From assembly GCF_028681615.1 (NCBI RefSeq), contig NZ_JAQUHV010000005.1, positions 62,001 through 126,000 on the forward strand: a stretch of DNA of 64,000 nt, given 5' to 3'. Under the pieces are notes generated by a model. That model saw only the letters and a list, made by a program, of their open reading frames with translations, made no database searches and was not told the origin of the DNA. The translations under genes and the position numbers were made by a program. This document shows, in pieces, positions 1 through 64,000 of the stretch. The stretch is from Sulfuricurvum sp. (GTDB lineage: Bacteria > Campylobacterota > Campylobacteria > Campylobacterales > Sulfurimonadaceae). Numbering within the stretch: the stretch's first letter is position 1; each line of letters opens with the position of its first letter.

Positions 1-604
1 AACAGGACGTGAAGGTTGGCTAGACCAACCAAATTGCCAACAATGTCATGACCGTAATGGTACTTCAACATCAAACTTTGCACGCTTTACCAGTGTTTTT
101 TCGAGTGGAACAACATTACGTACCATTGTAGATACAACGGGTCGTTTTGCAACAAATCCTAATACACCGGCAACCGGTTTCTCACTCTATCGATTTAGTA
201 AAGGACATGGAAATCTCCAATGTGAAGCATGTCATGGTGCTACTCATGCCGAGTATCCAAGTTCTCATGCTAACGATAATGTACAAAGTATTGCTTTACA
301 GGGTCATACAGGTACTATTGCCGAATGTACAACCTGTCATACTACCGTTCCGACTGGTACGTCAAACTTTGCCAAAGGTCCTCACGGAATGCACGTAGTC
401 GGTCAAAATGCGGTAAGTGAACATAAAAATGCCGCTGAAAGTAATCGGGCAAGCTGTACGGTATGTCACGGTTCCGATTATCGTGGAAGTATTTTATCAG
501 CCACCTCTCAAGCACGTACGTTAACCGTTGAACACGGTACAAAAACATTTGCTGCAAAACATCAAGTGAGCTGTTACGACTGCCACAATGGACCGAATCC
601 TTAA
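1..604 (+). CDS. Multiheme c-type cytochrome, C-terminal fragment
   Basis: The reading frame is open from base 2 to the TAA at 602-604, so about 200 C-terminal residues are present and the start lies outside the window. It contains five CXXCH heme c attachment motifs (CQQCH, CEACH, CTTCH, CTVCH, CYDCH) spread along the fragment, with many extra histidines that could be distal ligands. This points to an exported multiheme cytochrome, periplasmic or outer-membrane associated, used in electron transfer. The last motif lies only a few residues from the C-terminus. The exact family (c554, DmsE/MtrA-like or other) cannot be decided without the N-terminus. Confidence 0.85.
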   Translation, partial: TGREGWLDQPNCQQCHDRNGTSTSNFARFTSVFSSGTTLRTIVDTTGRFATNPNTPATGFSLYRFSKGHGNLQCEACHGATHAEYPSSHANDNVQSIALQGHTGTIAECTTCHTTVPTGTSNFAKGPHGMHVVGQNAVSEHKNAAESNRASCTVCHGSDYRGSILSATSQARTLTVEHGTKTFAAKHQVSCYDCHNGPNP

Positions 605-612
605 TATCTAGA

Positions 613-642
613 TTTTGGCTTTCCGTATTGTGAAAGCCAAAA
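613..642. terminator. Hairpin between convergent genes
   Basis: A perfect 11-bp inverted repeat, TTTTGGCTTTC/GAAAGCCAAAA, encloses an 8-nt loop. It lies just after the cytochrome stop and before the stop of the convergent DTW gene. The T/A ends of the stem give a U-rich 3' side in both directions, so it can act as a bidirectional terminator. Confidence 0.7.
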
Positions 643-684
643 ATTGTCAGCCAAGATCTCTTAATGACCTAGATTGAGATTTAA

Positions 685-1359
685 CTATTTTTCTCTTCGT
701 ATGAACCGAACTTGTTCACTCTTAAGCCGTGATGCACATTCTATTTGATAATTGACCATTGAGTTAAACGGCGCTAGAAAATGTTCGAAAGACTCAGATT
801 CAATTTGCTCAATTCCATGGTCATGAAGTAACTCTATAACAGTTAATACGGATTCAATCGTTGAAAGACAAAAGGGGTTCGGTTGTTCTTTTATTTTAAA
901 TTGGGAATTTTTTGTATGGGTAAAACTGAGTTTGGGTAAAGATTGTAAATTTTTGCTCAAACGAAGCATCTTAACCGAACAAGGCCACGTAGAATCAATA
1001 ATAAAAACAACCAACTGCTTTCCGTTCAATGCTATTTTCTGGGTATTGAGATTTATACTCTCTTTTCCGGGATACAAAACATAGCAAAGATTTTGACTGT
1101 CGTTGATCAATGAATTAACAAATGTATCTTCCGTAAAATCAACATTTATCAAAAGTTCCGAATTAGGAAGTGAAAGATGAGTTAGATGTCCTGTACCGTT
1201 TTTAGTCTTTTTAAACTCTTTTGGATGCATTAATATGATAAATTTTGCATTAGTTGCCAATGGATTTACATACGAGCACATACATGAGCTCATTGGCCGG
1301 TAACATTTATAGCATTTTGATCTAGCTACTAAAATATTATTTGATATGATTTTGTCCAT
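685..1359 (-). CDS. DTW domain protein, probable tRNA-uridine aminocarboxypropyltransferase
   Basis: The 224-residue protein has an N-terminal four-cysteine cluster (C16, C19, C26, C28), as in DTW-domain proteins, and the name-giving D-x-T-W motif at D122-T124-W125. Characterised members (E. coli YfiP/TapT) transfer the aminocarboxypropyl group of S-adenosylmethionine to a tRNA uridine (acp3U). Length and motif spacing fit the family. The gene is transcribed divergently from the diguanylate cyclase at 1478 and converges on the cytochrome gene. An A/G-rich stretch precedes the ATG but the Shine-Dalgarno match is weak. The exact tRNA position modified cannot be told from sequence. Confidence 0.8.
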   Translation of the reverse strand: MDKIISNNILVARSKCYKCYRPMSSCMCSYVNPLATNAKFIILMHPKEFKKTKNGTGHLTHLSLPNSELLINVDFTEDTFVNSLINDSQNLCYVLYPGKESINLNTQKIALNGKQLVVFIIDSTWPCSVKMLRLSKNLQSLPKLSFTHTKNSQFKIKEQPNPFCLSTIESVLTVIELLHDHGIEQIESESFEHFLAPFNSMVNYQIECASRLKSEQVRFIRREK

Positions 1360-1477
1360 ACTTTTCTTTTTCTATATCTCAATAATTCAATCAAAGAATA
1401 TCTAATTAACACTAAGAAGGAAGAAAATCAACCTAAAAGATGATAGAATCACTTCATAAATAAGTAAAGGGAATACT

Positions 1478-2407
1478 ATGAGTGATACGAAAGTTTATGA
1501 TAAAATTTTTTCAATTCATGATCAGGCCATCGGCACACTCAGAACTTTACATATACCTCCGTATCCCACACATTATAAAAAATACTTTGATGAAATTTTT
1601 ATCGAACAAGCAGATCAAGCCCTACTCAAGGCACAAAAAGAGGATGAGACACTGACCGATACTCAGAACGATCTGGCTCGTTATCTCGATATAGCCCATC
1701 GTTCGCTTATGACTTTTGTTGAATCACATGCCGATATATCTCATGTAGCAGAACTTCAGGAAAATTATATAAGTAAAGCAACTGAAGAAGGGGTTGAACG
1801 ATGCATGAATTTTGTAGAAGGCCTAAGTGAACTGGGACGAAACATGTCCAATGAACTAAAAAAAGCAAAAAATAAAATTGAAGAACTCAGCAGTGAACTT
1901 CAAAATGCGCTTGCGCAACTTACCACTGATCCTCTTACACAAATTTCAAATAGAAAAGGGCTCATAGAGGATTTAAACGGTGTTGTTGTAGCCGGTCAAC
2001 ATAAAACGCTTCCTTTAGTAATCATGATGATTGACGCTGATAATTTCAAATTGCTTAATGATGTTCACGGACATTTAGCCGGAGATAAAGTACTTTATTT
2101 TTTAGCACAAAGTATTAAATCGACTATTCGTAGCGGTGACAAAGTTTATCGATACGGTGGAGAAGAATTTGTAGTCGTGTTAAATCGCTGTGAAAAAGAC
2201 CGGGCCTTTTCTATTGCCGAGAAGATCCGTTCCAAAATCGAGCATAGCCATCTGATCTATGCAGGAAAAACAATTCATGTAACCGTTAGCATAGGGGTAA
2301 CCATACATTGCATTGGTGACAATTATGATGATTTCATGGGAAGGGCCGATAAAGCTTTATACCAAGCAAAAAATGAAGGAAAAAATAAAACGATATTATT
2401 GGATTGA
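1478..2407 (+). CDS. Diguanylate cyclase (GGEEF)
   Basis: The 309-residue protein makes c-di-GMP from two GTP. A helical, partly coiled-coil N-terminal half (residues 1-145) leads into a GGDEF domain (about 150-309). The active-site motif is GGEEF at 227-231. An R218-S-G-D221 I-site lies exactly five residues upstream, so product inhibition is likely. No membrane segment or signal peptide is visible, so it is cytosolic. The N-terminal half is not a recognisable sensory domain. Start: AAGGG lies just upstream of the ATG, and a -10-like TAGAAT is at 1444-1449. Confidence 0.92.
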   Translation: MSDTKVYDKIFSIHDQAIGTLRTLHIPPYPTHYKKYFDEIFIEQADQALLKAQKEDETLTDTQNDLARYLDIAHRSLMTFVESHADISHVAELQENYISKATEEGVERCMNFVEGLSELGRNMSNELKKAKNKIEELSSELQNALAQLTTDPLTQISNRKGLIEDLNGVVVAGQHKTLPLVIMMIDADNFKLLNDVHGHLAGDKVLYFLAQSIKSTIRSGDKVYRYGGEEFVVVLNRCEKDRAFSIAEKIRSKIEHSHLIYAGKTIHVTVSIGVTIHCIGDNYDDFMGRADKALYQAKNEGKNKTILLD

Positions 2408-2499
2408 CGTAAGATATTTTTTCAAAAGGTTACATCTCCACCCAACAAATGCACTTTGAGAAGGGTTATTTACTATCCTTTAAACTTACCTGAGTAACA

Positions 2500-2682
2500 A
2501 TGGCAAAATTTTTATATAAAGGTAAGCTTTTGAAATATCGCATTGCTTTCGCGTCATTAGCGATATTTCCTCTAACGCTCTGCTCAAGTGAAAATCCTAT
2601 TATTCATTCTCTAAGTGATGATATGAGCCAAAGTACTCAAATGACTACATCCATAAATCAAAAAAATGATTATAAACCTTGA
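2500..2682 (+). CDS. Possible small exported protein, unknown
   Basis: This 60-codon ORF encodes a basic N-terminus, a hydrophobic stretch at about residues 14-28 and a following Cys-Ser-Ser. That resembles a signal peptide, though the lipobox is poor (LTLC). The rest is polar and low-complexity. No good Shine-Dalgarno sequence precedes the ATG and I recognise no family. It may be a chance ORF. It could equally be a small secreted or membrane peptide belonging with the adjacent c-di-GMP genes. Confidence 0.25.
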   Translation: MAKFLYKGKLLKYRIAFASLAIFPLTLCSSENPIIHSLSDDMSQSTQMTTSINQKNDYKP

Positions 2683-2736
2683 ATAACCGAATGACTATTT
2701 TCAGTAATTAAAACCCTTATTTGGACATTGACTGAT

Positions 2737-2753
2737 CGTATTACAGTAATACG
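2737..2753. promoter_or_regulatory. 17-bp palindrome, possible operator
   Basis: CGTATTAC-A-GTAATACG is a perfect inverted repeat with 8-bp arms and a one-base centre. It lies about 20 bp upstream of the AGGAGG that starts the small ORF and the GGDEF-EAL gene. That position suits a repressor operator. A related palindrome occurs at 36448-36462. Confidence 0.4.
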
Positions 2754-2773
2754 TGGTTCAGGAGGTTTTACTG

Positions 2774-2869
2774 ATGAGGTTAACGGTAACTTACATCAAT
2801 AAAAGCATTCTAAAAGAAGGAAAATTTCGTTTCAATGATGCCCTATTTCAACTTGCGAGATTCATATGA
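2774..2869 (+). CDS. Short leader-like ORF overlapping the GGDEF-EAL start
   Basis: This 31-codon ORF starts at an ATG placed 6 nt behind a consensus AGGAGG. Its TGA stop overlaps the downstream ATG (ATGA). The EAL gene itself has a poor Shine-Dalgarno sequence, so translational coupling through this ORF is plausible. The basic peptide matches no family I know. It could be a leader peptide, or the residue of a lost gene. Confidence 0.35.
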   Translation: MRLTVTYINKSILKEGKFRFNDALFQLARFI

Positions 2870-4797
2870 TTCATCAGCACTATAACCTTCGGATATCTAC
2901 AAAAATTATTTCTATGCTGATCCTTTCGGCTTTTCTTTTTTTCGCTGTAATCACGTTCGTTACTTTATCAATCGTACGTGACGTAACCATGAATACACAG
3001 CGTGAAAAAGCTTCTCTGTTAATCAACACCATCGCACCTTCTGCAGCTATTTCTCTTTTTTTGGGTACCAAAGACTATACGGACAAACTCTCTGCCGTCA
3101 CCAAACTCAATGAAGTCATAGCTTTAAAGATTCTTGACAATCAAGGCAAGACTATTGTCAATTATCGACAGGCTAAAAAAGCCATTCAAGAAGAAACAAT
3201 TCAAATTAGTAACGAATTATTAGAGCCTGGTTCTTTAAAACCGATTGGAACAATCACCCTCACCTACTCCGGTGAAGCTTTTACAAAAGCCATGAATCGT
3301 TTTTATACATTATACGGATGGATCGGAGCCAGTGTTTCAGTGTTATTGTTTTTAATGCTGACATGGATCAATCACTTGCTTTTACCTATCAAATTAATTG
3401 CAAAAAAAGTCCGCGGGTTTAAATTAGGGGAAAAAATTAATTTTGACATCCCATACACTCAACGTGAATTCAATCAAATCATACATGCCTTTGAAGGGAT
3501 GCAGGAACAAGTATTACACTATTCTCATGAAATCGAAACCATTAACCAAAACCTTGAGAAAAAAGTAACCCTCAAGACTCATGAAGCGATGCAACACCTC
3601 TATTATGATAACCTCACATCGCTTCCGAATCGTCTTAAACTCCAAGAAGACTTGGCATTAAAACCAACCAATACGGTTGCCATATTAAATATCGATGATT
3701 TTAAAGAGATAAATGACTTCTTCGGTATCGATGCCGGAGATTCGCTTCTCAGCCAAATTGCCCATTGGCTTGTTGATATGAAACTTTCCCCATATCGACT
3801 TGGCGGTGACGAATTTGCTTTTAAAGTAAAGCCTGGAAGTACTTCATCGCAATTTCGTCATGACATTGAAATACTTCTCTCATTAATGAGCGAGAAACAC
3901 TTTATAATTGGAGATGAGACCATTCATATACGTGCAACCATTGGAATTGCAATTGACAGTTACAAGCCGTTGATTCATGCGGATGTCGCCCTCAATAAAG
4001 CACGCCATGCCAAATTACTTTATTCTGTATATGACCAATCTGAAGGAATAGAGCAGCAATATCAAGCAAATATCGCTATGTCTGCACAAATTCGTCAAGC
4101 ATTGATTGAACATCGAATTGTCTGTCAATATCAACCGATTGTTTCATGCAGCAGCGGAAAAATAGAAAAATACGAAACGTTGGTTCGAATCCAAAATGAA
4201 GACGGTTCTCTAATAGGCCCTTATGAATTTTTGCCGATAGCACAAAAAACCAAGCTCTATCATCACATCACACAGGAAGTTGTCTATCAAGCCTGTAATT
4301 TATTTTCGACCAGAAACGAACAGTTTTCAGTCAACTTATCGGGAAGTGATATTTTGGACACACGTACGGTCGCTACTATAGAAAATATCTTGCGCCAAAC
4401 AAAAACGGCGAATAGAATTATTTTTGAAATCTTGGAATCGGAAGGGATTGAGAATTTTGATGAAGTTGCCTCTTTCATTTCCAAAATGAAAGCTTTAGGA
4501 GCCAAAATAGCCATAGATGATTTCGGTACCGGCTATTCCAATTTTGAAAATATTCTCAAACTGAATGTTGATATCTTAAAAATTGACGGTTCCTTAATCA
4601 AATCAATCGATCAAAACCCGCGTCATCGTATTGTTGTCGAGGCCATTGTCGATTTTGCCCATCGAATCGGAATCCATACTGTTGCCGAATACGTTTCGTC
4701 TGAAGAGATACTAAAAAATGTTACCGATTTGGGGATCACCTATGCACAAGGATTCCATACCGGAAAACCGCAGTTTTTAAATCAATCAGTCATGTAA
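2866..4797 (+). CDS. Membrane GGDEF-EAL c-di-GMP turnover protein
   Basis: The 643-residue protein has a transmembrane helix at about 14-38, a periplasmic sensor region (39-150), a second helix at about 151-172, a HAMP-like linker, a GGDEF domain (about 245-385) and an EAL domain (about 405-640). GGDEF is intact at 313-317 but no RxxD I-site precedes it. The EAL motif reads E437-T-L-V-R. The DDFGTGYS loop and a following K-I-D-G are present, so phosphodiesterase activity is likely. The GGDEF domain may be either active or a GTP-binding regulator. The start overlaps the stop of a small upstream ORF. It follows a diguanylate cyclase gene on the same strand. Confidence 0.9.
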   Translation: MIHQHYNLRISTKIISMLILSAFLFFAVITFVTLSIVRDVTMNTQREKASLLINTIAPSAAISLFLGTKDYTDKLSAVTKLNEVIALKILDNQGKTIVNYRQAKKAIQEETIQISNELLEPGSLKPIGTITLTYSGEAFTKAMNRFYTLYGWIGASVSVLLFLMLTWINHLLLPIKLIAKKVRGFKLGEKINFDIPYTQREFNQIIHAFEGMQEQVLHYSHEIETINQNLEKKVTLKTHEAMQHLYYDNLTSLPNRLKLQEDLALKPTNTVAILNIDDFKEINDFFGIDAGDSLLSQIAHWLVDMKLSPYRLGGDEFAFKVKPGSTSSQFRHDIEILLSLMSEKHFIIGDETIHIRATIGIAIDSYKPLIHADVALNKARHAKLLYSVYDQSEGIEQQYQANIAMSAQIRQALIEHRIVCQYQPIVSCSSGKIEKYETLVRIQNEDGSLIGPYEFLPIAQKTKLYHHITQEVVYQACNLFSTRNEQFSVNLSGSDILDTRTVATIENILRQTKTANRIIFEILESEGIENFDEVASFISKMKALGAKIAIDDFGTGYSNFENILKLNVDILKIDGSLIKSIDQNPRHRIVVEAIVDFAHRIGIHTVAEYVSSEEILKNVTDLGITYAQGFHTGKPQFLNQSVM

Positions 4798-4816
4798 AAT
4801 TTAAAGTCAGCCATGT

Positions 4817-4822
4817 TATAAT
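4817..4822 (+). promoter_or_regulatory. Extended -10 promoter of the aminotransferase
   Basis: TATAAT is preceded by TG with one base between (TGTTATAAT), 27 nt before the start codon at 4849. There is no clear -35, which is common for sigma-70 promoters in Campylobacterota. Confidence 0.55.
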
Positions 4823-4848
4823 TTCAAAATTTTTTACAAGGGCTGCTT

Positions 4849-6015
4849 ATGCTAACCGATCGCGTCAATATACTCTCCGAATCGATTACCATTGCTATCA
4901 GTACGTTAGCGCAAGAACTCAAAGCGCAAGGAAAAAACATCCTCAGTTTCTCTGCAGGAGAACCTGATTTTGACACTCCTCAAGTGATCAAAGATGCCGC
5001 TATTAAAGCCATTAACGATGGTTTTACAAAATACACTGCCGTTGACGGCATCCCTGAACTAAAAGCTGCTATTGCACTTAAACTTAAACGGGATAATCAT
5101 CTCGACTATAAACCGAATCAGATTATTGCGAATAACGGTGCAAAACACTCTTTATACAACCTATTTGCCTGTACTATCCAAGCCGGAGATGAAGTTATTA
5201 TTCCTGCTCCGTATTGGGTCACCTATCCTGAACTCGTCATGTATTGCGGTGGTACCGTAGTGGAAATCATGACGGATGATGCAAGCGGTTTTAAAATCAC
5301 CCCTGAACAACTCAAAGCGGCATTGACTCCAAAAACGAAAATGCTCATCCTAACATCTCCATCCAATCCAACCGGTGCCGTCTACTCGCGTGAAGAACTT
5401 ACAGCTCTCGGCAAAGTATTGGAAGGAACGGACGTTCTTGTTGCAAGTGATGAGATGTATGAAAAACTGATTTACGACGGTGAATTTACATCAGCGGCAG
5501 AAGTCAGTGAAGATATGTACAAACGCACTATCACTATCAACGGACTTAGTAAATCAGTAGCGATGACAGGATGGCGTTTCGGATATATGGCCGCAGCCAA
5601 TACCGAAATCATCCAAGCAACCAAAAAGCTCCAAAGCCAAAGCACTTCAAATATCAACAGCATTACCCAAAAAGCGGCTATTGTCGGGCTAAACGGTGCC
5701 GCAGATGCTGACATCGAAGCGATGCGTGTCGCATTTAAAGCTCGCCGTGACGAAGCGGTAAAACTGTTCAATGAAATTGACGGTCTCTCTGTACTTTCAC
5801 CATCAGGTGCTTTCTACCTGTTCGTCAACATCAAAGAAGTTAGTAACGACTCTATGGAATTTTGTAAAGAACTGTTAGAAGATCAAGGTGTTGCTGTTGT
5901 TCCGGGTGTCGGATTTGGAAGCGAAGGGTATTTCCGATTCAGTTTTGCAACCGATATCGAAAGTATTCGTGAAGGTATCAAACGAATCGCTGTATTCGTA
6001 GCTACTAAAAAATAA
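4849..6015 (+). CDS. Class I aspartate-type aminotransferase
   Basis: The 388-residue PLP enzyme of fold type I, subgroup Ib, probably interconverts aspartate and oxaloacetate with glutamate and 2-oxoglutarate. Visible motifs are SxGEPDFDTP near the N-terminus, S-N-P-T-G at 172-176, D201 for the PLP ring nitrogen, the Schiff-base lysine K235 in N-G-L-S-K-S, and a C-terminal YFRFSF region with the carboxylate-binding arginine. Length is normal for the family. It has its own promoter and ends before a strong palindrome. Prephenate or aromatic aminotransfer cannot be ruled out as an additional activity. Confidence 0.9.
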   Translation: MLTDRVNILSESITIAISTLAQELKAQGKNILSFSAGEPDFDTPQVIKDAAIKAINDGFTKYTAVDGIPELKAAIALKLKRDNHLDYKPNQIIANNGAKHSLYNLFACTIQAGDEVIIPAPYWVTYPELVMYCGGTVVEIMTDDASGFKITPEQLKAALTPKTKMLILTSPSNPTGAVYSREELTALGKVLEGTDVLVASDEMYEKLIYDGEFTSAAEVSEDMYKRTITINGLSKSVAMTGWRFGYMAAANTEIIQATKKLQSQSTSNINSITQKAAIVGLNGAADADIEAMRVAFKARRDEAVKLFNEIDGLSVLSPSGAFYLFVNIKEVSNDSMEFCKELLEDQGVAVVPGVGFGSEGYFRFSFATDIESIREGIKRIAVFVATKK

Positions 6016-6058
6016 ATTTTCAACGTTCGTGGCAAACCAGCCGAGCCATGAACCTTTT

Positions 6059-6090
6059 CCGTTCACCCTTTGACATCCTCAGGGTGAACG
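6059..6090. repeat. Palindromic repeat (TTCGAC/CTCAGGGTGAAC family), possible terminator
   Basis: Perfect 10-bp arms (CGTTCACCCT/AGGGTGAACG) enclose an 11-nt loop between the convergent aminotransferase and the 73-codon gene. It matches the second repeat at 36635-36664 in 21 of 26 aligned bases, so it belongs to a dispersed palindromic repeat family. The stem is strong enough to stop or stabilise transcripts from either side, but no long T tract follows. Confidence 0.7.
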
Positions 6091-6100
6091 AAAAGAGAAA

Positions 6101-6322
6101 TTATTTTAGACTTTTTAATGCCTCAACAACCGCATCAATATTACCCATCGGAAGATGAACTTTCCACTCCGGATTTTTGGCGTCGCCGGATAATGAGATT
6201 CCGATACTTGCTACACTGTCACTACCCGCACCGTATGGCTCATCTACTTTACTGATAGATATAATACCTTTTTTGGTCCCATCCAATGGAATTTCTTTTA
6301 TAATCGTTGCTGCAGAACTCAT
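6101..6322 (-). CDS. Small conserved-looking protein, unknown
   Basis: This encodes a 73-residue soluble, acidic protein without cysteines, signal peptide or membrane segment. A good Shine-Dalgarno AGGAG lies 6 nt before the ATG, which supports real translation. Patterns such as a glycine-rich middle and an amphipathic C-terminal helix (about 61-73) suggest a small alpha/beta domain. I do not recognise a family. It lies between the aminotransferase and the end of the ilv-lpxD operon, separated from both by hairpins, so it is probably a single-gene unit. Confidence 0.65.
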   Translation of the reverse strand: MSSAATIIKEIPLDGTKKGIISISKVDEPYGAGSDSVASIGISLSGDAKNPEWKVHLPMGNIDAVVEALKSLK

Positions 6323-6356
6323 ACACTCTCCTAATAAATAACTGTATAGGAAAGAG

Positions 6357-6376
6357 TTTAGCCGATTTTGGCTAAA
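6357..6376 (-). terminator. Hairpin after the ilv-lpxD-transglycosylase operon
   Basis: Arms TTTAGCC/GGCTAAA (7 bp) enclose a 6-nt loop, 21 nt after the transglycosylase stop. On the minus strand the stem is followed by a moderately T-rich CTCTTTCC, so it is a modest intrinsic terminator candidate. Confidence 0.5.
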
Positions 6377-6397
6377 GCAATCTTAAAAAAATGGGAA

Positions 6398-6943
6398 TTA
6401 TTCCGAACCCTGTGCTTTCAGGTTGTTTCCGTAAATAAAAGCATACATTTTTCGGTAATACCGTTCGTTTCGAGTTCGATCCGTAGCACTGAAATGGTGA
6501 TAACGACCTAATGTTTCCCATGAATAGCCAAAACTTTTGACCAATTTTGTCAAAATTGCATTTGCTTGTTCACGAGCCGGTGTATCTTCGAAATATTCAT
6601 GCAACATAGGATTCGGATGGTATTTATAGTTGATTTGATAAGGCCCAAGATCCAGATTAGTTATTCCGCCGTCAATCAATGCCTGTGCTTGCAGACTGCA
6701 CTCTTGACTAGACCCGCATTTTATAAGATGGCCATTAACAGCAAATCCGGCTGCTGCTGCACGCTGTGCTTCTTCATCCGCATTAATACGGATTACATTG
6801 GGATTGCATTCACCGCTCTCAATGAGACATTCGCAGTGCTTTATTGCATCGAGGACAATATCAGGCATTCGGATATCGGTAGGCTCTCCATCAGCACATA
6901 GTAAACTGCCGATCATCATAAAACCTACTGCTGCTATTTTCAT
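6398..6943 (-). CDS. Exported lytic transglycosylase-like protein (SLT fold)
   Basis: The 181-residue protein has a short signal peptide (about 1-17, ending LLCADG). The mature domain resembles VirB1/IagB-type SLT transglycosylases. The likely catalytic glutamate is E42 in an I-E-S-G-E-C-N-P context. Further motifs are the N-L-D-L-G-P-Y-Q-I-N stretch in place of the usual GL-QI/GPFQIN motif, and a C-terminal G-R-Y-H-H...N-E-R-Y-Y helix. Such enzymes cleave the glycan strand of peptidoglycan and often open the wall for secretion systems. It is the last gene after lpxD, 17 bp downstream, probably cotranscribed. An unusual feature is several extra cysteines (C37, C39, C46) around the active site. 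Confidence 0.75.
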   Translation of the reverse strand: MKIAAVGFMMIGSLLCADGEPTDIRMPDIVLDAIKHCECLIESGECNPNVIRINADEEAQRAAAAGFAVNGHLIKCGSSQECSLQAQALIDGGITNLDLGPYQINYKYHPNPMLHEYFEDTPAREQANAILTKLVKSFGYSWETLGRYHHFSATDRTRNERYYRKMYAFIYGNNLKAQGSE

Positions 6944-6960
6944 GCCTTATCCCCTTTGCC

Positions 6961-7908
6961 TTAAGATTCTAATATTTTAGCGAGTTTCGCCTGCATTTTC
7001 AGCCATAATTTATGTTCCATTAATGGGAATCCGCTATAGACACCCTTATTAATGATACTTTTTGTAACACCAGAGCGCGCTGCCAAGGTTGTAAAGGGAG
7101 CAATACTAAGATGTCCTGCCGTAGCACTTTGACCACCCATGACAACATTTCTCCCCAGTGTAGTTGAACCTGCAAGACCGGATTGTGATACCATGATAGA
7201 GTATTCACCTACTACACAATTATGTCCAATCTGTACTAAATTATCAATTTTTACACCCTGTTTGATAATCGTCGAACCAAAAACAGCACAATCGACAGTC
7301 GTATTCGCACCGATTTCTACATCATCTTCGATAATGACATTACCGTTTTGATACAGCTTAACATGCTCTCCCATTTTTGTATGGGCATATCCAAAACCGT
7401 CACTACCGATCACGCTTCCCGCATGAATCATCACATTATTGCCAATGATGCAATCTCGATAGACTGTCACATTGGGATAAAGGATAACATTATCACCGAT
7501 TACAACTTCCGCACCAACATAGACACCGCTCATAATCGTACTGTTTTTACCGATTTTTGCACCGTTTTCAATATGTGCAGTCGGATAGACAATACTTCCT
7601 TCACCAATAATCGGTTCAATATCGCTGGTTTGTATCGGTCTAGCAAAGTATTTTGAAAGCTTTGCCAAACTCAGATAAGACTCATCCGACTCAAGTGCAA
7701 TCACACCAGATGGCAATAGATGTGCTTTAGATGCAGGAAGTATAACGGCTGAAGCTTTCGTTGATGAAAGATCTTTTTCATATTTTGAATCAGAGAGAAA
7801 AGAGATTTCACCCTCTTTTGCATCACGGAGAGTATTCATACCGTTTATCTCAGTCGTGTTATGAATCTCTTCAATCTCAAGGATAGATGCAATTTCATTA
7901 AGTGTCAT
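6961..7908 (-). CDS. lpxD: UDP-3-O-acylglucosamine N-acyltransferase LpxD
   Basis: LpxD adds the N-linked hydroxyacyl chain to UDP-3-O-acylglucosamine in lipid A synthesis, using acyl-ACP, in the cytosol. The N-terminal uridine-binding domain (about 1-95) is followed by a left-handed beta-helix of hexapeptide repeats (about 100-270). An N-x-M-I-H-A-G segment at about 155-161 and the G-F-G-Y segment near 170 belong to this catalytic part; G-H-N-C-V-V-G around 225 carries the likely catalytic histidine region. The 315-residue length is normal. The start is 7 bp from the ilvH stop, so it is probably translated from the ilvB-ilvH transcript. Confidence 0.95.
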
Positions 7909-7914
7909 TGTATT

Positions 7915-8388
7915 TTATCTCTCTAGCGCGACGGAGCCGCTTCGTACGATTTCTTTTGGATGAAAACGTTTGATGGCTTCAAGAAAATGGTTGATTCGTG
8001 ACGGTTCATCAGAAACCGTAACAATCATCGTATCGCTGCCAACATTGACGATACGGCCGTTATATGCATGCGTTAACGCTTCAATATCTCCCAACGATTC
8101 GGACATCGGTATTTTGACCAATGCCATTTCAGTTTCAACCAAATCAGCATGTTCGTATACTTTGAGTACCGGAATAAGTTTATGAAGCTGTTTTGTGATC
8201 TGTTCGATCACACGCACCGATCCTGATGTTACAATCGTGAGACGAGAATATTTCGATTCAGGAATCGGAGCCACCGTCAGGGACTCGATATTGTATCCTC
8301 GGCCTGAGAACAAACCTGCGATGCGTGAAAGTACGCTCGCTTCATTCATGACAATAACGGAAATAACGCGACGTTCTGTTTGTTCCAT
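7915..8388 (-). CDS. ilvH: Acetolactate synthase small regulatory subunit
   Basis: The regulatory subunit confers valine feedback inhibition on acetolactate synthase and activates the large subunit. An N-terminal ACT domain (V-I-V-M-N-E-x-x-V-L-S-R-I-A-G-L-F-S-G-R-G-Y) is followed by the C-terminal ALS_ss domain. It totals about 157 residues. Two adjacent ATGs occur (8391 and 8388). The AAGGAG is too close to the first, so the second is preferred; either overlaps the ilvB stop and implies translational coupling. Confidence 0.95.
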   Translation of the reverse strand: MEQTERRVISVIVMNEASVLSRIAGLFSGRGYNIESLTVAPIPESKYSRLTIVTSGSVRVIEQITKQLHKLIPVLKVYEHADLVETEMALVKIPMSESLGDIEALTHAYNGRIVNVGSDTMIVTVSDEPSRINHFLEAIKRFHPKEIVRSGSVALER

Positions 8389-10082
8389 CATTTCTCCTTG
8401 TACTCTAACATCATATTAAACAGCGATCCGCCAGCCGGAACCATCGGCAATACATTCTCAAATCGATTAACGGCAACATCGATAATCGCAACAACATTTT
8501 TCTCAATAGCATCTTTGAGTGCTGCATCGAATTCTTCTTTGGTCGTTACACGGTAACCGACTCCGCCGAATGCTTCTGCGAGTTTGATAAAATCAGGCTG
8601 CATTGACAAATCGGTTTGCGAGTGGCGCTTGTCATAAAAAAGTGTTTGCCACTGACGCACCATTCCCAAAAAGTTATTGTTCAAAATAACATTGATGACC
8701 GGAAGCTTGAATTCTACTGCCGTCATCAATTCCTGAATATTCATCAAAATAGAGCCATCACCGGTAATGTTGATACTGACGCGTTCCATGTCGGCCCGTT
8801 TAACACCGAGTGCTGCTGGGAATCCGAATCCCATTGTCCCAAGTCCGCCGGAGCTGACCCATTGACGCGGACGGGTGAAAGGATAAAATTGTGCCGTCCA
8901 CATTTGGTGCTGTCCGACGTCTGTTGAAATATTGGCACTGTCTCCCAACAGCTGTCCGATACGTTCAACAACCCATTGAGGTTTAAGACGATCGCCCTCT
9001 TCTTTATACGAGAGAGGATGAAGCTTATTAAAATTGGCAATAGTATTGTGCCATGCACCATATCGAAGAGGATCAATCTGCTCTTTTGCTAACGGAATCA
9101 TCTGTTCAACGACATTTTTAACATCGCCGACAATCGGATAATGGGCATGTACTAATTTCGAAACACTTGCAGGATCGATGTCGACATGGATGATCTGCGC
9201 ATTTTTTGCAAATTCCGAAAGCTTTCCGGTAACACGATCATCAAAACGGGCACCTAAAGCAATAACCATATCGGTTTCAGACATCGCCATATTTGCCGCA
9301 TACGATCCGTGCATCCCTAACATTGAAATCAACAACGGGTCGTCATGTCGCAACGTTCCACGTGCCATAAAGGTTTCAACCGCTGGAATTTGCGTCATTT
9401 TTGAAAACTCGCGAACCAGTTCGGCGGCATTTGAATTAATAACACCACCACCAAGGTAAAGCAATGGACGTTTTGAACCTGCAATAGCCTCAATAGCTTT
9501 TTTGATTTGTCGGGTGTTTCCCTTAGTCGTCGGTTTATACGTTTCCAAATCGACTTCTTTGGAATAATCGAATGTTGCGATTTGTGCCGTTACATCTTTT
9601 GGAATATCGACATGAACCGGGCCCGGACGGCCGGTACGTGCAATATAAAATGCCTCTTTGAGAATACGCGGCAAATCGGCAGCGTCGGTTACCAAATAGT
9701 TGTGTTTTGTACACGGTCGGCTGATACCGACTGCATCGATCTCTTGAAACGCATCCGTCCCGATCAATGACATAGGGACTTGTCCGCTGATAAGAACCAA
9801 GGGGATTGAGTCCATATAGGCATCCGCCAAACCGGTTACACCGTTTGTAAATCCTGGTCCTGAAGTGATCATCGCAACTCCAACTTTACCGGAAGCCTTT
9901 GCGTATCCTTCTGCTGCATGTACCGCAGCTTGTTCATGACGGGTCAAAATATGCTGAAATGAGCGTTGTTTGTAAATCTCATCATAGACGTTCATGATCG
10001 CCCCACCTGGGTAGCCGAATACGACTTCGACTTCCTCGGCGATGAGTGCTTCGATAACCATCTGTGCACCGCTGATTTGCAT
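8388..10082 (-). CDS. ilvB: Acetolactate synthase large catalytic subunit
   Basis: The 564-residue TPP- and FAD-dependent enzyme condenses two pyruvates (or pyruvate with 2-oxobutyrate) at the start of valine, leucine and isoleucine synthesis. The TPP-activating glutamate is E50 (T-R-H-E-Q-A-A). The FAD-binding middle domain and the C-terminal TPP motif G-D-G-S...N-N-N are all present. It heads the operon ilvB-ilvH-lpxD-transglycosylase, with a TATAAT at 10136-10141 and AAGGAG before the ATG. No leader peptide or T-box is visible in the short upstream region. Confidence 0.96.
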   Translation of the reverse strand: MQISGAQMVIEALIAEEVEVVFGYPGGAIMNVYDEIYKQRSFQHILTRHEQAAVHAAEGYAKASGKVGVAMITSGPGFTNGVTGLADAYMDSIPLVLISGQVPMSLIGTDAFQEIDAVGISRPCTKHNYLVTDAADLPRILKEAFYIARTGRPGPVHVDIPKDVTAQIATFDYSKEVDLETYKPTTKGNTRQIKKAIEAIAGSKRPLLYLGGGVINSNAAELVREFSKMTQIPAVETFMARGTLRHDDPLLISMLGMHGSYAANMAMSETDMVIALGARFDDRVTGKLSEFAKNAQIIHVDIDPASVSKLVHAHYPIVGDVKNVVEQMIPLAKEQIDPLRYGAWHNTIANFNKLHPLSYKEEGDRLKPQWVVERIGQLLGDSANISTDVGQHQMWTAQFYPFTRPRQWVSSGGLGTMGFGFPAALGVKRADMERVSINITGDGSILMNIQELMTAVEFKLPVINVILNNNFLGMVRQWQTLFYDKRHSQTDLSMQPDFIKLAEAFGGVGYRVTTKEEFDAALKDAIEKNVVAIIDVAVNRFENVLPMVPAGGSLFNMMLEYKEK

Positions 10083-10135
10083 GTCGTCTCCTTATACGAT
10101 AAAAATATGGGAATATAACTGAAAAAAATTAGGAA

Positions 10136-10141
10136 ATTATA
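10136..10141 (-). promoter_or_regulatory. -10 box upstream of ilvB
   Basis: TATAAT on the minus strand gives an expected leader of about 47 nt before the ilvB ATG. The surrounding DNA is AT-rich and no convincing -35 is visible. Confidence 0.5.
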
Positions 10142-10195
10142 AAAGAAAGAAGCTATAAATTACGTTAAAAGAGCACAATATAGGGGAGACACCCC

Positions 10196-11464
10196 TTAGA
10201 GGAGTTCCAATTTGTATAAAAATAGACGCTCTTTGTAGGAAGGGATATCCAGTTCTTGACGATATTTGGCAATAACACGCCGAACCATCTTGACCCCGAA
10301 ACGATCTTCAATCATTTCATGAAGCGTTTTGTCACTGAACGGGTCATCTTTATTTTCACTCGCTACGAGACGTTTAAGGAAATGTTTGATCTCCGATGTC
10401 GATACTTCTCCGATCGAGTTAGAGAAGAAGTCTTTAAATGCGTACAAGCCACGCTCGGTTTGGATGTATTTATCGGCAATTGCACGGGAAATGGTCGACT
10501 CATTAAAGCCCAACTCATCCGCAACATCTTGTAAACGAAGCGGTTTGAGTTCTCCTCCCATAAAAAAACTGTACTGTTTTTCAATAAGGACCAAGGCTAC
10601 GTTATACAGTGTCGCTTTACGCAAATCAAGGAGCTTTACCAGTTCACGTGCCTCTTTGAATTTTTGTCTTGCAAAGTTATCGTATTTATCAATCATATTG
10701 ACTTGTAGATCGGGATAAAATGCATGATTGATTCGAATGTTTAACTCCGATCCTGCAAATTCGACAAACAAATCCGGTGTGATTTGAGATTCGGGTTCCA
10801 TATACTCTAACGCCGGAGGATTTTTAAGGTGTTGCAATACATGTTTTGCATCATGAAGACGCGGATGGTTGATGAATTTTTCCATTTTATCAAACTGTAA
10901 AATCATCGCACCGAGTAAAATACTCAGTTCATCATCAAGGTCATGATCGCTGAGCTGAAATAAAAAGGATTCCTTATAATCAACAGCACCCACTCCTGAA
11001 GGCTCCAAATGAGCAAACCGCTGACGCACGCGTTCTACCGTGTGAGCATCCGTATCGCATTGCTCAGCTACTTCTTCGACACTGCCCTCAAAGTACCCTT
11101 CATCATTGATGTAATAGATGATTTGACGGGCAATCTTTTGGGAAATCGGGGTCGGAAACAACGGTGCCACAATTTGTTCATCAAGTTTTTCATATAAAGA
11201 GGTGGAAGAGATACTGAGCCATTCGATTTGTTCGCTTGAAGAATTCGAGACATAATTTTGAAACGCACCGTATGCCGCCGTTCCGCCGGATTGTGAGTTA
11301 GACTCTTCAAAACCGGATTTTACTTCTAAACACGGATTTTCATTGGTAATAACCTGCAAATGCTTTTCGAGATCATTTAGTGAACATTGCAAAAGAGGCA
11401 GCCATGTCTGCATCGACAATCTGGGAAGTTGCTTTTGTTTGTAAGATAAAGTTGTTTGCATCAT
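10196..11464 (-). CDS. rpoN: RNA polymerase sigma-54 factor
   Basis: The 422-residue protein has the sigma-54 plan. A glutamine/leucine-rich activator-interacting region lies at about 1-45, the core-binding domain at about 100-290, a helix-turn-helix near 320-345 (E-L-G-F-N-E-S-T-I-S-R-A), and the C-terminal RpoN box around 396-405 (V-R-R-V-I-A-K-Y-R). The first arginine replaces the more usual A-R-R, a mild variation. It directs RNA polymerase to -24/-12 promoters. In this phylum its targets include late flagellar genes, and here plausibly the neighbouring nif genes. It lies 130 bp downstream of the nif-cluster ferredoxin and behind a terminator. Confidence 0.95.
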   Translation of the reverse strand: MMQTTLSYKQKQLPRLSMQTWLPLLQCSLNDLEKHLQVITNENPCLEVKSGFEESNSQSGGTAAYGAFQNYVSNSSSEQIEWLSISSTSLYEKLDEQIVAPLFPTPISQKIARQIIYYINDEGYFEGSVEEVAEQCDTDAHTVERVRQRFAHLEPSGVGAVDYKESFLFQLSDHDLDDELSILLGAMILQFDKMEKFINHPRLHDAKHVLQHLKNPPALEYMEPESQITPDLFVEFAGSELNIRINHAFYPDLQVNMIDKYDNFARQKFKEARELVKLLDLRKATLYNVALVLIEKQYSFFMGGELKPLRLQDVADELGFNESTISRAIADKYIQTERGLYAFKDFFSNSIGEVSTSEIKHFLKRLVASENKDDPFSDKTLHEMIEDRFGVKMVRRVIAKYRQELDIPSYKERLFLYKLELL

Positions 11465-11487
11465 AAGCCACCTAAAAAATATACATT

Positions 11488-11493
11488 ATTATA
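11488..11493 (-). promoter_or_regulatory. -10 box upstream of rpoN
   Basis: TATAAT on the minus strand lies 24 nt before the rpoN ATG at 11464, in a T-rich stretch. Together with the terminator at 11550-11584, it suggests rpoN is transcribed separately from the nif cluster by the housekeeping polymerase. Confidence 0.55.
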
Positions 11494-11549
11494 AAAAATG
11501 CATATTGTGTTCTTGCAAAATTATAGGCTTATTTTAGGCAGTAGTGTGA

Positions 11550-11584
11550 TTAAAAAAGAGGCAACCCAGCAAAAGCTGAGTTGT
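11550..11584 (-). terminator. Rho-independent terminator after the nif-cluster ferredoxins
   Basis: On the minus strand a 9-bp stem (CAACTCAGC/GCTGGGTTG, one G-T pair) with a TTTT loop is followed by CCTCTTTTTT. It begins 10 nt after the stop of the last ferredoxin and separates the cluster from rpoN. Confidence 0.8.
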
Positions 11585-11593
11585 AAGATGGGC

Positions 11594-11884
11594 TTAGTAT
11601 TTTATACGTACCAATCCGTTTGGTGCGACGACTTTCATTTGACATGCAAGACGGGCTTTAGGGCTGGTTTCACCAACTGTTTTAAGAACCGCTTTCTCTT
11701 TTTCGTTGATTTCACTCATGTATTCCATACCTGATTCAATCATTACGACACATGTACCGCATTCACCGTCACGGCATCCGAATGGAAGTGCACTTCCTGA
11801 AGCCTCTACGATGTCTTGGATCGTTTTGCCCGGGTGGACATTGATCGCCAAAAAGTCATTCATAATTTCTACACGTGTTGTCAT
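11594..11884 (-). CDS. [2Fe-2S] ferredoxin of the nif cluster
   Basis: The 96-residue plant-type ferredoxin has cluster ligands C37, C42, C45 (C-R-D-G-E-C-G-T-C) and C81 (R-L-A-C-Q). The segment between the third and fourth ligand contains the helix S-E-I-N-E-K-E-K-A-V-L, as in ferredoxins linked to nitrogen-fixation loci. It could donate electrons for cofactor assembly or to nitrogenase. It is the last gene of the nif cluster, 70 bp after a second ferredoxin with an intervening hairpin, and is followed by a clear terminator. Its exact partner cannot be told. Confidence 0.88.
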   Translation of the reverse strand: MTTRVEIMNDFLAINVHPGKTIQDIVEASGSALPFGCRDGECGTCVVMIESGMEYMSEINEKEKAVLKTVGETSPKARLACQMKVVAPNGLVRIKY

Positions 11885-11917
11885 CCCAACTCCTTGTATA
11901 TTATATTTTTTTTATCA

Positions 11918-11940
11918 CTTCATGAGTAAAACTCATGAAG
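11918..11940. other. Intercistronic hairpin between the two ferredoxins
   Basis: Perfect 9-bp arms CTTCATGAG/CTCATGAAG enclose a 5-nt loop. On the minus strand the stem is followed by an A-rich, not T-rich, stretch, so it is not a standard terminator. It may protect the upstream mRNA end or be a processing site that sets different levels of the two ferredoxins. Confidence 0.55.
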
Positions 11941-11954
11941 CCACCACGAATCGG

Positions 11955-12338
11955 TTATTTATATGGCTTAACCAATATAGAAGAATTTTTGATCGCACAT
12001 TGGCAAGCTAAACGTACCGGAGTAGGACGATTATATTGTTGAGCGATTTCAGCTTCTTTTTTATTGATAGCACCCATTTGCATCAATGTTTCAAGCTCTT
12101 TATCATCCATATAAACAGCTTGTCCTTTAGATGAATAGTCTTCAGTCGTTGAATCCATTTTTTCATCATTAGAAATTTCTTCAACGCGTACTGCACAGCT
12201 AGCACACATTCCGTCTGTACAATCAGAAGGAATGGTAATACCGTTACTTTGTGCAACACGTAATAGTACGTCGCCGGTTTTAGCAAAAACACGCTTATCC
12301 TGCTTTTCACCAAAGCCGCAAAAAATCACACTGACCAT
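11955..12338 (-). CDS. [2Fe-2S] ferredoxin, FeSII (Shethna)-like
   Basis: The 127-residue ferredoxin has ligands C40, C45, C48 (C-T-D-G-M-C-A-S-C) and C112 (R-L-A-C-Q-C). A long insertion (about 60-105) lies between the third and fourth cysteines. Its helical pattern, followed by R-P-T-P-V-R-L-A-C-Q, resembles my recollection of the Azotobacter FeSII protein that shields nitrogenase from oxygen. The start at 12338 is chosen because AGGAGG lies 6 nt upstream. An ATG five codons earlier would place this Shine-Dalgarno sequence inside the gene. It sits directly downstream of nifZ. Extra cysteines are C7 and C114. Confidence 0.85.
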   Translation of the reverse strand: MVSVIFCGFGEKQDKRVFAKTGDVLLRVAQSNGITIPSDCTDGMCASCAVRVEEISNDEKMDSTTEDYSSKGQAVYMDDKELETLMQMGAINKKEAEIAQQYNRPTPVRLACQCAIKNSSILVKPYK

Positions 12339-12420
12339 CTTGAACCTCCTCATAATTCCCGCACGATATACTCATGACTTTACATCAAATGCGGTATGCA
12401 CAAATCTCAAAAAGGGTAGA

Positions 12421-12927
12421 TTATTCCTCCTCTTCTTGAGATTGCGCTGCTTTTTCAGCGGCTCTCTTGGCCCGATGTTCTTTGAGCCATTTCAACTCTT
12501 CGGCGACTTCATCGTATCCGTCTTCTTCAACGGCACTTTCCAGCTCCGCTTCTCGGCATCCGAATGTCATCCCCTCTTCGATAAAATTCACTTCGTAAAC
12601 ACGTATTGTCTGTAAAAAATCGCCAATTTTGCGAACATACCCTTCTGCTCCGGCGTCAACAAGAACGTCACCAACTCTCGCATGCGGGTATGTTCCGTCA
12701 TTCCGGATTGCTTTCACAAGACGTACTCTTTGTCCCACACGGAAAACCGATAGGATTTCGTCTTTTGTCGACATCTTGTAGAGATTCGTTTTACGTGCTT
12801 CATTATTGATCGGCATTGATTCGCTATCATGCTCAAATGCCTCTAAATCGGCTTGTGCCGAATCGGCTGTTTTTTCTAAAAAATCAGAAGCTGATGGTTG
12901 GTTGGCTTGTGCAGGCGTGGACTCCAT
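12421..12927 (-). CDS. nifZ: NifZ-domain nitrogen fixation protein
   Basis: NifZ assists maturation of the nitrogenase MoFe protein (P-cluster formation in the second half). The NifZ domain spans about 60-130, recognisable by R-N-D-G-T-Y-P, G-D-V-L-V, G-x-V-G/Y-V-R and the G-C-R-E-x-E-L ending. Upstream is an unusual acidic, low-complexity extension of about 50 residues; the tail is charged as well. The start at 12927 has GAGGAGGT five bases upstream and lies inside the end of nifW, giving a 44-bp overlap. A shorter start at M52 would give a more typical NifZ length but lacks such a ribosome site. Confidence 0.85.
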   Translation of the reverse strand: MESTPAQANQPSASDFLEKTADSAQADLEAFEHDSESMPINNEARKTNLYKMSTKDEILSVFRVGQRVRLVKAIRNDGTYPHARVGDVLVDAGAEGYVRKIGDFLQTIRVYEVNFIEEGMTFGCREAELESAVEEDGYDEVAEELKWLKEHRAKRAAEKAAQSQEEEE

Positions 12928-13258
12928 GACTGACCTCCTCTACATCATTACAGCTACTTGATGTCGAACATGTTCCACAAGCACTAGGTTTATCAAACAT
13001 TGCCCAAACATCGGCTGCTGATGGGCTATAGCCGTTTTCAAAGTTTTTATACACAGTAATGAGAGCAAATTTATAGAACTCTAGCAATTTTTCATCGCTT
13101 CCCATATCATGACCTTTGGATTTATCAACCAGCTCACCAAATTTTTTCATGATATGAAAACGCTTTGCGTTCACAAGACGCTCATCGTATTCCAAATCGA
13201 AAAAATCAAAGAAATCTTCGGTATCGGTAATTTTTTGAAATTCGGCTAATGTTCCCAT
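12884..13258 (-). CDS. nifW: NifW-like nitrogenase-stabilising protein
   Basis: The 124-residue protein's first ~95 residues fit NifW: L-A-E-F-Q-K-I-x-D-x-E-D-F-F-D-F-F, then a R-x-H-I-M-K-K-F-G helix and a Y-K-x-A-L-x-x-V-Y-K-x-F segment. NifW helps protect or mature the MoFe protein. The C-terminal tail has a C-G-T-C-x5-C cluster (near 95-105) that ordinary NifW lacks as far as I recall. Part of this tail is encoded in the overlap with nifZ. The gene lies between the flavodoxin and nifZ on the same transcript. Confidence 0.82.
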   Translation of the reverse strand: MGTLAEFQKITDTEDFFDFFDLEYDERLVNAKRFHIMKKFGELVDKSKGHDMGSDEKLLEFYKFALITVYKNFENGYSPSAADVWAMFDKPSACGTCSTSSSCNDVEEVSHGVHACTSQPTISF

Positions 13259-13296
13259 CGTATGCTCCTTGTTTTACTCGTTATGCAATTTTGACT

Positions 13297-13812
13297 CTAG
13301 AGCCCTATTTCGCTTTTTAGTTGGCTTGCCCACTCTTTGACACGGTCTTCGGTCAAATCTTCCTGATTGACATCATCAATCCCTAATCCGCAAAATTTAC
13401 CGTCACGTTCAGCTAACGAATATTCATAATCGTATCCGCTTGTCGAAGTGAATCCGTATGCACTTGCACCGAGAGAGGTAAATAAATCATGCATTTTTCC
13501 AAGAGCACTTAAAAAGTGTTCTCCATGCGTTTTTTGATCCCCTGCACCGAAAAAGGCTACTTTTTTCCCTTCCAAATCAGGACGGTCGTTCGTAAGTTCA
13601 TATAGAGGATCAACCCAGTCACGTTGAGGATCACCTTGACCCCATGTAGATGAACCGAGCAATAGAACATCATAGTCTTCAAATTGCTCTATACCATCAA
13701 AATCTTCTTCCATATCGATAAGTTCAGCACCTTTAAACTCATCTGCAAGAAGTTCTGCCGCACCCCGTGTGACACCGCTACTGCTACCAAAGAAAATACC
13801 GATTTTTGCCAT
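13297..13812 (-). CDS. nifF: Long-chain flavodoxin, nif-type
   Basis: The 171-residue FMN protein has the flavodoxin phosphate loop at 8-14 (G-S-S-S-G-V-T), the W-G-Q-G-D-P-Q-R-D-W loop near 58-67 and the G-A-G-D-Q loop near 90. The ~20-residue insertion of long-chain flavodoxins is also present. It carries electrons, probably from the NifJ-type pyruvate oxidoreductase to nitrogenase reductase. It sits within the nif cluster, 2 bp after the NifX-associated gene, which supports the NifF assignment over a housekeeping flavodoxin. Confidence 0.88.
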   Translation of the reverse strand: MAKIGIFFGSSSGVTRGAAELLADEFKGAELIDMEEDFDGIEQFEDYDVLLLGSSTWGQGDPQRDWVDPLYELTNDRPDLEGKKVAFFGAGDQKTHGEHFLSALGKMHDLFTSLGASAYGFTSTSGYDYEYSLAERDGKFCGLGIDDVNQEDLTEDRVKEWASQLKSEIGL

Positions 13813-13814
13813 TG

Positions 13815-14270
13815 TTACCCCTCCTGTTTAATACAAGGTTTATATTGTGTGTAAATTTCGATTGCGCTTTGCAAACTTTTGTCGCCATCTTCAAATAATG
13901 CTTCCAAAGTACGGAAACTAAAGCGATGAGCATCTTTGAAATACTTATTTACGATACAGATACGATCTGCGATGACGGCACAGCGTCCGAAGCCTTCATG
14001 ACTCATTTCCATGATGACATTGCAGACGACACCCGTTTTACGTTCAAACGAAAGTGCAATTGCTTTGTAAATCATTTTGATGTCATTAATCATCATTTCA
14101 TCGATGTCAGCGATCAAAGGAACTGCTTTTAATTCCTCTTTTGTTTTGACATATTTTTTTACCAATAACTCTTCATCACTGATACGTGCCCAGTTTCCGA
14201 ATTGATCGAGTGCACGAATTTGTCGTACAATCTCCATTCCAAATTCACTCAATTGTTTTTCTGCGTCCAT
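13815..14270 (-). CDS. NifX-associated nitrogen fixation protein (DUF269)
   Basis: The protein of about 151 residues belongs to the DUF269 family, commonly encoded right after nifX. Recognisable features are the N-terminal L-x-E-F-G-M-E-I-V-R-Q-I-R-A-L-D helix, the charged middle, and the C-terminal G-F-G-R-x-x-V-I...R...F-R-F segment with Y-K-P at the end. Its biochemical role is not settled; it is linked to FeMo-cofactor assembly by gene position. The start at 14270 has AGAAGGAG upstream and follows the nifX TAA by one base. An upstream in-frame extension to 14360 would overlap nifX heavily and is unlikely. Confidence 0.88.
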   Translation of the reverse strand: MDAEKQLSEFGMEIVRQIRALDQFGNWARISDEELLVKKYVKTKEELKAVPLIADIDEMMINDIKMIYKAIALSFERKTGVVCNVIMEMSHEGFGRCAVIADRICIVNKYFKDAHRFSFRTLEALFEDGDKSLQSAIEIYTQYKPCIKQEG

Positions 14271-14271
14271 C

Positions 14272-14724
14272 TTATTCTCCTTCTGCCCATCTGTCTTGTC
14301 GTACATCGTGTTCGGTCTGCATTTGAATGATATTTTTAATCCATGGCGGAGGATTCCCATTAATCATTTGCACTAAAGTTTTCAAAACATCTTCGATCAA
14401 TGTCGGCTCATTCACTTTCATCGGGTGGATACCCGCTCGGATCACTTTTGCCGCTGCCGTACCGCCGATACTCTCACAATACATGATATTTATACCTTTG
14501 AGGGCACGAACACGAAAATCCGTTTTATCATCATCTTCAAGTTCAGCTGTGTCCGTTTTAATCACCTCGGAGAGGGAAAAACCGTCTTTAGAGACATTGT
14601 AAACAACAAACTCTCTCGCTCCGCCGAAGTGAGCATTGATCTCTTCCATATCTTTGGTCGCGAAAGCGACTTTCATCGCATTATCCATGGTTCCATTCCC
14701 CTCTATTGTGATTTTAGTGTTCAT
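14272..14724 (-). CDS. nifX: Nitrogenase cofactor carrier NifX
   Basis: The 150-residue dinitrogenase iron-molybdenum cofactor-binding family protein has V-A-F-A-T-x-D near residue 20 and H-F-G-G-A-R-E-F at about 32-39. Conserved Y-C-E-S-I-G-G-T-A-A-A-K-V-I and G-I-H-P-x-K elements follow. NifX carries NifB-co or VK-cluster during FeMo-cofactor synthesis. Its start overlaps the end of nifN by 11 bp. An internal ATG at M13, preceded by GAGGGGA, is an alternative start. It is followed immediately by its DUF269 partner. Confidence 0.92.
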   Translation of the reverse strand: MNTKITIEGNGTMDNAMKVAFATKDMEEINAHFGGAREFVVYNVSKDGFSLSEVIKTDTAELEDDDKTDFRVRALKGINIMYCESIGGTAAAKVIRAGIHPMKVNEPTLIEDVLKTLVQMINGNPPPWIKNIIQMQTEHDVRQDRWAEGE

Positions 14725-16012
14725 GTTTGACCTTTCTCAATGAATTTGCTATCTCAAATAAAAAATAGGTACTGCCTTCGTACAACTGATCGCTTTTAAG
14801 CTGATTCCCCAACTCTTCATAATTTGGGAATCCGCGTAGAACGAGTGCCGTATTGTGATATGTATGCAAGATTCGTTCTGCATGAAAATTACTGATGACC
14901 ATATCCGCAGAATCGAAAAAAGTTCGGGCATCTTCCAGGTCTCCGACAAACACTTTTTCCGCTTCAATAGTGTGTAAAGCATCACTAAATGTCGTGGATA
15001 TAGCAGCATCGATAGTTCCGCCGACACTTCGGAGCAATGCACAGATTCCGACCAGCATATCCGGCTCACCGGTTACGACAAAATGGGAGGTCCCGATGAG
15101 AAAATGTGAATCCAGCATCGCATCCTGAAGACGTGCACGCCATCGTTTCATCAATGGTTTAGGGTCTGTATGTCGTACTTTCATCAGGGCCGCTACAAAA
15201 TTGTCGCACCCGTCTAACCCCATTAAATGATCAAAATGAAGATGCTCAATTGCAGGGTTCTTTTTTTGTAAAGCCTGAGCCGATTTTTTCATCGATGCGC
15301 CGATACTGATTACGATAGAGGATGTTGCCAAATCTCGAATTTGATCAACTGTGATCCCGCCATTGGCCAATTTCCCCTGCCCTGCTTCCCAATATCCGTC
15401 CAATGAGGTAGAAAGATCAGGAAGAGCATAGGTCTCAAATCCGAAATCCTCACACAAACATTTGATCTTCTCAACCTCGATCGGCTGCATACTCAAATGC
15501 GGTAGAAAGACTAGTTTGTTCGTTTTCACTTCGGTAGCTGCAACGGTAAGCTGTTCGATCATAGCAGTAACGGTAAGCGCCCAGCCGCTCTCCATCCCCC
15601 CTTCATAATCGGGAGTATTGACGTATACGTAAGGGATTTCGATATGCATCCCTACTCCGCGTACGTCATCGCCTTTGGTCTCTGTCAGTCCCGTCGTATG
15701 TAACCCGATCATAGAGGGCTTGAGCGTTTTCTCTTTGTTTTGGATGTTTTCAATCGCCATCAAAATAGAATAATCACCGCCGTCGAGTACGGCTGTGATA
15801 TCACTGACCGATGTGTTGTTAATCGCAATCGGTTCATTGAAATGACGTGTAAAAAATACTTTAGTATACGATGCACACCCTTGGGCACTGTGCATCAGAG
15901 GCATACAATCTTTTACCCCCAGATACGCGAGGGTCGCACCCATCGGTTGCGAGTGCTTGATCGGATTGACTTGAAGAGGTTTATGTTCATGACGAGAGAG
16001 GGAAAATTCCAT
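14714..16012 (-). CDS. nifN: Nitrogenase cofactor biosynthesis protein NifN
   Basis: NifN pairs with NifE in the NifEN scaffold, where the FeMo-cofactor precursor matures. The 432-residue protein has the NifK-like start (N-P-x-K-H-S-Q-P-M-G-A-x-L-A-x-L-G), C36 and a C-A-S-Y motif (H-S-A-Q-G-C-A-S-Y-T), and the D-x-x-A-V-L-D-G-G-D region near 72. AAGGAG lies 6 nt before the ATG. A sigma-54-like site at 16038-16053 would give a leader of about 15 nt. nifE is not directly upstream: a plus-strand mdaB gene separates the two. Confidence 0.95.
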   Translation of the reverse strand: MEFSLSRHEHKPLQVNPIKHSQPMGATLAYLGVKDCMPLMHSAQGCASYTKVFFTRHFNEPIAINNTSVSDITAVLDGGDYSILMAIENIQNKEKTLKPSMIGLHTTGLTETKGDDVRGVGMHIEIPYVYVNTPDYEGGMESGWALTVTAMIEQLTVAATEVKTNKLVFLPHLSMQPIEVEKIKCLCEDFGFETYALPDLSTSLDGYWEAGQGKLANGGITVDQIRDLATSSIVISIGASMKKSAQALQKKNPAIEHLHFDHLMGLDGCDNFVAALMKVRHTDPKPLMKRWRARLQDAMLDSHFLIGTSHFVVTGEPDMLVGICALLRSVGGTIDAAISTTFSDALHTIEAEKVFVGDLEDARTFFDSADMVISNFHAERILHTYHNTALVLRGFPNYEELGNQLKSDQLYEGSTYFLFEIANSLRKVKHEH

Positions 16013-16037
16013 GACAACTCCTTGTTAAAAGGAGTAT

Positions 16038-16053
16038 TGCAAGAAGTGTGCGA
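16038..16053 (-). promoter_or_regulatory. Sigma-54-like promoter upstream of nifN
   Basis: TCGCACACTTCTTGCA compares with the consensus TGGCAC-N5-TTGCA: the -12 GC and spacing are exact, and only one base of the -24 half differs (TCG for TGG). The predicted start near 16027 just clears the nifN ribosome site. The mismatch falls in the important GG, so the assignment is tentative. Confidence 0.4.
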
Positions 16054-16072
16054 GAAGACCCCTGATTTTATT

Positions 16073-16087
16073 TACTCTATCAGAGTA
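16073..16087. promoter_or_regulatory. 15-bp palindrome at the mdaB promoter
   Basis: TACTCT-ATC-AGAGTA has 6-bp arms and overlaps a -10-like TACAAT at 16086-16091, about 35 nt before the mdaB ATG. TACT...AGTA half-sites resemble operators of HxlR/YodB-type redox regulators, which often control quinone reductases. That parallel is an inference from known families. Confidence 0.45.
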
Positions 16088-16125
16088 CAATCCCATCATA
16101 AACTACTATCTGAGGGAGAATCATC

Positions 16126-16710
16126 ATGAAAAACGTCTTACTCCTAAACCTCCACCAAAAATACGAAGGGTTTGCCAACGGCAATCTAACGCGTGACCTG
16201 ATCAATGAAGCCAGATCATTTTTTACTTCTCAAGGATATGCAGTACGCGAGAGCGCTATTGATGAAGGCTATGATGTAGCGGAAGAGCTTGAAAAATTTC
16301 AATGGGCTGATGTGTTTTTCGTCCAATCGCCGGTGTATTGGATGGGGTTGCCGTGGCTGGCTAAAAAATACGTCGATGAAGTGTTCTCCGGCGGAAACGG
16401 CACCGTCACATTCGTCAACGACGGTCGATCCAACGGCGGAAATTACGGCAGCGGAGGATTGATGAAAGGAAAACGCTATATGCTTAGTTTTACCTACAAC
16501 TGTCCTACAAGCGAGTTTAACAATACGAACGGGTTTTTCGAGGGGATGAGTGTCGATCAGGCGAATATCGCGCTGCACAAACTTTTCCAGTTTTGCGGTG
16601 CAGAGCCGCTTAAAAGCTACTCTGTCCATGATGTCTATAAACCTGAGTTCAAGTTCGACGAAGCCCTTAAAGGGCTTCAAAAGATGTTAGCGGAAAACTT
16701 TCCGAGTTAA
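16126..16710 (+). CDS. mdaB: MdaB-like NAD(P)H quinone reductase
   Basis: The 194-residue flavodoxin-fold protein resembles MdaB. Features are an N-L-H-Q-K-Y-E-G-F-A-N-G-N-L-T start, the Q-S-P-V-Y-W-M-G-L-P-W motif at about 67-77, and a C-terminal G-x-E-P-L-K-S-Y-S-V-H-D-V. MdaB reduces quinones by two electrons using NADPH and FAD, and defends against oxidative stress in Helicobacter and relatives. It lies alone on the plus strand between nifN and nifE, and its stop overlaps the nifE stop (TTAA). Strong GAGGGAG precedes the ATG. Confidence 0.88.
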   Translation: MKNVLLLNLHQKYEGFANGNLTRDLINEARSFFTSQGYAVRESAIDEGYDVAEELEKFQWADVFFVQSPVYWMGLPWLAKKYVDEVFSGGNGTVTFVNDGRSNGGNYGSGGLMKGKRYMLSFTYNCPTSEFNNTNGFFEGMSVDQANIALHKLFQFCGAEPLKSYSVHDVYKPEFKFDEALKGLQKMLAENFPS

Positions 16711-18071
16711 GCTTCTATTTCCCACGGCGCCGGTTTGCCGACATTGGCAAAGACCGGATTGCGGAATGCGTATTTCAAATCTTCCGCAAGATTGAGCAAA
16801 CCGTTATAACCGCCGTAGCTTGTTTTTTTCTCCTGGTTAACATCGATAAACGAGATCTTTTTCTTGATTGCCGTATAGAGGCTGCGTCCTCCGGCGAGGA
16901 GGATATGAGCTCCCGTCTGATCTATGATTTTCCCCTGCTCGGAAGCGGGTTTGGTCATCAGAACCCCGTTTTCTCCCAGGTATTCACGTGCTTTATCGAT
17001 ATCATCCTGGGTCGATTTTGCGACACTCGTAGCCACCACTTCAATCCCCAAATCCTGCAATCCGGATGCAATTGACCATGCTTTGTTCCCTCCGGTATTA
17101 AGTACTGCTTTTTTACCGGAAAAGAGTGCGCGATACGGGATCAGATTGGCTTCCAGCTCCGCTTCGGCTTCGGCGATTACCGCTTCGGCACGTGCTATTA
17201 ATTCCGGATCGCCTAATGCGGTGACGATTTCACGAATCGCAAAGGTGGTGTCACGTTTGCCGTAAAACGATACCGAAATCCAAGGGATACCGTATTGTTC
17301 CTGCATTTTACGGGTCAACGTGATAAGTGATTTGGCACATACGATGACGTTGAGTTTTGCCCGGTGGGCACAACGGATGTCACCGACACGGCCGTCTCCG
17401 CTCATCGAACTGAGCACTCGGATACCAATCTTCTCAAACAGCGGCAAATACTGCCACATATCTCCGGTAACATTGTAATCGCCGATCAGATTGATATCGT
17501 ACGGAGTTGTAAATTCAGGCTCTTTTGTACCGATCAAATGCTCTAACACCGCTTCTCCAGCAAGGCGTGAACCTAGGTTTTTGCTCCCTACAAATCCCGG
17601 AGCGTGAACCGGAACAATGGGTACGCCGTGTTTTTCAGACCCTTTTTTACATGTCATATCCATATCATCGCCGACCAATGAAGTGACGCACGTCGAATAG
17701 ACAAAAATCGCTTCAGGCTTATAATGCTCCATCACATGATCGATCGAATCCGCAAGACGTTTGTCACCGCCAAAAATTACATCGTTTGTCGTGATTCCTG
17801 TCGTAAATCCCATTTGTGTATGATCTGTTCCCTTGTACGACGTTTTTGTCTCACGAGTTTCCCACGACGCACCCAGACACGTTTGAGGACCATGAACCAA
17901 ATGAACTGCATCGGCATACGGAAAAAGGGAAATTTGGGCACCGTCAAAAGCACATCCCCCGGCCGCTAGTCCCGGTTTGGGCTTATCACACCCTTCTCCG
18001 GGTTTTTTATCTTTACTGTGAGAGCAGGCGCTCTCGTTCATAAGTTCTTTGATTTTAGCTCGGCTTACCAT
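16707..18071 (-). CDS. nifE: Nitrogenase cofactor biosynthesis protein NifE
   Basis: NifE is the alpha-like subunit of the NifEN scaffold for FeMo-cofactor assembly. The protein, about 454 residues, has conserved cysteine segments (A-G-G-C-A-F-D-G-A near 38, H-G-P-Q-T-C-L-G-A-S-W, Y-S-T-C-V-T-S-L-V-G-D-D) and N-T-G-G-N-K-A-W-S. The C-terminal half also matches. The start at 18071 follows AAGGAG by 6 nt; an ATG 13 codons earlier lacks a ribosome site. A weak sigma-54-like site lies at 18106-18121. The upstream methyltransferase gene ends 60 bp away on the same strand. Confidence 0.95.
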   Translation of the reverse strand: MVSRAKIKELMNESACSHSKDKKPGEGCDKPKPGLAAGGCAFDGAQISLFPYADAVHLVHGPQTCLGASWETRETKTSYKGTDHTQMGFTTGITTNDVIFGGDKRLADSIDHVMEHYKPEAIFVYSTCVTSLVGDDMDMTCKKGSEKHGVPIVPVHAPGFVGSKNLGSRLAGEAVLEHLIGTKEPEFTTPYDINLIGDYNVTGDMWQYLPLFEKIGIRVLSSMSGDGRVGDIRCAHRAKLNVIVCAKSLITLTRKMQEQYGIPWISVSFYGKRDTTFAIREIVTALGDPELIARAEAVIAEAEAELEANLIPYRALFSGKKAVLNTGGNKAWSIASGLQDLGIEVVATSVAKSTQDDIDKAREYLGENGVLMTKPASEQGKIIDQTGAHILLAGGRSLYTAIKKKISFIDVNQEKKTSYGGYNGLLNLAEDLKYAFRNPVFANVGKPAPWEIEA

Positions 18072-18105
18072 CGGATACTCCTTGGAACTGTAGTATCCGA
18101 AAGTA

Positions 18106-18121
18106 TGCATAAGACATGCGA
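18106..18121 (-). promoter_or_regulatory. Weak sigma-54-like site upstream of nifE
   Basis: TCGCATGTCTTATGCA has the correct -24/-12 geometry (G, 10 bases, GC) but three mismatches to TGGCAC-N5-TTGCA. It resembles the site before nifN (TCGCA in both), which gives it some weight. Predicted start is near 18095, 24 nt before the ATG. Confidence 0.3.
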
Positions 18122-18131
18122 GCGAAGGAGT

Positions 18132-18737
18132 TTAGGATTTTTTACTGGCGGTTACAAGGAAGATAGGATAATTTTGGGTCTCTTTTTCAATCGTATGAGC
18201 ATGATGGAAACGAACGTGCTCAAAACCTGCATCCTCAATCGTTTTACGTAAGGTTTCCCGCTCAAAACCGAAATGGTGGACACCCTCATTTCCGTGGCTG
18301 TGAAACGTACCGTCTTCCGCTTCCAAGTCGGCAATAGCGATAAAACCGTCACGTTTTAGATGCTTATGAAACGCTCTGAATAAATCTGCCGTATGTTCGA
18401 CATGATGCATCGCCATGGAGCTGACGATTCCGTGAAATTGCTTTTCCAAAGGTACTTCGCAAATGTTTTGGCAGATTGCTTCCACCCTAAGTGTATCCGT
18501 ATTTTTGCTCTCTAACTGCTCCAGCATTTTTTCAGAGAGATCGACACCGACAACGGATTGAACCATCTGAGCGATTTTGAAACTGAGCAACCCCGTACCC
18601 GCACCGAAATCCATAATATGCATCGTATTGAGTAAAGAAATTCGATTGGATATCGTTTGAAACACCGCATGGGCAATGTTTTGACGCATATCGCCTTTAT
18701 CCCATTCCGCTGCCGCCTGATTAAACCGTTCGCTCAT
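18132..18737 (-). CDS. Class I SAM-dependent methyltransferase
   Basis: The 201-residue protein has the Rossmann-type methyltransferase motifs: motif I D-F-G-A-G-T-G-L-L-S near residue 43, acidic V-G-V-D-L-S at about 66, and G-I-V-S-S-M-A-M-H-H-V-E near 106. The last resembles UbiE/YcgJ-type enzymes acting on small molecules. It begins S-E-R-F-N-Q-A-A-A-E-W-D, a signature of the group. The substrate is unknown. It lies between the mscS-like gene (3 bp away, apparently cotranscribed) and nifE, so read-through into nifE is possible. Confidence 0.85.
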   Translation of the reverse strand: MSERFNQAAAEWDKGDMRQNIAHAVFQTISNRISLLNTMHIMDFGAGTGLLSFKIAQMVQSVVGVDLSEKMLEQLESKNTDTLRVEAICQNICEVPLEKQFHGIVSSMAMHHVEHTADLFRAFHKHLKRDGFIAIADLEAEDGTFHSHGNEGVHHFGFERETLRKTIEDAGFEHVRFHHAHTIEKETQNYPIFLVTASKKS

Positions 18738-18739
18738 TG

Positions 18740-19576
18740 TTAAACCTCATTTATCTGTTGTGAAACCATACGCACTTCACGTTGAGGATAGGGAATCGTA
18801 ATCTTCGCCTCTCTCAATGCTTTATAGATGGCCATATTGGTTTCGTATTGTATCTTGAAAAAATTACGGGTCGGAACCCAATAACGGACACCGATCTCCA
18901 CTGCGCTGTCTCCGAATTTTTCAATGCCGATGATCGCTTGCGTCTCTTTTGAGACGTTTTCGATCCCTTCTACCACATTACGGATAATAGCAATCGCTTT
19001 TTCAGCATCGGCATCATAAGAAATTCCGATACTCGATTCTACGATACGGTATTTAAACGAGTTGACGATCACTTCACCGATCATATTTTTATTCGGAACC
19101 GTGATCAACTCTTCATCTTCGGTCCGAAGCGTCGTATAAGCAAGACGTATCTCTTCAACTTCACCGTAAACTTTGTTGATCAGGATCGTATCGCCGATTT
19201 TGAACGGGCGCGTGATAATGAGTGAAATTCCCGCCGCATAGTTTGCCACGCTCCCCTGTATCGCCAAACCTGCCGTTAAAAAAACCGCACCGACCGCTGC
19301 GATAAACGGTGCAATAGATATTCCCAGTTTACCGATGGCAACGACCAGCATTGCCCCGAATACCAAGATTCGGATACCGTTTGCAACAAATTTTCCGAGC
19401 GTCACATCAAAATCATGCTGTTGAAAAAATTTCATAAGCACATTGAAAACGTATTTTGATAAAAACCAGCCGATCGTGACAATGATCAGCGCACCGATAA
19501 TTTGGAAGCTGTAATTGGCTAAAAAGTCAATCGCTTTGATATAAAACTGGTTAAGATAGGCGAGTTGCTGATCCAT
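18740..19576 (-). CDS. MscS-family mechanosensitive channel
   Basis: The 278-residue inner-membrane protein has three predicted helices at about 22-42, 64-86 and 91-115. The third is the glycine/alanine-rich pore helix (F-I-A-A-V-G-A-V-F-L-T-A-G-L-A-I-Q-G-S-V-A-N). A beta domain with P-F-K-I-G-D and V-P-N-K follows, then an alpha/beta C-terminal domain. Such channels open on membrane tension and release solutes after osmotic downshock. The size matches small-conductance MscS. It forms a likely operon with the downstream methyltransferase and perhaps the upstream sensor-like membrane gene (20 bp gap). Confidence 0.92.
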   Translation of the reverse strand: MDQQLAYLNQFYIKAIDFLANYSFQIIGALIIVTIGWFLSKYVFNVLMKFFQQHDFDVTLGKFVANGIRILVFGAMLVVAIGKLGISIAPFIAAVGAVFLTAGLAIQGSVANYAAGISLIITRPFKIGDTILINKVYGEVEEIRLAYTTLRTEDEELITVPNKNMIGEVIVNSFKYRIVESSIGISYDADAEKAIAIIRNVVEGIENVSKETQAIIGIEKFGDSAVEIGVRYWVPTRNFFKIQYETNMAIYKALREAKITIPYPQREVRMVSQQINEV

Positions 19577-19596
19577 ACAATATCTCCTACTTTGAG

Positions 19597-20466
19597 TTAT
19601 TCATGAGCTTCGTGTTTCTTACGACCGACATAGTTGAGTACCGCCATAGAGACGATCAAGATACCGACACCGCTGATAAGATAGAAGGCATAATTCATGT
19701 TACGAATATCGTCAATCGCCACTTTAAACACTACCATCAATGATTCGATAGAGAGTGCGATGATAATCGAGGTCAAAAACTTCGTAAGCGTTTTATATTC
19801 CGTCCCCTCTTCTACCGTTAATGAGCGGTAGAAGACTTCCTGTTCCAAAATCGTCTTCGACAAATCATAAATTGCGATCGCCAAAGTAATTCCAATGATC
19901 GATTTGAACACATGCTGTAATGTTTCATCGCCAAAGCTTATCAATGCTTTTACAAACCCGACCAATCCATATACACCCAAAAAGAGGGCCAGTAAAACCA
20001 ACCCTCCGCCTAAAAGGGCATAAACACCGAGTGAAAGTTTGGATATAAGCCGGTTGCTGTCGATCAGATGCATTTTGCTAAGCACCGCAACCACATCGAT
20101 ATCAAACACCGCTATCTTGCCATCAGGATATTTTCGGGCAACCGAAACTTTTGGCTTACCGCTGTTGGCACAGATATAAGGGTTAGATATGTAAGTGCCC
20201 TTCTCATTAAACTGTATGCGGTTGATAAAATAGGCACGGTCAGAACCTTTCAACGACATATCGTGATGATTATGATGCCAGGTAGGGGTAATTTGTTCCC
20301 CCTTCGCATTTATTAAGTACATATCGCTAAGACAAGGAAGCCGTTTAAAAAAATTACGTACCTGAAGATCATCGAACTCCTGTCGAGGATTTTCAGTGAT
20401 TGTCGTAAGTAAAAACCCTTCAACGGCATCCCGATTATCACGATAAATCTGCATCATTTGTTTCAT
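19597..20466 (-). CDS. Membrane protein with PDC/Cache-like sensor domain
   Basis: The first ~130 of 289 residues resemble a PDC/Cache sensor (D-M-Y-L-I-N-x-K-G-x-Q-I-T-P, then K-G-S-D-R-A-Y-F-I-N, then S-V-A-R-K-Y-P-D-G). Four hydrophobic helices follow, at about 143-170, 187-207, 230-250 and 260-280. There is no kinase, GGDEF or methyl-accepting domain, so the output is unknown. No N-terminal membrane helix precedes the sensor, and an in-frame stop lies just upstream of the ATG, so the start is probably right though its ribosome site is poor. The gene is divergent from the TraR-like gene. Confidence 0.7.
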   Translation of the reverse strand: MKQMMQIYRDNRDAVEGFLLTTITENPRQEFDDLQVRNFFKRLPCLSDMYLINAKGEQITPTWHHNHHDMSLKGSDRAYFINRIQFNEKGTYISNPYICANSGKPKVSVARKYPDGKIAVFDIDVVAVLSKMHLIDSNRLISKLSLGVYALLGGGLVLLALFLGVYGLVGFVKALISFGDETLQHVFKSIIGITLAIAIYDLSKTILEQEVFYRSLTVEEGTEYKTLTKFLTSIIIALSIESLMVVFKVAIDDIRNMNYAFYLISGVGILIVSMAVLNYVGRKKHEAHE

Positions 20467-20647
20467 TCGCTGTTGTCCACACTATCAAGTTATTTTAGTG
20501 TACCCAAAATGGTTCAACTAAGTCAAAAATATAAGACTTCATACTCAATTTTCTACTAAAAATGTAGCATAATGTTTCTAATCTATTATTAGCATTTTTT
20601 TGTTATCATCTAGCAGAGTTAAATTTTTGTTATAGAAAGGGGATATC

Positions 20648-20986
20648 ATGAGTACAGAGAAAAAACTTACTCTCAAAGATTTTGAAGCCAACTTAAAAGC
20701 AGAAAAAGCAAATCTCGAAAAAAATATGCGATTGCTCAAAGCCGAAGTCAGCAGTATCGAATCTGGAAAAGATATCGGCGATATTGAAGATATGGCAGAA
20801 CTTGAAATCAACAACACAACCGACCAAGCGATTCTTTTCCAGCTCCAATCCCAAATCACTGAAATCGATGCCGCATTAAATCGTATCAATATGGGAGTTT
20901 ACGGCATTTGTGAGAAAACTGGAAAATCCATCCCGATTGAGAGATTAATGGCAAATCCGACAGCTCGTACTATTGTAGGCGAATAA
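20648..20986 (+). CDS. TraR/DksA-family protein lacking the zinc cysteines
   Basis: The 112-residue protein has an N-terminal coiled-coil region (about 5-85) and the C-terminal DksA/TraR signature (G-V-Y-G-I-C-E-K-T-G-K-S-I-P-I-E-R-L-x-A-N-P-T-A). Only one cysteine remains of the four that bind zinc in typical DksA, as in cysteine-poor DksA variants. Members bind the RNA polymerase secondary channel and modulate initiation, often with ppGpp. AAAGGGG precedes the ATG. It is followed 10 bp later by a hypothetical gene and then pcm, a probable three-gene operon. Confidence 0.85.
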   Translation: MSTEKKLTLKDFEANLKAEKANLEKNMRLLKAEVSSIESGKDIGDIEDMAELEINNTTDQAILFQLQSQITEIDAALNRINMGVYGICEKTGKSIPIERLMANPTARTIVGE

Positions 20987-20996
20987 AAGGATTACT

Positions 20997-21470
20997 GTGA
21001 CTTACCCTGAACATTTAACCACTCATTTGGGAGAGCTTGCCGACAAACTCGGTATGGATCCGCATGATATGACTATCGTCAAAATGACGCCCGGTGTTGA
21101 CGAGCGTCATAAAGAACTTGAACTGCTGCAAGGGAGTTGGAAAGAAACACGTCCGTGGATCATAGTGGACGAGCGAGATCGGATTTATACACTGTCATCT
21201 GCCGAATCATTATCGATGCTTATTCGTCTTCTCAGTACCAGCCAAAGTGAAAATTTCCAACATAAACTCGAAAAAGCGATTTGGCAGCGTCTTCCTATCG
21301 ATTTTGAAGATGTCTGGGCAGTAGCCATGGACCGTATACAAACAATGGCGCGAACTCAGGCCGACCGTACAGTCGTCAACATCGATCTTGACTGGCTCGT
21401 CAGTGAAATCAAACAAAAATATCCAAACCTTTTTTATCATTTGGATCAAATGCTAAGTCAAAAAGAATAA
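20997..21470 (+). CDS. Hypothetical protein (GTG start)
   Basis: The soluble 157-residue protein has no signal peptide, membrane segment or cysteine. The sequence looks mainly helical in the second half (about 68-150), with a short beta-like stretch W-I-I-V-D-E-R-D-R-I-Y-T-L around 52-64. The start is GTG at 20997, with AAAGGA 7 nt upstream. I do not recognise a family. Tight packing between the DksA-like gene and pcm suggests cotranscription but says little about function. Confidence 0.7.
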   Translation: MTYPEHLTTHLGELADKLGMDPHDMTIVKMTPGVDERHKELELLQGSWKETRPWIIVDERDRIYTLSSAESLSMLIRLLSTSQSENFQHKLEKAIWQRLPIDFEDVWAVAMDRIQTMARTQADRTVVNIDLDWLVSEIKQKYPNLFYHLDQMLSQKE

Positions 21471-21489
21471 ATATCCTGGGAGAGCTTTA

Positions 21490-22104
21490 ATGAACGGTAA
21501 TGAGCATCTTATCCGTCATTTGATAGCATCAGGAGTACTTCATACCTCAAATATTATTAATTCATTCAAGAAGTGCGATCGTATCCTTTTTGTCCCCGAA
21601 GAGTTTTATCCCTATGCCTATGAAGACCGTCCATTACCTATTGGTAGTGCTCAAACTATTTCACAGCCTTATACCGTTGCCATTATGCTCGAACTCCTCT
21701 CCCCTCAGATTGGGAATAGAGTACTCGATATCGGTTCCGGGTCAGGATGGACGACGGCACTTTTATCCTCGGCCGTAGGATCATCCGGTGTTGTGGAAGG
21801 GATAGAAATCGTCCCGTCTTTAGTTGAATACGGAAATAAAAACTTAGCCAAAGCAGATATTCATAACGCTTCTATCACACTAACCGATCCGACATCTCTC
21901 GGTAAACCGAGAGAACTGTATGATCGTATCCTCGTATCTGCAAGTGCGGATGATATGCCTACAGCACTCTTTGATCAGCTAAAACCTGATGGCATACTCG
22001 TCGTCCCTGTCCGGAACAGCATCTGGTGCATTACAAAAAAGAGAGACGGTAGAATCATATACGATGAGTTCCCCGGCTTTCGATTTGTCCCTTTGATTGT
22101 CTAA
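21490..22104 (+). CDS. pcm: Protein-L-isoaspartate O-methyltransferase
   Basis: The 204-residue repair enzyme methylates isoaspartyl residues in aged proteins using SAM. Family motifs are visible: F-V-P-E-E-F near 34, the Y-E-D-R-P-L-P-I-G segment, G-S-A-Q-T-I-S-Q-P-Y-T-V-A at about 52-64 and motif I L-D-I-G-S-G-S-G-W near 79-87. Length is normal. It is the last gene of a likely operon with the TraR-like and hypothetical genes, and it converges on a P-type ATPase gene 16 bp away without an obvious terminator. Confidence 0.92.
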   Translation: MNGNEHLIRHLIASGVLHTSNIINSFKKCDRILFVPEEFYPYAYEDRPLPIGSAQTISQPYTVAIMLELLSPQIGNRVLDIGSGSGWTTALLSSAVGSSGVVEGIEIVPSLVEYGNKNLAKADIHNASITLTDPTSLGKPRELYDRILVSASADDMPTALFDQLKPDGILVVPVRNSIWCITKKRDGRIIYDEFPGFRFVPLIV

Positions 22105-22120
22105 ATTTTATTTCTCTCTT

Positions 22121-24709
22121 CTAAAAAATGTGTTGTATTTTTTTTCGTATCTCTTCTGCTATTAACACAATCAATGTTACCGCAATAACCGCCCACCAAT
22201 AAATCGGGTCGAACGGTGCGGTTGCAAAAACCGCACTTAGTGGGGTGATGAAAATCAATAGTACCAGCATTACGATTTCAACAGCAACGCCGAACCAGTA
22301 AAAACGGTTACTCCCTATTCCGATCTTAAAGAGTGATTCTCTTTGGCTGCGGCACGAGAGACCGTTACCGATCTGGGCAAAAACGATCGCAGCAAAGGTC
22401 AATGTTGTCGCTTGGAGATACAATGGGTCATTCCACGATAACGGTTCACCCTTCCAGCCGTGAGCAGTGAGATAGAACCAAAACAGTCCCATCGACATTA
22501 CCGCACTGAGGAGACCCAAAAATCCGAAGGCTCTAAAATAGACTCCCATTGTCAGAATGTGCTCTTTACGGCTTCGTGGGGATCTATGCATCAAGTCTTT
22601 GTGTGGCAATTCTGCTCCGAGTGCCATGCCCGGGAAGATGTCCGTTCCCAAATCAATCGCCAACACCAATGGGACCGGAAGTGCCAACGGAAGAGAAAAT
22701 GCAAAAAAAGCAACATATGGAACGGCTTCCGGAAGATTGCTGGAGAGCATATACGTGATGAAACGTCGTATATTTTCATACACGGCTCTCCCCTCTTCGA
22801 TCCCTTTGACGATTGTTGCGAAATGATCATCCATCAAAACTGCATCCGCTGCTTGTTTCGCTACATCGGTCCCTGACCCCATAGCGATACCGACATCTGC
22901 CCGTTTCAGTGCTGGAGCATCATTGACACCGTCTCCAGTTACGGCGACTGTCTCACCCATCTCTTTGAGCAAAGTCACAAGAGTAAGCTTCTGTTCCGGC
23001 GATACCCGAGCGAATACGTGATTGTGACGTAACAATCGTTTAATCGCCGATGGAGGAAGAGTATCGAGATGTTCTCCCGTAGTCACCTCCGTAATCGCCG
23101 TAATAATTCCGGCACTCATCCCGATTGCACCTGCAGTTAATTGATGATCCCCCGTGATCATCAATACCCGAATCCCAGCTTTATGGCACATTGATACGGC
23201 TTCGTTAATATCGTCTCTCAACGGGTCAACCATAGCGATAAAACCGATAAAACATAAATCACGCTCCGTATCTTCACGAGACATGAGAGCATTCTTGCTC
23301 ACTCGTGATGCAAATCCGATAACACGATATCCCTGTGCGGCCAAAGCATCGTGTTTGTCAATCTGTTTTTGGTATTCGGATGGAGTCATCTCTATCTTGC
23401 CCTGTGGTGTCATCACATCTCGGCAGAGCTTCAAAATCACTTCCGGAGCCCCTTTGCAAAATATAGAAAAAGAATCCCCATTCGAATGTACCGTGGACAT
23501 CCTTTTGAGATGATAATCAAAAGAGTATTCCGTGATGAGCGGATATGCTTGACGTCGTGCGGCAGCATCACAATAGTGGTCTGCAAAAGTGTAAAGCGCC
23601 TGTTCAACCGGGTCGCCCTTCGTCGATTCCGCACGGTTGCATAACAGCGCTGCATCAAGAAGCTCTTGTGTAGGATCGTGTTCGGCTTCCTCTTCCCATC
23701 TGCTCACTACCATTTTATTTTGGGTAATCGTACCGGTTTTATCCGTAGCGATTACCGTTACGGCACCTAGATTTTCAATTACGGAGAGGCCATTAACCAA
23801 AAATCCTTTGGATGCCATCCTCTGTGCGCCGAACGCCAAAGCCAATGTCACGGTAGGCAATAGTCCCTCAGGAATTAATGCTACCAAAACACCGAGGGAA
23901 AATAAAAACGTTTTCCATATTTCACTTTCACCAAAGCCTGAGAGGGCAATCAAACTTCCCGCGATCACAGTAGAGGTCAATGCAATGATCTTTGAAATAT
24001 GGGCTATCTCTTTATGCAAATGACCCGTATCGGCATCCACTTTTTGGGTCAATGCGGCGATTGTTCCGTATCGGCTCTCTTTTCCTGTTGCAAAAACCAA
24101 TCCTCGAGCTTCCCCTTTGGCAACGAACGTTCCCGAATAGAGGATATTTTTTGGATGATCGCTACCCAGCTTATCAGCTGAGACCAATTCACTTTCACCG
24201 CTGAGTGCACTCTCATTCAGCCACAAATCCTGTGCATCAATCAAATACATATCGGCAGGAACTTTATCTCCCTCATTCAAGATCACGACATCACCCGGAA
24301 CCAGTTCTTCAGCCAGTATTATCTTTACAATTCCATGTCGATATACACTCACCCGTAACGGGAGCATATTTCGCAATGCCTCCAAACTTTTTTCGGTTCG
24401 GTATTCCTGATAAAAACCGAATGCTCCGTTTAAAACGATGACAATGATAATTGAATATCCGATCGGCAGCATATTGGATGATGGATCAAAAAATGCGATG
24501 ATAAAACTGATGACGGCGGCTATCCAAAGTAAAAGGGCAAAAAAGTGGGTAAATTGAGCGGATAATTTGATATACCACGGAATGATAGGAATTTTAGGGA
24601 GAGCATTGCATCCATACTGAAGTTGTCTGTTTTTTACCTCTTCATCACTCAACCCGTTTTCAGAAGAGCCAAAAGCGCTAAACAGTTCCGATACACTTGT
24701 AATTTTCAT
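22121..24709 (-). CDS. P2-type cation-transporting ATPase
   Basis: The 862-residue P-type ATPase has an actuator-domain motif S-G-E-S at 170-173, the M4 ion-site motif P-E-G-L at 280-283, the phosphorylated D323 in D-K-T-G-T, and later K-G-A-P-E and T-G-D-G-V-N-D-A-P-A motifs. A six-helix C-terminal membrane domain completes it. P-E-G-L-L-P-T-V-T places it in the P2 group (Ca2+ or Na+/K+-type) rather than heavy-metal P1 pumps. The exact ion is undetermined. It is divergent from a second, different P-type ATPase across 146 bp. No strong ribosome site is visible. Confidence 0.9.
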   Translation of the reverse strand: MKITSVSELFSAFGSSENGLSDEEVKNRQLQYGCNALPKIPIIPWYIKLSAQFTHFFALLLWIAAVISFIIAFFDPSSNMLPIGYSIIIVIVLNGAFGFYQEYRTEKSLEALRNMLPLRVSVYRHGIVKIILAEELVPGDVVILNEGDKVPADMYLIDAQDLWLNESALSGESELVSADKLGSDHPKNILYSGTFVAKGEARGLVFATGKESRYGTIAALTQKVDADTGHLHKEIAHISKIIALTSTVIAGSLIALSGFGESEIWKTFLFSLGVLVALIPEGLLPTVTLALAFGAQRMASKGFLVNGLSVIENLGAVTVIATDKTGTITQNKMVVSRWEEEAEHDPTQELLDAALLCNRAESTKGDPVEQALYTFADHYCDAAARRQAYPLITEYSFDYHLKRMSTVHSNGDSFSIFCKGAPEVILKLCRDVMTPQGKIEMTPSEYQKQIDKHDALAAQGYRVIGFASRVSKNALMSREDTERDLCFIGFIAMVDPLRDDINEAVSMCHKAGIRVLMITGDHQLTAGAIGMSAGIITAITEVTTGEHLDTLPPSAIKRLLRHNHVFARVSPEQKLTLVTLLKEMGETVAVTGDGVNDAPALKRADVGIAMGSGTDVAKQAADAVLMDDHFATIVKGIEEGRAVYENIRRFITYMLSSNLPEAVPYVAFFAFSLPLALPVPLVLAIDLGTDIFPGMALGAELPHKDLMHRSPRSRKEHILTMGVYFRAFGFLGLLSAVMSMGLFWFYLTAHGWKGEPLSWNDPLYLQATTLTFAAIVFAQIGNGLSCRSQRESLFKIGIGSNRFYWFGVAVEIVMLVLLIFITPLSAVFATAPFDPIYWWAVIAVTLIVLIAEEIRKKIQHIF

Positions 24710-24855
24710 TCGTCAACATCCACTCTTGATCAGTTTTACTGAGAACGATTTTAGAGTTATTTTATCCAATATTTTTATTATTCTGCTATCATTTATAGTA
24801 ATACGAGAACACATCTATACTACAGTTCTACATTGTATGAACTAATTGAGCAAAA

Positions 24856-27381
24856 ATGGAAAATGAATCTAACCATATTGGGCTGACCGACGATGAAGCT
24901 TTAAGCAGGCTCCTTCAGTACGGTCCGAATTTACTCCCCGGAACTCAGCCAAAATCATTTTTCTCAATTATTCTGGATGTCATAAAAGAACCGATGTTTT
25001 TAATGCTTCTCGTTGCCGGAAGTATTTATCTGGCATTGGGCGATCGTGCCGAAGCACTGTTTTTACTCTCATTCGTCTTTGTAGTTATCGGCATAACCTT
25101 GGCACAGGAACACAAGACGCAACGTGCCTTGGAATCGCTGCGCGATCTCTCAGCACCGCGTGCACTTGTCATACGTAACGGGATTGAGATTCGGATAGCG
25201 GGTCGAGATGTCGTTCCCGGTGATCTTCTTGTTTTACATGAAGGAGATAGAATTTCCGCCGATGCGCGATTAGTAAATGGACAGCTGTCGGTTGATGAAT
25301 CACTTTTGACCGGGGAAGCCGTCCCCGTGGACAAATTACCGAACGGATCTTTAAAAACACAGGGAACGGATACGTCTGATTCATTATTTGCCAGTACTGT
25401 GGTCACAAAAGGGGTAGGATTAGCCTTAGTACATGCGACCGGAATCAACACGGCTATCGGGAATATAGGCCAATCTCTCTCATCAACACAAGAGGTCTCA
25501 TCAGGTTTACAGCAGTCTTCACGTACTCTAATCCGCAATCTAAGCATCTTAGCTATTGGATTTGCACTTGCTTTGATTCTTATCAATTGGTTGTTTAATG
25601 ATAGGAATTTTCTTGAAAGTCTCCTTTCGGGCATTACTCTGGCTATGGCTACCCTGCCTGAAGAAATACCTGTTATTCTCACTGTTTTTTTGGCACTGGG
25701 TGCTTGGCATATTACGAAAATCAAAGTCCTTACCCGCCGTGTCAGCGCCGTTGAAGCACTGGGTGCTATCACCATCCTCGCATTGGACAAAACCGGGACA
25801 TTAACGCAAAATCGGATGCAGATTGCCGAACTGTCAATCGATGATATTTTTTTTAACGCTGACTTTGAGGGCGAATTACCTGAAACCTATCATCAATTGG
25901 TCGAATTCGCCATGTTGGCCACGCCATCCGATCCCTTTGATCCTATGGAAAAAGCGATTCAATCATTCGGTCATACACGACTAACCGGAACAGAACACAT
26001 TCATGATGATTTCTACCCGGAATTTCAATACGATCTTTCCCCTGATATCATGGCCATGACCCAAATTTTTTCCCAGATCAATCCTTCTCTCCATCTGCTT
26101 GCAACAAAAGGATCACCCGAAGCAGTCGTCGATCTGTGCCACTTGTCTGAACTCCAAAGATATGAAATTCAGACCCGTGTTGAGACCATGGCGGCACGAG
26201 GACTTCGTGTTTTGGGCGTTGCCAGAGGGGAATATCAAATTAGCGGAACAGAACCGATCTGGCCGAAAAGTCAGCATGATTTTGATTTTACCTTTTTGGG
26301 ACTTATAGGCTTTATGGATCCTCCGCGCATTGAAGTCCCTGACGCAATTGCCGAATGCCGAAACGCCGGAATACGAATCCTGATGCTCACAGGAGATCAT
26401 CCCGCCACCGCACGTACTATCGCACAACAAGTCGGGCTATCCGAACGTCCGAATGTCATAACGGGTGATGAAATTTCCAGACTGGACGATGAAAGTTTGA
26501 TTGTACGATTGCATGAAACCGACATATGTGCCCGTATGAAGCCTGAACAAAAGCTTCGTCTCGTGCAAATTCTACAGAGACAAGGCAATGTTGTTGGTAT
26601 GACGGGAGACGGTGTCAACGATGCACCGGCTCTGAAAGCAGCCGACGTAGGCATTGCAATGGGTGAACGTGGTACTGACGTGGCACGTGAAGCTGCCGCC
26701 ATTATCCTATTGGATGACAGTTTTGCAAGCATCGTTGCCGCTATCCGTCAAGGGAGAAATATTTATGACAACATTACAAAAGCAACACGTTTCGTCTTTG
26801 CCGTCCATATTCCCATCATTGCCTTGACCCTTGTTCCGGCCCTCTTACACTGGCCAGTATTATTGATGCCTGTTCATATCGTACTGCTCGAATTACTGAT
26901 CGATCCGGCATGTGCAATTGTTTTTGAAGCTGAGACTGCGGCAGCTAATATTATGCGACGTCCTCCCAGAGATATACAATCAACACCGTTTAGCGCAAAT
27001 AATATAGGATTCGCTTTGGTTCAAGGAACCGGTTTCGCACTCATTTTGCTTCTTGCTTATCACGTATTGCTTCAAATGGGATGGCTCATTAACACCATAC
27101 ATATTACCCTCTTTTCTGCACTGGTTTTCGGATTGTTTCTTCTGGTTCTTGCCAACAGTGACAATAGCCCTTTTAGAGAACCTCGTAACCCTTGGCTTCT
27201 GTATATGTTCGGCAGTGTTACACTTCTTTTGATAAGCGTTTTTATGACTCCATTTTTACGACGTATGCTGGCATTTGAGGCAATTTCTTTACCTCCTCTC
27301 CTTGCTGCCGCATTTATCCTTCTGATAATCGAAATCTGGTTCATAGCTTTGAATAGGCTTCATACATATGTTACTAAATAA
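24856..27381 (+). CDS. Second P-type cation-transporting ATPase, P-E-E-I-P type
   Basis: The 841-residue P-type ATPase has D311 in D-K-T-G-T, the ion-site motif P-E-E-I-P at 268-272, and an actuator motif T-G-E-A (152-155) where T-G-E-S is usual. T-G-D-G-V-N-D-A-P-A lies near 587. P-E-E-I/F-P pumps are a bacterial branch related to Ca2+-ATPases; the ion transported is not established from sequence. Ala for Ser at the dephosphorylation loop is seen in some members and is conservative. It is divergent from the other ATPase and converges on the radical SAM gene. Confidence 0.88.
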   Translation: MENESNHIGLTDDEALSRLLQYGPNLLPGTQPKSFFSIILDVIKEPMFLMLLVAGSIYLALGDRAEALFLLSFVFVVIGITLAQEHKTQRALESLRDLSAPRALVIRNGIEIRIAGRDVVPGDLLVLHEGDRISADARLVNGQLSVDESLLTGEAVPVDKLPNGSLKTQGTDTSDSLFASTVVTKGVGLALVHATGINTAIGNIGQSLSSTQEVSSGLQQSSRTLIRNLSILAIGFALALILINWLFNDRNFLESLLSGITLAMATLPEEIPVILTVFLALGAWHITKIKVLTRRVSAVEALGAITILALDKTGTLTQNRMQIAELSIDDIFFNADFEGELPETYHQLVEFAMLATPSDPFDPMEKAIQSFGHTRLTGTEHIHDDFYPEFQYDLSPDIMAMTQIFSQINPSLHLLATKGSPEAVVDLCHLSELQRYEIQTRVETMAARGLRVLGVARGEYQISGTEPIWPKSQHDFDFTFLGLIGFMDPPRIEVPDAIAECRNAGIRILMLTGDHPATARTIAQQVGLSERPNVITGDEISRLDDESLIVRLHETDICARMKPEQKLRLVQILQRQGNVVGMTGDGVNDAPALKAADVGIAMGERGTDVAREAAAIILLDDSFASIVAAIRQGRNIYDNITKATRFVFAVHIPIIALTLVPALLHWPVLLMPVHIVLLELLIDPACAIVFEAETAAANIMRRPPRDIQSTPFSANNIGFALVQGTGFALILLLAYHVLLQMGWLINTIHITLFSALVFGLFLLVLANSDNSPFREPRNPWLLYMFGSVTLLLISVFMTPFLRRMLAFEAISLPPLLAAAFILLIIEIWFIALNRLHTYVTK

Positions 27382-27404
27382 TCATCTCCTGTATGGCAGA
27401 GGAC

Positions 27405-28430
27405 TTAATTCCAAATCCCCTCAATCTGTGCCCCGCAATAGGGACAATGATTAAGATTGACCAAATGATTTGTGACATATTGTCCGATATGCCCGTGCCG
27501 CTCTATCACCAGTTTATAACATTTAGGACAAAAGGTCGATTCTCTCGTTTCATCATCAATGTTTCCGACATAAACATATTTTAATCCGGCTTTTTTACCG
27601 ATCTCATACGCACGTCGAAGCGTAGAACCCTGAGTTCTAGGAACATCCTGCATTTTGTACATCGGGTGAAATCCGCTGATATGCCACGGCATAGAGGGAT
27701 CGAGCGCAGATTGAAACTCGGCAATAGCACGGATCTCTTCATCCGAATCGTTGTATCCGGGAATTAAAAGGGTCGTTGTTTCAATCCATATTCCTTTTTT
27801 ATGGGCATATTCGATTGTATCCAATACCGGTTTGAGCGATGCACCGCAAATATTGCGATAAAACGATTGATCATATCCCTTGATATCAATATTCATTCCA
27901 TCCAAGTATGGGGCGATCGTATCGATAGCTTTGTGCGTTTCATAACCGCTGGTAACGTAGATATTTTTCAGTCCCGCTTCGTGGGCGAGTTTAGCGGTAT
28001 CATACGTGTATTCGAAAAAAACGACGGGTTCATTGTAAGTGTAGGCGATACTGTCGCATTTGTACTCCAATGCCAAATCAACGGCTTGCTGCGGCGAAAG
28101 GGGACGTCCGAAAATTTCGTGATGATGTTCTTTCGGGTACTGGGAAATATCGGCATTTTGACAGAATTTGCAGGAAAAATTACACCCGACTGTCCCGAAT
28201 GAAAATACCCTAGATCCCGGTAACACATGAAACATCGGCTTTTTTTCGATGGGATCTACATTGACTGCCGCAGCCAGACCATAGGTCAAAAGCTGCAGTT
28301 CCCCACCTTTTACTTGTCGGATTCCGCAGATACCGTATTCACCCTCAGAGAGTTTACAATGTTGATTGCACGCTTCACATGCGATCCTGCCATCCTCCAT
28401 TTTTTTAGACAACCATGCTAATGATGACAT
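27405..28430 (-). CDS. Radical SAM enzyme, AmmeMemoRadiSam system (AmrS-like)
   Basis: The 341-residue radical SAM protein has the [4Fe-4S]-binding C83-x3-C87-x2-C90 (C-N-F-S-C-K-F-C). Additional cysteines at both ends are typical of this family: C18, C21, C25 and C35 N-terminally, and a C-terminal C-P-K-C ... C-P-Y-C zinc-ribbon-like end. It belongs to the COG1180 group, annotated as the AmmeMemoRadiSam radical SAM protein, whose reaction is still undefined. The partner AMMECR1/Memo genes are not seen next to it. AAAAGGAG precedes the ATG. Confidence 0.88.
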   Translation of the reverse strand: MSSLAWLSKKMEDGRIACEACNQHCKLSEGEYGICGIRQVKGGELQLLTYGLAAAVNVDPIEKKPMFHVLPGSRVFSFGTVGCNFSCKFCQNADISQYPKEHHHEIFGRPLSPQQAVDLALEYKCDSIAYTYNEPVVFFEYTYDTAKLAHEAGLKNIYVTSGYETHKAIDTIAPYLDGMNIDIKGYDQSFYRNICGASLKPVLDTIEYAHKKGIWIETTTLLIPGYNDSDEEIRAIAEFQSALDPSMPWHISGFHPMYKMQDVPRTQGSTLRRAYEIGKKAGLKYVYVGNIDDETRESTFCPKCYKLVIERHGHIGQYVTNHLVNLNHCPYCGAQIEGIWN

Positions 28431-28462
28431 CCTGACTCCTTTTACAAAGTGTCTTTTCCGCT

Positions 28463-28894
28463 TTATTCCTTGAAATGCTCCAGTAATTGATCATCAGGGA
28501 TTTTGGTCAAGTCGGAATGAAGATTGATCGTCATTGTGCTTTTGATTGTGGGATCGATCAAATCGACGATTTGATGATTGATTGCTTTCGGTGCCGCAAA
28601 GTACCACGCATCATAGCTGTATTCTTGGAGGTTCTTAGTAATTTGTGATGCAATCTCTTTGATTCGACGATGTTCTTCTTCGATTGCCAAGTTATGGTTT
28701 TCACCCGATCCACTGGCTCCAACCCCTTGGAAATTACCTTTTCGGTCTGAGACTTTTTCTCTCAACCGTTCATGGGTTTCAAGACTGTCAATACTTTGTA
28801 CAAGTTCGACTGATTTCCTTCCCATAGGGTCTTCTTTAATAGTAAAGAGTTTAAAACGCTGCAAATCAGCGATAATAATGAGTATTGTTGACAT
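28463..28894 (-). CDS. Host-attachment-family protein
   Basis: The 143-residue protein resembles the family named after the Agrobacterium attachment protein (PF10116). It starts with a hydrophobic strand plus D-L-Q-R-F-K-L-F, and has an E-E-E-H-R-R-I-K-E-I-A helix and the Y-D-A-W-Y-F-A-A-P-K segment, with a conserved L-x-x-D-L-T-K-I-P end. The fold is eRF1/ribonuclease-like in parts; actual function in free-living bacteria is unknown, and no export signal is visible. It has its own -10 site (28970-28975) and lies upstream of the radical SAM gene (33 bp), so the two may be cotranscribed. Confidence 0.75.
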   Translation of the reverse strand: MSTILIIIADLQRFKLFTIKEDPMGRKSVELVQSIDSLETHERLREKVSDRKGNFQGVGASGSGENHNLAIEEEHRRIKEIASQITKNLQEYSYDAWYFAAPKAINHQIVDLIDPTIKSTMTINLHSDLTKIPDDQLLEHFKE

Positions 28895-28965
28895 AGTAAC
28901 TCCTCTTAGTTAAGAATGCTGAAGATTTCACTGAGCGAAAAAGATCAATTGAATTTCTCCAACTT

Positions 28966-28976
28966 CTACATTGTAG
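28966..28976 (-). promoter_or_regulatory. -10 box inside a small palindrome, host-attachment-family gene
   Basis: The palindrome CTACA-T-TGTAG contains a minus-strand TACAAT (28970-28975) preceded by T-rich DNA. The leader would be about 69 nt, with GAGGAG before the ATG. The overlap of palindrome and -10 box could allow repression. Confidence 0.4.
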
Positions 28977-29059
28977 CAAAAGTAGCACAATAAATATCTA
29001 TATAAAATAAAATAATGAATGCGTGATACAGATAGGAGTAAATATGTGCTTCTTGAGAG

Positions 29060-29097
29060 AGAAAAAAAAATCATTGGAGGTAATTACCTACCTCCAA
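29060..29097 (-). terminator. Rho-independent terminator of hsp20
   Basis: A 9-bp stem TTGGAGGTA/TACCTCCAA with a 6-nt loop is followed on the minus strand by TGATTTTTTTTTC. It starts 16 nt after the hsp20 stop. This is the cleanest intrinsic terminator in the window. Confidence 0.9.
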
Positions 29098-29112
29098 AAT
29101 AGTGTGAAATGT

Positions 29113-29541
29113 TTATTTCACTTTTATTTGTTTAGCGGACTCGCTTTTAGCCTCTTTTTTCGGCAATGTAATCTCTAATACACCATCTTTATTTTCGGCA
29201 TGGATATTTTCCGTATCGACATTTGAGGGGACTGTAAAACTGCGTGTAAAGCTGCCGAAACTGCTTTCACATTGGTAATAGTCCTCTTTTTTGACCTCTT
29301 TTTTCTCTTTTCTCTCACCTTTGAGAGTAAGGACATTATTTTCTACCTTTACGCTGATGTCTTCTTTTTTTACACCCGGGAGGTCCACATCAATGTGGTA
29401 AGCGAATTCCCCTTCTCTTGTGTTGACTGAGGGGGTAAAGCTTGAAAATACATCTTTTGACAGATCAGATGAGAAAGCTTCACCTATGCGTTTTTCTAAT
29501 GTACGCAACTCTTTAAACGGATCAAATCGTGTTAACAACAT
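29113..29541 (-). CDS. Small heat shock protein Hsp20
   Basis: The 142-residue ATP-independent holdase has an N-terminal arm (F-D-P-F-K-E-L) and an alpha-crystallin domain at about 38-130 with D-L-P-G-V-K-K-E-D-I and G-V-L-E-I-T-L-P-K. The usual C-terminal I-x-I/V anchor appears as I-K-V-K near the end. It is a single-gene unit ending in a strong terminator. Upstream (29542-29647) I see no CIRCE element or HspR site, only a loose GCAGAG...CTCTGC repeat, so the heat regulation is not evident. Confidence 0.95.
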   Translation of the reverse strand: MLLTRFDPFKELRTLEKRIGEAFSSDLSKDVFSSFTPSVNTREGEFAYHIDVDLPGVKKEDISVKVENNVLTLKGERKEKKEVKKEDYYQCESSFGSFTRSFTVPSNVDTENIHAENKDGVLEITLPKKEAKSESAKQIKVK

Positions 29542-29647
29542 AATAAACCCCTTCGTGAGTAATTTGCAGAGAAATTAGTTTTGCGGTTTACCTCTGCACG
29601 GAAAAATTTTAACTTTGAGGAGATAAAAAAAATGTTAATAAATGATA

Positions 29648-31762
29648 TTATCCATTTTTTAAACTCAATCCCACTTTTCCTTTCACCACATCTACTTCGA
29701 CGACACGAATATGATTCAACTGTTGATTGACACTCAGCACTTCAAGCGGATGGGAAATCCGTTTATCACTCATCTGTGAAATATGGATCAGTCCGTCATT
29801 TTTCAGCCCGATATCGACAAATGCTCCGAAATCGGCTATATTTCGGACAACACCTGAAACGATAGAACCTTCTTTGAGTTCTTTGATATCGGTCAAATCC
29901 GAGCGGAAAATGATCGGAGGCAACGTTTCACGAGGATCGAATCCCGGTTTTCGAAGTTCCGTAATGATATCACGAAGTGTCGCTTCCCCTACTCCCAACT
30001 CCTGTGCTATTGCAGGAATCTGCTCTGTCGTAATTGCGGTGAGATCATATCGCTTTCTCAGGAGATTAGCCGCATCGTAGCTCTCAGGATGAATCCCCGT
30101 ATTGTCCAATACACTTTGACCTTCCCGTATCCGAAAGAACCCTGCACACTGCTCATACGCTTTTGCACCCAGCCCTTTCACTTTGAGGAGTTCCTTCTTG
30201 CTTTTAAACGCACCGCTGTGTTCCCGATAGTCGATAATTGTTTTCGCCAGTTTTGCACCGACTCCCGCAACGTAGGACAAAAGTGAAGCAGATGCACTGT
30301 TCGGATCGACACCGATTCGGTTGACGAGATCTTCAGTCACTTCATGAAGCTTTTTTTCCAGCTGTTTTTGATCGACATCGTGTTGATACTGCCCCACACC
30401 GAGCGACTTTGGATCGATTTTGACCAGTGCCGCCATCGGATCGCGCAGACGTTGGGCGATCGAGATCGCTCCGCGTATCGTTACATCAAGCTGCGGATAT
30501 TCCTCCTGGGCGATTTTAGAGGCCGAATAAACCGATGCCCCCGCTTCAGATACGACGGTATACGTAAGATTCAGCCCCTCATCACGGTTCAAACGGGCAA
30601 AAAATTCCTGAGTCTCCCGTGACGCCGTTCCGTTACCGATAGCGACGGCATTGATTCCGTAACGCTCACACAGCTGTTTAATCACTTTTGCACTCTTCTC
30701 AAAATCGCTTTGCGGAGGGGTAGGATAAATCACAGCATGATCCAGATACGTTCCGTGTTCATCCACTACGGCGAGTTTGCACCCCGTACGATACGCCGGA
30801 TCGACACCTAATATGGCACGTTTTGTAACGGGAGGAGACCCCAGCAGCTGAGCAAGATTTTTACCAAAAGTATTGATCGCCTGTGCGTCGGATTTTTCTT
30901 TGATCATCGCATGGACTTCGCGTTCCAACGAAGGAAACAGCAGCCGTTTAAACCCATCGAGGTAGCTTTCTAATAAGAGAGTCTGCGAACTCTTGGCATG
31001 TTTCGGAATCCGATAACGGACTATGGCATTTTCCACCCGTTCCATATCGAGGATTATTTTAACATTCAGCTCTTTTTCGCTGACACCGCGCATAATTGCA
31101 AGATAACGATGCGATGGAATAGAGGCTATTTTCTCGCTCTTTCCGGCGAGTTTGGCAAACAATCCTTCTTCTTTAAGCCCTTTGGTCGCTTTGATTTCAA
31201 AAGCGCAATAGTCCATAATCTGACGTCTCCAGTGATCGCGTTCTCTGGGGTCATCGCTGTAGCGCTCCGCCACAATGTCCTGAGCTCCTTTGATCGCATC
31301 CTCTTTCGAAGTGATAGCACCTTTTACAAAAGATTCAGATCGCTTGGTAAACTCTGTGAGTTCCAACCGAGCGCTCTCCAACATATCGGCCAGCGGTTCT
31401 AAGCCCGCGGCAATCGCCACACTCGCTCGGGTATTTTTTTTCTCTTTAAAGGGACGGAAAATATCTTCGACTTCCTGGAGCGTCGATGCGCTGTTTAGCC
31501 GCATTCGGAGGTCATCGCTCATTTGAGCACGCTCGCTGATCAACCGCACTACTTCTTCTTTGCGTTCCAGCAGTTTTTTTGAATAGGTATATACAGCGTC
31601 AAAATCACGCAGCTGTTCGTCCGTTGCGCCTCCTGTCATCTCTTTGCGATAACGTGCGATAAAGGGGATAGTAGAACCCTCTTCCATCAGTTTAAGGATA
31701 TTGGCGATCGTCTTGGTATTTAGTCCGGTTTTTTCGTTGAGAAGTGTAATCAGGGGGGTCAT
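29648..31762 (-). CDS. tex: Tex-family transcription accessory protein
   Basis: The protein of about 704 residues has the Tex layout: N-terminal helical domain (P-F-I-A-R-Y-R-K-E near 31), a YqgF/RNase H-like domain in the middle (G-V-D-P-A-Y-R-T-G-C-K), tandem helix-hairpin-helix (K-E-L-L-K-V-K-G-L-G), and a C-terminal S1 RNA-binding domain (G-S-I-V-S-G-V-V-R-N-I-A-D-F-G-A-F-V-D). The start at 31762 (M-T-P-L) fits the family; the frame stays open further upstream but that extension lies in the corA end and has no family similarity. Tex proteins bind nucleic acids and affect transcription and stress resistance. Confidence 0.94.
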   Translation of the reverse strand: MTPLITLLNEKTGLNTKTIANILKLMEEGSTIPFIARYRKEMTGGATDEQLRDFDAVYTYSKKLLERKEEVVRLISERAQMSDDLRMRLNSASTLQEVEDIFRPFKEKKNTRASVAIAAGLEPLADMLESARLELTEFTKRSESFVKGAITSKEDAIKGAQDIVAERYSDDPRERDHWRRQIMDYCAFEIKATKGLKEEGLFAKLAGKSEKIASIPSHRYLAIMRGVSEKELNVKIILDMERVENAIVRYRIPKHAKSSQTLLLESYLDGFKRLLFPSLEREVHAMIKEKSDAQAINTFGKNLAQLLGSPPVTKRAILGVDPAYRTGCKLAVVDEHGTYLDHAVIYPTPPQSDFEKSAKVIKQLCERYGINAVAIGNGTASRETQEFFARLNRDEGLNLTYTVVSEAGASVYSASKIAQEEYPQLDVTIRGAISIAQRLRDPMAALVKIDPKSLGVGQYQHDVDQKQLEKKLHEVTEDLVNRIGVDPNSASASLLSYVAGVGAKLAKTIIDYREHSGAFKSKKELLKVKGLGAKAYEQCAGFFRIREGQSVLDNTGIHPESYDAANLLRKRYDLTAITTEQIPAIAQELGVGEATLRDIITELRKPGFDPRETLPPIIFRSDLTDIKELKEGSIVSGVVRNIADFGAFVDIGLKNDGLIHISQMSDKRISHPLEVLSVNQQLNHIRVVEVDVVKGKVGLSLKNG

Positions 31763-31830
31763 AAAAGTCCTAGGAAATAAAAATTCGATTATATCGAATG
31801 AAGTTAAATTATGTGGAGTTGACCTCCCCC

Positions 31831-32799
31831 TTACAACCATCCCCGGTTGCGAAAATAGATCAACGGAATCACTCCTGCGATCACCATCATCATCAGCGAC
31901 ATCGGATATCCTAACGACCAATCCAGTTCCGGCATGAAATGGAAATTCATCCCGTAAATACTTGCGATCAACGTCGGCGGCATTAAAACGACACTTGCTA
32001 CGGTAAAGAGTTTGATGATTTTATTTTGCTCGATATTCGTCTGTGCCAAAAAGAGATTTTGAAGGTTATCGAGTGTGTTTCCGTCAATCGTAATGAACTC
32101 GACCAATGAGTTAATGTCTTTGATCATGATCACTATATCTTGTTTGATGTTCTGCGGAAGCTTGTTGGATTTAGCCAAAGCCGTCAAGATCCGACGCTTA
32201 TCAAAGACCGATTGACGTACCTTAAGGGTAAACCCTTGCAGGGTTGAAATTTTGCGTAACGTATCTTCTGATTTTCCATCAGATTCCCATAAAAGTTTTT
32301 TGCGAATGTCATCACTTTCACTGGCAGCATATTCCAATAAATCGGCATCCTGATCGATCCGGATATCAAATATCTGCATAAAGACATCGTATCCGCTGTA
32401 GAGCTCTTTCGGATGGGATGTCAGTATCTTATGGATCATCTCAAATGCTTGAAGCTCTTTGTCACGAATCGTGAAAAGTATATTGTCCTGCAAAACGAAA
32501 CTGACACTTTCATTGTAATGGGCCTTGGCAGTTTCGACAAAAAAGAATGACACAAAAAAATAGGAGTTGATGATAATGCTGCGATTGTCTTCCCAATATC
32601 GTGAACTGATCTCAATCTCTTCACGTTCTTGCTTGGTAGGAATCTTAATGTCAAACAGTGTTTCAATCTGCTTGATTTCGTCCATTGAAGAGTGAAGCAT
32701 ATCGATCCAAACGATATTTTTATACTCAGAAGGTGCATCGATTTGGCTTAAAAGTGTTGCGCTAAAAGTCTCATTCTCGTGGGTATAAAATGTAACCAT
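31831..32799 (-). CDS. corA: CorA-family magnesium/divalent cation transporter
   Basis: The 322-residue protein has a large N-terminal cytosolic domain rich in charged helices, then two C-terminal membrane helices at about 262-282 and 296-315. They are separated by the signature Y-G-M-N-F loop (about 283-287). CorA forms a pentameric Mg2+ (Co2+, Ni2+) channel in the inner membrane. GGAGG sits 5 nt before the ATG, and the gap to the pgk stop is only 13 bp, so it is likely translated from the pgk transcript. Confidence 0.93.
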   Translation of the reverse strand: MVTFYTHENETFSATLLSQIDAPSEYKNIVWIDMLHSSMDEIKQIETLFDIKIPTKQEREEIEISSRYWEDNRSIIINSYFFVSFFFVETAKAHYNESVSFVLQDNILFTIRDKELQAFEMIHKILTSHPKELYSGYDVFMQIFDIRIDQDADLLEYAASESDDIRKKLLWESDGKSEDTLRKISTLQGFTLKVRQSVFDKRRILTALAKSNKLPQNIKQDIVIMIKDINSLVEFITIDGNTLDNLQNLFLAQTNIEQNKIIKLFTVASVVLMPPTLIASIYGMNFHFMPELDWSLGYPMSLMMMVIAGVIPLIYFRNRGWL

Positions 32800-32812
32800 T
32801 CAAGCCTCCGCG

Positions 32813-34024
32813 CTATGATTTTCGATCCAGTTTCTCAAACCCGGGGAGTATCTTCCCTTCCAATAATTCCAGACTTGCCCCTCCGCCGGTCGATATAAAA
32901 CTAAATTTCTCTTTCTCCCCCGCTTTTTCCACCGCATCGGCCGTATCGCCGCCGCCGACAATGCTGTAGGCATAGCTTTCGCTGATGATTGTCGCGAGCT
33001 TGTACGTCCCTTTTGAGAATTGATTGATCTCATAGATCCCCATCGGTCCGTTCCAGATAATCGTATTCGAAAGTTCTATCGCTTCACTAAACAGCTTCAA
33101 CGTGGCTGGGCCGATATCGACTGCATGAAATCCGTCTAAAACATCTTGTACCGGAACTACTTTGACATCGATCGGATGATCAATCGAATCGGTAATAACG
33201 ACATCCACCGGCAAATAGACTTTGACCTTATGCTGTTTTGCCTCTTCAAGAACCTCTTTCGCCGTTTCGAGGAAATCAGACTCTACCAGTGATCCTTTCA
33301 TATCATAGCCGATCGCTTGTAAAAAAGTGTTGCTCATCGCACCCCCGATAATCAACTTATCCACTTTTTGCATCACCGATGTCAACAGAGTGATTTTAGT
33401 AGAGATTTTAGATCCTCCGACGACCAGTGCGATCGGACGGATCGGATTTTCAAGCGCTTTTGTAAACGCTTCTATCTCCCGCATCATCAAAAAACCTGCG
33501 ACTTTCGTTTCGACATAATCCGCAATCCCGTACGTCGAAGCATCCCGACGATGTGAGGTTCCGAACGCATCGTTTACGTACACATCGCACAATCCTCCAA
33601 GCTGTTTACAAAACTCGGGATCGTTTTTTTTCTCTCCGTCATAAAATCGGATGTTTTCAAATAAGAATATCCGCTCAATCGAACACTGGGCATTCTCTGT
33701 TTTCAACGTATCAAAATCATCGATAAATTCGACCCGTTTTTGGAGTAACCGTTCCAGTCGTTTTTGAATATGGCGAAGTGAATAGCGCTCGTCATATCCC
33801 CCCTTCGGTCGGCCTAAATGACTCACCAATGTTATCGAACAGGCATTATGGTCGATACAATAGTTGATTGTTGGGAGTGCCGCACGAATTCTGCTGTCGT
33901 CTGAAATGTTGAACTGCGCATCCATCGGGACATTAAAATCGACACGGATCAAAACCCTTTTTCCAGTTACGTCGATATCTTTGAGGCTTTTAACCCCACC
34001 CATCGTAATAATATTGCTAATCAT
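32813..34024 (-). CDS. pgk: Phosphoglycerate kinase
   Basis: The 403-residue glycolytic/gluconeogenic enzyme interconverts 1,3-bisphosphoglycerate plus ADP with 3-phosphoglycerate plus ATP. The N-domain carries R-V-D-F-N-V-P and S-H-L-G-R-P-K-G. The C-domain carries the V-V-G-G-S-K-I-S-T-K segment, W-N-G-P-M-G, G-G-G-D-T-A and the end motif S-T-G-G-G-A-S-L-E. The start at 34024 follows GAGG; an alternative ATG eight residues inside (M-G-G-V-K) is closer to usual family N-termini. It is divergent from the pyruvate kinase gene and is followed by corA. Confidence 0.96.
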   Translation of the reverse strand: MISNIITMGGVKSLKDIDVTGKRVLIRVDFNVPMDAQFNISDDSRIRAALPTINYCIDHNACSITLVSHLGRPKGGYDERYSLRHIQKRLERLLQKRVEFIDDFDTLKTENAQCSIERIFLFENIRFYDGEKKNDPEFCKQLGGLCDVYVNDAFGTSHRRDASTYGIADYVETKVAGFLMMREIEAFTKALENPIRPIALVVGGSKISTKITLLTSVMQKVDKLIIGGAMSNTFLQAIGYDMKGSLVESDFLETAKEVLEEAKQHKVKVYLPVDVVITDSIDHPIDVKVVPVQDVLDGFHAVDIGPATLKLFSEAIELSNTIIWNGPMGIYEINQFSKGTYKLATIISESYAYSIVGGGDTADAVEKAGEKEKFSFISTGGGASLELLEGKILPGFEKLDRKS

Positions 34025-34131
34025 CTAGTGCCTCTTTTGTAAAGCTTATGGAACTTTAGAGTATCCAAATTACACATATATTACACCAAAATTCTTAACA
34101 TCTGACATCAGAAAAACACTTGTAATATTTC

Positions 34132-34154
34132 TGGCGTATTATTTGCATTATAAT
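34132..34154 (+). promoter_or_regulatory. Overlapping sigma-54-like site and TATAAT before the pyruvate kinase gene
   Basis: TGGCGTATTATTTGCA (34132-34147) fits TGGCAC-N5-TTGCA with exact GG-N10-GC geometry and two mismatches. It is followed at once by TATAAT (34149-34154). Either could place transcription start at about 34158-34161, with a leader of about 20 nt carrying GGAG. No -35 fits the TATAAT well. Confidence 0.4.
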
Positions 34155-34180
34155 CTATCCAGCCAAAATCGGAGTCACCT

Positions 34181-35632
34181 ATGGAAAATCTGTTTTTAAC
34201 TGATCTTCTCGACAAATTGTTGGATCTAAAAGAAAAAATGATGAGCGGTATCGACATCGAATCGTCCAACGTTTCATTACTCAATATGAAACAATATCTC
34301 AATCTTCGAAAACACGATTATTCACGTTTACAAGATGAGTTGACAAAAGTAGGGCTCTCCTCGTTCGGGCGGTCTCAAGGGCATATTGAAGCGAGTATCA
34401 ATGTCGCAATAGAGATGCTCGCACATGCTTTGGGCAAACAATCCGAAGTACAACAAGCGGCATTAAGTTATGAAGAGTCTCACGCTATAATGGATAAAAA
34501 CAGTGAAATTTTTTCCACATCCAGCGATAAAACTAAAATCATGATTACCGTCCCTTCCAACTATATGGACGATGAATTTTGGTTTTCAAACCTCTCGCAT
34601 GAGGGAGTGCATCTCTTTCGGATCAATACCGCACATGATTCGACAGAGGCATGGAGCGATATGGCAGAGTTGATCAAGCTCGAACAGTACGCCAGCGGCA
34701 AAGATTTGCGTATCTACGTCGATCTAGCCGGTCCGAAAATCAGAACATCCCTGTTCAAATATAAAAAATCTCCCGACAAAATCAAAAAGATAAAAGTCAA
34801 TTACGGAGAAAAAGTGTTGATCCGCTCCGCTAATCAGCCTCCGTTTGAAAAAAAACCGAAGCAGTATGCTGCGATTATCGGATGTACGCTCGAACACCTG
34901 GGTGATTTGGTTAAAGTAGGCGATAGAGTTTTTGTCGATGACGGAAAGATAGAGATGCTGATCGAAGCGATCTATGGAGATGATATCGATTGCAGTGTCT
35001 TAACCCACAAAGAAGGCGGGAGTAGTATCAAAGATGAAAAGGGGATCAATTTCCCCGACAGCAATATTAATATCCAAGCCATCACGGAACGCGATAAAGA
35101 GATTCTCCCTCATATCTGCAACTATGCAAACATCATCGGAATCTCCTTTGCCCAAACACCCGAAGATATCCGTGATTTGATCGAACAACTGGACCTTCTG
35201 GGTAAAAAAGGTCAAATTGCCATCGTCGCCAAAATCGAAACGAAAAAAGGGGTAGAAAACTTGCCCCAAATCCTCGAAACGCTTATCGAGTACGGCAATT
35301 CAGGTGTCATGATCGCACGCGGAGATTTGGCAATCGAGATCGGATTTGAAAATCTGGCGTATATGCAAGAGGAGATCCTCGATCTTTGCACCGCAGCCCA
35401 TATGCCCGTGATCCTGGCCACTCAGGTATTGGAAAGCAAAATGAAGACGAATATCCCCAGCCGAGCCGAAATATCCGACGTGGCCTTTGCACACAAAGCA
35501 GAGTGTGTTATGCTGAACAAAGGGGAATACGCACTCGAAACCATCAAAATTCTCAGTACGATTTTAAAACAGATGGATTTGATTTTCCGTAAAAACAAGC
35601 TGCTCTATAACCACAGCTTTCAGTGGAAGTAA
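34181..35632 (+). CDS. pyk: Pyruvate kinase, atypical domain plan
   Basis: The 483-residue protein shows the pyruvate kinase barrel: R-I-N-T-A-H near 147, D-L-A-G-P-K-I-R-T, the A-K-I-E-T-K-K-G-V lysine motif, A-R-G-D-L-A-I-E-I, and A-T-Q-V-L-E-S-K-M...S-R-A-E-I-S-D-V. These bind PEP, K+/Mg2+ and ADP. It starts with about 112 residues of helical extension unrelated to usual enzymes, and it stops soon after the barrel, so the C-terminal allosteric domain is missing. The V-M-L-N-K-G-E-Y motif also differs from V-M-L-S-G-E-T-A. Activity is likely, regulation probably unusual. GGAG precedes the ATG. Confidence 0.85.
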   Translation: MENLFLTDLLDKLLDLKEKMMSGIDIESSNVSLLNMKQYLNLRKHDYSRLQDELTKVGLSSFGRSQGHIEASINVAIEMLAHALGKQSEVQQAALSYEESHAIMDKNSEIFSTSSDKTKIMITVPSNYMDDEFWFSNLSHEGVHLFRINTAHDSTEAWSDMAELIKLEQYASGKDLRIYVDLAGPKIRTSLFKYKKSPDKIKKIKVNYGEKVLIRSANQPPFEKKPKQYAAIIGCTLEHLGDLVKVGDRVFVDDGKIEMLIEAIYGDDIDCSVLTHKEGGSSIKDEKGINFPDSNINIQAITERDKEILPHICNYANIIGISFAQTPEDIRDLIEQLDLLGKKGQIAIVAKIETKKGVENLPQILETLIEYGNSGVMIARGDLAIEIGFENLAYMQEEILDLCTAAHMPVILATQVLESKMKTNIPSRAEISDVAFAHKAECVMLNKGEYALETIKILSTILKQMDLIFRKNKLLYNHSFQWK

Positions 35633-35637
35633 ATTTA

Positions 35638-36417
35638 TTAATTTGTACAAGCTTCAATAAAAATTCTTCCTAATGATGTAATTGAATAAAATGATTTATC
35701 TATATCCAATGTATCCATAGGTTTATACTTTTTATTTAAAACATCATTTTGATATCTTTCTTCATCATTTGTATATTCTCTCTTTATTTTATTATATATC
35801 TCATCATCTGTTCTAAATAAACCATTATTATCTTGTAAAATACTCAACGATACTAAATTTTCTAAATGTATAACAACTTGTTTTGGAGTTAAATTTAATT
35901 TTTTTTCTATTCCAGTCAATTTCAAAGATAATTCACGATAACTAGCATCAGTCGAATTAACAGCTTTAAAAATTATGTAAGAAATATCCCCTGGATTTTC
36001 TTTGAAGTATTCAAGTAATCTCGCTTCATCCGGTGCAAGACTATTTAATTTTTGTATAAATCCTGGATGGATCAAATCTACTTTACTTTTATTCGATGCA
36101 TTTGCAAGTAAATTAGCAAAAACATTGGCTAAATCTTCATTACTTGTATAACTCAACTTTTCCATAATTGGGATCGCAATTTCAGGTTCAACCTGTTTTA
36201 TATTTTCTTCCACTATGTTTTCAAGTTTTTCTGCATATTTTGCAAAGTTTCTTTTCGCATATACATTTCCAAATTTTATTGGTAACGTCAAAGTATTAAA
36301 CAATCCAAATACATTACCTAAAGCTTCACCAACTTGTCTAGCTGAAGGTAAAGCTAACTCTTTTAAAATATCATTAGCTGATTCTGACAGATCAGCTTTT
36401 ATAGGTAATTCTGGCAT
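35638..36417 (-). CDS. DUF4393 / Abi-alpha-like protein
   Basis: The 259-residue protein fits the DUF4393 family, also named Abi_alpha from proposed abortive-infection use. Features are an N-terminal glycine/alanine helix (about 22-50), the L-A-N-V-F-A-N-L-L-A-N-A-S-N-K motif near 105-120, H-P-G-F-I-Q-K-L-N-S-L-A-P-D-E-A-R-L-L-E-Y, and a winged-helix-like C-terminal half. The DNA is markedly more AT-rich than both flanks, with frequent AAT/AAA/TTT codons, suggesting recent transfer. It is a lone gene, converging on pyk with 5 bp between, under a palindrome-covered promoter. A defence role is inferred from the family name only. Confidence 0.75.
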   Translation of the reverse strand: MPELPIKADLSESANDILKELALPSARQVGEALGNVFGLFNTLTLPIKFGNVYAKRNFAKYAEKLENIVEENIKQVEPEIAIPIMEKLSYTSNEDLANVFANLLANASNKSKVDLIHPGFIQKLNSLAPDEARLLEYFKENPGDISYIIFKAVNSTDASYRELSLKLTGIEKKLNLTPKQVVIHLENLVSLSILQDNNGLFRTDDEIYNKIKREYTNDEERYQNDVLNKKYKPMDTLDIDKSFYSITSLGRIFIEACTN

Positions 36418-36447
36418 GCTAATTTAACCTTTTACACGACTAATTAT

Positions 36448-36462
36448 GTATTATAATAATAC
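36448..36462 (-). promoter_or_regulatory. 15-bp palindrome over the DUF4393 promoter
   Basis: GTATTAT-A-ATAATAC has 7-bp arms and includes a minus-strand TATAAT (36450-36455), 33 nt before the DUF4393 start. The position suits an autoregulatory or repressor operator, though AT-rich DNA makes such palindromes more likely by chance. Confidence 0.4.
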
Positions 36463-36602
36463 ACTTTACAATTCAGGTCATCTTATAAAATCCTATTTGG
36501 ATACTTCATATAGATTGATATATGAATTCAACAAATAACTATTATTATACAAAAATTATTAGGAAATATGAGAGCAGATGAAAAAGAAAGGATACGAAAG
36601 AT

Positions 36603-36629
36603 GGATTCCCGATCAAGTCGGGAATGACG
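36603..36629. repeat. Palindromic repeat, ATTCCCGA type
   Basis: Arms ATTCCCGA/TCGGGAAT (8 bp) enclose loop TCAAG, followed by GACG. Palindromes of the form GGATTCCCG...CGGGAATGAC are widespread dispersed repeats in bacterial chromosomes. It sits at the junction between the AT-rich DUF4393 island and the PAS-GGDEF gene. Confidence 0.65.
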
Positions 36630-36634
36630 AAGAA

Positions 36635-36664
36635 GTTACCCTTCGACTAGCTCAGGGCGAACGG
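36635..36664. repeat. Palindromic repeat, second copy of the TTCGAC/CTCAGGG family
   Basis: This element reads ACCCTTCGACTAGCTCAGGG followed by CGAACGG and matches the repeat at 6059-6090 in 21 of 26 aligned positions. The arms here are imperfect. It lies just after the stop of the PAS-GGDEF gene, directly beside the ATTCCCGA palindrome. Confidence 0.65.
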
Positions 36665-36672
36665 GAAGATAA

Positions 36673-38049
36673 TTATGATTGATATATTTCCGTTCTGTTT
36701 CTACCGTTCTTTTTAGCCTCGTACATCGCTTTATCCGCTTTTTCAAAAAGGGATTTTTTCGTATCATCTTTTGAAAGCTGGGCGATTCCGAAACTGAGGG
36801 TCAACGTATTTTCGACATACCTGAATACATACGTTTGAACCAGTTTGCGTAGATTTTCAGCCAAATTATACGCACCGTTAAGATCCGTAGTAGGGGTTAA
36901 AATAACAAACTCTTCCCCTCCCCATCGTGCAAAAATATCTCCGTTTTTAATATTATTCTCGATCAAATTCACTACGTCTTTGAGGAGTATGTCACCGGCT
37001 TGATGTCCGTAGGTGTCATTAACAAGCTTGAAATTATCTACATCGAATATGATGAGGCTCAACGGTACATTATTGAGATTTGCATTTGCGATCTCGATGG
37101 CAAAAATATCTTCGAAATTTTCACGGTTATTGATCCCGGTGAGATTATCTTTATAGGCTTTTTGTTCCAACGTATTGGTCATCGAATAGAGTTCGTCAAC
37201 CTTGTTTTTCATCGCTTTGTTGATGTTTTTGAGTTGTTGTTTTGTCTCTTCGAGTTCGGTGATGTCGTGGCGTATCGCGATATATTCCACAACATCGCCG
37301 TCAACATCCAAAATCGGGATAACCGTCGTATCGACGATGTACTGCCCACCCTCTTTTTTCATATTGGTGACTACACCGTTCCAGCTTTTTTTAGCTTTGA
37401 TAGTGTCCCACAAATCTTTAAACGCTTCTCTTGGCATATCGGGATGACGGATAATGTTATGCGGTTTTCCGACAAGCTCATCTCTGCTGTAACCGGATAT
37501 CTCGCAAAATTTATCATTGACATAAGTGATTACCCCTTTCGGGTTCGTTTTTGAGACGATATTGCTTAAATCGACCGCTTTTTTATATTCAGCCAGGAGA
37601 TTGGAGTTTTCACTTTTATAATTTTGGTTTCCGCTAATAATAATCTCAAAATTTGTTGCCAGATCATTGGCCATTTGCAATGTAAGAGAGTCAATTTCGC
37701 TTTGCAGTGCAAATGAGAGATTTCCGTTTTCAAAGATGATCTCTTCTATCGCATTTTTGAGTTTTGTAATTAATGTAAAAAGATCTGCCGTGGTTACATT
37801 ATAGTTGTTTAAGAGTTGTAGGAATTCGATCTTTACATGACACTCCGAAACCGTTGCACGCCATTCGATCACACTGATAAAACAATCGCAGAACTCATAA
37901 AACAGATGGGTATTCTTTTCGATTATAGGCAAAGAGTGACGATGAAGTACATTTTGTACCTCATTTTTAGCCATCCATTTTTTAATGATCTCATTTCGAT
38001 TGACCCGTAAAAAATAGGAAAACTCTTCGGTATTTATAATCTTGATCAT
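36673..38049 (-). CDS. PAS-GGDEF diguanylate cyclase
   Basis: The protein of about 458 residues has an N-terminal helical domain (1-160, possibly a sensor), a PAS domain at about 165-275 (V-N-D-K-F-C-E-I-S-G-Y, P-H-N-I-I-R-H-P-D-M-P), a short coiled coil, and a GGDEF domain ending with an active G-G-E-E-F and D-K-A-M-Y-E-A-K-K-N-G-R-N. The PAS type (R-H-P-D-M-P) is like Aer-type PAS domains, which bind FAD, so redox sensing is possible. The ATG at 38049 is preferred over an in-frame GTG two codons earlier. No membrane segment is seen. It lies downstream of the glycogen phosphorylase gene on the same strand. Confidence 0.88.
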   Translation of the reverse strand: MIKIINTEEFSYFLRVNRNEIIKKWMAKNEVQNVLHRHSLPIIEKNTHLFYEFCDCFISVIEWRATVSECHVKIEFLQLLNNYNVTTADLFTLITKLKNAIEEIIFENGNLSFALQSEIDSLTLQMANDLATNFEIIISGNQNYKSENSNLLAEYKKAVDLSNIVSKTNPKGVITYVNDKFCEISGYSRDELVGKPHNIIRHPDMPREAFKDLWDTIKAKKSWNGVVTNMKKEGGQYIVDTTVIPILDVDGDVVEYIAIRHDITELEETKQQLKNINKAMKNKVDELYSMTNTLEQKAYKDNLTGINNRENFEDIFAIEIANANLNNVPLSLIIFDVDNFKLVNDTYGHQAGDILLKDVVNLIENNIKNGDIFARWGGEEFVILTPTTDLNGAYNLAENLRKLVQTYVFRYVENTLTLSFGIAQLSKDDTKKSLFEKADKAMYEAKKNGRNRTEIYQS

Positions 38050-38119
38050 ACACACTCACTTTTAAATTTTGTTATAATAAATTTTGCCTATTGTATAGCA
38101 AATATAATAAAAGAATTCA

Positions 38120-39763
38120 TCAGCAATTATACATTTTAACATAATATTCATGCACCATACGTCCAGAGTCGAATGCAGGAATAACATCCCTCATCGCATT
38201 TTTCATCATTTGACACCATTGTTCAGGCCGGTCGTAATACATCGGTATGATCTCATTTTCAAGAATATCCATCAGATTTTTGTTATCTTCATGATCTTGT
38301 ACTTCGATCGGAGTGCTGTGGTCGATTGGAGGAATCGTAAAGGCGTTGAATCCGTGTTTGGCAAATTCCGGATGCCAACCATCATCCGTTGAAAAATGGA
38401 TCGAACCGTTCATACTCGCCGTCATACCGCTCGTACCGCTCGCTTCACGTGAGACACGCGGCGTGTTTAGCCATATGTCAGAGCCTTTTTTGAGGGTACG
38501 GGAGAGCTCAAGCTCGTATCCTACGAGAACTGCCATATTTTTGATTCCGTGACTGATATAGATGAGTTCGTTAAACGCATTGACGGCATTAGTATCAAAC
38601 GGATACGGCTTACCTGCCCAAATGACCTGAATCGGTTTTTCGGTGCGTTCCAACAGACGTTTAAAACGGGCAAAATCGTGTTTGAGCAATCCCGGACGTT
38701 TGTATTCGGCAAAACGACGAGCCCAAACAATCGTCAAAATATCAGGGTTGAACATTTTACCCGTCTGATCGGCGACCACATTAAACAAATTGCGTTTGAG
38801 GTGTTTTTTGCGTCCTGTCAAAGCATAATCTTCGTGTTCATCCAATGCGGCAAGCATCCCGTTATCCGACCAGAAACGTCTGTTTTGGGCATTGGTAATA
38901 TGGATGATTTCCGATCTTCCGGCACAATGTTCCCACATACGGTTTGCAACCTCACCATGCATTTTTGAGACGGCATTGGTAATCTTGGATGATCGCAAGG
39001 CCCCAACCGTGAGGTTAAAATTATTTTCTTCATGCATAAGCATAATAGAACGAACAGTATCCAATTCCAACCCGTTAAAAAAACCGAATTTATGAAGTAA
39101 ATCTATATTATGCTGTTCATTTCCCGCATCTTCAGGGGTGTGCGTTGTAAATACAACCCGTTTCTTTACCTCGTTCATGTCCCGATATTTCGAATAGAGC
39201 TCATACACCAATGGAAGTGCATGCCCTTCATTCATATGATAGATATCGATCTTTTGTCTCAATGCTTCCAGTACTTTTACCCCACCGATACCCAAAACGA
39301 CCTCTTGGGATATACGAGTCTCTTCATTCGCATCATAAAGTTTATGAGTGATGGTTCGTGCTAAAAAGTCATTTTCCGGAATATCGGTTGAGAGAAGAAT
39401 GACCGGAGCGGAACTGAAAACATTAGGCGGCAAGTAAAATGCTTTGACATGAACATCTTTTGAATGGATGTTGACGATCGCCTGCACTCCGAGGTCTTCG
39501 AGAAAATAGTAATGTTTTCGGATAAATTCCATTTCCAAACTGCGATCTTCATGTCGGGACTGATCGTAATAGCCGAAGCTCCATAATATCCCGACACCGA
39601 CGACATTTTGACGTAGATCGTAGGCACTTCGCATATGGGAACCGGATAAGAATCCCAATCCGCCCGAATACGTTTTGAGCGCTTGATGGATTGCAAACTC
39701 CATTGAAAAATAGGCAACACTGGTAGAGTACTTTGGGTCAATTTCGTAATCATGGAGAATCAT
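38120..39763 (-). CDS. glgP: Alpha-glucan phosphorylase family protein (GT35), PLP lysine replaced
   Basis: The 547-residue GT35 protein of the short bacterial type starts with Y-F-S-M-E-F-A-I-H and G-G-L-G-x-L-S-G, and has H-M-N-E-G-H-A and W-A-R-R-F-A-E-Y-K-R. Phosphorylases release glucose-1-phosphate from glycogen using PLP bound to a lysine in G-T-S-G-M-K or G-N-M-K. Here the codon is ACG, giving G-T-S-G-M-T448. Members of some lineages may share this, but classical catalysis is then in doubt. It is the last gene of the glycogen operon, 30 bp after glgB. Confidence 0.85.
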   Translation of the reverse strand: MILHDYEIDPKYSTSVAYFSMEFAIHQALKTYSGGLGFLSGSHMRSAYDLRQNVVGVGILWSFGYYDQSRHEDRSLEMEFIRKHYYFLEDLGVQAIVNIHSKDVHVKAFYLPPNVFSSAPVILLSTDIPENDFLARTITHKLYDANEETRISQEVVLGIGGVKVLEALRQKIDIYHMNEGHALPLVYELYSKYRDMNEVKKRVVFTTHTPEDAGNEQHNIDLLHKFGFFNGLELDTVRSIMLMHEENNFNLTVGALRSSKITNAVSKMHGEVANRMWEHCAGRSEIIHITNAQNRRFWSDNGMLAALDEHEDYALTGRKKHLKRNLFNVVADQTGKMFNPDILTIVWARRFAEYKRPGLLKHDFARFKRLLERTEKPIQVIWAGKPYPFDTNAVNAFNELIYISHGIKNMAVLVGYELELSRTLKKGSDIWLNTPRVSREASGTSGMTASMNGSIHFSTDDGWHPEFAKHGFNAFTIPPIDHSTPIEVQDHEDNKNLMDILENEIIPMYYDRPEQWCQMMKNAMRDVIPAFDSGRMVHEYYVKMYNC

Positions 39764-39793
39764 ATTTTCTTCTTTTCATTAGCTTTAATAAGA

Positions 39794-41743
39794 TTATTGT
39801 AACGATTTATCGGCTTTTTTTTGTTTCAAATATACAACCCCAAGCGGAGGCAATGTCATAGAAATGGAGTGTTCCCGCCCGTGTGTCGATGTTTGAAACG
39901 TTTGAAGCGGTTCGTGATTTCCGATACTCCATCCGTGATATTCAGAGGATTGAGAGTTAAATATCTCCACATATTCCCCTTCACTTAGGACTCCCATGTG
40001 ATAGTTTTCACGCGTTGCATCTGCAAAGTTGCACACCACATAGATATCATCTGCGGGATTATCACTTTTACGGACGAAACTGAGACAATTGTGGCTGTAG
40101 TCACGATCGTCTATCCATTCAAATCCCTCACGCATCACATCATACATGTGTAAGGCTCGCTCATCACGGTAAAGACGGTTAAGATCCGAAACCATTTTAT
40201 TCAACCCTTTATGCATCGGGTTGTCCAACAAATGCCAATCAAGAGAACGTTCAAAATTCCATTCGGCATATTGTGCAATCTCTCCCCCCATAAAAAGAAG
40301 CTTTTTACCCGGATGTGCCGTCATATAGGCAAAAAGTGTTCTGAGATGAGCGAATTTTTGGTTGACATCTCCCGGCATTTTATTAATGAGGGAACCTTTC
40401 ATATGAACGACCTCATCATGACTCAGCGGAAGCATAAAGTTTTCATCAAATCCGTACCACATACTGAATGTCAGCTGATGATGGTGATGCTGACGATGAA
40501 TCGGATCATAGCTCATGTATTTCAGTGAATCATGCATCCACCCCATGTTCCATTTGAAACCGAATCCAAGCCCCCCGACACTCACAGGACGGGTCACCAT
40601 CGGATAAGCAGTCGACTCTTCGGCAATCATCATAATATCGCTGAACTCCCCGTATACGCTGACATTAAGTTTTTTCAAAAACTCTATCGCCTCAAGATTC
40701 TCGTTTCCGCCGTAGACATTAGGGATCCATTCCCCTTCTTTTCTCGCATAATTGAGATACAGCATTGAAGCGACTGCATCGACACGGATACCGTCAATAT
40801 GATAACGATCGAGCCAAAACATCGCGGAGCTGATCAAAAATGACTGTACTTCATTACGTCCGTAATTGAAGATGATGCTTCCCCATTCCGGATGGTATCC
40901 CTGACGCGGGTCATCATGCTCATAAAGTGCCGTACCGTCAAAATTGATCAACCCGTGCATATCGACCGCAAAATGCGACGGTACCCAATCCATGATCACG
41001 CCGATACCGTTTTCATGCAGGACATCGATCAGAAACATGAGGTCCTGAGGTGTCCCGTAACGTGCCGTCGCGGCGAAATAGCCGACAACCTGATATCCCC
41101 ATGAACCATCAAACGGATACTCGCTCAGAGGCATGAACTCGACATGGGTATAGTTCATCTCTTTTAAGTAGTTCACTAGCTCCGTAGAGAGTTCCCGATA
41201 GCTCAGAGGACGGTTATCTTCCTCTACCTTTCTACGCCATGAGCCCAGATGCATCTCGTATACACTGATCGGTGCATCATGGGCATTGTTGAGATGACGC
41301 TCTCGCATCCAATGTTGATCTTTCCAGTCATATCCTTCCAGACTCCAGACACGAGAAGCCGATTTTGGCGGCTGTTCGCTGTAAAATGCAAACGGATCGC
41401 TTTTATCATGGACGATATTATGAAATTTGGAAACGATATGATATTTGTAGGTGAGGCCCTGTTCTACGTTCTCTATAAAACCTTCCCATATTCCCGATTC
41501 GTCTGAGCGCAGTTGCAAAGGATGCGATGAAGTATTATAATGGTTAAAATCTCCGCGCACACTGACATAGGATGCATTGGGAGCCCATACTGCGAAATAT
41601 ACACCGGCGTTCCCTTCATGCACCATTACATGAGCGCCGAGTTTATCGTAGAGCTTTGTATGCGTCCCTTGTTTAAAGAGATAGATATCCATCTCGCTCA
41701 GTCTGGAGACCTCATAACTGATGGGGTGATTTTGGTTGTTCAT
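39794..41743 (-). CDS. glgB: 1,4-alpha-glucan branching enzyme
   Basis: The 649-residue GH13 enzyme makes alpha-1,6 branches in glycogen. An N-terminal CBM48 domain (about 30-120; F-A-V-W-A-P-N-A) precedes the barrel with D-W-V-P-S-H-F, the nucleophile region D-G-I-R-V-D-A-V-A-S-M-L-Y, the acid E in I-A-E-E-S, and L-S-H-D-E-V-V-H. A C-terminal beta domain follows. Length and motifs are normal. Its ATG overlaps the end of the preceding glgA (ATGA), implying translational coupling. Confidence 0.96.
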   Translation of the reverse strand: MNNQNHPISYEVSRLSEMDIYLFKQGTHTKLYDKLGAHVMVHEGNAGVYFAVWAPNASYVSVRGDFNHYNTSSHPLQLRSDESGIWEGFIENVEQGLTYKYHIVSKFHNIVHDKSDPFAFYSEQPPKSASRVWSLEGYDWKDQHWMRERHLNNAHDAPISVYEMHLGSWRRKVEEDNRPLSYRELSTELVNYLKEMNYTHVEFMPLSEYPFDGSWGYQVVGYFAATARYGTPQDLMFLIDVLHENGIGVIMDWVPSHFAVDMHGLINFDGTALYEHDDPRQGYHPEWGSIIFNYGRNEVQSFLISSAMFWLDRYHIDGIRVDAVASMLYLNYARKEGEWIPNVYGGNENLEAIEFLKKLNVSVYGEFSDIMMIAEESTAYPMVTRPVSVGGLGFGFKWNMGWMHDSLKYMSYDPIHRQHHHHQLTFSMWYGFDENFMLPLSHDEVVHMKGSLINKMPGDVNQKFAHLRTLFAYMTAHPGKKLLFMGGEIAQYAEWNFERSLDWHLLDNPMHKGLNKMVSDLNRLYRDERALHMYDVMREGFEWIDDRDYSHNCLSFVRKSDNPADDIYVVCNFADATRENYHMGVLSEGEYVEIFNSQSSEYHGWSIGNHEPLQTFQTSTHGREHSISMTLPPLGVVYLKQKKADKSLQ

Positions 41744-43212
41744 AGCCCTCTTCTCCCCTGTGAAATCTTGTAATACAGTGCTTCGTATTCGAGTGCGGAG
41801 CCGTTCCAGTCAAATCGTTTGTGCATGGCATTGTTCTGCATTTGTTCAAATCCTCTGCGGTCATTGTACCATGTATGAACTGCCCATCCGACGGTATTGA
41901 CAAGCGCATCGGCTGACGCATCGTAAAATTTGAATCCCGTCCCGTGCGTTTGGTCGTTTTGATAGTTTTCGATCGTATCATCCAACCCGCCGGTAGCACG
42001 TACGATCGGCAATGTCCCGTAACGGAGGCTGTATATCTGATTCAAACCGCACGGTTCAAACAAAGACGGCATCAAAAACATATCGCTTCCCGCTTCGATT
42101 TGATGGGCAAGATCATTTCGGTATCCGATAAAGCAGCCGAATTTATCGGGGTGTTTATGGGCAATATCACTGAAATAATGTTCCGCCCATTTCTCTCCGG
42201 CACCGAGCATAACGATCTGAATATCCATTTCCAAAAGCTTCCAAATCGCATGTGCCAAGAGTTCAATCCCCTTTTGCTCCGCGAGCCGACCAACCAAACC
42301 GATCAGGGGAACATCCGCTCTTTTGGGTAAATGAAACGACTCCTGCAATGCTTCTTTACAAAGTGCTTTACCGCTCATATCCCCAACATCGAATGTATGC
42401 GAAATAAAGGTGTCCTCCGCAGGGCTCCACTCTTCATAATCGATCCCGTTGAGTATCCCGTAGAGTTTATACGATACATGGTCGATCAGATTTTCCAATC
42501 CCCATCCGAATTCTGGAGTACGGATTTCATCGGCATACTTTCGGCTGACGGTAGTAATGGCATCCGCATGAGTAATCCCCCCTTTGAGAAGATTGACCCC
42601 ATCATATTCTTCCAGTTCATAGAAATGATCCCATCCGATTCCGAGGACGTCCATTAGCCCCTTATAGAACCTTCCTTGATGCTGAAGATTGTGGATTGTG
42701 AGCAAAGATCCCGTAAAAGCGAAATCCGGATCGTAGGTATACAGTGTATTGAGCATTACAGGAAGCGCAGCCGTATGCCAGTCATTGGCATGGATCACAT
42801 CAGGATGAAAACGGATCATTTTAGATAACTGCATGACGGCACGGGAAAAGAAGATAAACCGGTTGTCGTTATCGTTAAAACTGAATCCGTCCTCTTCGTA
42901 CAACCCTTTTCGCCCGAAATAGCCTTCATGCTCAATGAAATAGACAGGAACATCGCTTCCCGGTAATAGCCCCTCATAGACCGCAGCCCACTCTTCGCCC
43001 ATAATTCCCATCGGTACCCCGAGAGAACCTTCCATAGGTGTCAGAGCGTATTTTTCCCGATCTACGACATAGTACCGCGGCATCACAACCCGAACATCAT
43101 GTCCCAGAGCACGCAGTGCTTTCGGTAATGCACCGACCACATCCGCCAAACCGCCTGTTTTGGCAAACGGTACAACCTCTGAAGCAGCGATCAAAATGTT
43201 TAGTTTATCCAT
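41740..43212 (-). CDS. glgA: Glycogen synthase, copy 1
   Basis: The GT5 starch/glycogen synthase, about 490 residues, extends alpha-1,4-glucan from an NDP-glucose. The N-terminal K-T-G-G-L-A-D-V-V loop near 19-27 binds the nucleotide sugar. H-A-N-D-W-H near 130 and the C-terminal E-P-C-G-L-N-Q-I-Y-S-L-R-Y-G-T motif complete the active site. The chosen start is ATG at 43212 with AAGGA six bases upstream; an in-frame TTG one codon before is possible. It lies 47 bp after a second, different glgA. Confidence 0.95.
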   Translation of the reverse strand: MDKLNILIAASEVVPFAKTGGLADVVGALPKALRALGHDVRVVMPRYYVVDREKYALTPMEGSLGVPMGIMGEEWAAVYEGLLPGSDVPVYFIEHEGYFGRKGLYEEDGFSFNDNDNRFIFFSRAVMQLSKMIRFHPDVIHANDWHTAALPVMLNTLYTYDPDFAFTGSLLTIHNLQHQGRFYKGLMDVLGIGWDHFYELEEYDGVNLLKGGITHADAITTVSRKYADEIRTPEFGWGLENLIDHVSYKLYGILNGIDYEEWSPAEDTFISHTFDVGDMSGKALCKEALQESFHLPKRADVPLIGLVGRLAEQKGIELLAHAIWKLLEMDIQIVMLGAGEKWAEHYFSDIAHKHPDKFGCFIGYRNDLAHQIEAGSDMFLMPSLFEPCGLNQIYSLRYGTLPIVRATGGLDDTIENYQNDQTHGTGFKFYDASADALVNTVGWAVHTWYNDRRGFEQMQNNAMHKRFDWNGSALEYEALYYKISQGRRGL

Positions 43213-43259
43213 CAATTTCCTTTTAATGCGCTCATCTTATTATGAATTATAAAGTTTTT

Positions 43260-44681
43260 TTACTTCGATATACTCTCATACAGACGACTATACACTTTTG
43301 CGCTCTCAGACCAGGAGAAATCGCATTCCATGTTGTGGTTGGCAATCTCTTCAAATCTTTTCTTATCGATATAGAGCTCACACGCTTTTTGGACGGCTGA
43401 AAGAAGAGCGCGTGAAGCAGGCGTGTTAAATACGATTCCGTACCCAACCGAACTCCCCTCTTTGTAGTTTTCAAATTTTTTCACGGTATCGGCCAATCCG
43501 CCGACTCGATGCACTACCGGTAATGAACCGTATGCAAACGCAATCATTTGATTCAGCCCGCACGGCTCAAATAATGAGGGCATGAGGAGAAAATCACTCG
43601 CTGCATACATGCGGTGCGATAATGCTTCATCATATCCCACATGCAGACTGACATTTTTATGACTCTGTGCGATGGCATTTAACGCCGTGGAATACTCTTC
43701 TTCACCATCGCCTAAAATGGCGATATTGCATTCCAGCGCTGCCATTTTCGGGAGTGTTTCGATCAGCAGGTCGACCCCTTTTTGTCCGGTAAAACGACCG
43801 ATAAAAACAAAAAGCGGTTTCGTGGCCCCTTTAAGAGCGAACTGTTTTAGAATATCGCTTTTAGAAGACTTCTTCCCTTTGACATTTTTATACGTACTCA
43901 CCAGTGCAGTGTCACTCATAGGAGAAAAATGTTCCGGATCGATACCGTTGAGTATCCCTTGAAGTTTTCGGCTATGGAAGCTTAAAAATCCTTCCAAACC
44001 GCATCCGAATTCATGGGTCATAATCTCTTTTGCATAGGTAGGGCTGACGGTTGTAATAAAGTCGGCATATGCGATTCCCGCTTTCATGAAATTGACTTTG
44101 CCGTAGAATTCAACTGCATCCAGCGTAAAATAGCGGCTATCGACCCCTATCTGTTCCAAGACATCCGCTTCAAACACCCCTTGATATGCCAAATTATGGA
44201 TCGTATAAAGCGTTTTGGTCGGTATCATCGGATCTTCGCGTATCAATAATGCGGCCAAAGCACACTGCCAATCGTTGAGATGGAGGATGTCGTAGTGTTC
44301 ACTTCTAAGCAATGCAGCGATGATATGGGAAAAGAGTCCGAAGCGCAATGCATTGTCTTCATAACCGCACTCAGGCGGGCCGTAGAGATAATCACGTTCG
44401 CACAGCAACGGAGCATACACAAAACGGCACTCTACCCCTTCGAACAAACATCCGTATATCTCTATCGTATACTCTTCCCCACCCATCTCAATGTTAAAAG
44501 GTTCATGCAGCAGAGTGATATCATATTTATTCCGATCAATCGAGCGATACAAAGGTAGTATGACATGAACATCATACCGACTGCTTAAAGCCTTGGGAAG
44601 ACTGTGCGCTACATCTGCCAACCCCCCGGTTTTTGCAAATGGATAGACTTCGCTTGCCGCGAACAACACTCTTTTAGCCAT
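43260..44681 (-). CDS. glgA: Glycogen synthase, copy 2
   Basis: The 473-residue GT5 enzyme is clearly paralogous to, but distant from, the next gene. It shares F-A-K-T-G-G-L-A-D-V near 14-23, H-L-N-D-W-Q near 126, F-I-G-R-F-T-G-Q-K-G-V and E-P-C-G-L-N-Q-M-I-A-F-A-Y-G-S. All key motifs are kept, so it should be active; a different donor or a role in initiating new chains is possible. Its start overlaps the galT end by 8 bp. The pair points to early duplication or separate acquisition. Confidence 0.93.
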   Translation of the reverse strand: MAKRVLFAASEVYPFAKTGGLADVAHSLPKALSSRYDVHVILPLYRSIDRNKYDITLLHEPFNIEMGGEEYTIEIYGCLFEGVECRFVYAPLLCERDYLYGPPECGYEDNALRFGLFSHIIAALLRSEHYDILHLNDWQCALAALLIREDPMIPTKTLYTIHNLAYQGVFEADVLEQIGVDSRYFTLDAVEFYGKVNFMKAGIAYADFITTVSPTYAKEIMTHEFGCGLEGFLSFHSRKLQGILNGIDPEHFSPMSDTALVSTYKNVKGKKSSKSDILKQFALKGATKPLFVFIGRFTGQKGVDLLIETLPKMAALECNIAILGDGEEEYSTALNAIAQSHKNVSLHVGYDEALSHRMYAASDFLLMPSLFEPCGLNQMIAFAYGSLPVVHRVGGLADTVKKFENYKEGSSVGYGIVFNTPASRALLSAVQKACELYIDKKRFEEIANHNMECDFSWSESAKVYSRLYESISK

Positions 44682-45678
44682 GATTATCTCCTCGTAAAAG
44701 TTTTGCCGCCAATTCCGGTTCCACCGGATTGATCATCATCTCCGTACTGATTTCAAACCCGCCGAACCGATAGATTCTGGGCATTATTCGAACGATCAGA
44801 CGATGTGCGTCACATGCGTGTGATTCATCCCCTAACGGCGGTGTCGAAACCCAAAGGTTAAAGGCAAATTTGCTCAACTGCCCAGATAGTTTTTCCATCA
44901 CTGCAACAAGCAAAGATGCAAGTTCATCCAAATGTTCATCACTCACAGTATCGATCTGGCCGACACATTTTTTCGATCCGATCATAACCTCAAAGGGATA
45001 ACTGCTGGCAAAAGGACAAAAAGCGCTGAAGTCGCCCCGTTTTTCGATCATCCGTACCTCAGCTTCCTCCTCATCATTGATGATCGATTCCATTAAAGAG
45101 CGATTATAGTGCTGCATATACTCACGACTTCGACGGTAAAAATCACGCTGGGATTTTGGAACAAGCGGTAGTCCGATCAACTGCGTATGACAATGGCTTT
45201 GGGTTGAACCGGCATCGTAGCCTTCATTTTTAAAAAGGGAGATAAAGGTTATACGGTGATCGCGTCGTAAATCATCTACCCTTTGACGCAGTGTTTTAAG
45301 CCATGAGAGCATTTCATGATGATTCCATTGAGTCATTGAGAGATGATGCTTCGGGGTATCGATAATCACTTCATGCGCACCGAAGCCGTCCCAATACTCG
45401 AAAGTTCCGGCATGGTGTTGATGTGGTGCTTCGATTGCAACCGCTTTATAGAGGTTGGGAACGACCCGGGTTTGCCATCCCGGTTTATTACTGAGAGTGT
45501 CGGATTCGCGTATCGAAAAAATCTCTTTGGGAGTTGCAGATTCGTTTCCCTCGCAAAACGGACAAAAGAGCTCTGATGAACCTAATGCATCCGCATTGAT
45601 ATTATTAGGACGCTGAAGACGTTCGGGAGCAATAATGACATGGGTATCGTTCATGCGGTCATAACGTATTTCAGACAC
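44674..45678 (-). CDS. galT: Galactose-1-phosphate uridylyltransferase family protein
   Basis: The 334-residue protein of the HIT superfamily has a zinc-binding C-P-F-C near residues 39-42 and the active-site H-C-H-T-Q (H-x-H-x-Q) near 162-166, whose second histidine is uridylylated in GalT. It exchanges UMP/NMP between hexose-1-phosphates. In this operon it may link glucose-1-phosphate with nucleotide-sugar pools rather than galactose degradation, since no galK or galE is nearby. It overlaps both neighbours by 8 bp, so it is firmly inside the operon. Confidence 0.88.
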   Translation of the reverse strand: MSEIRYDRMNDTHVIIAPERLQRPNNINADALGSSELFCPFCEGNESATPKEIFSIRESDTLSNKPGWQTRVVPNLYKAVAIEAPHQHHAGTFEYWDGFGAHEVIIDTPKHHLSMTQWNHHEMLSWLKTLRQRVDDLRRDHRITFISLFKNEGYDAGSTQSHCHTQLIGLPLVPKSQRDFYRRSREYMQHYNRSLMESIINDEEEAEVRMIEKRGDFSAFCPFASSYPFEVMIGSKKCVGQIDTVSDEHLDELASLLVAVMEKLSGQLSKFAFNLWVSTPPLGDESHACDAHRLIVRIMPRIYRFGGFEISTEMMINPVEPELAAKLLRGDNHG

Positions 45679-47701
45679 GGGCTATCTCCAGTGTACCTTC
45701 TACACTCAATGAGGTATCGAAGTCAAAAACAAATGCAATACTAAGACCTTGAACACTCAGATCGAATCCTTGTTCGCTTTGAGACAGTGTCTGAAGTTGA
45801 AAATAGTGGGCATTAAAAGGTTTATCCATACGGAAGGTGATTTTTTTCTTTAAAACAGTATCGATCATCTCAAAGCTTTGGATATGTTCGATACTTCCAT
45901 TTTCTTCAAGCGGTATACCGTTGATCCGTAGCATATCATAATCGGAAAAATGGAAATTATGCTCCATCACATACGCAAATCTCCCTGTCGCCTCACTCTC
46001 CAACGTCATTGTAAAATCAATGGTATCCGCACCGAATGAAAAATTCTTGGTTAGCTTTGTATTCGCTTTCGTGTCGTTGTACAATCCGCCGTTACGCACA
46101 AATGTGATGTGGTTTTTACCCATAGAGGATTCAAAAGGCTGATTGGCAAAATCACCGTACTCACGGAAATTGCAATGACGGAACGACTCACTGTTAAAAT
46201 GTTCATCACTGATATGATCGATAAACGAATTTTTCAAATACCAATCGTAGATGATGGCATCACGAAGCGAATCGTCGAATGAAGCGCTGGCATGATGGAT
46301 CGTATCAATCCCCTCTTCTACGGGAGCCGATTTTTCACGCGGTGCTTCAAACAATCGCTTGTGGTATGCCTCTTTACGTCGGGTCAAAGTATTTTGATAA
46401 TTGAAACACTTATCCCGAATATCAAGTTCCACAAGCTGTCCCCCGTGCGTTGCATCGAAACGGGAAATCAGTTTTGATGTGACCGACTTATATTTCGGAT
46501 AACCGTCGAGTTCGTTGGTATCACTGACCAATACTTTTTTCTTACCGTAGCGGATATTTTCACACTCGATAAGATAGGTATATGCGTTGTCCCGCAAATT
46601 AGGGAGATAAAGTCCTCCGAACACCCCATGCCAGAGCGAATCATTTGTTTGGGCTTTATGCAAAGGGAGTTCAAAATCCCCCTCTCCCGCATGAAACGCA
46701 CGGGATAGTTCGATGGTCCGTTTGTGCAATCGGTTGGATTCGGGATATTTTACAAAAAAGTTTTTCCACGTTCCCCCTTTGAGAAACTTTACCCCTTCAC
46801 GCTCGTAGCGCTCCAGTCCCATCTCCTCTTTCAATGCTTCAAGAGCCAGCGCATCGTCGGCTTTTAGACTCCATTCGCCCATCTCGTAATACGAAACATT
46901 CGGCAGATAGGCAATACCGCGAGGATGATGGGACTTGAAATACTCGCCGTAATGGCGTGTTTCAATCGACTCATCGGCCAATACCGTTTGGACAAATTTT
47001 TGCAGCCACCCTTTTTCATAGACCCACTCATGCGTTCCTGGCCACATACCGAATTTTTCCGCATCATCAAAAATAATTGCTGCCGAATCGTTCTCACGGT
47101 TATACGATTTGATTGCGCGAATAGCACTCTCGACGTTTAAAAACGGTATTGCATAGCGGAGTTTTTGACTGATCGGGAAAAGTCCCATCGGAACTCCGCC
47201 CTCTTCACTCATGAAGTAACCGTCCAATACCTCTTTCTCAAATCCGGCACATTGAAAATGGTAATCATCCATCACCGTATATTTGATTCCGGCACAGTCC
47301 AGATCGGGGATCAAAGCAGACTCCCATACCCGTTCGGTAAGCCATGACCCTTGCGGAGCTTGTGAAAACCGCTCTTTGATCGAATCGTTCAACCGTCCTA
47401 TCTGCGCTACCCGGTCGTCTGAGGGGATGACACTCAGAATCGGTTCATAATACCCCGCACTGAAAAATTCAATGCTCCCATTTTTTGCGAGCATGACTAT
47501 TTTCTTATACAGTGAGGGACGCAATTGCTCTATTCGTTCCATCAGCCAACCGCTGCAATGAACCGAAAATTTAAATTCGGGATATCGGCTCATCACCTCG
47601 AAAAACGGTTCATAGCAGGTTTTTATCCCCAGTTCGATAACCCATTCAAAATTATCCACAGGCTGATGCATATGGATCCCAAACAGCAATGATGTCTTCA
47701 T
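45671..47701 (-). CDS. GH57 alpha-glucan transferase/amylase
   Basis: The 676-residue protein of glycoside hydrolase family 57 shows region 1 H-M-H-Q-P at 10-14, the catalytic glutamate segment W-L-T-E-R-V-W-E near 120-127, D-D-Y-H-F, and the acid segment D-D-A-E-K-F-G-M-W-P. The C-terminal half is beta-rich, as in DUF1925/DUF1926 of 4-alpha-glucanotransferases. It probably disproportionates maltodextrins or trims glycogen. There is no signal peptide, so it acts in the cytosol. It lies 8 bp after another GH57 gene and overlaps galT. Confidence 0.9.
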   Translation of the reverse strand: MKTSLLFGIHMHQPVDNFEWVIELGIKTCYEPFFEVMSRYPEFKFSVHCSGWLMERIEQLRPSLYKKIVMLAKNGSIEFFSAGYYEPILSVIPSDDRVAQIGRLNDSIKERFSQAPQGSWLTERVWESALIPDLDCAGIKYTVMDDYHFQCAGFEKEVLDGYFMSEEGGVPMGLFPISQKLRYAIPFLNVESAIRAIKSYNRENDSAAIIFDDAEKFGMWPGTHEWVYEKGWLQKFVQTVLADESIETRHYGEYFKSHHPRGIAYLPNVSYYEMGEWSLKADDALALEALKEEMGLERYEREGVKFLKGGTWKNFFVKYPESNRLHKRTIELSRAFHAGEGDFELPLHKAQTNDSLWHGVFGGLYLPNLRDNAYTYLIECENIRYGKKKVLVSDTNELDGYPKYKSVTSKLISRFDATHGGQLVELDIRDKCFNYQNTLTRRKEAYHKRLFEAPREKSAPVEEGIDTIHHASASFDDSLRDAIIYDWYLKNSFIDHISDEHFNSESFRHCNFREYGDFANQPFESSMGKNHITFVRNGGLYNDTKANTKLTKNFSFGADTIDFTMTLESEATGRFAYVMEHNFHFSDYDMLRINGIPLEENGSIEHIQSFEMIDTVLKKKITFRMDKPFNAHYFQLQTLSQSEQGFDLSVQGLSIAFVFDFDTSLSVEGTLEIARV

Positions 47702-47709
47702 ACTTTCTC

Positions 47710-49701
47710 CTATATAAACCAGTCGTTTGTAAAGTGTTCATCCAGTTCAAGGACTAAAAATCCGTTTGCAGGCATCGTCTGGATCACAGTTTCTTCCTGC
47801 AGCAATTCAAACCGTAAATGCAATGAAGTATTTGCATCAAAAAATTCGCGTGAGAGTGAAAATTCCAAACGGTTTCGAACACTCTTCGGTTCAAGTATTA
47901 TACGTTGCTCTGTTTCTTGAATGGTTACAGCGACTTGCATATCACGTGAACCGGTAACAAGTCCGACAAATGCCGCATAGAGGGATGTGTCGTCATAGCC
48001 ATAGTAAATAATATCAATAGGGCCGCGTATTCGATCCATTGTCGAAAAGCCCCCTCGCTCATCGATAACACCGCATCCGACCCACTCGAAAAAGGGGCTG
48101 TTTGGGTTACCGATGAGCGGGGAAATCATGTTATGCGGTTTTCGGGTTGTGGGTTTTAATGCTGCATCCGAAATGATCGTATCCCATAAATGCGATGGTA
48201 TCTCTCTCCCCATCAAACGATAAATCTGTATTAAATGTTCTCGAAACAATGCATCAAATTCTAATGAAAACTCCGTGAAATGATCTTCACCATACCACCA
48301 AAACCAGTCACTGCACTCCGATGCAAGCAAATGGTACCGAATCTCTTCCGATATTTTGTTATTGATGCCGTACTGTTCCACAGCTCTGCGTGTTTCGAAG
48401 ATAAGTTCCCACGCACGATTTTTTTCAGGATGTCCTACCCATGTATCGAACGTTCCGTGTATCCAGCTTCCGGGAGTGATATGATCTAACACCGTAATTT
48501 TGGATTCGCGTGACACCTCGTCCAACGTCGCGGTTTTACACCATGAGACAGTGGACAATGCTCCATACAAACCATTGAAAAAATCCAATCCGTTATTGGG
48601 ATAGAATTCCCATGCATTTTCCCCGTCTACTATGACAAAAATATGGGGGGTTTTTTCTCGAAGCGCGATCTGATGAAGGGCCTCCATAAAATGGCTGCCC
48701 GCTTTCGACCCTTCCATATGACGATACTCAAATCCGATCAGATCACTTAGCCCATGGTCACGAAAAGCGATTGTAACTCCATCGAATTTGTAAGGCTTAT
48801 AATGAGATGATGGCGAATTGTTTTGAAGAGTACGATGCAATATCGCTTCATCCGTTGCAATCCATTTTATCCCGAATTCTTTATACAAAGCAATACTTTT
48901 CTCATCGACCGCACCTTCAGCCGGCCAAAAACCGCTCGGTTTGCATTGAAATACACTCTCATACAATGCAATCGAGCGTGCCACATGCTCGCGTGCGTCT
49001 TCGACCAGAGGAAAAGCGGTCGCAGGCAGCTGTGTTGCCGGATTGGCGCGTGAGCCGTTCTCCATATCGATCAACAACGGCAATATCGGGTGGAAATAGG
49101 GAGTCGTTGAAACGGATATAATCCCTTTTCGCTGCAGATCGGCATATAACGGCAATATCTCTTGGACAAAACCGCTCAGTGAATCAAGCAACGCTTTTTT
49201 GTCCCCTTGCGTGTAGCCTTGTTTGTTCAAAAATAAGGTTTTGACACGATCATTTTGGGTTCGGAGATAATTTCCACACCAAGCGAGGAAAAACACCACT
49301 TCTAAATCAATCAGCTCTTCGTCCGAAAAAACTTCCAGATAATACAATTCACTATAGCGTTCTATCGGACGTACCATCGTCTCAAATTGCGTTGAGGTGC
49401 AGAGTTTAATAACCCATTCTCGCTCACTTATACTTAAATCGCCAGGATGCTTCATCCATAATGCAAGAAAAGCATCATATTTTAAAGGTTCACTATAAAG
49501 ACGAAGCTGTTCGATCAATGAAGCACTGAGATTGAATGTTGACTTGAGGCCCGGATAGAGGCTCATCAACCACGGCATTTCATAATAATCTTTAATAGCG
49601 TGTAAAAATACCCAAGGCATTTTCATAACCCCGTCGCTCCCCCTGTAATCGGGCTGATGCATATGCCAGAAAAAAGAGAGACTAAGGGGTTGAGTTTCCA
49701 T
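47710..49701 (-). CDS. GH57 glycoside hydrolase (amylopullulanase-like)
   Basis: The 663-residue GH57 enzyme has the H13-M-H15-Q-P-D-Y-R start of the amylase/amylopullulanase branch, the G-F-W-P-A-E-G region near 258, I-A-T-D-E-A near 282, and V-D-G-E-N-A-W-E near 373. The C-terminal ~130 residues form a separate beta-sandwich-like part (D-I-I-Y-Y-G-Y-D-D). Likely substrates are alpha-1,4 and perhaps alpha-1,6 bonds of glycogen. No export signal is seen. Its ATG shares one base with the stop of the preceding nucleotidyltransferase gene (TAATG). Confidence 0.88.
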   Translation of the reverse strand: METQPLSLSFFWHMHQPDYRGSDGVMKMPWVFLHAIKDYYEMPWLMSLYPGLKSTFNLSASLIEQLRLYSEPLKYDAFLALWMKHPGDLSISEREWVIKLCTSTQFETMVRPIERYSELYYLEVFSDEELIDLEVVFFLAWCGNYLRTQNDRVKTLFLNKQGYTQGDKKALLDSLSGFVQEILPLYADLQRKGIISVSTTPYFHPILPLLIDMENGSRANPATQLPATAFPLVEDAREHVARSIALYESVFQCKPSGFWPAEGAVDEKSIALYKEFGIKWIATDEAILHRTLQNNSPSSHYKPYKFDGVTIAFRDHGLSDLIGFEYRHMEGSKAGSHFMEALHQIALREKTPHIFVIVDGENAWEFYPNNGLDFFNGLYGALSTVSWCKTATLDEVSRESKITVLDHITPGSWIHGTFDTWVGHPEKNRAWELIFETRRAVEQYGINNKISEEIRYHLLASECSDWFWWYGEDHFTEFSLEFDALFREHLIQIYRLMGREIPSHLWDTIISDAALKPTTRKPHNMISPLIGNPNSPFFEWVGCGVIDERGGFSTMDRIRGPIDIIYYGYDDTSLYAAFVGLVTGSRDMQVAVTIQETEQRIILEPKSVRNRLEFSLSREFFDANTSLHLRFELLQEETVIQTMPANGFLVLELDEHFTNDWFI

Positions 49702-52208
49702 TACGCTCTAGACCACTCCTCGATTTTTGCCGTATACAGTTGCACGTAATGTTCTCCTCTTTCATTATTTTTCGCCTGGATCGTGAGATTCAAAGAATCG
49801 TTGTATTGATCCGGAATCATCAGAACCCAATCATCGGTATCGAACCATATTTTGACTCCATCGAGTGTAGAAGATTCTTTTCCTTTCGAGTCTTCGAGGA
49901 ACTTGCGCATCATTTTGCCTTTTAATGCCTGCGTACACGGAAGCTGAATCGTTGTATAGAAAAAATGAGGCAATGATTTGATAATTTCAGAAAGTTTTAC
50001 ACCGTGTGCTACGATCATCTCCAAGATTTTAAGCGTTGCATACATCGAATCTCTGTGGGTTGCAAATTCGGTAAAGGTAAAATTCCCCTCTCCCGTTGCG
50101 ACCAAATCATACGTCTTCATTTTTGATGCTTTGAAATTCGCATATTGTCCCCGTTCAATCTCAAGGTGATCAAAATAAACAATATCTGCTGCCCATGTCG
50201 GGAGGAAAACTCTCATTTTCTTTCCGGATGCTTTTGCTTCCATGTTGAGCAAACTTAACACTACATACAATGATGTTTGTTTGGTAAGCAAAACACCCTC
50301 ATCACTGATGATATCAATACGTTGTCCATGCGGGAAAAGGACGAATCCTGCATCCAGTTTAAGTGCCCGAATTACGGCTCCTATATCATCATACGAGCGT
50401 TTTGCCGTATTATTGATGTTCGCCAGCCGCTGTTCATCTTCATAGGCGTTAAACATAATGTGTTCAACACCCAAGTCATTTAATATGGTTGGGAAGACTT
50501 CTGATGCCAATCCATGCATCACATCTACTGCAATACGGCAATCAAGACATTTAAAACGATGTGACTGCAATACAGTTTCCATCCCTTTTTTATATTCATG
50601 ATATTCACGTTTATGATCAAGAGGAAAAATCTGTCCTATTTGAGTGTAGTCAACACGACGAAACGTCTCTTTGAAAAATGCTTTTTCTATTTTTTTCGCG
50701 ACATCATTATTGATACGCAACGCTTCATTGTTATAAAAAGTAATAACGGTACTCGTCGGATCATCGAGTTTTTGATTGAAATGGACTCCGGCAGTGTAAT
50801 TTTCATGAAACGAAAGGCTGCACCGCATGACGGCAGAAGGGATAGCATTATAATCAACAACATCGACTCCGGACGAAAGGAGCCCCCCTAAAAACGCCCG
50901 TTTCAACATTCTAGAACTTTTATCGTAATGGCGGGAAACCAACACGGTAGAGCCGACTGGAAGCTGTGCTCCGAACGATTCAGCCAGTTTGGTCGCCATT
51001 TCACATGAGAGTTCAATGTTTGATTTTCCGATAACCATCCCGTGTTCAAAAATTGAATTTTTGTATTTGCTTCCCAGAATAAGACTACGGCTTACAATTG
51101 CGGCATCTTCAATAACTTTGTTCGGCCAGATAGTGACGTCTTTTTCGATCGTCACCAACTCTCCGACTTCACACCCTTCCGCTAGGATCAATCCCGATTT
51201 AGCGGTCACATTTTTACCGATTTTATTGTAATTACAGATAACACAGCCGTCTAGCTTGGCATTTTTCCCGATCTCAACATCGTCCCATATTACACTGTTC
51301 GCGACTTTAGAAGAACTCCCGATTGTGACGTTATTGCCGATAACGACATTACTCAGTTTCGTTCCCCGTTTTACCGTTACATTTTTTCCGATCACTACGA
51401 TACCGACTACTTCAACACTTTCATCCAACGTATTGTCTTCTTCGCAAATCAACACACCATCGAGATATTTTACTGCTTCTCCGCCAAGTTCAAATTTTAT
51501 TTTTCCACTCAGGATATCCTCATATACATCACGGTAACTTTCAGGATTTCCTACGTCACGCCAATACCCTTGGGCATATCCGGCCATCAAATCGATCCCT
51601 TTTCGCATCAATAATGGGAACAAATCTTTCGCAAAATCAAAATTTTCATTTTTTGGGATATAGTCTAAAATCTCAGGTTCGATGATATAGATACCTGTGT
51701 TGATCGTATCACTAAAAACTTCTCCCCAGCTCGGCTTTTCGAGGAACTTTTCTATTTTTCCCTCTTCATTCGCTATGACAACACCAAATTCCAGAGGATT
51801 CTCAACCGATGTGAGCGTAATGGTCAATTTTGATTGTTTGGATTTATGATAATCAAAAATTTTCTGAAAATCGAAATCCGTTACCAAATCGCCGCTGATA
51901 ATGATAAAGTTTTCATTTCCGATATATTCTTCTGCCTTTTTAACCGCACCGGCCGTTCCGTAATCGTCATCCGGAATGACATAAGTAATATCAATTCCCC
52001 ACTTGCTTCCGTCTTGGAAATAATCTTTGATAACGTCTGGTTTGAAATAGAGGAGGATAATGAACTCTTTGATTCCCAAATTCCGCAAACTCACTATAGT
52101 ATGTTCCATCATCGGACGGTTCATAATCGGTAACATCGGTTTAGGGATAGAATTTGTAAGCGGCTGAATACGTGTACCGAATCCGCCAGCCATGACGACA
52201 GCTTTCAT
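49701..52208 (-). CDS. Sugar nucleotidyltransferase fused to a degenerate phosphohexomutase domain
   Basis: The 835-residue protein starts with a nucleotidyltransferase domain (1-235; G-G-F-G-T-R near 9-14 and a K-P-M-L-P loop), as in mannose- or glucose-1-phosphate nucleotidyltransferases. A left-handed beta-helix of hexapeptides (about 250-375) comes next, then a phosphomannomutase-like region (380-835). In that region the phosphoserine loop T-A-S-H-N-P is replaced by G-V-H-F-N-Q and the metal loop D-G-D-x-D-R by F-P-H-G-Q-R, so mutase activity is unlikely. As first gene of the glycogen operon without glgC, it may supply the NDP-glucose donor. Confidence 0.85.
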   Translation of the reverse strand: MKAVVMAGGFGTRIQPLTNSIPKPMLPIMNRPMMEHTIVSLRNLGIKEFIILLYFKPDVIKDYFQDGSKWGIDITYVIPDDDYGTAGAVKKAEEYIGNENFIIISGDLVTDFDFQKIFDYHKSKQSKLTITLTSVENPLEFGVVIANEEGKIEKFLEKPSWGEVFSDTINTGIYIIEPEILDYIPKNENFDFAKDLFPLLMRKGIDLMAGYAQGYWRDVGNPESYRDVYEDILSGKIKFELGGEAVKYLDGVLICEEDNTLDESVEVVGIVVIGKNVTVKRGTKLSNVVIGNNVTIGSSSKVANSVIWDDVEIGKNAKLDGCVICNYNKIGKNVTAKSGLILAEGCEVGELVTIEKDVTIWPNKVIEDAAIVSRSLILGSKYKNSIFEHGMVIGKSNIELSCEMATKLAESFGAQLPVGSTVLVSRHYDKSSRMLKRAFLGGLLSSGVDVVDYNAIPSAVMRCSLSFHENYTAGVHFNQKLDDPTSTVITFYNNEALRINNDVAKKIEKAFFKETFRRVDYTQIGQIFPLDHKREYHEYKKGMETVLQSHRFKCLDCRIAVDVMHGLASEVFPTILNDLGVEHIMFNAYEDEQRLANINNTAKRSYDDIGAVIRALKLDAGFVLFPHGQRIDIISDEGVLLTKQTSLYVVLSLLNMEAKASGKKMRVFLPTWAADIVYFDHLEIERGQYANFKASKMKTYDLVATGEGNFTFTEFATHRDSMYATLKILEMIVAHGVKLSEIIKSLPHFFYTTIQLPCTQALKGKMMRKFLEDSKGKESSTLDGVKIWFDTDDWVLMIPDQYNDSLNLTIQAKNNERGEHYVQLYTAKIEEWSRA

Positions 52209-52236
52209 AAGAGTTCCTTCGTGCGTAAAGTAATCT

Positions 52237-52263
52237 GTTCAGCCAATACTGTATCGGCTGAAC
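52237..52263 (-). promoter_or_regulatory. Hairpin in the leader of the glycogen operon
   Basis: Perfect arms GTTCAGCC/GGCTGAAC (8 bp) with an 11-nt loop lie 29 nt before the start codon at 52208. No T run follows on the minus strand, so it is not a plain terminator. It may be a regulatory RNA structure or a protein-binding site. Confidence 0.5.
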
Positions 52264-52279
52264 CATTTTAGTCCTCGAT

Positions 52280-52298
52280 ATTAACATATTGAGTTAAT
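52280..52298. promoter_or_regulatory. Inverted repeat ATTAAC-N7-GTTAAT upstream of the glycogen operon
   Basis: Six-bp arms are separated by 7 bp in the AT-rich 235-bp region between the histidine kinase stop and the glycogen operon. It lies 72 nt before the start codon, a fitting place for an operator. No convincing -35/-10 pair could be fixed beside it. Confidence 0.35.
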
Positions 52299-52443
52299 CT
52301 TTTGATACTAATGCTTAATCATAACATACGTTCGACACAAATTATTACATTATTATCACTGAACTTTCTCAGAAACGATTATATTGAAAAAATAGTCTGT
52401 TTCATAACGATTCTACTCAATAATTTAATCCTAAAATCATTCG

Positions 52444-53646
52444 TCATTCCACAATAATAGAAAAACAATGATATTCGTTTTTATAATCGTAAGAAAGTGT
52501 ATATCCGTGTCTATTTACAATTTTACTCACGATATTTAGCCCTAAACCGAATCCTTGTGTCGTTCGAGAGTTCTCTTGCCTAGTAAAGGGGGTCAAGAAA
52601 TAAGTAAAATCTTTTTCGAGCGGTTTGCCGTGATTCAAAACGGTAATACGATTTAAATCGACGTCCAAGATGATAGGAAGCCGATCAGTATATTTTAGAG
52701 CATTATCCATCAAATTTTTCAATGCAAGCGAAAGATAGTATAAATCTCCCTCTAAAATAAAATTATTTTTTATCTCTATTTTTACAGCCGATTCATCCAC
52801 AAGACATAGTTTCGAGAGAGCTTCCATGACCAATGTTTCCGCACTGAATTTTTCAGATTGCAGGGTGTCTGTCGCTTGCAGTTTTTCAATTTCCAGAAGT
52901 TCCCGTGTAAGTTGATCCAGCTCTTGGAACGAATGTTTCAACGTCTCTTTGACTTTGGAATCTTCAATCTGTTCCAGTGCAAACAGCCCTCTGGCGATCG
53001 GTGTCCGCAACTCGTGCCCGACATCACGCAAAAGCTCTTGACGTGATAGGATCAGATTTTCGATGGTTTGTGCCATCTCATTATAGGTACGCGCCACTTC
53101 ACCGATCTCATCATTCGATCGAACTTCACTGCGGCTGCGGTAAGCACCTTTGGCAAAATTACGCATACTGGATGCAATAGAATTAAGCGGTGAGAGCATT
53201 CGTACGATACTGATAAAAATTATGATCAATACCGCAATATCCGCGACAACAAGCGCATTGAGTACCCAGCCATTTTTTTGTGCTTCCTGAAAGCTCTGAT
53301 CATGCAGATACATCTCATCGTCAATGTAGCGCACGTGCAATACATAATCGCCGCTTTTCGATTCAAATATTTCAAATACACCGAAGGTATGCGGTTGGCG
53401 AATGAGCATTCTTTTGGGAAGAACCGGAGCAGTTTTGGCCAAATTGATCGATTTGAGTTTAGTATCGAGTTCATTGGCCGATGATGTTGCCATCCAAGAG
53501 AATATTTTACGTCCGTCTACGATGTATTTTTGGAGAATGAGAGATTCATATTTTTGAGTATTGATCGTATCGATTTGATACCCTATGCCAATCATAAGGA
53601 GAAGACTGATACTAAATAAAAGGGTGATTTTGGTAAAGATCGACAT
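52444..53646 (-). CDS. Sensor histidine kinase (ArsS-like)
   Basis: The protein of about 400 residues has two membrane helices (about 6-23 and 128-147) around a ~105-residue periplasmic sensor. HAMP (150-200) and HisKA follow, with the phosphorylated histidine in D-V-G-H-E-L-R-T-P (about H211). The ATPase domain has N-L-M-D-N-A-L-K-Y and G-F-G-L-G-L boxes. The start is ATG at 53646 with AGGA upstream; the frame also allows a GTG one codon earlier. It follows the regulator gene immediately. The neighbouring cytochrome and Spy genes suggest it senses an envelope or redox condition. Confidence 0.92.
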   Translation of the reverse strand: MSIFTKITLLFSISLLLMIGIGYQIDTINTQKYESLILQKYIVDGRKIFSWMATSSANELDTKLKSINLAKTAPVLPKRMLIRQPHTFGVFEIFESKSGDYVLHVRYIDDEMYLHDQSFQEAQKNGWVLNALVVADIAVLIIIFISIVRMLSPLNSIASSMRNFAKGAYRSRSEVRSNDEIGEVARTYNEMAQTIENLILSRQELLRDVGHELRTPIARGLFALEQIEDSKVKETLKHSFQELDQLTRELLEIEKLQATDTLQSEKFSAETLVMEALSKLCLVDESAVKIEIKNNFILEGDLYYLSLALKNLMDNALKYTDRLPIILDVDLNRITVLNHGKPLEKDFTYFLTPFTRQENSRTTQGFGLGLNIVSKIVNRHGYTLSYDYKNEYHCFSIIVE

Positions 53647-53649
53647 CAC

Positions 53650-54321
53650 TTATCCTGTAAATTTGTAGCCGATTCCCCAAACCGATTTGATATAACGGGG
53701 TTCTTTGGCATCATCGCCGATTTTTAAACGGATATTGCTGATATGCATGTCGATAGTGCGGTGTTTGATCTCGTCACCCAGCCCTAATGAACCGATAATC
53801 TGATCGCGGGAGAGGTTTTTGCCCCGATTTTTAACCAGAAGCCAAAAGATATCGAATTCGATCCGTGTCAAATCGATCGGATACCCTTCCATGGTGACGG
53901 ATTTATTTGATTCGTCAATTGTAAAATCGGATACGACATGCTCATTTTTTCGTCCGTATCGACGTAAAACCGCTTCCAAACGCAATACCAGTTCCCGCGG
54001 TTCATACGGTTTATCGAGATAGTCATCGGCTCCGAGATCGTATCCGTATATTTTGTTCCCGATATCGGTGCGGGCGGATGAGATGATGATGGGGATATCC
54101 AGTCGGCTTTTAATCATTTTGGCCACATCAAATCCGTCCATACCCGGAAGCATTAGATCCAAAACAACGATATCATACGGTTCTTTTCGATCCAGCAAAG
54201 ATTCAAGGGCTTGTTTAGGATCGGCAAATCCTCTCCCTTCAAATCCATAGGATTCCAAAAATGAGACCATCAGTTCTTGCAGAGCGATGTCATCTTCGAT
54301 CAACAGGACTTTTTTACTCAA
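53650..54321 (-). CDS. OmpR-family response regulator
   Basis: The 223-residue protein has a receiver domain with acidic pair D10-D11, phosphorylation site D55 (L-D-L-M-L-P-G) and K-P-Y-E-P-R-E. A winged-helix DNA-binding domain (about 125-220) ends with R-Y-I-K-S-V-W-G-I-G-Y-K-F. It is cotranscribed with its kinase (stop and start nearly touching) and overlaps the Spy-like gene by 8 bp. A candidate target is the 11-bp-period TCTTGACA direct repeat before the operon (56851-56870), which would make the operon autoregulated. Confidence 0.94.
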   Translation of the reverse strand: MSKKVLLIEDDIALQELMVSFLESYGFEGRGFADPKQALESLLDRKEPYDIVVLDLMLPGMDGFDVAKMIKSRLDIPIIISSARTDIGNKIYGYDLGADDYLDKPYEPRELVLRLEAVLRRYGRKNEHVVSDFTIDESNKSVTMEGYPIDLTRIEFDIFWLLVKNRGKNLSRDQIIGSLGLGDEIKHRTIDMHISNIRLKIGDDAKEPRYIKSVWGIGYKFTG

Positions 54322-54700
54322 TCTCCCACTCCTTCATATGATGAATAAACCGTCGTTTTTGCTCCGGAGTCAAAATCGTATGCAGTCGCTCAAATAACCG
54401 TACACGAATCTCGATCGACATACGCTCCATCTCCATATTTTTAGCTCGAAACGATTCTGCATCGAACGTCGGGGCAAGAAATAAACCGTTAATATCCTGC
54501 TGAGTTTTCTCGCTTTGATGATGATATCTGCGATATGCCTGCTGATACTCTTTCATTGCATCTTCTATTGAGCGAAGCTGTTGCTGTGTCAATCCCAAAT
54601 CATCCAGATCCATCGGAAAACGGTGTCCGTCACTGTCGGCATACGAGGGATTGATCAACGCCAAACAAAGGGACATGCCCAACACTGCCAACCACTTCAT
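54314..54700 (-). CDS. Spy/CpxP-like periplasmic protein
   Basis: The protein of about 128 residues has a signal peptide (M-K-W-L-A-V-L-G-M-S...Y-A-D) and a mature helical part with two L-T-x-x-Q motifs (L-T-Q-Q-Q and L-T-P-E-Q) that define the Spy/CpxP family. Relatives are periplasmic chaperones or metal/stress sensors working with two-component systems. The start at 54700 is preferred because GGGAG lies just upstream, while the ATG five codons earlier has no ribosome site. It sits between the b561 fusion and the regulator, which suggests a feedback role on the kinase. Confidence 0.82.
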   Translation of the reverse strand: MKWLAVLGMSLCLALINPSYADSDGHRFPMDLDDLGLTQQQLRSIEDAMKEYQQAYRRYHHQSEKTQQDINGLFLAPTFDAESFRAKNMEMERMSIEIRVRLFERLHTILTPEQKRRFIHHMKEWEIE

Positions 54701-54711
54701 CGTTCTCCCTT

Positions 54712-55815
54712 TCATATCGCTTTTATCGAATTATCTTCGATAGTCCCCTGCTCTACATCACTGTGACACGCTTTGCAGTTCGCACGGCTTTTAATACTAT
54801 CGCGTTTAAAGACTTCCGCCGGTATATCTCTGTGCGTCCGTTTCCAAAACGGTGTTTGGGTAAATGCTATCATATCGCGATTTTGAAGCGATTGCATCAT
54901 TTTTACCGACATCTCCTGCGTAGACTTTTCTGCAGAGTGTGCCAACAGATAGGCCAAGATCGTTTGATGATCCACAGGATCAAGCGAAGCATCATCGCCG
55001 AAATGGTTCGATAGATCCCCCATCAGTTTCGTCCACGATTCGCTCGGTAACAGCGTCGGAGGATAAAGGGTATGACAGGAACCGCACTCATTGACAAAAG
55101 CCGGATTGGCTTTTGCATAATCGACTTTTTGATTGTATCCGAGTGCGATAGGATTGTTCGGTACGCTGAGCGTATAGATGAGAAATGCGATGGTACCGCC
55201 GATTCCTATGATCGCAACCGTCTTTTGCGCGAATGACAAAACGGCGTTCTCACCCTCAAAGTTTTTATGCCCGTCAACGATAGAGTTAAGCGTGCGATCC
55301 GATTTGTGCAACACTCTGTCACTCAACACTCCCATGACGTGTGCCGCAATCAATACCCATAGTAGATTCACGAAAAACTCGTGTATCTCACCAAACCATT
55401 TCATATCCGAAAAGTAACCTGCATGTAAAAATGCGAGCACCCCTCTATTTTCCTGTATCCCATAAGCAAGCATTCCGCTTATCGTCGCGAGTGCGACAGT
55501 TGTGAGCATCGCAATCATCACAAAACTTGCTGCCGGATTGTGCCCGATATAGTGTCGAGACGGATTCAATAATGATAGAAGATACTCTTTGAGCGCGTCA
55601 AACCGCAGAGTAAAATCAGTGAAACGGGAATATTTCGGTCCCATAATTCCCCATACGATCCGAAATACCAGTAATATTCCTACTGCACTCCCGATCGCCG
55701 CATGCAGCGAGAGCCATCGATCTTCCAACGAGGCGACCCACGCCCCGAGGATTAAAGAAACAAACAGCCAGTGGAACAACCGTGTCGGAAGCGTCCAAAC
55801 ATATACCCGTTTCAT
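54712..55815 (-). CDS. Cytochrome b561 fused to a C-terminal diheme cytochrome c
   Basis: The 367-residue fusion has a b561-type membrane part (1-215) with helices at about 13-30, 38-58, 96-118, 145-165 and 200-217. Candidate heme b histidines are H15, H38, H145 and H159. A periplasmic diheme c domain follows, with C244-G-S-C247-H248 and C347-K-A-C350-H351. The c domain is paralogous to the separate DHC gene next to it. It likely passes quinol electrons to the periplasmic cytochromes DHC and SHP of the same operon. The end is followed by the Spy-like gene with overlap of the potential upstream start. Confidence 0.88.
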   Translation of the reverse strand: MKRVYVWTLPTRLFHWLFVSLILGAWVASLEDRWLSLHAAIGSAVGILLVFRIVWGIMGPKYSRFTDFTLRFDALKEYLLSLLNPSRHYIGHNPAASFVMIAMLTTVALATISGMLAYGIQENRGVLAFLHAGYFSDMKWFGEIHEFFVNLLWVLIAAHVMGVLSDRVLHKSDRTLNSIVDGHKNFEGENAVLSFAQKTVAIIGIGGTIAFLIYTLSVPNNPIALGYNQKVDYAKANPAFVNECGSCHTLYPPTLLPSESWTKLMGDLSNHFGDDASLDPVDHQTILAYLLAHSAEKSTQEMSVKMMQSLQNRDMIAFTQTPFWKRTHRDIPAEVFKRDSIKSRANCKACHSDVEQGTIEDNSIKAI

Positions 55816-55828
55816 GATAATCTCCTAT

Positions 55829-56365
55829 TTATTCCCAACTGCCATAATTTGGGATTCGTATTTCGCGTTCACGATAACTGCCGCTGGCTGCTTTCGTATG
55901 ACATGCGGCACAATTGGCGAAACTTTTTACATCCGCTTGCATGACCATTTTTTGCGGTACCTCACGATGTTCACGTTTAAAATTCGGTGTTTCGGATATT
56001 CGTAATGCGATCTCCCCGCCCATCCCCGTCATACGGTCATTTCTGGAAGCATGTGTTGACAAATAGGTTTGGATCGTTTTGTGATCTGCCGGATCAAGCG
56101 AAGCATTCGTTCCGAAATGACTTTCCAGCGTATTCATCGTTTTGTCCCATGAACGCTTAGGCAAAAACTCGGGCTGATAGGCAATATGACATGCACCGCA
56201 CTCTTTTTGGTACAGAGCCATCGTTGTCTTTTCTTGTTTCGTCATCGGTTTTGTTACCACAGTAGAAGAGTGGTGTTCATGCTCTTCATTATCGTCTCCG
56301 GCATAAAGATACGCTCCTCCGGCCAGGATAAGTGCTGCCACTGATATATTTAATAGTGTTTTCAT
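55829..56365 (-). CDS. Diheme cytochrome c (DHC)
   Basis: The 178-residue periplasmic cytochrome has a signal peptide (about 1-22, ending L-Y-A-G) and heme sites C56-G-A-C59-H60 and C152-A-A-C155-H156. The region after the first heme, with W-D-K...H-F-G-x-N-A-S-L-D-P-A-D-H-K-T-I, matches the C-terminal part of the neighbouring b561 fusion, so the two arose by duplication. In Rhodobacter and Shewanella, DHC is the electron partner of the SHP cytochrome, and all three are encoded together, as here. The stop is 13 bp before the b561 gene. Confidence 0.9.
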   Translation of the reverse strand: MKTLLNISVAALILAGGAYLYAGDDNEEHEHHSSTVVTKPMTKQEKTTMALYQKECGACHIAYQPEFLPKRSWDKTMNTLESHFGTNASLDPADHKTIQTYLSTHASRNDRMTGMGGEIALRISETPNFKREHREVPQKMVMQADVKSFANCAACHTKAASGSYREREIRIPNYGSWE

Positions 56366-56377
56366 GGTATTTCTCCG

Positions 56378-56785
56378 TTAATTTTTCATAATGTAGGTGA
56401 GGACATCACCTTTTTCTTGCGCAGTTCCCTCACGGGCATAGACATCCATGAAATTGCGTCTTAGCCATTTGGTGACCTCTTTGGTACTGGTAAGACGCTG
56501 CGGATTGGCACTCGGAGAGAGCGGATCGATCACTTTCCCGGTAAGAGCATTTTTCCCCGGATTGGCTAGATTGATAGTATGGCAGCTGGTACATGCCATC
56601 GGTTTACCCTGTTTTCCGGTGTGGCTCGAGGTAAATATCTCTTTACCTCGAGCAGCATCAAACCCGCTGAAAGAGCGATTTTCTGTTTTTGCTGCAGTTT
56701 CCAGTTCTTTCATATATTGAACGACTTCGGGTGATGCCGCCATCAGCGACATCGAAAACATAGCTACGATTGCAAGGTATTTCAT
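56378..56785 (-). CDS. SHP-like monoheme cytochrome c (DUF1924)
   Basis: The 135-residue protein has a signal peptide (about 1-17) and one heme site C65-T-S-C68-H69. The C-terminal V-T-K-W-L-R-R-N-F-M-D-V-Y-x-R-E-G-T-x-x-E-K-G-D-V-L-T-Y-I is typical of DUF1924/SHP proteins. SHP can bind small ligands such as O2 or NO at an Asn-ligated heme; the Asn here is not assigned. It is the first gene of the operon SHP-DHC-b561/DHC-Spy-regulator-kinase, with GAGGAGGAAGG before the ATG. Confidence 0.9.
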   Translation of the reverse strand: MKYLAIVAMFSMSLMAASPEVVQYMKELETAAKTENRSFSGFDAARGKEIFTSSHTGKQGKPMACTSCHTINLANPGKNALTGKVIDPLSPSANPQRLTSTKEVTKWLRRNFMDVYAREGTAQEKGDVLTYIMKN

Positions 56786-56850
56786 AACCTTCCTCCTCTT
56801 ATTTGATGTTCAAATCTTAGGACAAAGTTGTCAATCCGTACCGTCGTTTC

Positions 56851-56870
56851 TCTTGACACTTTCTTGACAT
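56851..56870. promoter_or_regulatory. TCTTGACA direct repeat with 11-bp period
   Basis: TCTTGACA occurs at 56851-56858 and again at 56862-56869, one helical turn apart. This spacing is typical of OmpR/PhoB-family sites. It lies about 65-85 bp upstream of the SHP start, with a further GACAA-AG-TTGTC inverted repeat at 56821-56832 nearer the gene. It is the leading candidate for autoregulation by the operon's response regulator. Confidence 0.5.
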
Positions 56871-56955
56871 ATAAACACTGATCTACCTATTCTATTATTC
56901 TTTCAGTCGGATCAAATATTACGGTTGAATTTCGGTTCGGTCTATTAAGTTGGGC

Positions 56956-56961
56956 TATAAT
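56956..56961 (+). promoter_or_regulatory. -10 box of nifJ
   Basis: TATAAT in GGGCTATAATG lies 35 nt before the nifJ ATG, and GGAG precedes the start. The -35 region (around 56933-56938) does not match well. Confidence 0.55.
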
Positions 56962-56996
56962 GTAAAACCGTAAATTTTATTGGATGGAGCCACTCT

Positions 56997-59900
56997 ATGT
57001 CTGAATCCACTACTATAACTGTCGATGGAAATGAAGCCGTCGCACTGGTCGCCCATAAAATCAATGAAGTCATCGCAATCTACCCCATAACCCCCTCTTC
57101 ACCAATGGGAGAATTCAGCGATATTTACAGTTCAAAAAGGGAAAAAAACATTTTTGGCACCGTTCCTGAAGTGTACGAAATGCAAAGCGAAGGGGGAGCG
57201 AGCGGCGCCGTTCACGGTGCCCTCCAGACGGGTGCCCTGACGACGACGTTTACCGCTTCTCAGGGTCTTTTGCTGATGATCCCCAATATGTACAAAATCG
57301 CGGGGGAACTCACCGCAACCGTCTTTCATGTCGCGGCACGTTCACTGGCGGCGCAGGGGCTCTCCATTTTCGGCGATCACCAAGACGTTATGGGGGTTCG
57401 GCAGACCGGATTTGCCCTTTTGGCATCGAATTCGGTTCAAGAGGCCCACGATTTTGCCCTCATATCCCAAGCGGCAGCGCTCCGCTCCCGCATCCCATTT
57501 CTTCATTTTTTTGACGGGTTTCGAACGTCGCATGAGGTGAGCCGGATCGAGCAGTTAAGTCTTGATGATCTCAAAGTCATGATCGATCCGGAGTTGGTAG
57601 AACAGCATCGAAAACGGGGTCTTAATCCCGAACATCCCGTACTGAGGGGAACGTCCCAAAATCCGGATGTCTATTTCCAGGGACGGGAAAGTGTCAACCG
57701 ATACTATCAGGCATTGCCGACTATTCTGCAAAATGAGATGGACCGTTTTTATGATTTGACAAAACGCAGATACAGCCTGTTTGACTATTCAGGTGCAGAA
57801 GATGCCGAGCGCATCATCGTTCTTATGGGTTCGGGTGCGGAAGCGGTCGAGGAGAGCGTAGCGTACCTCAATGCCCAAGGCTCAAAAGTGGGGATGATTA
57901 AAGTCCGTCTCGCTTTACCGTTCGCACAGGAGGCCTTTATACAGGCACTTCCGAAATCACTCAAATCGATCGCCGTATTGGATCGCACCAAAGAATCTGG
58001 AAGTTTGGGAGAGCCGCTGTATCACGATGTCGTAACGACCCTTTTCGAACATCGTGAAACCCTCCCCTTTGCAATGCCCGCCATTATCGGCGGCAGATAC
58101 GGGCTCTCATCCAAAGAGTTCACCCCGGCCATGATCATCGGTATTTTCGATGAACTGGCCAAAACGGCTCCTAAAAATCATTTTACGATCGGTATTGATG
58201 ATGATGTGACCTTTACGTCGCTCGAATACGATCACGATTTTATTCTGGAAAACAAAGACCAGTTTCAGGCTGTTTTTTACGGGCTCGGTTCGGACGGTAC
58301 CGTCGGTGCGAACAAAAATACGATCAAGATTATCGGTACCCAGACCGATAACTATGCCCAAGGCTATTTTGTTTATGATTCCAAAAAATCAGGCTCGATG
58401 ACCACGTCACATCTGCGTTTCGGAAGCAAACCGATACAATCGAGCTATCTCATCCAGAAAGCCGATTTTGTCGCCGTACACCAAGCCGTATTCCTGGAAA
58501 AACTTGATCTGCTCGAAATTGCCAAACCCGGTGCCATCTTTTTGCTCAACTCCCCGTATCCGAAGGAAGAGGTATGGAATCGGCTTCCGCGTGTCACACA
58601 AACGCAGATCATTGACAAAAAGATTCGATTCTTCGCAATCGATGCGTATAAGGTTGCACAGGCCTCCAAAATGGGGCGTCGCATCAATACGGTGATGCAG
58701 ACCTGTTTCTTTGCCATCAGCGGGATTCTCAGTAAAGACGAAGCGATGAAAAAAATCAAAGCGTCCATCCAAAAAACCTACGGTGCCAAAGGGGATGTCA
58801 TTGTCCAGATGAACTATGACGCCGTAGATACAACTCTCGAGAATCTCTTTGAGATCACTGTACCAGATACTGTCAACAGCGCTCAGGAACTCCATCCGAT
58901 TCTCAAAGGGAATATGACTCCGTTCATCGAGGAGGTGATCGGAAAAATCAGTGCGTTCAAAGGGGATCAGGTTCGTGTATCGCAAATGCCCGATGACGGT
59001 ACCTGGCCGACCGGAACGGCTCAGTATGAAAAGCGAAATATTGCTCAGGAAGTCCCGTTTTGGGATGCCGACACCTGTATCCAGTGCAACAAATGCGTCT
59101 CGGCATGTCCCCATTCCGTTATCCGCTCTAATATTTTCGACGCATCATTTCTGGAAAACGCACCGCAAGGGTTCAGCGCCAAAGCGGCAAAAGGAAAAGA
59201 ATACGGGGAGAACGACCGATTCGCTATCTCGGTTGCCGTCGAAGACTGTACCGGATGCGCGCTGTGCGTAGAAGTGTGTCCGGCCAAAAACAAATCCCAA
59301 ACCAATCTAAAAGCGATCAATATGGTTCCGCAGCTGCCGTTGCGCGAAAGCGGTATCAAACAGTGGGATTTTTTCCTCTCGCTGCCAAAAATGGACCGTT
59401 CCACACTCGATCACAGCAATCTCAAAGATTCGCAGTTCCTTGAGCCCCTCTTTGAGTTTAGCGGGGCATGTCCGGGATGCGGAGAGACCCCTTATGTCAA
59501 ACTCGCGTCTCAGCTTTTCGGGGATCGTATGGTCATTGCCAATGCAACCGGATGCAGTTCAATCTACGGCGGCAATCTTCCTACGACACCGTGGCGTAAA
59601 AACGATGAGGGAAGAGGACCGGCATGGTCGAATTCGCTGTTTGAAGACAATGCGGAGTTCGGTCTCGGATTTCGTCTGGCCATCGATTCGCACACGGAGC
59701 GTGCAAGACAATTGCTTGTAAATCTCAAAGATCTGTTGGATACATCCATAGTAACCGATATTCTCAGCGCCGAACAACATGACGAATCGCAGATCAATGC
59801 CCAACGCCTAAGGGTTGAAACCCTGAAAAAATCGTTGGAAACGCTTGATCATGAGGAGGCCAAAACCCTGCTCGGACTATGTGATTATCTGGTCAAAAAA

Positions 59901-60563
59901 TCGGTCTGGATCATGGGAGGTGACGGATGGGCATACGATATCGGATACGGCGGACTCGATCACGTCCTTGCCAGCGGTAAAAATGTCAACATTCTCGTCC
60001 TCGATACGCAGGTCTATTCCAACACCGGAGGGCAGCAGTCCAAAGCGACCTTCACCGGCGCCGTGGCAAAATTTGCTGCAGGGGGAAAAGCGGCAATGCC
60101 AAAAGACCTCGCAGCCATGGCTATCAATTATCAAAACGTTTATGTCGCCAAAGTCTCATTAGGGGCAAATGACACGGCAACCGTAAAAGCGTTTGTCGAA
60201 GCGGAACGGTATGACGGCCCGTCGATCATTATCGCCTATTCGCATTGTGTCGCACACGGATATGATCTGAAATACGGGTTTGATCAGCAAAAAAGAGCGG
60301 TTGATAGCGGTCTGTGGCCGATCTTTCGTTTTAACCCCGACAAAATCAAAGAGGGAGAAAATCCGATGACGCTCGATTATAAAGGGCCGAAAATCGACGT
60401 CAAAGATTTTATGTATCGTGAAACCCGATTTAAAATGGCAGAAAAAATGAATAAAGATGCAGCCGATTCCTATTTGGCAACTGCGGCTCAAACCGCTCAA
60501 TCGCTCTACCACCGATACCAAAATCTGCACCAATATTATCAACCGTCCGAGGAGGAGAAATAA
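56997..60563 (+). CDS. nifJ: Pyruvate:ferredoxin/flavodoxin oxidoreductase
   Basis: The 1188-residue single-chain enzyme oxidises pyruvate with CoA to acetyl-CoA and CO2 and reduces ferredoxin or flavodoxin. Domains in order are PFOR N-terminal (Y-P-I-T-P-S-S-P-M-G near 28-37), domain II, gamma, a two-[4Fe-4S] ferredoxin domain (first Cys C694 in C-I-Q-C-N-K-C, second C751 in C-T-G-C-A-L-C), and the TPP domain (C825-P-G-C-G-E-T-P; later G-G-D-G-W-A and N-T-G-G-Q-Q-S-K). All cluster cysteines are present. It can feed electrons to the flavodoxin and nitrogenase encoded at 11-18 kb. It is followed 2 bp later by a DHOD-like gene. Confidence 0.97.
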   Translation: MSESTTITVDGNEAVALVAHKINEVIAIYPITPSSPMGEFSDIYSSKREKNIFGTVPEVYEMQSEGGASGAVHGALQTGALTTTFTASQGLLLMIPNMYKIAGELTATVFHVAARSLAAQGLSIFGDHQDVMGVRQTGFALLASNSVQEAHDFALISQAAALRSRIPFLHFFDGFRTSHEVSRIEQLSLDDLKVMIDPELVEQHRKRGLNPEHPVLRGTSQNPDVYFQGRESVNRYYQALPTILQNEMDRFYDLTKRRYSLFDYSGAEDAERIIVLMGSGAEAVEESVAYLNAQGSKVGMIKVRLALPFAQEAFIQALPKSLKSIAVLDRTKESGSLGEPLYHDVVTTLFEHRETLPFAMPAIIGGRYGLSSKEFTPAMIIGIFDELAKTAPKNHFTIGIDDDVTFTSLEYDHDFILENKDQFQAVFYGLGSDGTVGANKNTIKIIGTQTDNYAQGYFVYDSKKSGSMTTSHLRFGSKPIQSSYLIQKADFVAVHQAVFLEKLDLLEIAKPGAIFLLNSPYPKEEVWNRLPRVTQTQIIDKKIRFFAIDAYKVAQASKMGRRINTVMQTCFFAISGILSKDEAMKKIKASIQKTYGAKGDVIVQMNYDAVDTTLENLFEITVPDTVNSAQELHPILKGNMTPFIEEVIGKISAFKGDQVRVSQMPDDGTWPTGTAQYEKRNIAQEVPFWDADTCIQCNKCVSACPHSVIRSNIFDASFLENAPQGFSAKAAKGKEYGENDRFAISVAVEDCTGCALCVEVCPAKNKSQTNLKAINMVPQLPLRESGIKQWDFFLSLPKMDRSTLDHSNLKDSQFLEPLFEFSGACPGCGETPYVKLASQLFGDRMVIANATGCSSIYGGNLPTTPWRKNDEGRGPAWSNSLFEDNAEFGLGFRLAIDSHTERARQLLVNLKDLLDTSIVTDILSAEQHDESQINAQRLRVETLKKSLETLDHEEAKTLLGLCDYLVKKSVWIMGGDGWAYDIGYGGLDHVLASGKNVNILVLDTQVYSNTGGQQSKATFTGAVAKFAAGGKAAMPKDLAAMAINYQNVYVAKVSLGANDTATVKAFVEAERYDGPSIIIAYSHCVAHGYDLKYGFDQQKRAVDSGLWPIFRFNPDKIKEGENPMTLDYKGPKIDVKDFMYRETRFKMAEKMNKDAADSYLATAAQTAQSLYHRYQNLHQYYQPSEEEK

Positions 60564-60565
60564 TC

Positions 60566-61561
60566 ATGGAACTCTCTACAACATTTTTAGGCTTAGAACT
60601 TAAAAACCCCCTGATCGCGAGTGCATCACCGTTGACCGCCTCACTGGACAGTATCAAAAAACTTGAAGACAACGGTATCGCCGCCGTCATCATGCACTCT
60701 CTTTTCGAAGAAGAGATTACCCATGAGATACGACAAATCGATCATTTTTTACACATTAACAACAATTCGTATGCGGAAGCCACCAGTTACCTCCCCAGCG
60801 AGGTCGATTTTGACAATCTCCATGCCGATCACTATCTTGAAGAGATACGTCGGATCAAGGAGTCGGTATCCGTTCCGGTAATTGCCTCACTGAACGGTGC
60901 TTCCGCCGGAGGCTGGGTCAACTATGCGACCAAACTCCAAGAAGCCGGTGCCGACGCATTGGAGCTCAACATCACCTACATTCCCACTTCAATGCAGCTG
61001 CGAGGAGATGAAGTGGAGCAGATGTATATCGATACGGCTGCAATGCTCGCACAGCATATTTCAATACCGCTGAATGTCAAAATGAATCCCTATTTTTCCA
61101 GTCCGGCCAATATGGCAAAACGGTTTGTCGATGCGGGGGTCAAAGGGCTGACCCTTTTTGACAACCCTACTCTCGTCGATGTCGATCTTGAACTGCTAAG
61201 CCCGTTGCAGCATGCCAATATCACCTCATCCGCCCGATTGAGTGAAACCCTGCGATGGTGTGCGCTTCTTTACAACAAACTCCCCTGCACCCTCTGTGCC
61301 AATACCGGAGTCCACAGCGGAGTCGATGTCCTCAAAGCCATCATGAGCGGCGCGGATGCAACGGCATTGGCTTCCGTGCTTCTGATCAAAGGGGCAGCGG
61401 AAATACAAAACATATTATCTGATATTATTGAGTGGATGGAGAAGCATGAATATGAATCGATTACTCAGATGAAGGGGAGCATCTCTCTTTGCCATACCGA
61501 TAACCCTTCCGCATATGAGCGCAATTCCTACATGTATGCTCTGCAGCATTATCGCCGTTAA
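60566..61561 (+). CDS. Dihydroorotate dehydrogenase-like protein, nifJ partner
   Basis: The 331-residue FMN-type TIM barrel resembles class 1 dihydroorotate dehydrogenases (F-L-G-L-E-L-K-N-P-L-I-A-S-A-S-P-L near 7, then A-S-L-N-G near 108, L-N-I-T-Y and V-K-M-N-P). Homologues are often found next to nifJ. AGGAGGAG lies 9 bases before the ATG, and the gap to nifJ is 2 bp, so the two are coupled. Whether it reduces dihydroorotate or another substrate with ferredoxin is not known. No separate electron-transfer subunit is visible nearby. Confidence 0.85.
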   Translation: MELSTTFLGLELKNPLIASASPLTASLDSIKKLEDNGIAAVIMHSLFEEEITHEIRQIDHFLHINNNSYAEATSYLPSEVDFDNLHADHYLEEIRRIKESVSVPVIASLNGASAGGWVNYATKLQEAGADALELNITYIPTSMQLRGDEVEQMYIDTAAMLAQHISIPLNVKMNPYFSSPANMAKRFVDAGVKGLTLFDNPTLVDVDLELLSPLQHANITSSARLSETLRWCALLYNKLPCTLCANTGVHSGVDVLKAIMSGADATALASVLLIKGAAEIQNILSDIIEWMEKHEYESITQMKGSISLCHTDNPSAYERNSYMYALQHYRR

Positions 61562-61579
61562 GATTCGTGTGATTCGGGA

Positions 61580-62743
61580 ATGAAAACGGCGTTCAACCAT
61601 GTAACTTTAATCGTTTTATTAGCAGCACTTACATCGGTTACACCGCTCTCTATCGATACGTATCTGCCATCAATGCCTGCCATCGCACATTCTCTCGGTG
61701 TAGGTATTGAAAAAATCGAAGCGACCATCAGTATTTTTCTTTTGTTTTTTGCCATCGGTCAGATGGTGGGAGGGATCCTTTCAGACAGGATGGGAAGACG
61801 AAAAACCGCTCTCTTGGGTCTTGGTATTTTTTCACTTGCCAACTTTGCCCTCTATCTTACGACATCATTGAATGAACTTTACCTTTTCCGTGCCGTTCAG
61901 GCATTTGCTGGTGGATTGGCCATTGTCAACTCCTCCGCCATCGTCCGCGATCTTTTCCACGGTACGGAGGCGGCCAAAGTTTTTTCAACCATTGCCTCCA
62001 TTACGATGATTGCACCGATGATCGCACCGGCTATCGGTTCAGTAATCATCTCCTTTTTTCCATGGAACACTGTTTTCTTGTTTTTAGGCATCTACTCCTC
62101 TGCCGTGACATTCGCTCTTTTCTCTAAGCTTCCTGAAACAGGGAGCCGTTCCACAACCAATATACTCGACGCCTATAAAAGAGTTTTGACCCACAGAGAA
62201 GCGATCAGCTATATTTTGGCGCTCACCTTCAGTTTTTCGGGGATGTTCATATTTATAGAAAAATCGAGCTTTATCTATATGGAATATTTCAGAGCCGACC
62301 ACCGCCTTTTCCCGTTTCTCTTCGGTGCCAACGTTCTGGTTATGATCGGTATGACCCGTTTAAATATCAAGCTTGTTAAAACATTTCAGCCCCGCTCGAT
62401 TTTAAAAACTGGGATAACGGTCCAGTTTATCGCAGGGCTTACCCTTCTGGGCATATCATTTCATCCAAATATTGTTGCGGTATTTGTTGTTATGACACTC
62501 TACGTCGGTATTTTGGGATTGATATTCGGAAACGGAATGTCATTGGCATTGGAATTTTTCAAACACGACAGCGGCGTTGCCAACTCGGTGATCGGAGTAA
62601 CCGAATTCACCATCGCGGGAGTGATCGGTTACATCGCTTCCTCTTTTAATACAGGTGAATTGACCCCTGTCTTTGTAATGATGTCATTGACTTCATTCAT
62701 GGCGATATTGGCACTGCGTTTAAACGTAAAACAGCTCTCGTAA
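61580..62743 (+). CDS. Bcr/CflA-family drug efflux transporter
   Basis: The 387-residue major facilitator protein is built mostly of hydrophobic helices (about 12). The Bcr/CflA signature P-L-S-I-D-T-Y-L-P-S-M-P is at about 23-34. Motif A-like G-G-I-L-S-D-R-M-G-R-R lies near 65-75, with R-A-x-Q-A-F-A-G-G in helix 4. It is a proton-driven exporter of drugs or small metabolites; the substrate is unknown. It starts 18 bp after the DHOD-like gene and could be the third gene of that transcription unit. Its stop faces the convergent small gene 5 bp away. Confidence 0.9.
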   Translation: MKTAFNHVTLIVLLAALTSVTPLSIDTYLPSMPAIAHSLGVGIEKIEATISIFLLFFAIGQMVGGILSDRMGRRKTALLGLGIFSLANFALYLTTSLNELYLFRAVQAFAGGLAIVNSSAIVRDLFHGTEAAKVFSTIASITMIAPMIAPAIGSVIISFFPWNTVFLFLGIYSSAVTFALFSKLPETGSRSTTNILDAYKRVLTHREAISYILALTFSFSGMFIFIEKSSFIYMEYFRADHRLFPFLFGANVLVMIGMTRLNIKLVKTFQPRSILKTGITVQFIAGLTLLGISFHPNIVAVFVVMTLYVGILGLIFGNGMSLALEFFKHDSGVANSVIGVTEFTIAGVIGYIASSFNTGELTPVFVMMSLTSFMAILALRLNVKQLS

Positions 62744-62748
62744 AGCTT

Positions 62749-63060
62749 TTATCGGTGATCGTGCCGATCATCATGATCATGCCATTCATGTCTGTTGTAT
62801 CTATCTTCTCTTCTCTCTTCTCGTCGATCTTCTCGTCGTTCAAATCGACGTTCATAACCTCGTTCATAACGACGGTCATTCCATGTATAATACACCCGAG
62901 CCGGTTCAACACGGACAATACGAGTCTGCGTATAGACAACTTTTTGCGGTGCCTGATGACATACGGTGTGTACAGAAAGCTCGTTATGATAGTTCATACT
63001 ATCGTGAGCCATCAGGGCTGTTGTTGCTGTTAACGCTAACGCGATCATAATCTTTTTCAT
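62749..63060 (-). CDS. Small exported His/Arg/Glu-rich protein
   Basis: The 103-residue protein has a signal peptide (about 1-18, ending A-L-M-A-H-D). The short mature N-terminal region contains one Cys, and the C-terminal half is almost only Arg, Glu, Asp, His and Tyr with E-R-R-x-x-R repeats ending D-D-R-H-D-H-R. The histidines could bind metal, and the charge pattern suggests a disordered, polyampholytic segment. I know no function. Local short direct repeats in the DNA (GATCTTCTC/GTCGTTC-type) match the peptide repeats. The gene ends 5 bp from the transporter stop. Confidence 0.7.
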   Translation of the reverse strand: MKKIMIALALTATTALMAHDSMNYHNELSVHTVCHQAPQKVVYTQTRIVRVEPARVYYTWNDRRYERGYERRFERREDRREERREDRYNRHEWHDHDDRHDHR

Positions 63061-63150
63061 GGGTTGTTTCCTCCGCTACTTTTATTTTGCAGCAGTATAG
63101 AACCCATCCGTGGAGCAATTGTGAACTGCTAATATCATCTCAAGTTCAGC

Positions 63151-63182
63151 TTGACAATTCATTTACTAAGCCCATGTACAAT
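63151..63182 (+). promoter_or_regulatory. Promoter of the secreted protein gene
   Basis: TTGACA (63151-63156) and TACAAT (63177-63182) are separated by 20 bp, longer than ideal. TG lies right before the -10, so an extended -10 promoter is possible. It is 38 nt before the ATG at 63220. Confidence 0.45.
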
Positions 63183-63219
63183 ATCCACACATATCTTTGA
63201 TAGTTGAGAGGATTTTTCA

Positions 63220-63636
63220 ATGTATAGACATACTACCCCTACGAAAAGATTTTTAGCTTCAGCCCTGCTTACAACAGGATTATTGGGTGTCGTTCCGCTT
63301 ATCGGAGATGATCTCATTCAGCCTGAGGGCATACAAACGATACAAGAGCAAGTATCACGGCGGATTGATTCACAACTTTGCAATAAACAATTTCAGTGCA
63401 GTAAAACGGGACTTGTCATCCAATTTTTACCCAATGCAAAAGCACTCTTTATGCATCCAGATTCCGAACAAATGCTAAAGGCTGATTATACTGTCCATTT
63501 TAACCGTCATATCGCCATGAATGTGTATGAAAACCCTTCCAAAAATTTTGATTTGATGATGCATGACGTTATGATGCACCCGGAAGGTTTTGTTGCCAAT
63601 GTTAATCGGGAAGATCGTTATTTTCAAAAGGTCTGA
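63220..63636 (+). CDS. Small secreted or anchored protein, unknown
   Basis: The 138-residue protein has a basic N-terminus and a hydrophobic segment at about 11-27 (likely signal peptide or anchor), followed by a polar domain. The middle contains a Cys pair (C-N-K-Q-F-Q-C at about 54-60), which could form a disulfide. The C-terminal part is methionine- and histidine-rich (M-M-H-D-V-M-M-H-P-E), a possible metal-binding run. I do not recognise a family. GAGAGGA upstream and a promoter support it being real. It is a single gene flanked by AT-rich intergenic DNA. Confidence 0.65.
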   Translation: MYRHTTPTKRFLASALLTTGLLGVVPLIGDDLIQPEGIQTIQEQVSRRIDSQLCNKQFQCSKTGLVIQFLPNAKALFMHPDSEQMLKADYTVHFNRHIAMNVYENPSKNFDLMMHDVMMHPEGFVANVNREDRYFQKV

Positions 63637-63757
63637 CCTGCCTATACGTTAGCTATGAATCATTAACTTTTTTGCAAATTATTTTGCTCGTCTAAAAAAT
63701 ATACAATTTAATCATCATTTTTAATATTGTTAATAATAATTATTCACTAATTTATGT

Positions 63758-63763
63758 TAAAAT
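63758..63763 (+). promoter_or_regulatory. -10 box of the last, partial gene
   Basis: TAAAAT is preceded by TGT (extended -10), 39 nt before the ATG at 63803, in strongly AT-rich DNA. Confidence 0.4.
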
Positions 63764-63802
63764 CCGATCAAGAATCACAAATTTAACGAAAGAATATACC
63801 CG

Positions 63803-64000
63803 ATGTTCGAATTGCATAGAAATATCATTCAAACTTTTATTACTGAGGACATTAGAGACATCAGCACGTATGGTGGCTATAAAGGTGCCTATATTCTCAA
63901 AATAACGACCAAGCGTTTGACAGTTGCTGAAAAGATTGCGGCGTATTGTGAAAGCCTTGGTGGTGAAGCGGTAATAAAAGAAAATCATAATCTAATTATT
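63803..64000 (+). CDS. N-terminal fragment of an unrecognised protein
   Basis: The frame is open from the ATG at 63803 to the window edge, giving 66 codons. The sequence starts M-F-E-L-H-R-N-I-I-Q-T-F-I-T-E and has a K-T-T-K... lysine-rich loop followed by A-E-K-I-A-A-Y-C-E-S-L-G-G-E, with an alpha/beta appearance. There is no signal peptide. The ribosome site is weak. With only the first 66 residues visible, I cannot name a family. Confidence 0.5.
   Translation, partial: MFELHRNIIQTFITEDIRDISTYGGYKGAYILKITTKRLTVAEKIAAYCESLGGEAVIKENHNLII

Follow-up and report, generated by a model that had tools for sequence, protein, structure and literature searches.

A nucleotidyltransferase fused to a phosphohexomutase half without its catalytic loops, a candidate glucosyl-donor enzyme for glycogen synthesis in Campylobacterota

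Fusions of a sugar-1-phosphate nucleotidyltransferase to a phosphohexomutase-like half have already been described, and from the published descriptions we take the cd05805 family ("MPG1", mannose-1-phosphate guanyltransferase), SCO1388 of S. coelicolor and Sll1496 of Synechocystis to belong to the same fusion family as the protein considered here. A 2022 paper (PMC9426568) lists cd05805 with those alpha-phosphohexomutase subfamilies whose distinct reactions are known, and SCO1388 has been presented as apparently bifunctional, its disruption adding no phenotype (PMC5982138). Among open-licence papers, none was found that describes the mutase half as dead or assigns the fusion to glycogen synthesis in Campylobacterota, none was found on Campylobacterota glgC, and PMC9426568 was the only one on cd05805. 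The architecture is already known; what is new is the reading of the mutase half as dead and of the enzyme as having a role in glycogen synthesis. KONJAC (with VTC1) is a non-catalytic regulator of GDP-mannose pyrophosphorylase. Similarly, GMPPA is a non-catalytic relative that regulates a catalytic pyrophosphorylase (PMC11228364).

Architecture of the fusion and state of its mutase loops

The fusion gene lies on the minus strand (49701..52208) of the window, that is, the whole stretch of 64,000 nucleotides that was analysed, in a host genome assigned by its relatives to Sulfuricurvum. It is a real open reading frame of 835 codons with an ATG start; a plus-strand reading was rejected, that frame being full of stops. 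The protein of 835 aa comprises a sugar-1-phosphate nucleotidyltransferase, a left-handed beta-helix and an alpha-phosphohexomutase-like half that appears to be dead. The NTP_transferase domain (residues 2-233, 51510..52205, minus strand; Pfam E 1.7e-55) has the motifs GGFGTR, PKP, DYGTAG, SGD and FLEKP intact, which bears out the original prediction of a normal NTP-transferase with GGFGTR and KP; these active-site motifs are held, invariant or nearly so, in the full-length relatives examined, the Bacillota members reading GGEGSR. The hexapeptide beta-helix (residues 256-354, 51147..51443, minus strand; Pfam LbH_EIF2B E 3.1e-20) is followed by the mutase-like half (residues 390-832, 49713..51041, minus strand), where Pfam finds PGM_PMM_I at 393-517, II at 538-636 and III at 695-747. 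AlphaFold and Foldseek recover a four-domain phosphohexomutase fold in this half (pLDDT about 90, monomer only), matching the Thermococcus PGM 9du5 with E 3e-29 and a TM-score by target length of 0.85. In the same monomer model the two halves have no confident mutual placement (pTM 0.68), linker residues 367-380 fall below pLDDT 50, and confidence is low as well for residues 8-30, which surround the G-loop.

The loop registers were taken from alignment to the PMM/PGM enzymes of P. horikoshii (1wqa) and Thermococcus and to the host's own GlmM. All four catalytic loops are gone in this alignment, in agreement with the claim that the mutase half had lost its catalytic residues. On the minus strand throughout, the former phosphoserine loop (TASHNP) now reads GVHFNQKLDDP (residues 474-484, 50757..50789), the former metal loop (DGDADR) FPHGQR (residues 625-630, 50319..50336), the former sugar loop (GEENGG) VATGEGNFT, with Glu replaced by T705 (residues 703-711, 50076..50102), and the former phosphate loop (RASGTEP) MIPDQYNDSL, with Arg replaced by I798 and Ser by D800 (residues 797-806, 49791..49820). 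The metal loop had been read correctly, DGDADR of the P. horikoshii enzyme aligning with F625-P-H-G-Q-R630. For the phosphoserine loop, given earlier as GVHFNQ, the loss stands, there being no Ser-His, and the register does not: TASHNP aligns with NQKLDD, and the catalytic Ser falls a few residues past the claimed position, at K480 (MAFFT) or Q479, so that the register from the solved enzymes replaces the former one. RASGTEP of the active enzymes aligns with IPDQYND of the fusion, and the losses in the sugar and phosphate loops come in addition to those first noted. Judged from these loops, the C-terminal half keeps the phosphohexomutase fold and is predicted to be incapable of acting as a mutase. 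Nor is it needed as one, because three other phosphohexomutases with intact motifs, namely GlmM, a PMM/PGM and a PGM of 545 aa, are encoded in the same genome.

All four loops are also lost in about 100 relatives from eight phyla, and the losses are therefore not due to chance or sequencing error. Among 100 family mutase halves, the sugar-loop Glu and the phosphate-loop Arg are each kept in 0/100, whereas the first, second and third metal-loop Asp are retained in 34, 4 and 1, respectively; a Ser occupies the aligned phosphoserine position in 27/100, His being absent among the ten residues seen at the position that follows. The phosphate-loop Arg has become Leu or Ile in 95/100 and the Ser of this loop Asp or Glu in 98/100. 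No member examined brings together Ser-His, the metal triad and the phosphate Arg, and no fusion member with intact loops was found in Cyanobacteria, Actinomycetota, Bacteroidota or Bacillota. Ranked by conservation within the half, the old phosphoserine loop lies at the 38th percentile, the sugar loop at the 54th, the metal loop at the 73rd and the phosphate loop, which carries a new W-x-L-x-x-P-D signature, at the 90th. The conserved residues are found mainly outside the old loops, at the start of domain I and in K763-G-x-x-M-R768 and D783-G-V-K786. As far as the aligned loops can tell, the sequences contradict the published bifunctional view of the family.

Family spread, selection and stand-alone copies

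Full-length relatives occur in Campylobacterota (including Desulfurellaceae), Aquificota, KSB1, Ignavibacteriota, Bacteroidota, Bacillota, Actinomycetota and Cyanobacteria, and the full-length matches from Actinomycetota, Cyanobacteria, Bacteroidota, Bacillota and Aquificota are collinear over about 830 aa. Since the same loss is found across eight phyla, the dead mutase is an old family trait and not peculiar to glycogen. In the tree, the dead halves group together (100/100), separate from three active mutases, and the Aquificota and Campylobacterota members form one clade on a long stem; with an outgroup this small, a single ancestral loss is the simplest interpretation but is not proven. 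Where synonymous change is unsaturated, dN/dS ranges from 0.02 to 0.03 in the NTP domain and from 0.02 to 0.09 in the mutase domains, and the dead half is kept by purifying selection. The base-binding motif reads D[YF]GTAG in Campylobacterota, Aquificota and Bacteroidota and mostly PLGTAG in Cyanobacteria, Actinomycetota and Bacillota; its use as a guide to nucleotide choice was abandoned as undiagnostic, because Bacteroidota share DYGTAG without nearby glycogen genes.

Three Sulfuricurvum genomes carry, besides the fusion, the dead half alone (459-492 aa, 42-44% identity; L077:8889-10367, L078:8879-10357 and L079:8741-10120, all on the plus strand). The stand-alone copy is nested beside a fused member in the tree and therefore derives from a fusion by loss of the NTP half; its dN/dS of 0.12-0.13 indicates constraint. 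As these genes show, the dead half can persist without physical linkage to the transferase. In L079 the stand-alone gene adjoins filamentous-phage genes (Zot, a protein IV-like secretin and a replication initiator), and the layout in L077 is similar. In S. kujiense a second full-length fusion, 88% identical to the window copy, is located on plasmid pSULKU01 (L070:12035-14572), outside a glycogen context, with patatin and RND efflux genes behind it. Immediately upstream of one intact fusion gene is a duplicate of part of its 5' end (L009:8001-8354), and G011 has a similar fragment; the idea that the L009 gene had been split by an insertion was rejected, the intact gene being preceded by the duplicated fragment.

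Glycogen genes and the glucosyl donor

The fusion was expected to head a glycogen operon without glgC, and so it does: the gene ends overlap or are closely spaced, and no protein of the genome passes the GlgC cut-off. On the minus strand, the fusion gene shares a 1-base overlap with a GH57 glycoside hydrolase gene (47710..49701; Pfam PF03065 E 7.9e-49), which is followed by genes for a GH57 alpha-amylase/4-alpha-glucanotransferase (45671..47701; Pfam PF09095, PF09094, PF03065), a GalT-like nucleotidylyltransferase with an HCHTQ motif (44674..45678), two copies of the glycogen synthase GlgA (copy 1, 43260..44681, 504 bits, above the TIGR02095 cut-off; copy 2, 41740..43215, 533 bits, also above cut-off), a GH13 glycogen branching enzyme GlgB (39794..41743; Pfam CBM_48, Alpha-amylase, Alpha-amylase_C) and a glycogen/maltodextrin phosphorylase family protein (38120..39763; Pfam PF00343 E 2.2e-14). 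The order fusion-GH57-GH57-GalT-GlgA-GlgA is kept in Sulfuricurvum, Sulfurimonas and Sulfurovaceae relatives. In Dethiobacter-type Bacillota (about 32% identity), a GlgM/GlgA-like GT4 gene precedes the fusion, with three GH57 genes nearby including a branching enzyme, and among 30 loci of the cyanobacterial phylum, 8 have a GT4 gene of the same type immediately next to the fusion; no glycogen-type neighbours of the fusion were found in Bacteroidota, Ignavibacteriota or KSB1. The GalT-like protein (44674-45678), which passes no GalT cut-off, is conserved across Campylobacterota and in the Aquificota locus L034, and may recycle a nucleotide sugar, e.g., as an ADP-glucose phosphorylase. A promoter and terminator scan gave consensus matches only; the interval separating the fusion gene from an ArsS-type sensor kinase gene contains a terminator-like hairpin of 12 pairs (52237-52263, minus strand). 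At 35638-36417, flanked by genes for a pyruvate kinase and a PAS-GGDEF protein, is a gene whose product has an Abi_alpha (abortive infection) domain.

The distribution of these genes was followed in 200 Campylobacterota genomes at least 90% complete, with GlgA and GlgC scored by curated cut-offs. The full-length fusion and GlgA were each present in 27/200 and the two sets are identical (p 5e-34, a nominal value, as the genomes are related and kinship is uncorrected), and GlgC was over cut-off in 0/200. The 27 genomes span 8 families; the window's own family has some members with both fusion and GlgA and some with neither. As the fusion occurs exactly where GlgA does, it probably replaces GlgC, and that it would supply the glucosyl donor to GlgA in Campylobacterota is well supported; with GlgC absent from the 200 genomes and the two sets equal, the original suggestion that the enzyme makes the glucan donor is very probably right. 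Of 61 Aquificota genomes, 15 have the fusion and 38 have GlgA, which is present in 14 of the 15; none (0/61) has GlgC. About 24 of the 38 GlgA genomes have neither an intact fusion nor GlgC and, as most Aquificota GlgA genomes are without the fusion, some GlgA must use another donor source. A broken fusion adjoining GlgA was seen in one Aquificota genome (G293).

The sequence of the NTP half most resembles GDP-mannose pyrophosphorylases and the cyanobacterial UDP-glucose pyrophosphorylase type, not GlgC, so that homology does not fix the nucleotide and the sugar. The fusion scores 141 bits against the GlgC model TIGR02091 (cut-off 424.9) and 257.7 bits against the mannose-1-phosphate guanylyltransferase model NF052502 (Rv3264c-type ManC, cut-off 440). 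A clear GalU (404 bits) is encoded in the host genome and, given the separate and intact GalU, PGM, GlmM and PMM, UDP-glucose and mutase activity are independent of the fusion. The availability of UDP-glucose through GalU mildly favours ADP-glucose, which on these comparisons would be the most likely product, held with a confidence just past the halfway mark; UDP-glucose, a possible but doubtful candidate, would come next.

Role of the non-catalytic half and comparison with known systems

The explanation that we prefer, and regard as fairly probable, is that of an active NTP:hexose-1-phosphate nucleotidyltransferase that feeds GlgA in the place of GlgC and carries a dead mutase half as a selected non-catalytic module. 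Glucose-1-phosphate would come from the separate intact phosphoglucomutase and from glycogen phosphorylase, and the nucleotidyltransferase half, whose activity and NTP choice we infer, would make the glucosyl-nucleotide donor for the operon's two GlgA proteins, replacing GlgC. The dead half would be retained by selection as a non-catalytic module that determines the oligomeric form, relays some signal to the transferase, or both, in the manner of GMPPA and similar dead paralogues of GDP-mannose pyrophosphorylases. For this putative structural or allosteric role, a scaffold is preferred with modest confidence on the strength of the conserved patches outside the loops, and the half may have a non-canonical ligand site or an allosteric function. 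In a more tentative scenario, to which we give limited credence, a hexose-1-phosphate mutase would have turned, early and once, into an obligate non-catalytic module of the downstream nucleotidyltransferase in a large part of the bacteria; the hybrid would have taken over the GlgC step in Campylobacterota and relatives, and the dead mutase could also be set free as a separate protein with its own regulatory role.

The original prediction saw in the dead mutase a sugar-phosphate sensor, in which glucose-6-phosphate, glucose-1-phosphate or glucose-1,6-bisphosphate would be sensed at the old active site and the transferase regulated. Enzymes of glycogen-donor synthesis such as GlgC are commonly allosteric, which counts for this reading, as does the mutase fold kept under purifying selection. 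Moreover, herring PGM5, an inactive phosphohexomutase, still binds glucose-1-phosphate (PMC7761743); PGM5, however, keeps its substrate-binding site, whereas in the fusion the metal and sugar loops are lost, the phosphate-loop Arg is kept in no member and the Arg and Ser are almost uniformly replaced by Leu/Ile and Asp/Glu. Three of the four old loops are not specially conserved, although the phosphate loop is. The dead mutase is also family-wide in at least eight phyla, including lineages without nearby glycogen genes, which weakens the sensor claim further, and we consider it unlikely. Still less probable is a GDP-mannose pyrophosphorylase for mannan or glycolipid, standing among glycogen genes incidentally. 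For the NTP half, the top relatives in NCBIfam and PDB do include mannose-1-phosphate guanylyltransferases, and the S. coelicolor relative has been listed as a ManC candidate (PMC5982138); its disruption, however, added no GDP-mannose phenotype (PMC5982138), the score of 258 bits is far below the ManC-model cut-off of 440, and both the exact co-occurrence with GlgA in 200 genomes and the conserved operon order argue for glycogen. The notion of the mutase half as an unselected relic on its way to being lost, which the missing catalytic loops and an evolution somewhat faster than that of the NTP half might suggest, is largely refuted by a dN/dS far below 1 in every mutase sub-domain; full-length versions of the half persist in at least eight phyla, its AlphaFold fold is confident, even the stand-alone copies are constrained, and a relic is very improbable. 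Hardly credible is a mutase that works through other catalytic residues and an unusual mechanism, since, for all the aligned Ser and first metal Asp kept in about a third of members or fewer, none examined combines Ser-His, metal triad and phosphate Arg, and the replacement residues are not conserved as a new catalytic set.

With the MPG1/cd05805-type proteins, likened here by their descriptions, the fusion shares its architecture (about 830-850 aa), and relatives from Streptomyces and cyanobacteria can be aligned over their entire length and have lost the same loops; the literature calls the type bifunctional or catalytic, whereas the loops point to a dead mutase half. A standing annotation would in this way be corrected, the widespread "bifunctional" family having one functional active site. 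The Campylobacterota/Aquificota clade is tied to glycogen genes. GlgC (TIGR02091), an NTP-transferase with a beta-helix, has the same inferred place in the pathway; the fusion adds a mutase half and belongs to a different subfamily. Campylobacterota glycogen synthesis, with GlgC missing throughout the phylum sample, gains a specific and testable donor-making candidate. Among solved structures, the CugP-type UDP-glucose pyrophosphorylase (tlr0611, PDB 8x7s) comes closest to the NTP half in sequence-profile comparison and is without a mutase half. Herring PGM5 (PMC7761743) is also an inactive phosphohexomutase fold and, unlike the fusion family, keeps its active site and substrate binding. The Thermococcus and Pyrococcus PMM/PGM enzymes (9du5, 1wqa) have the same fold as the C-terminal half at 22% identity, and their catalytic loops are all intact. 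In GMPPA/GMPPB and VTC1/KONJAC the partner is a paralogue of the pyrophosphorylase and forms its own chain, whereas the fusion has a dead mutase joined to the transferase in one polypeptide; it may represent a natural and deeply conserved case of a metabolic enzyme that became a non-catalytic partner to the enzyme acting after it in the pathway.
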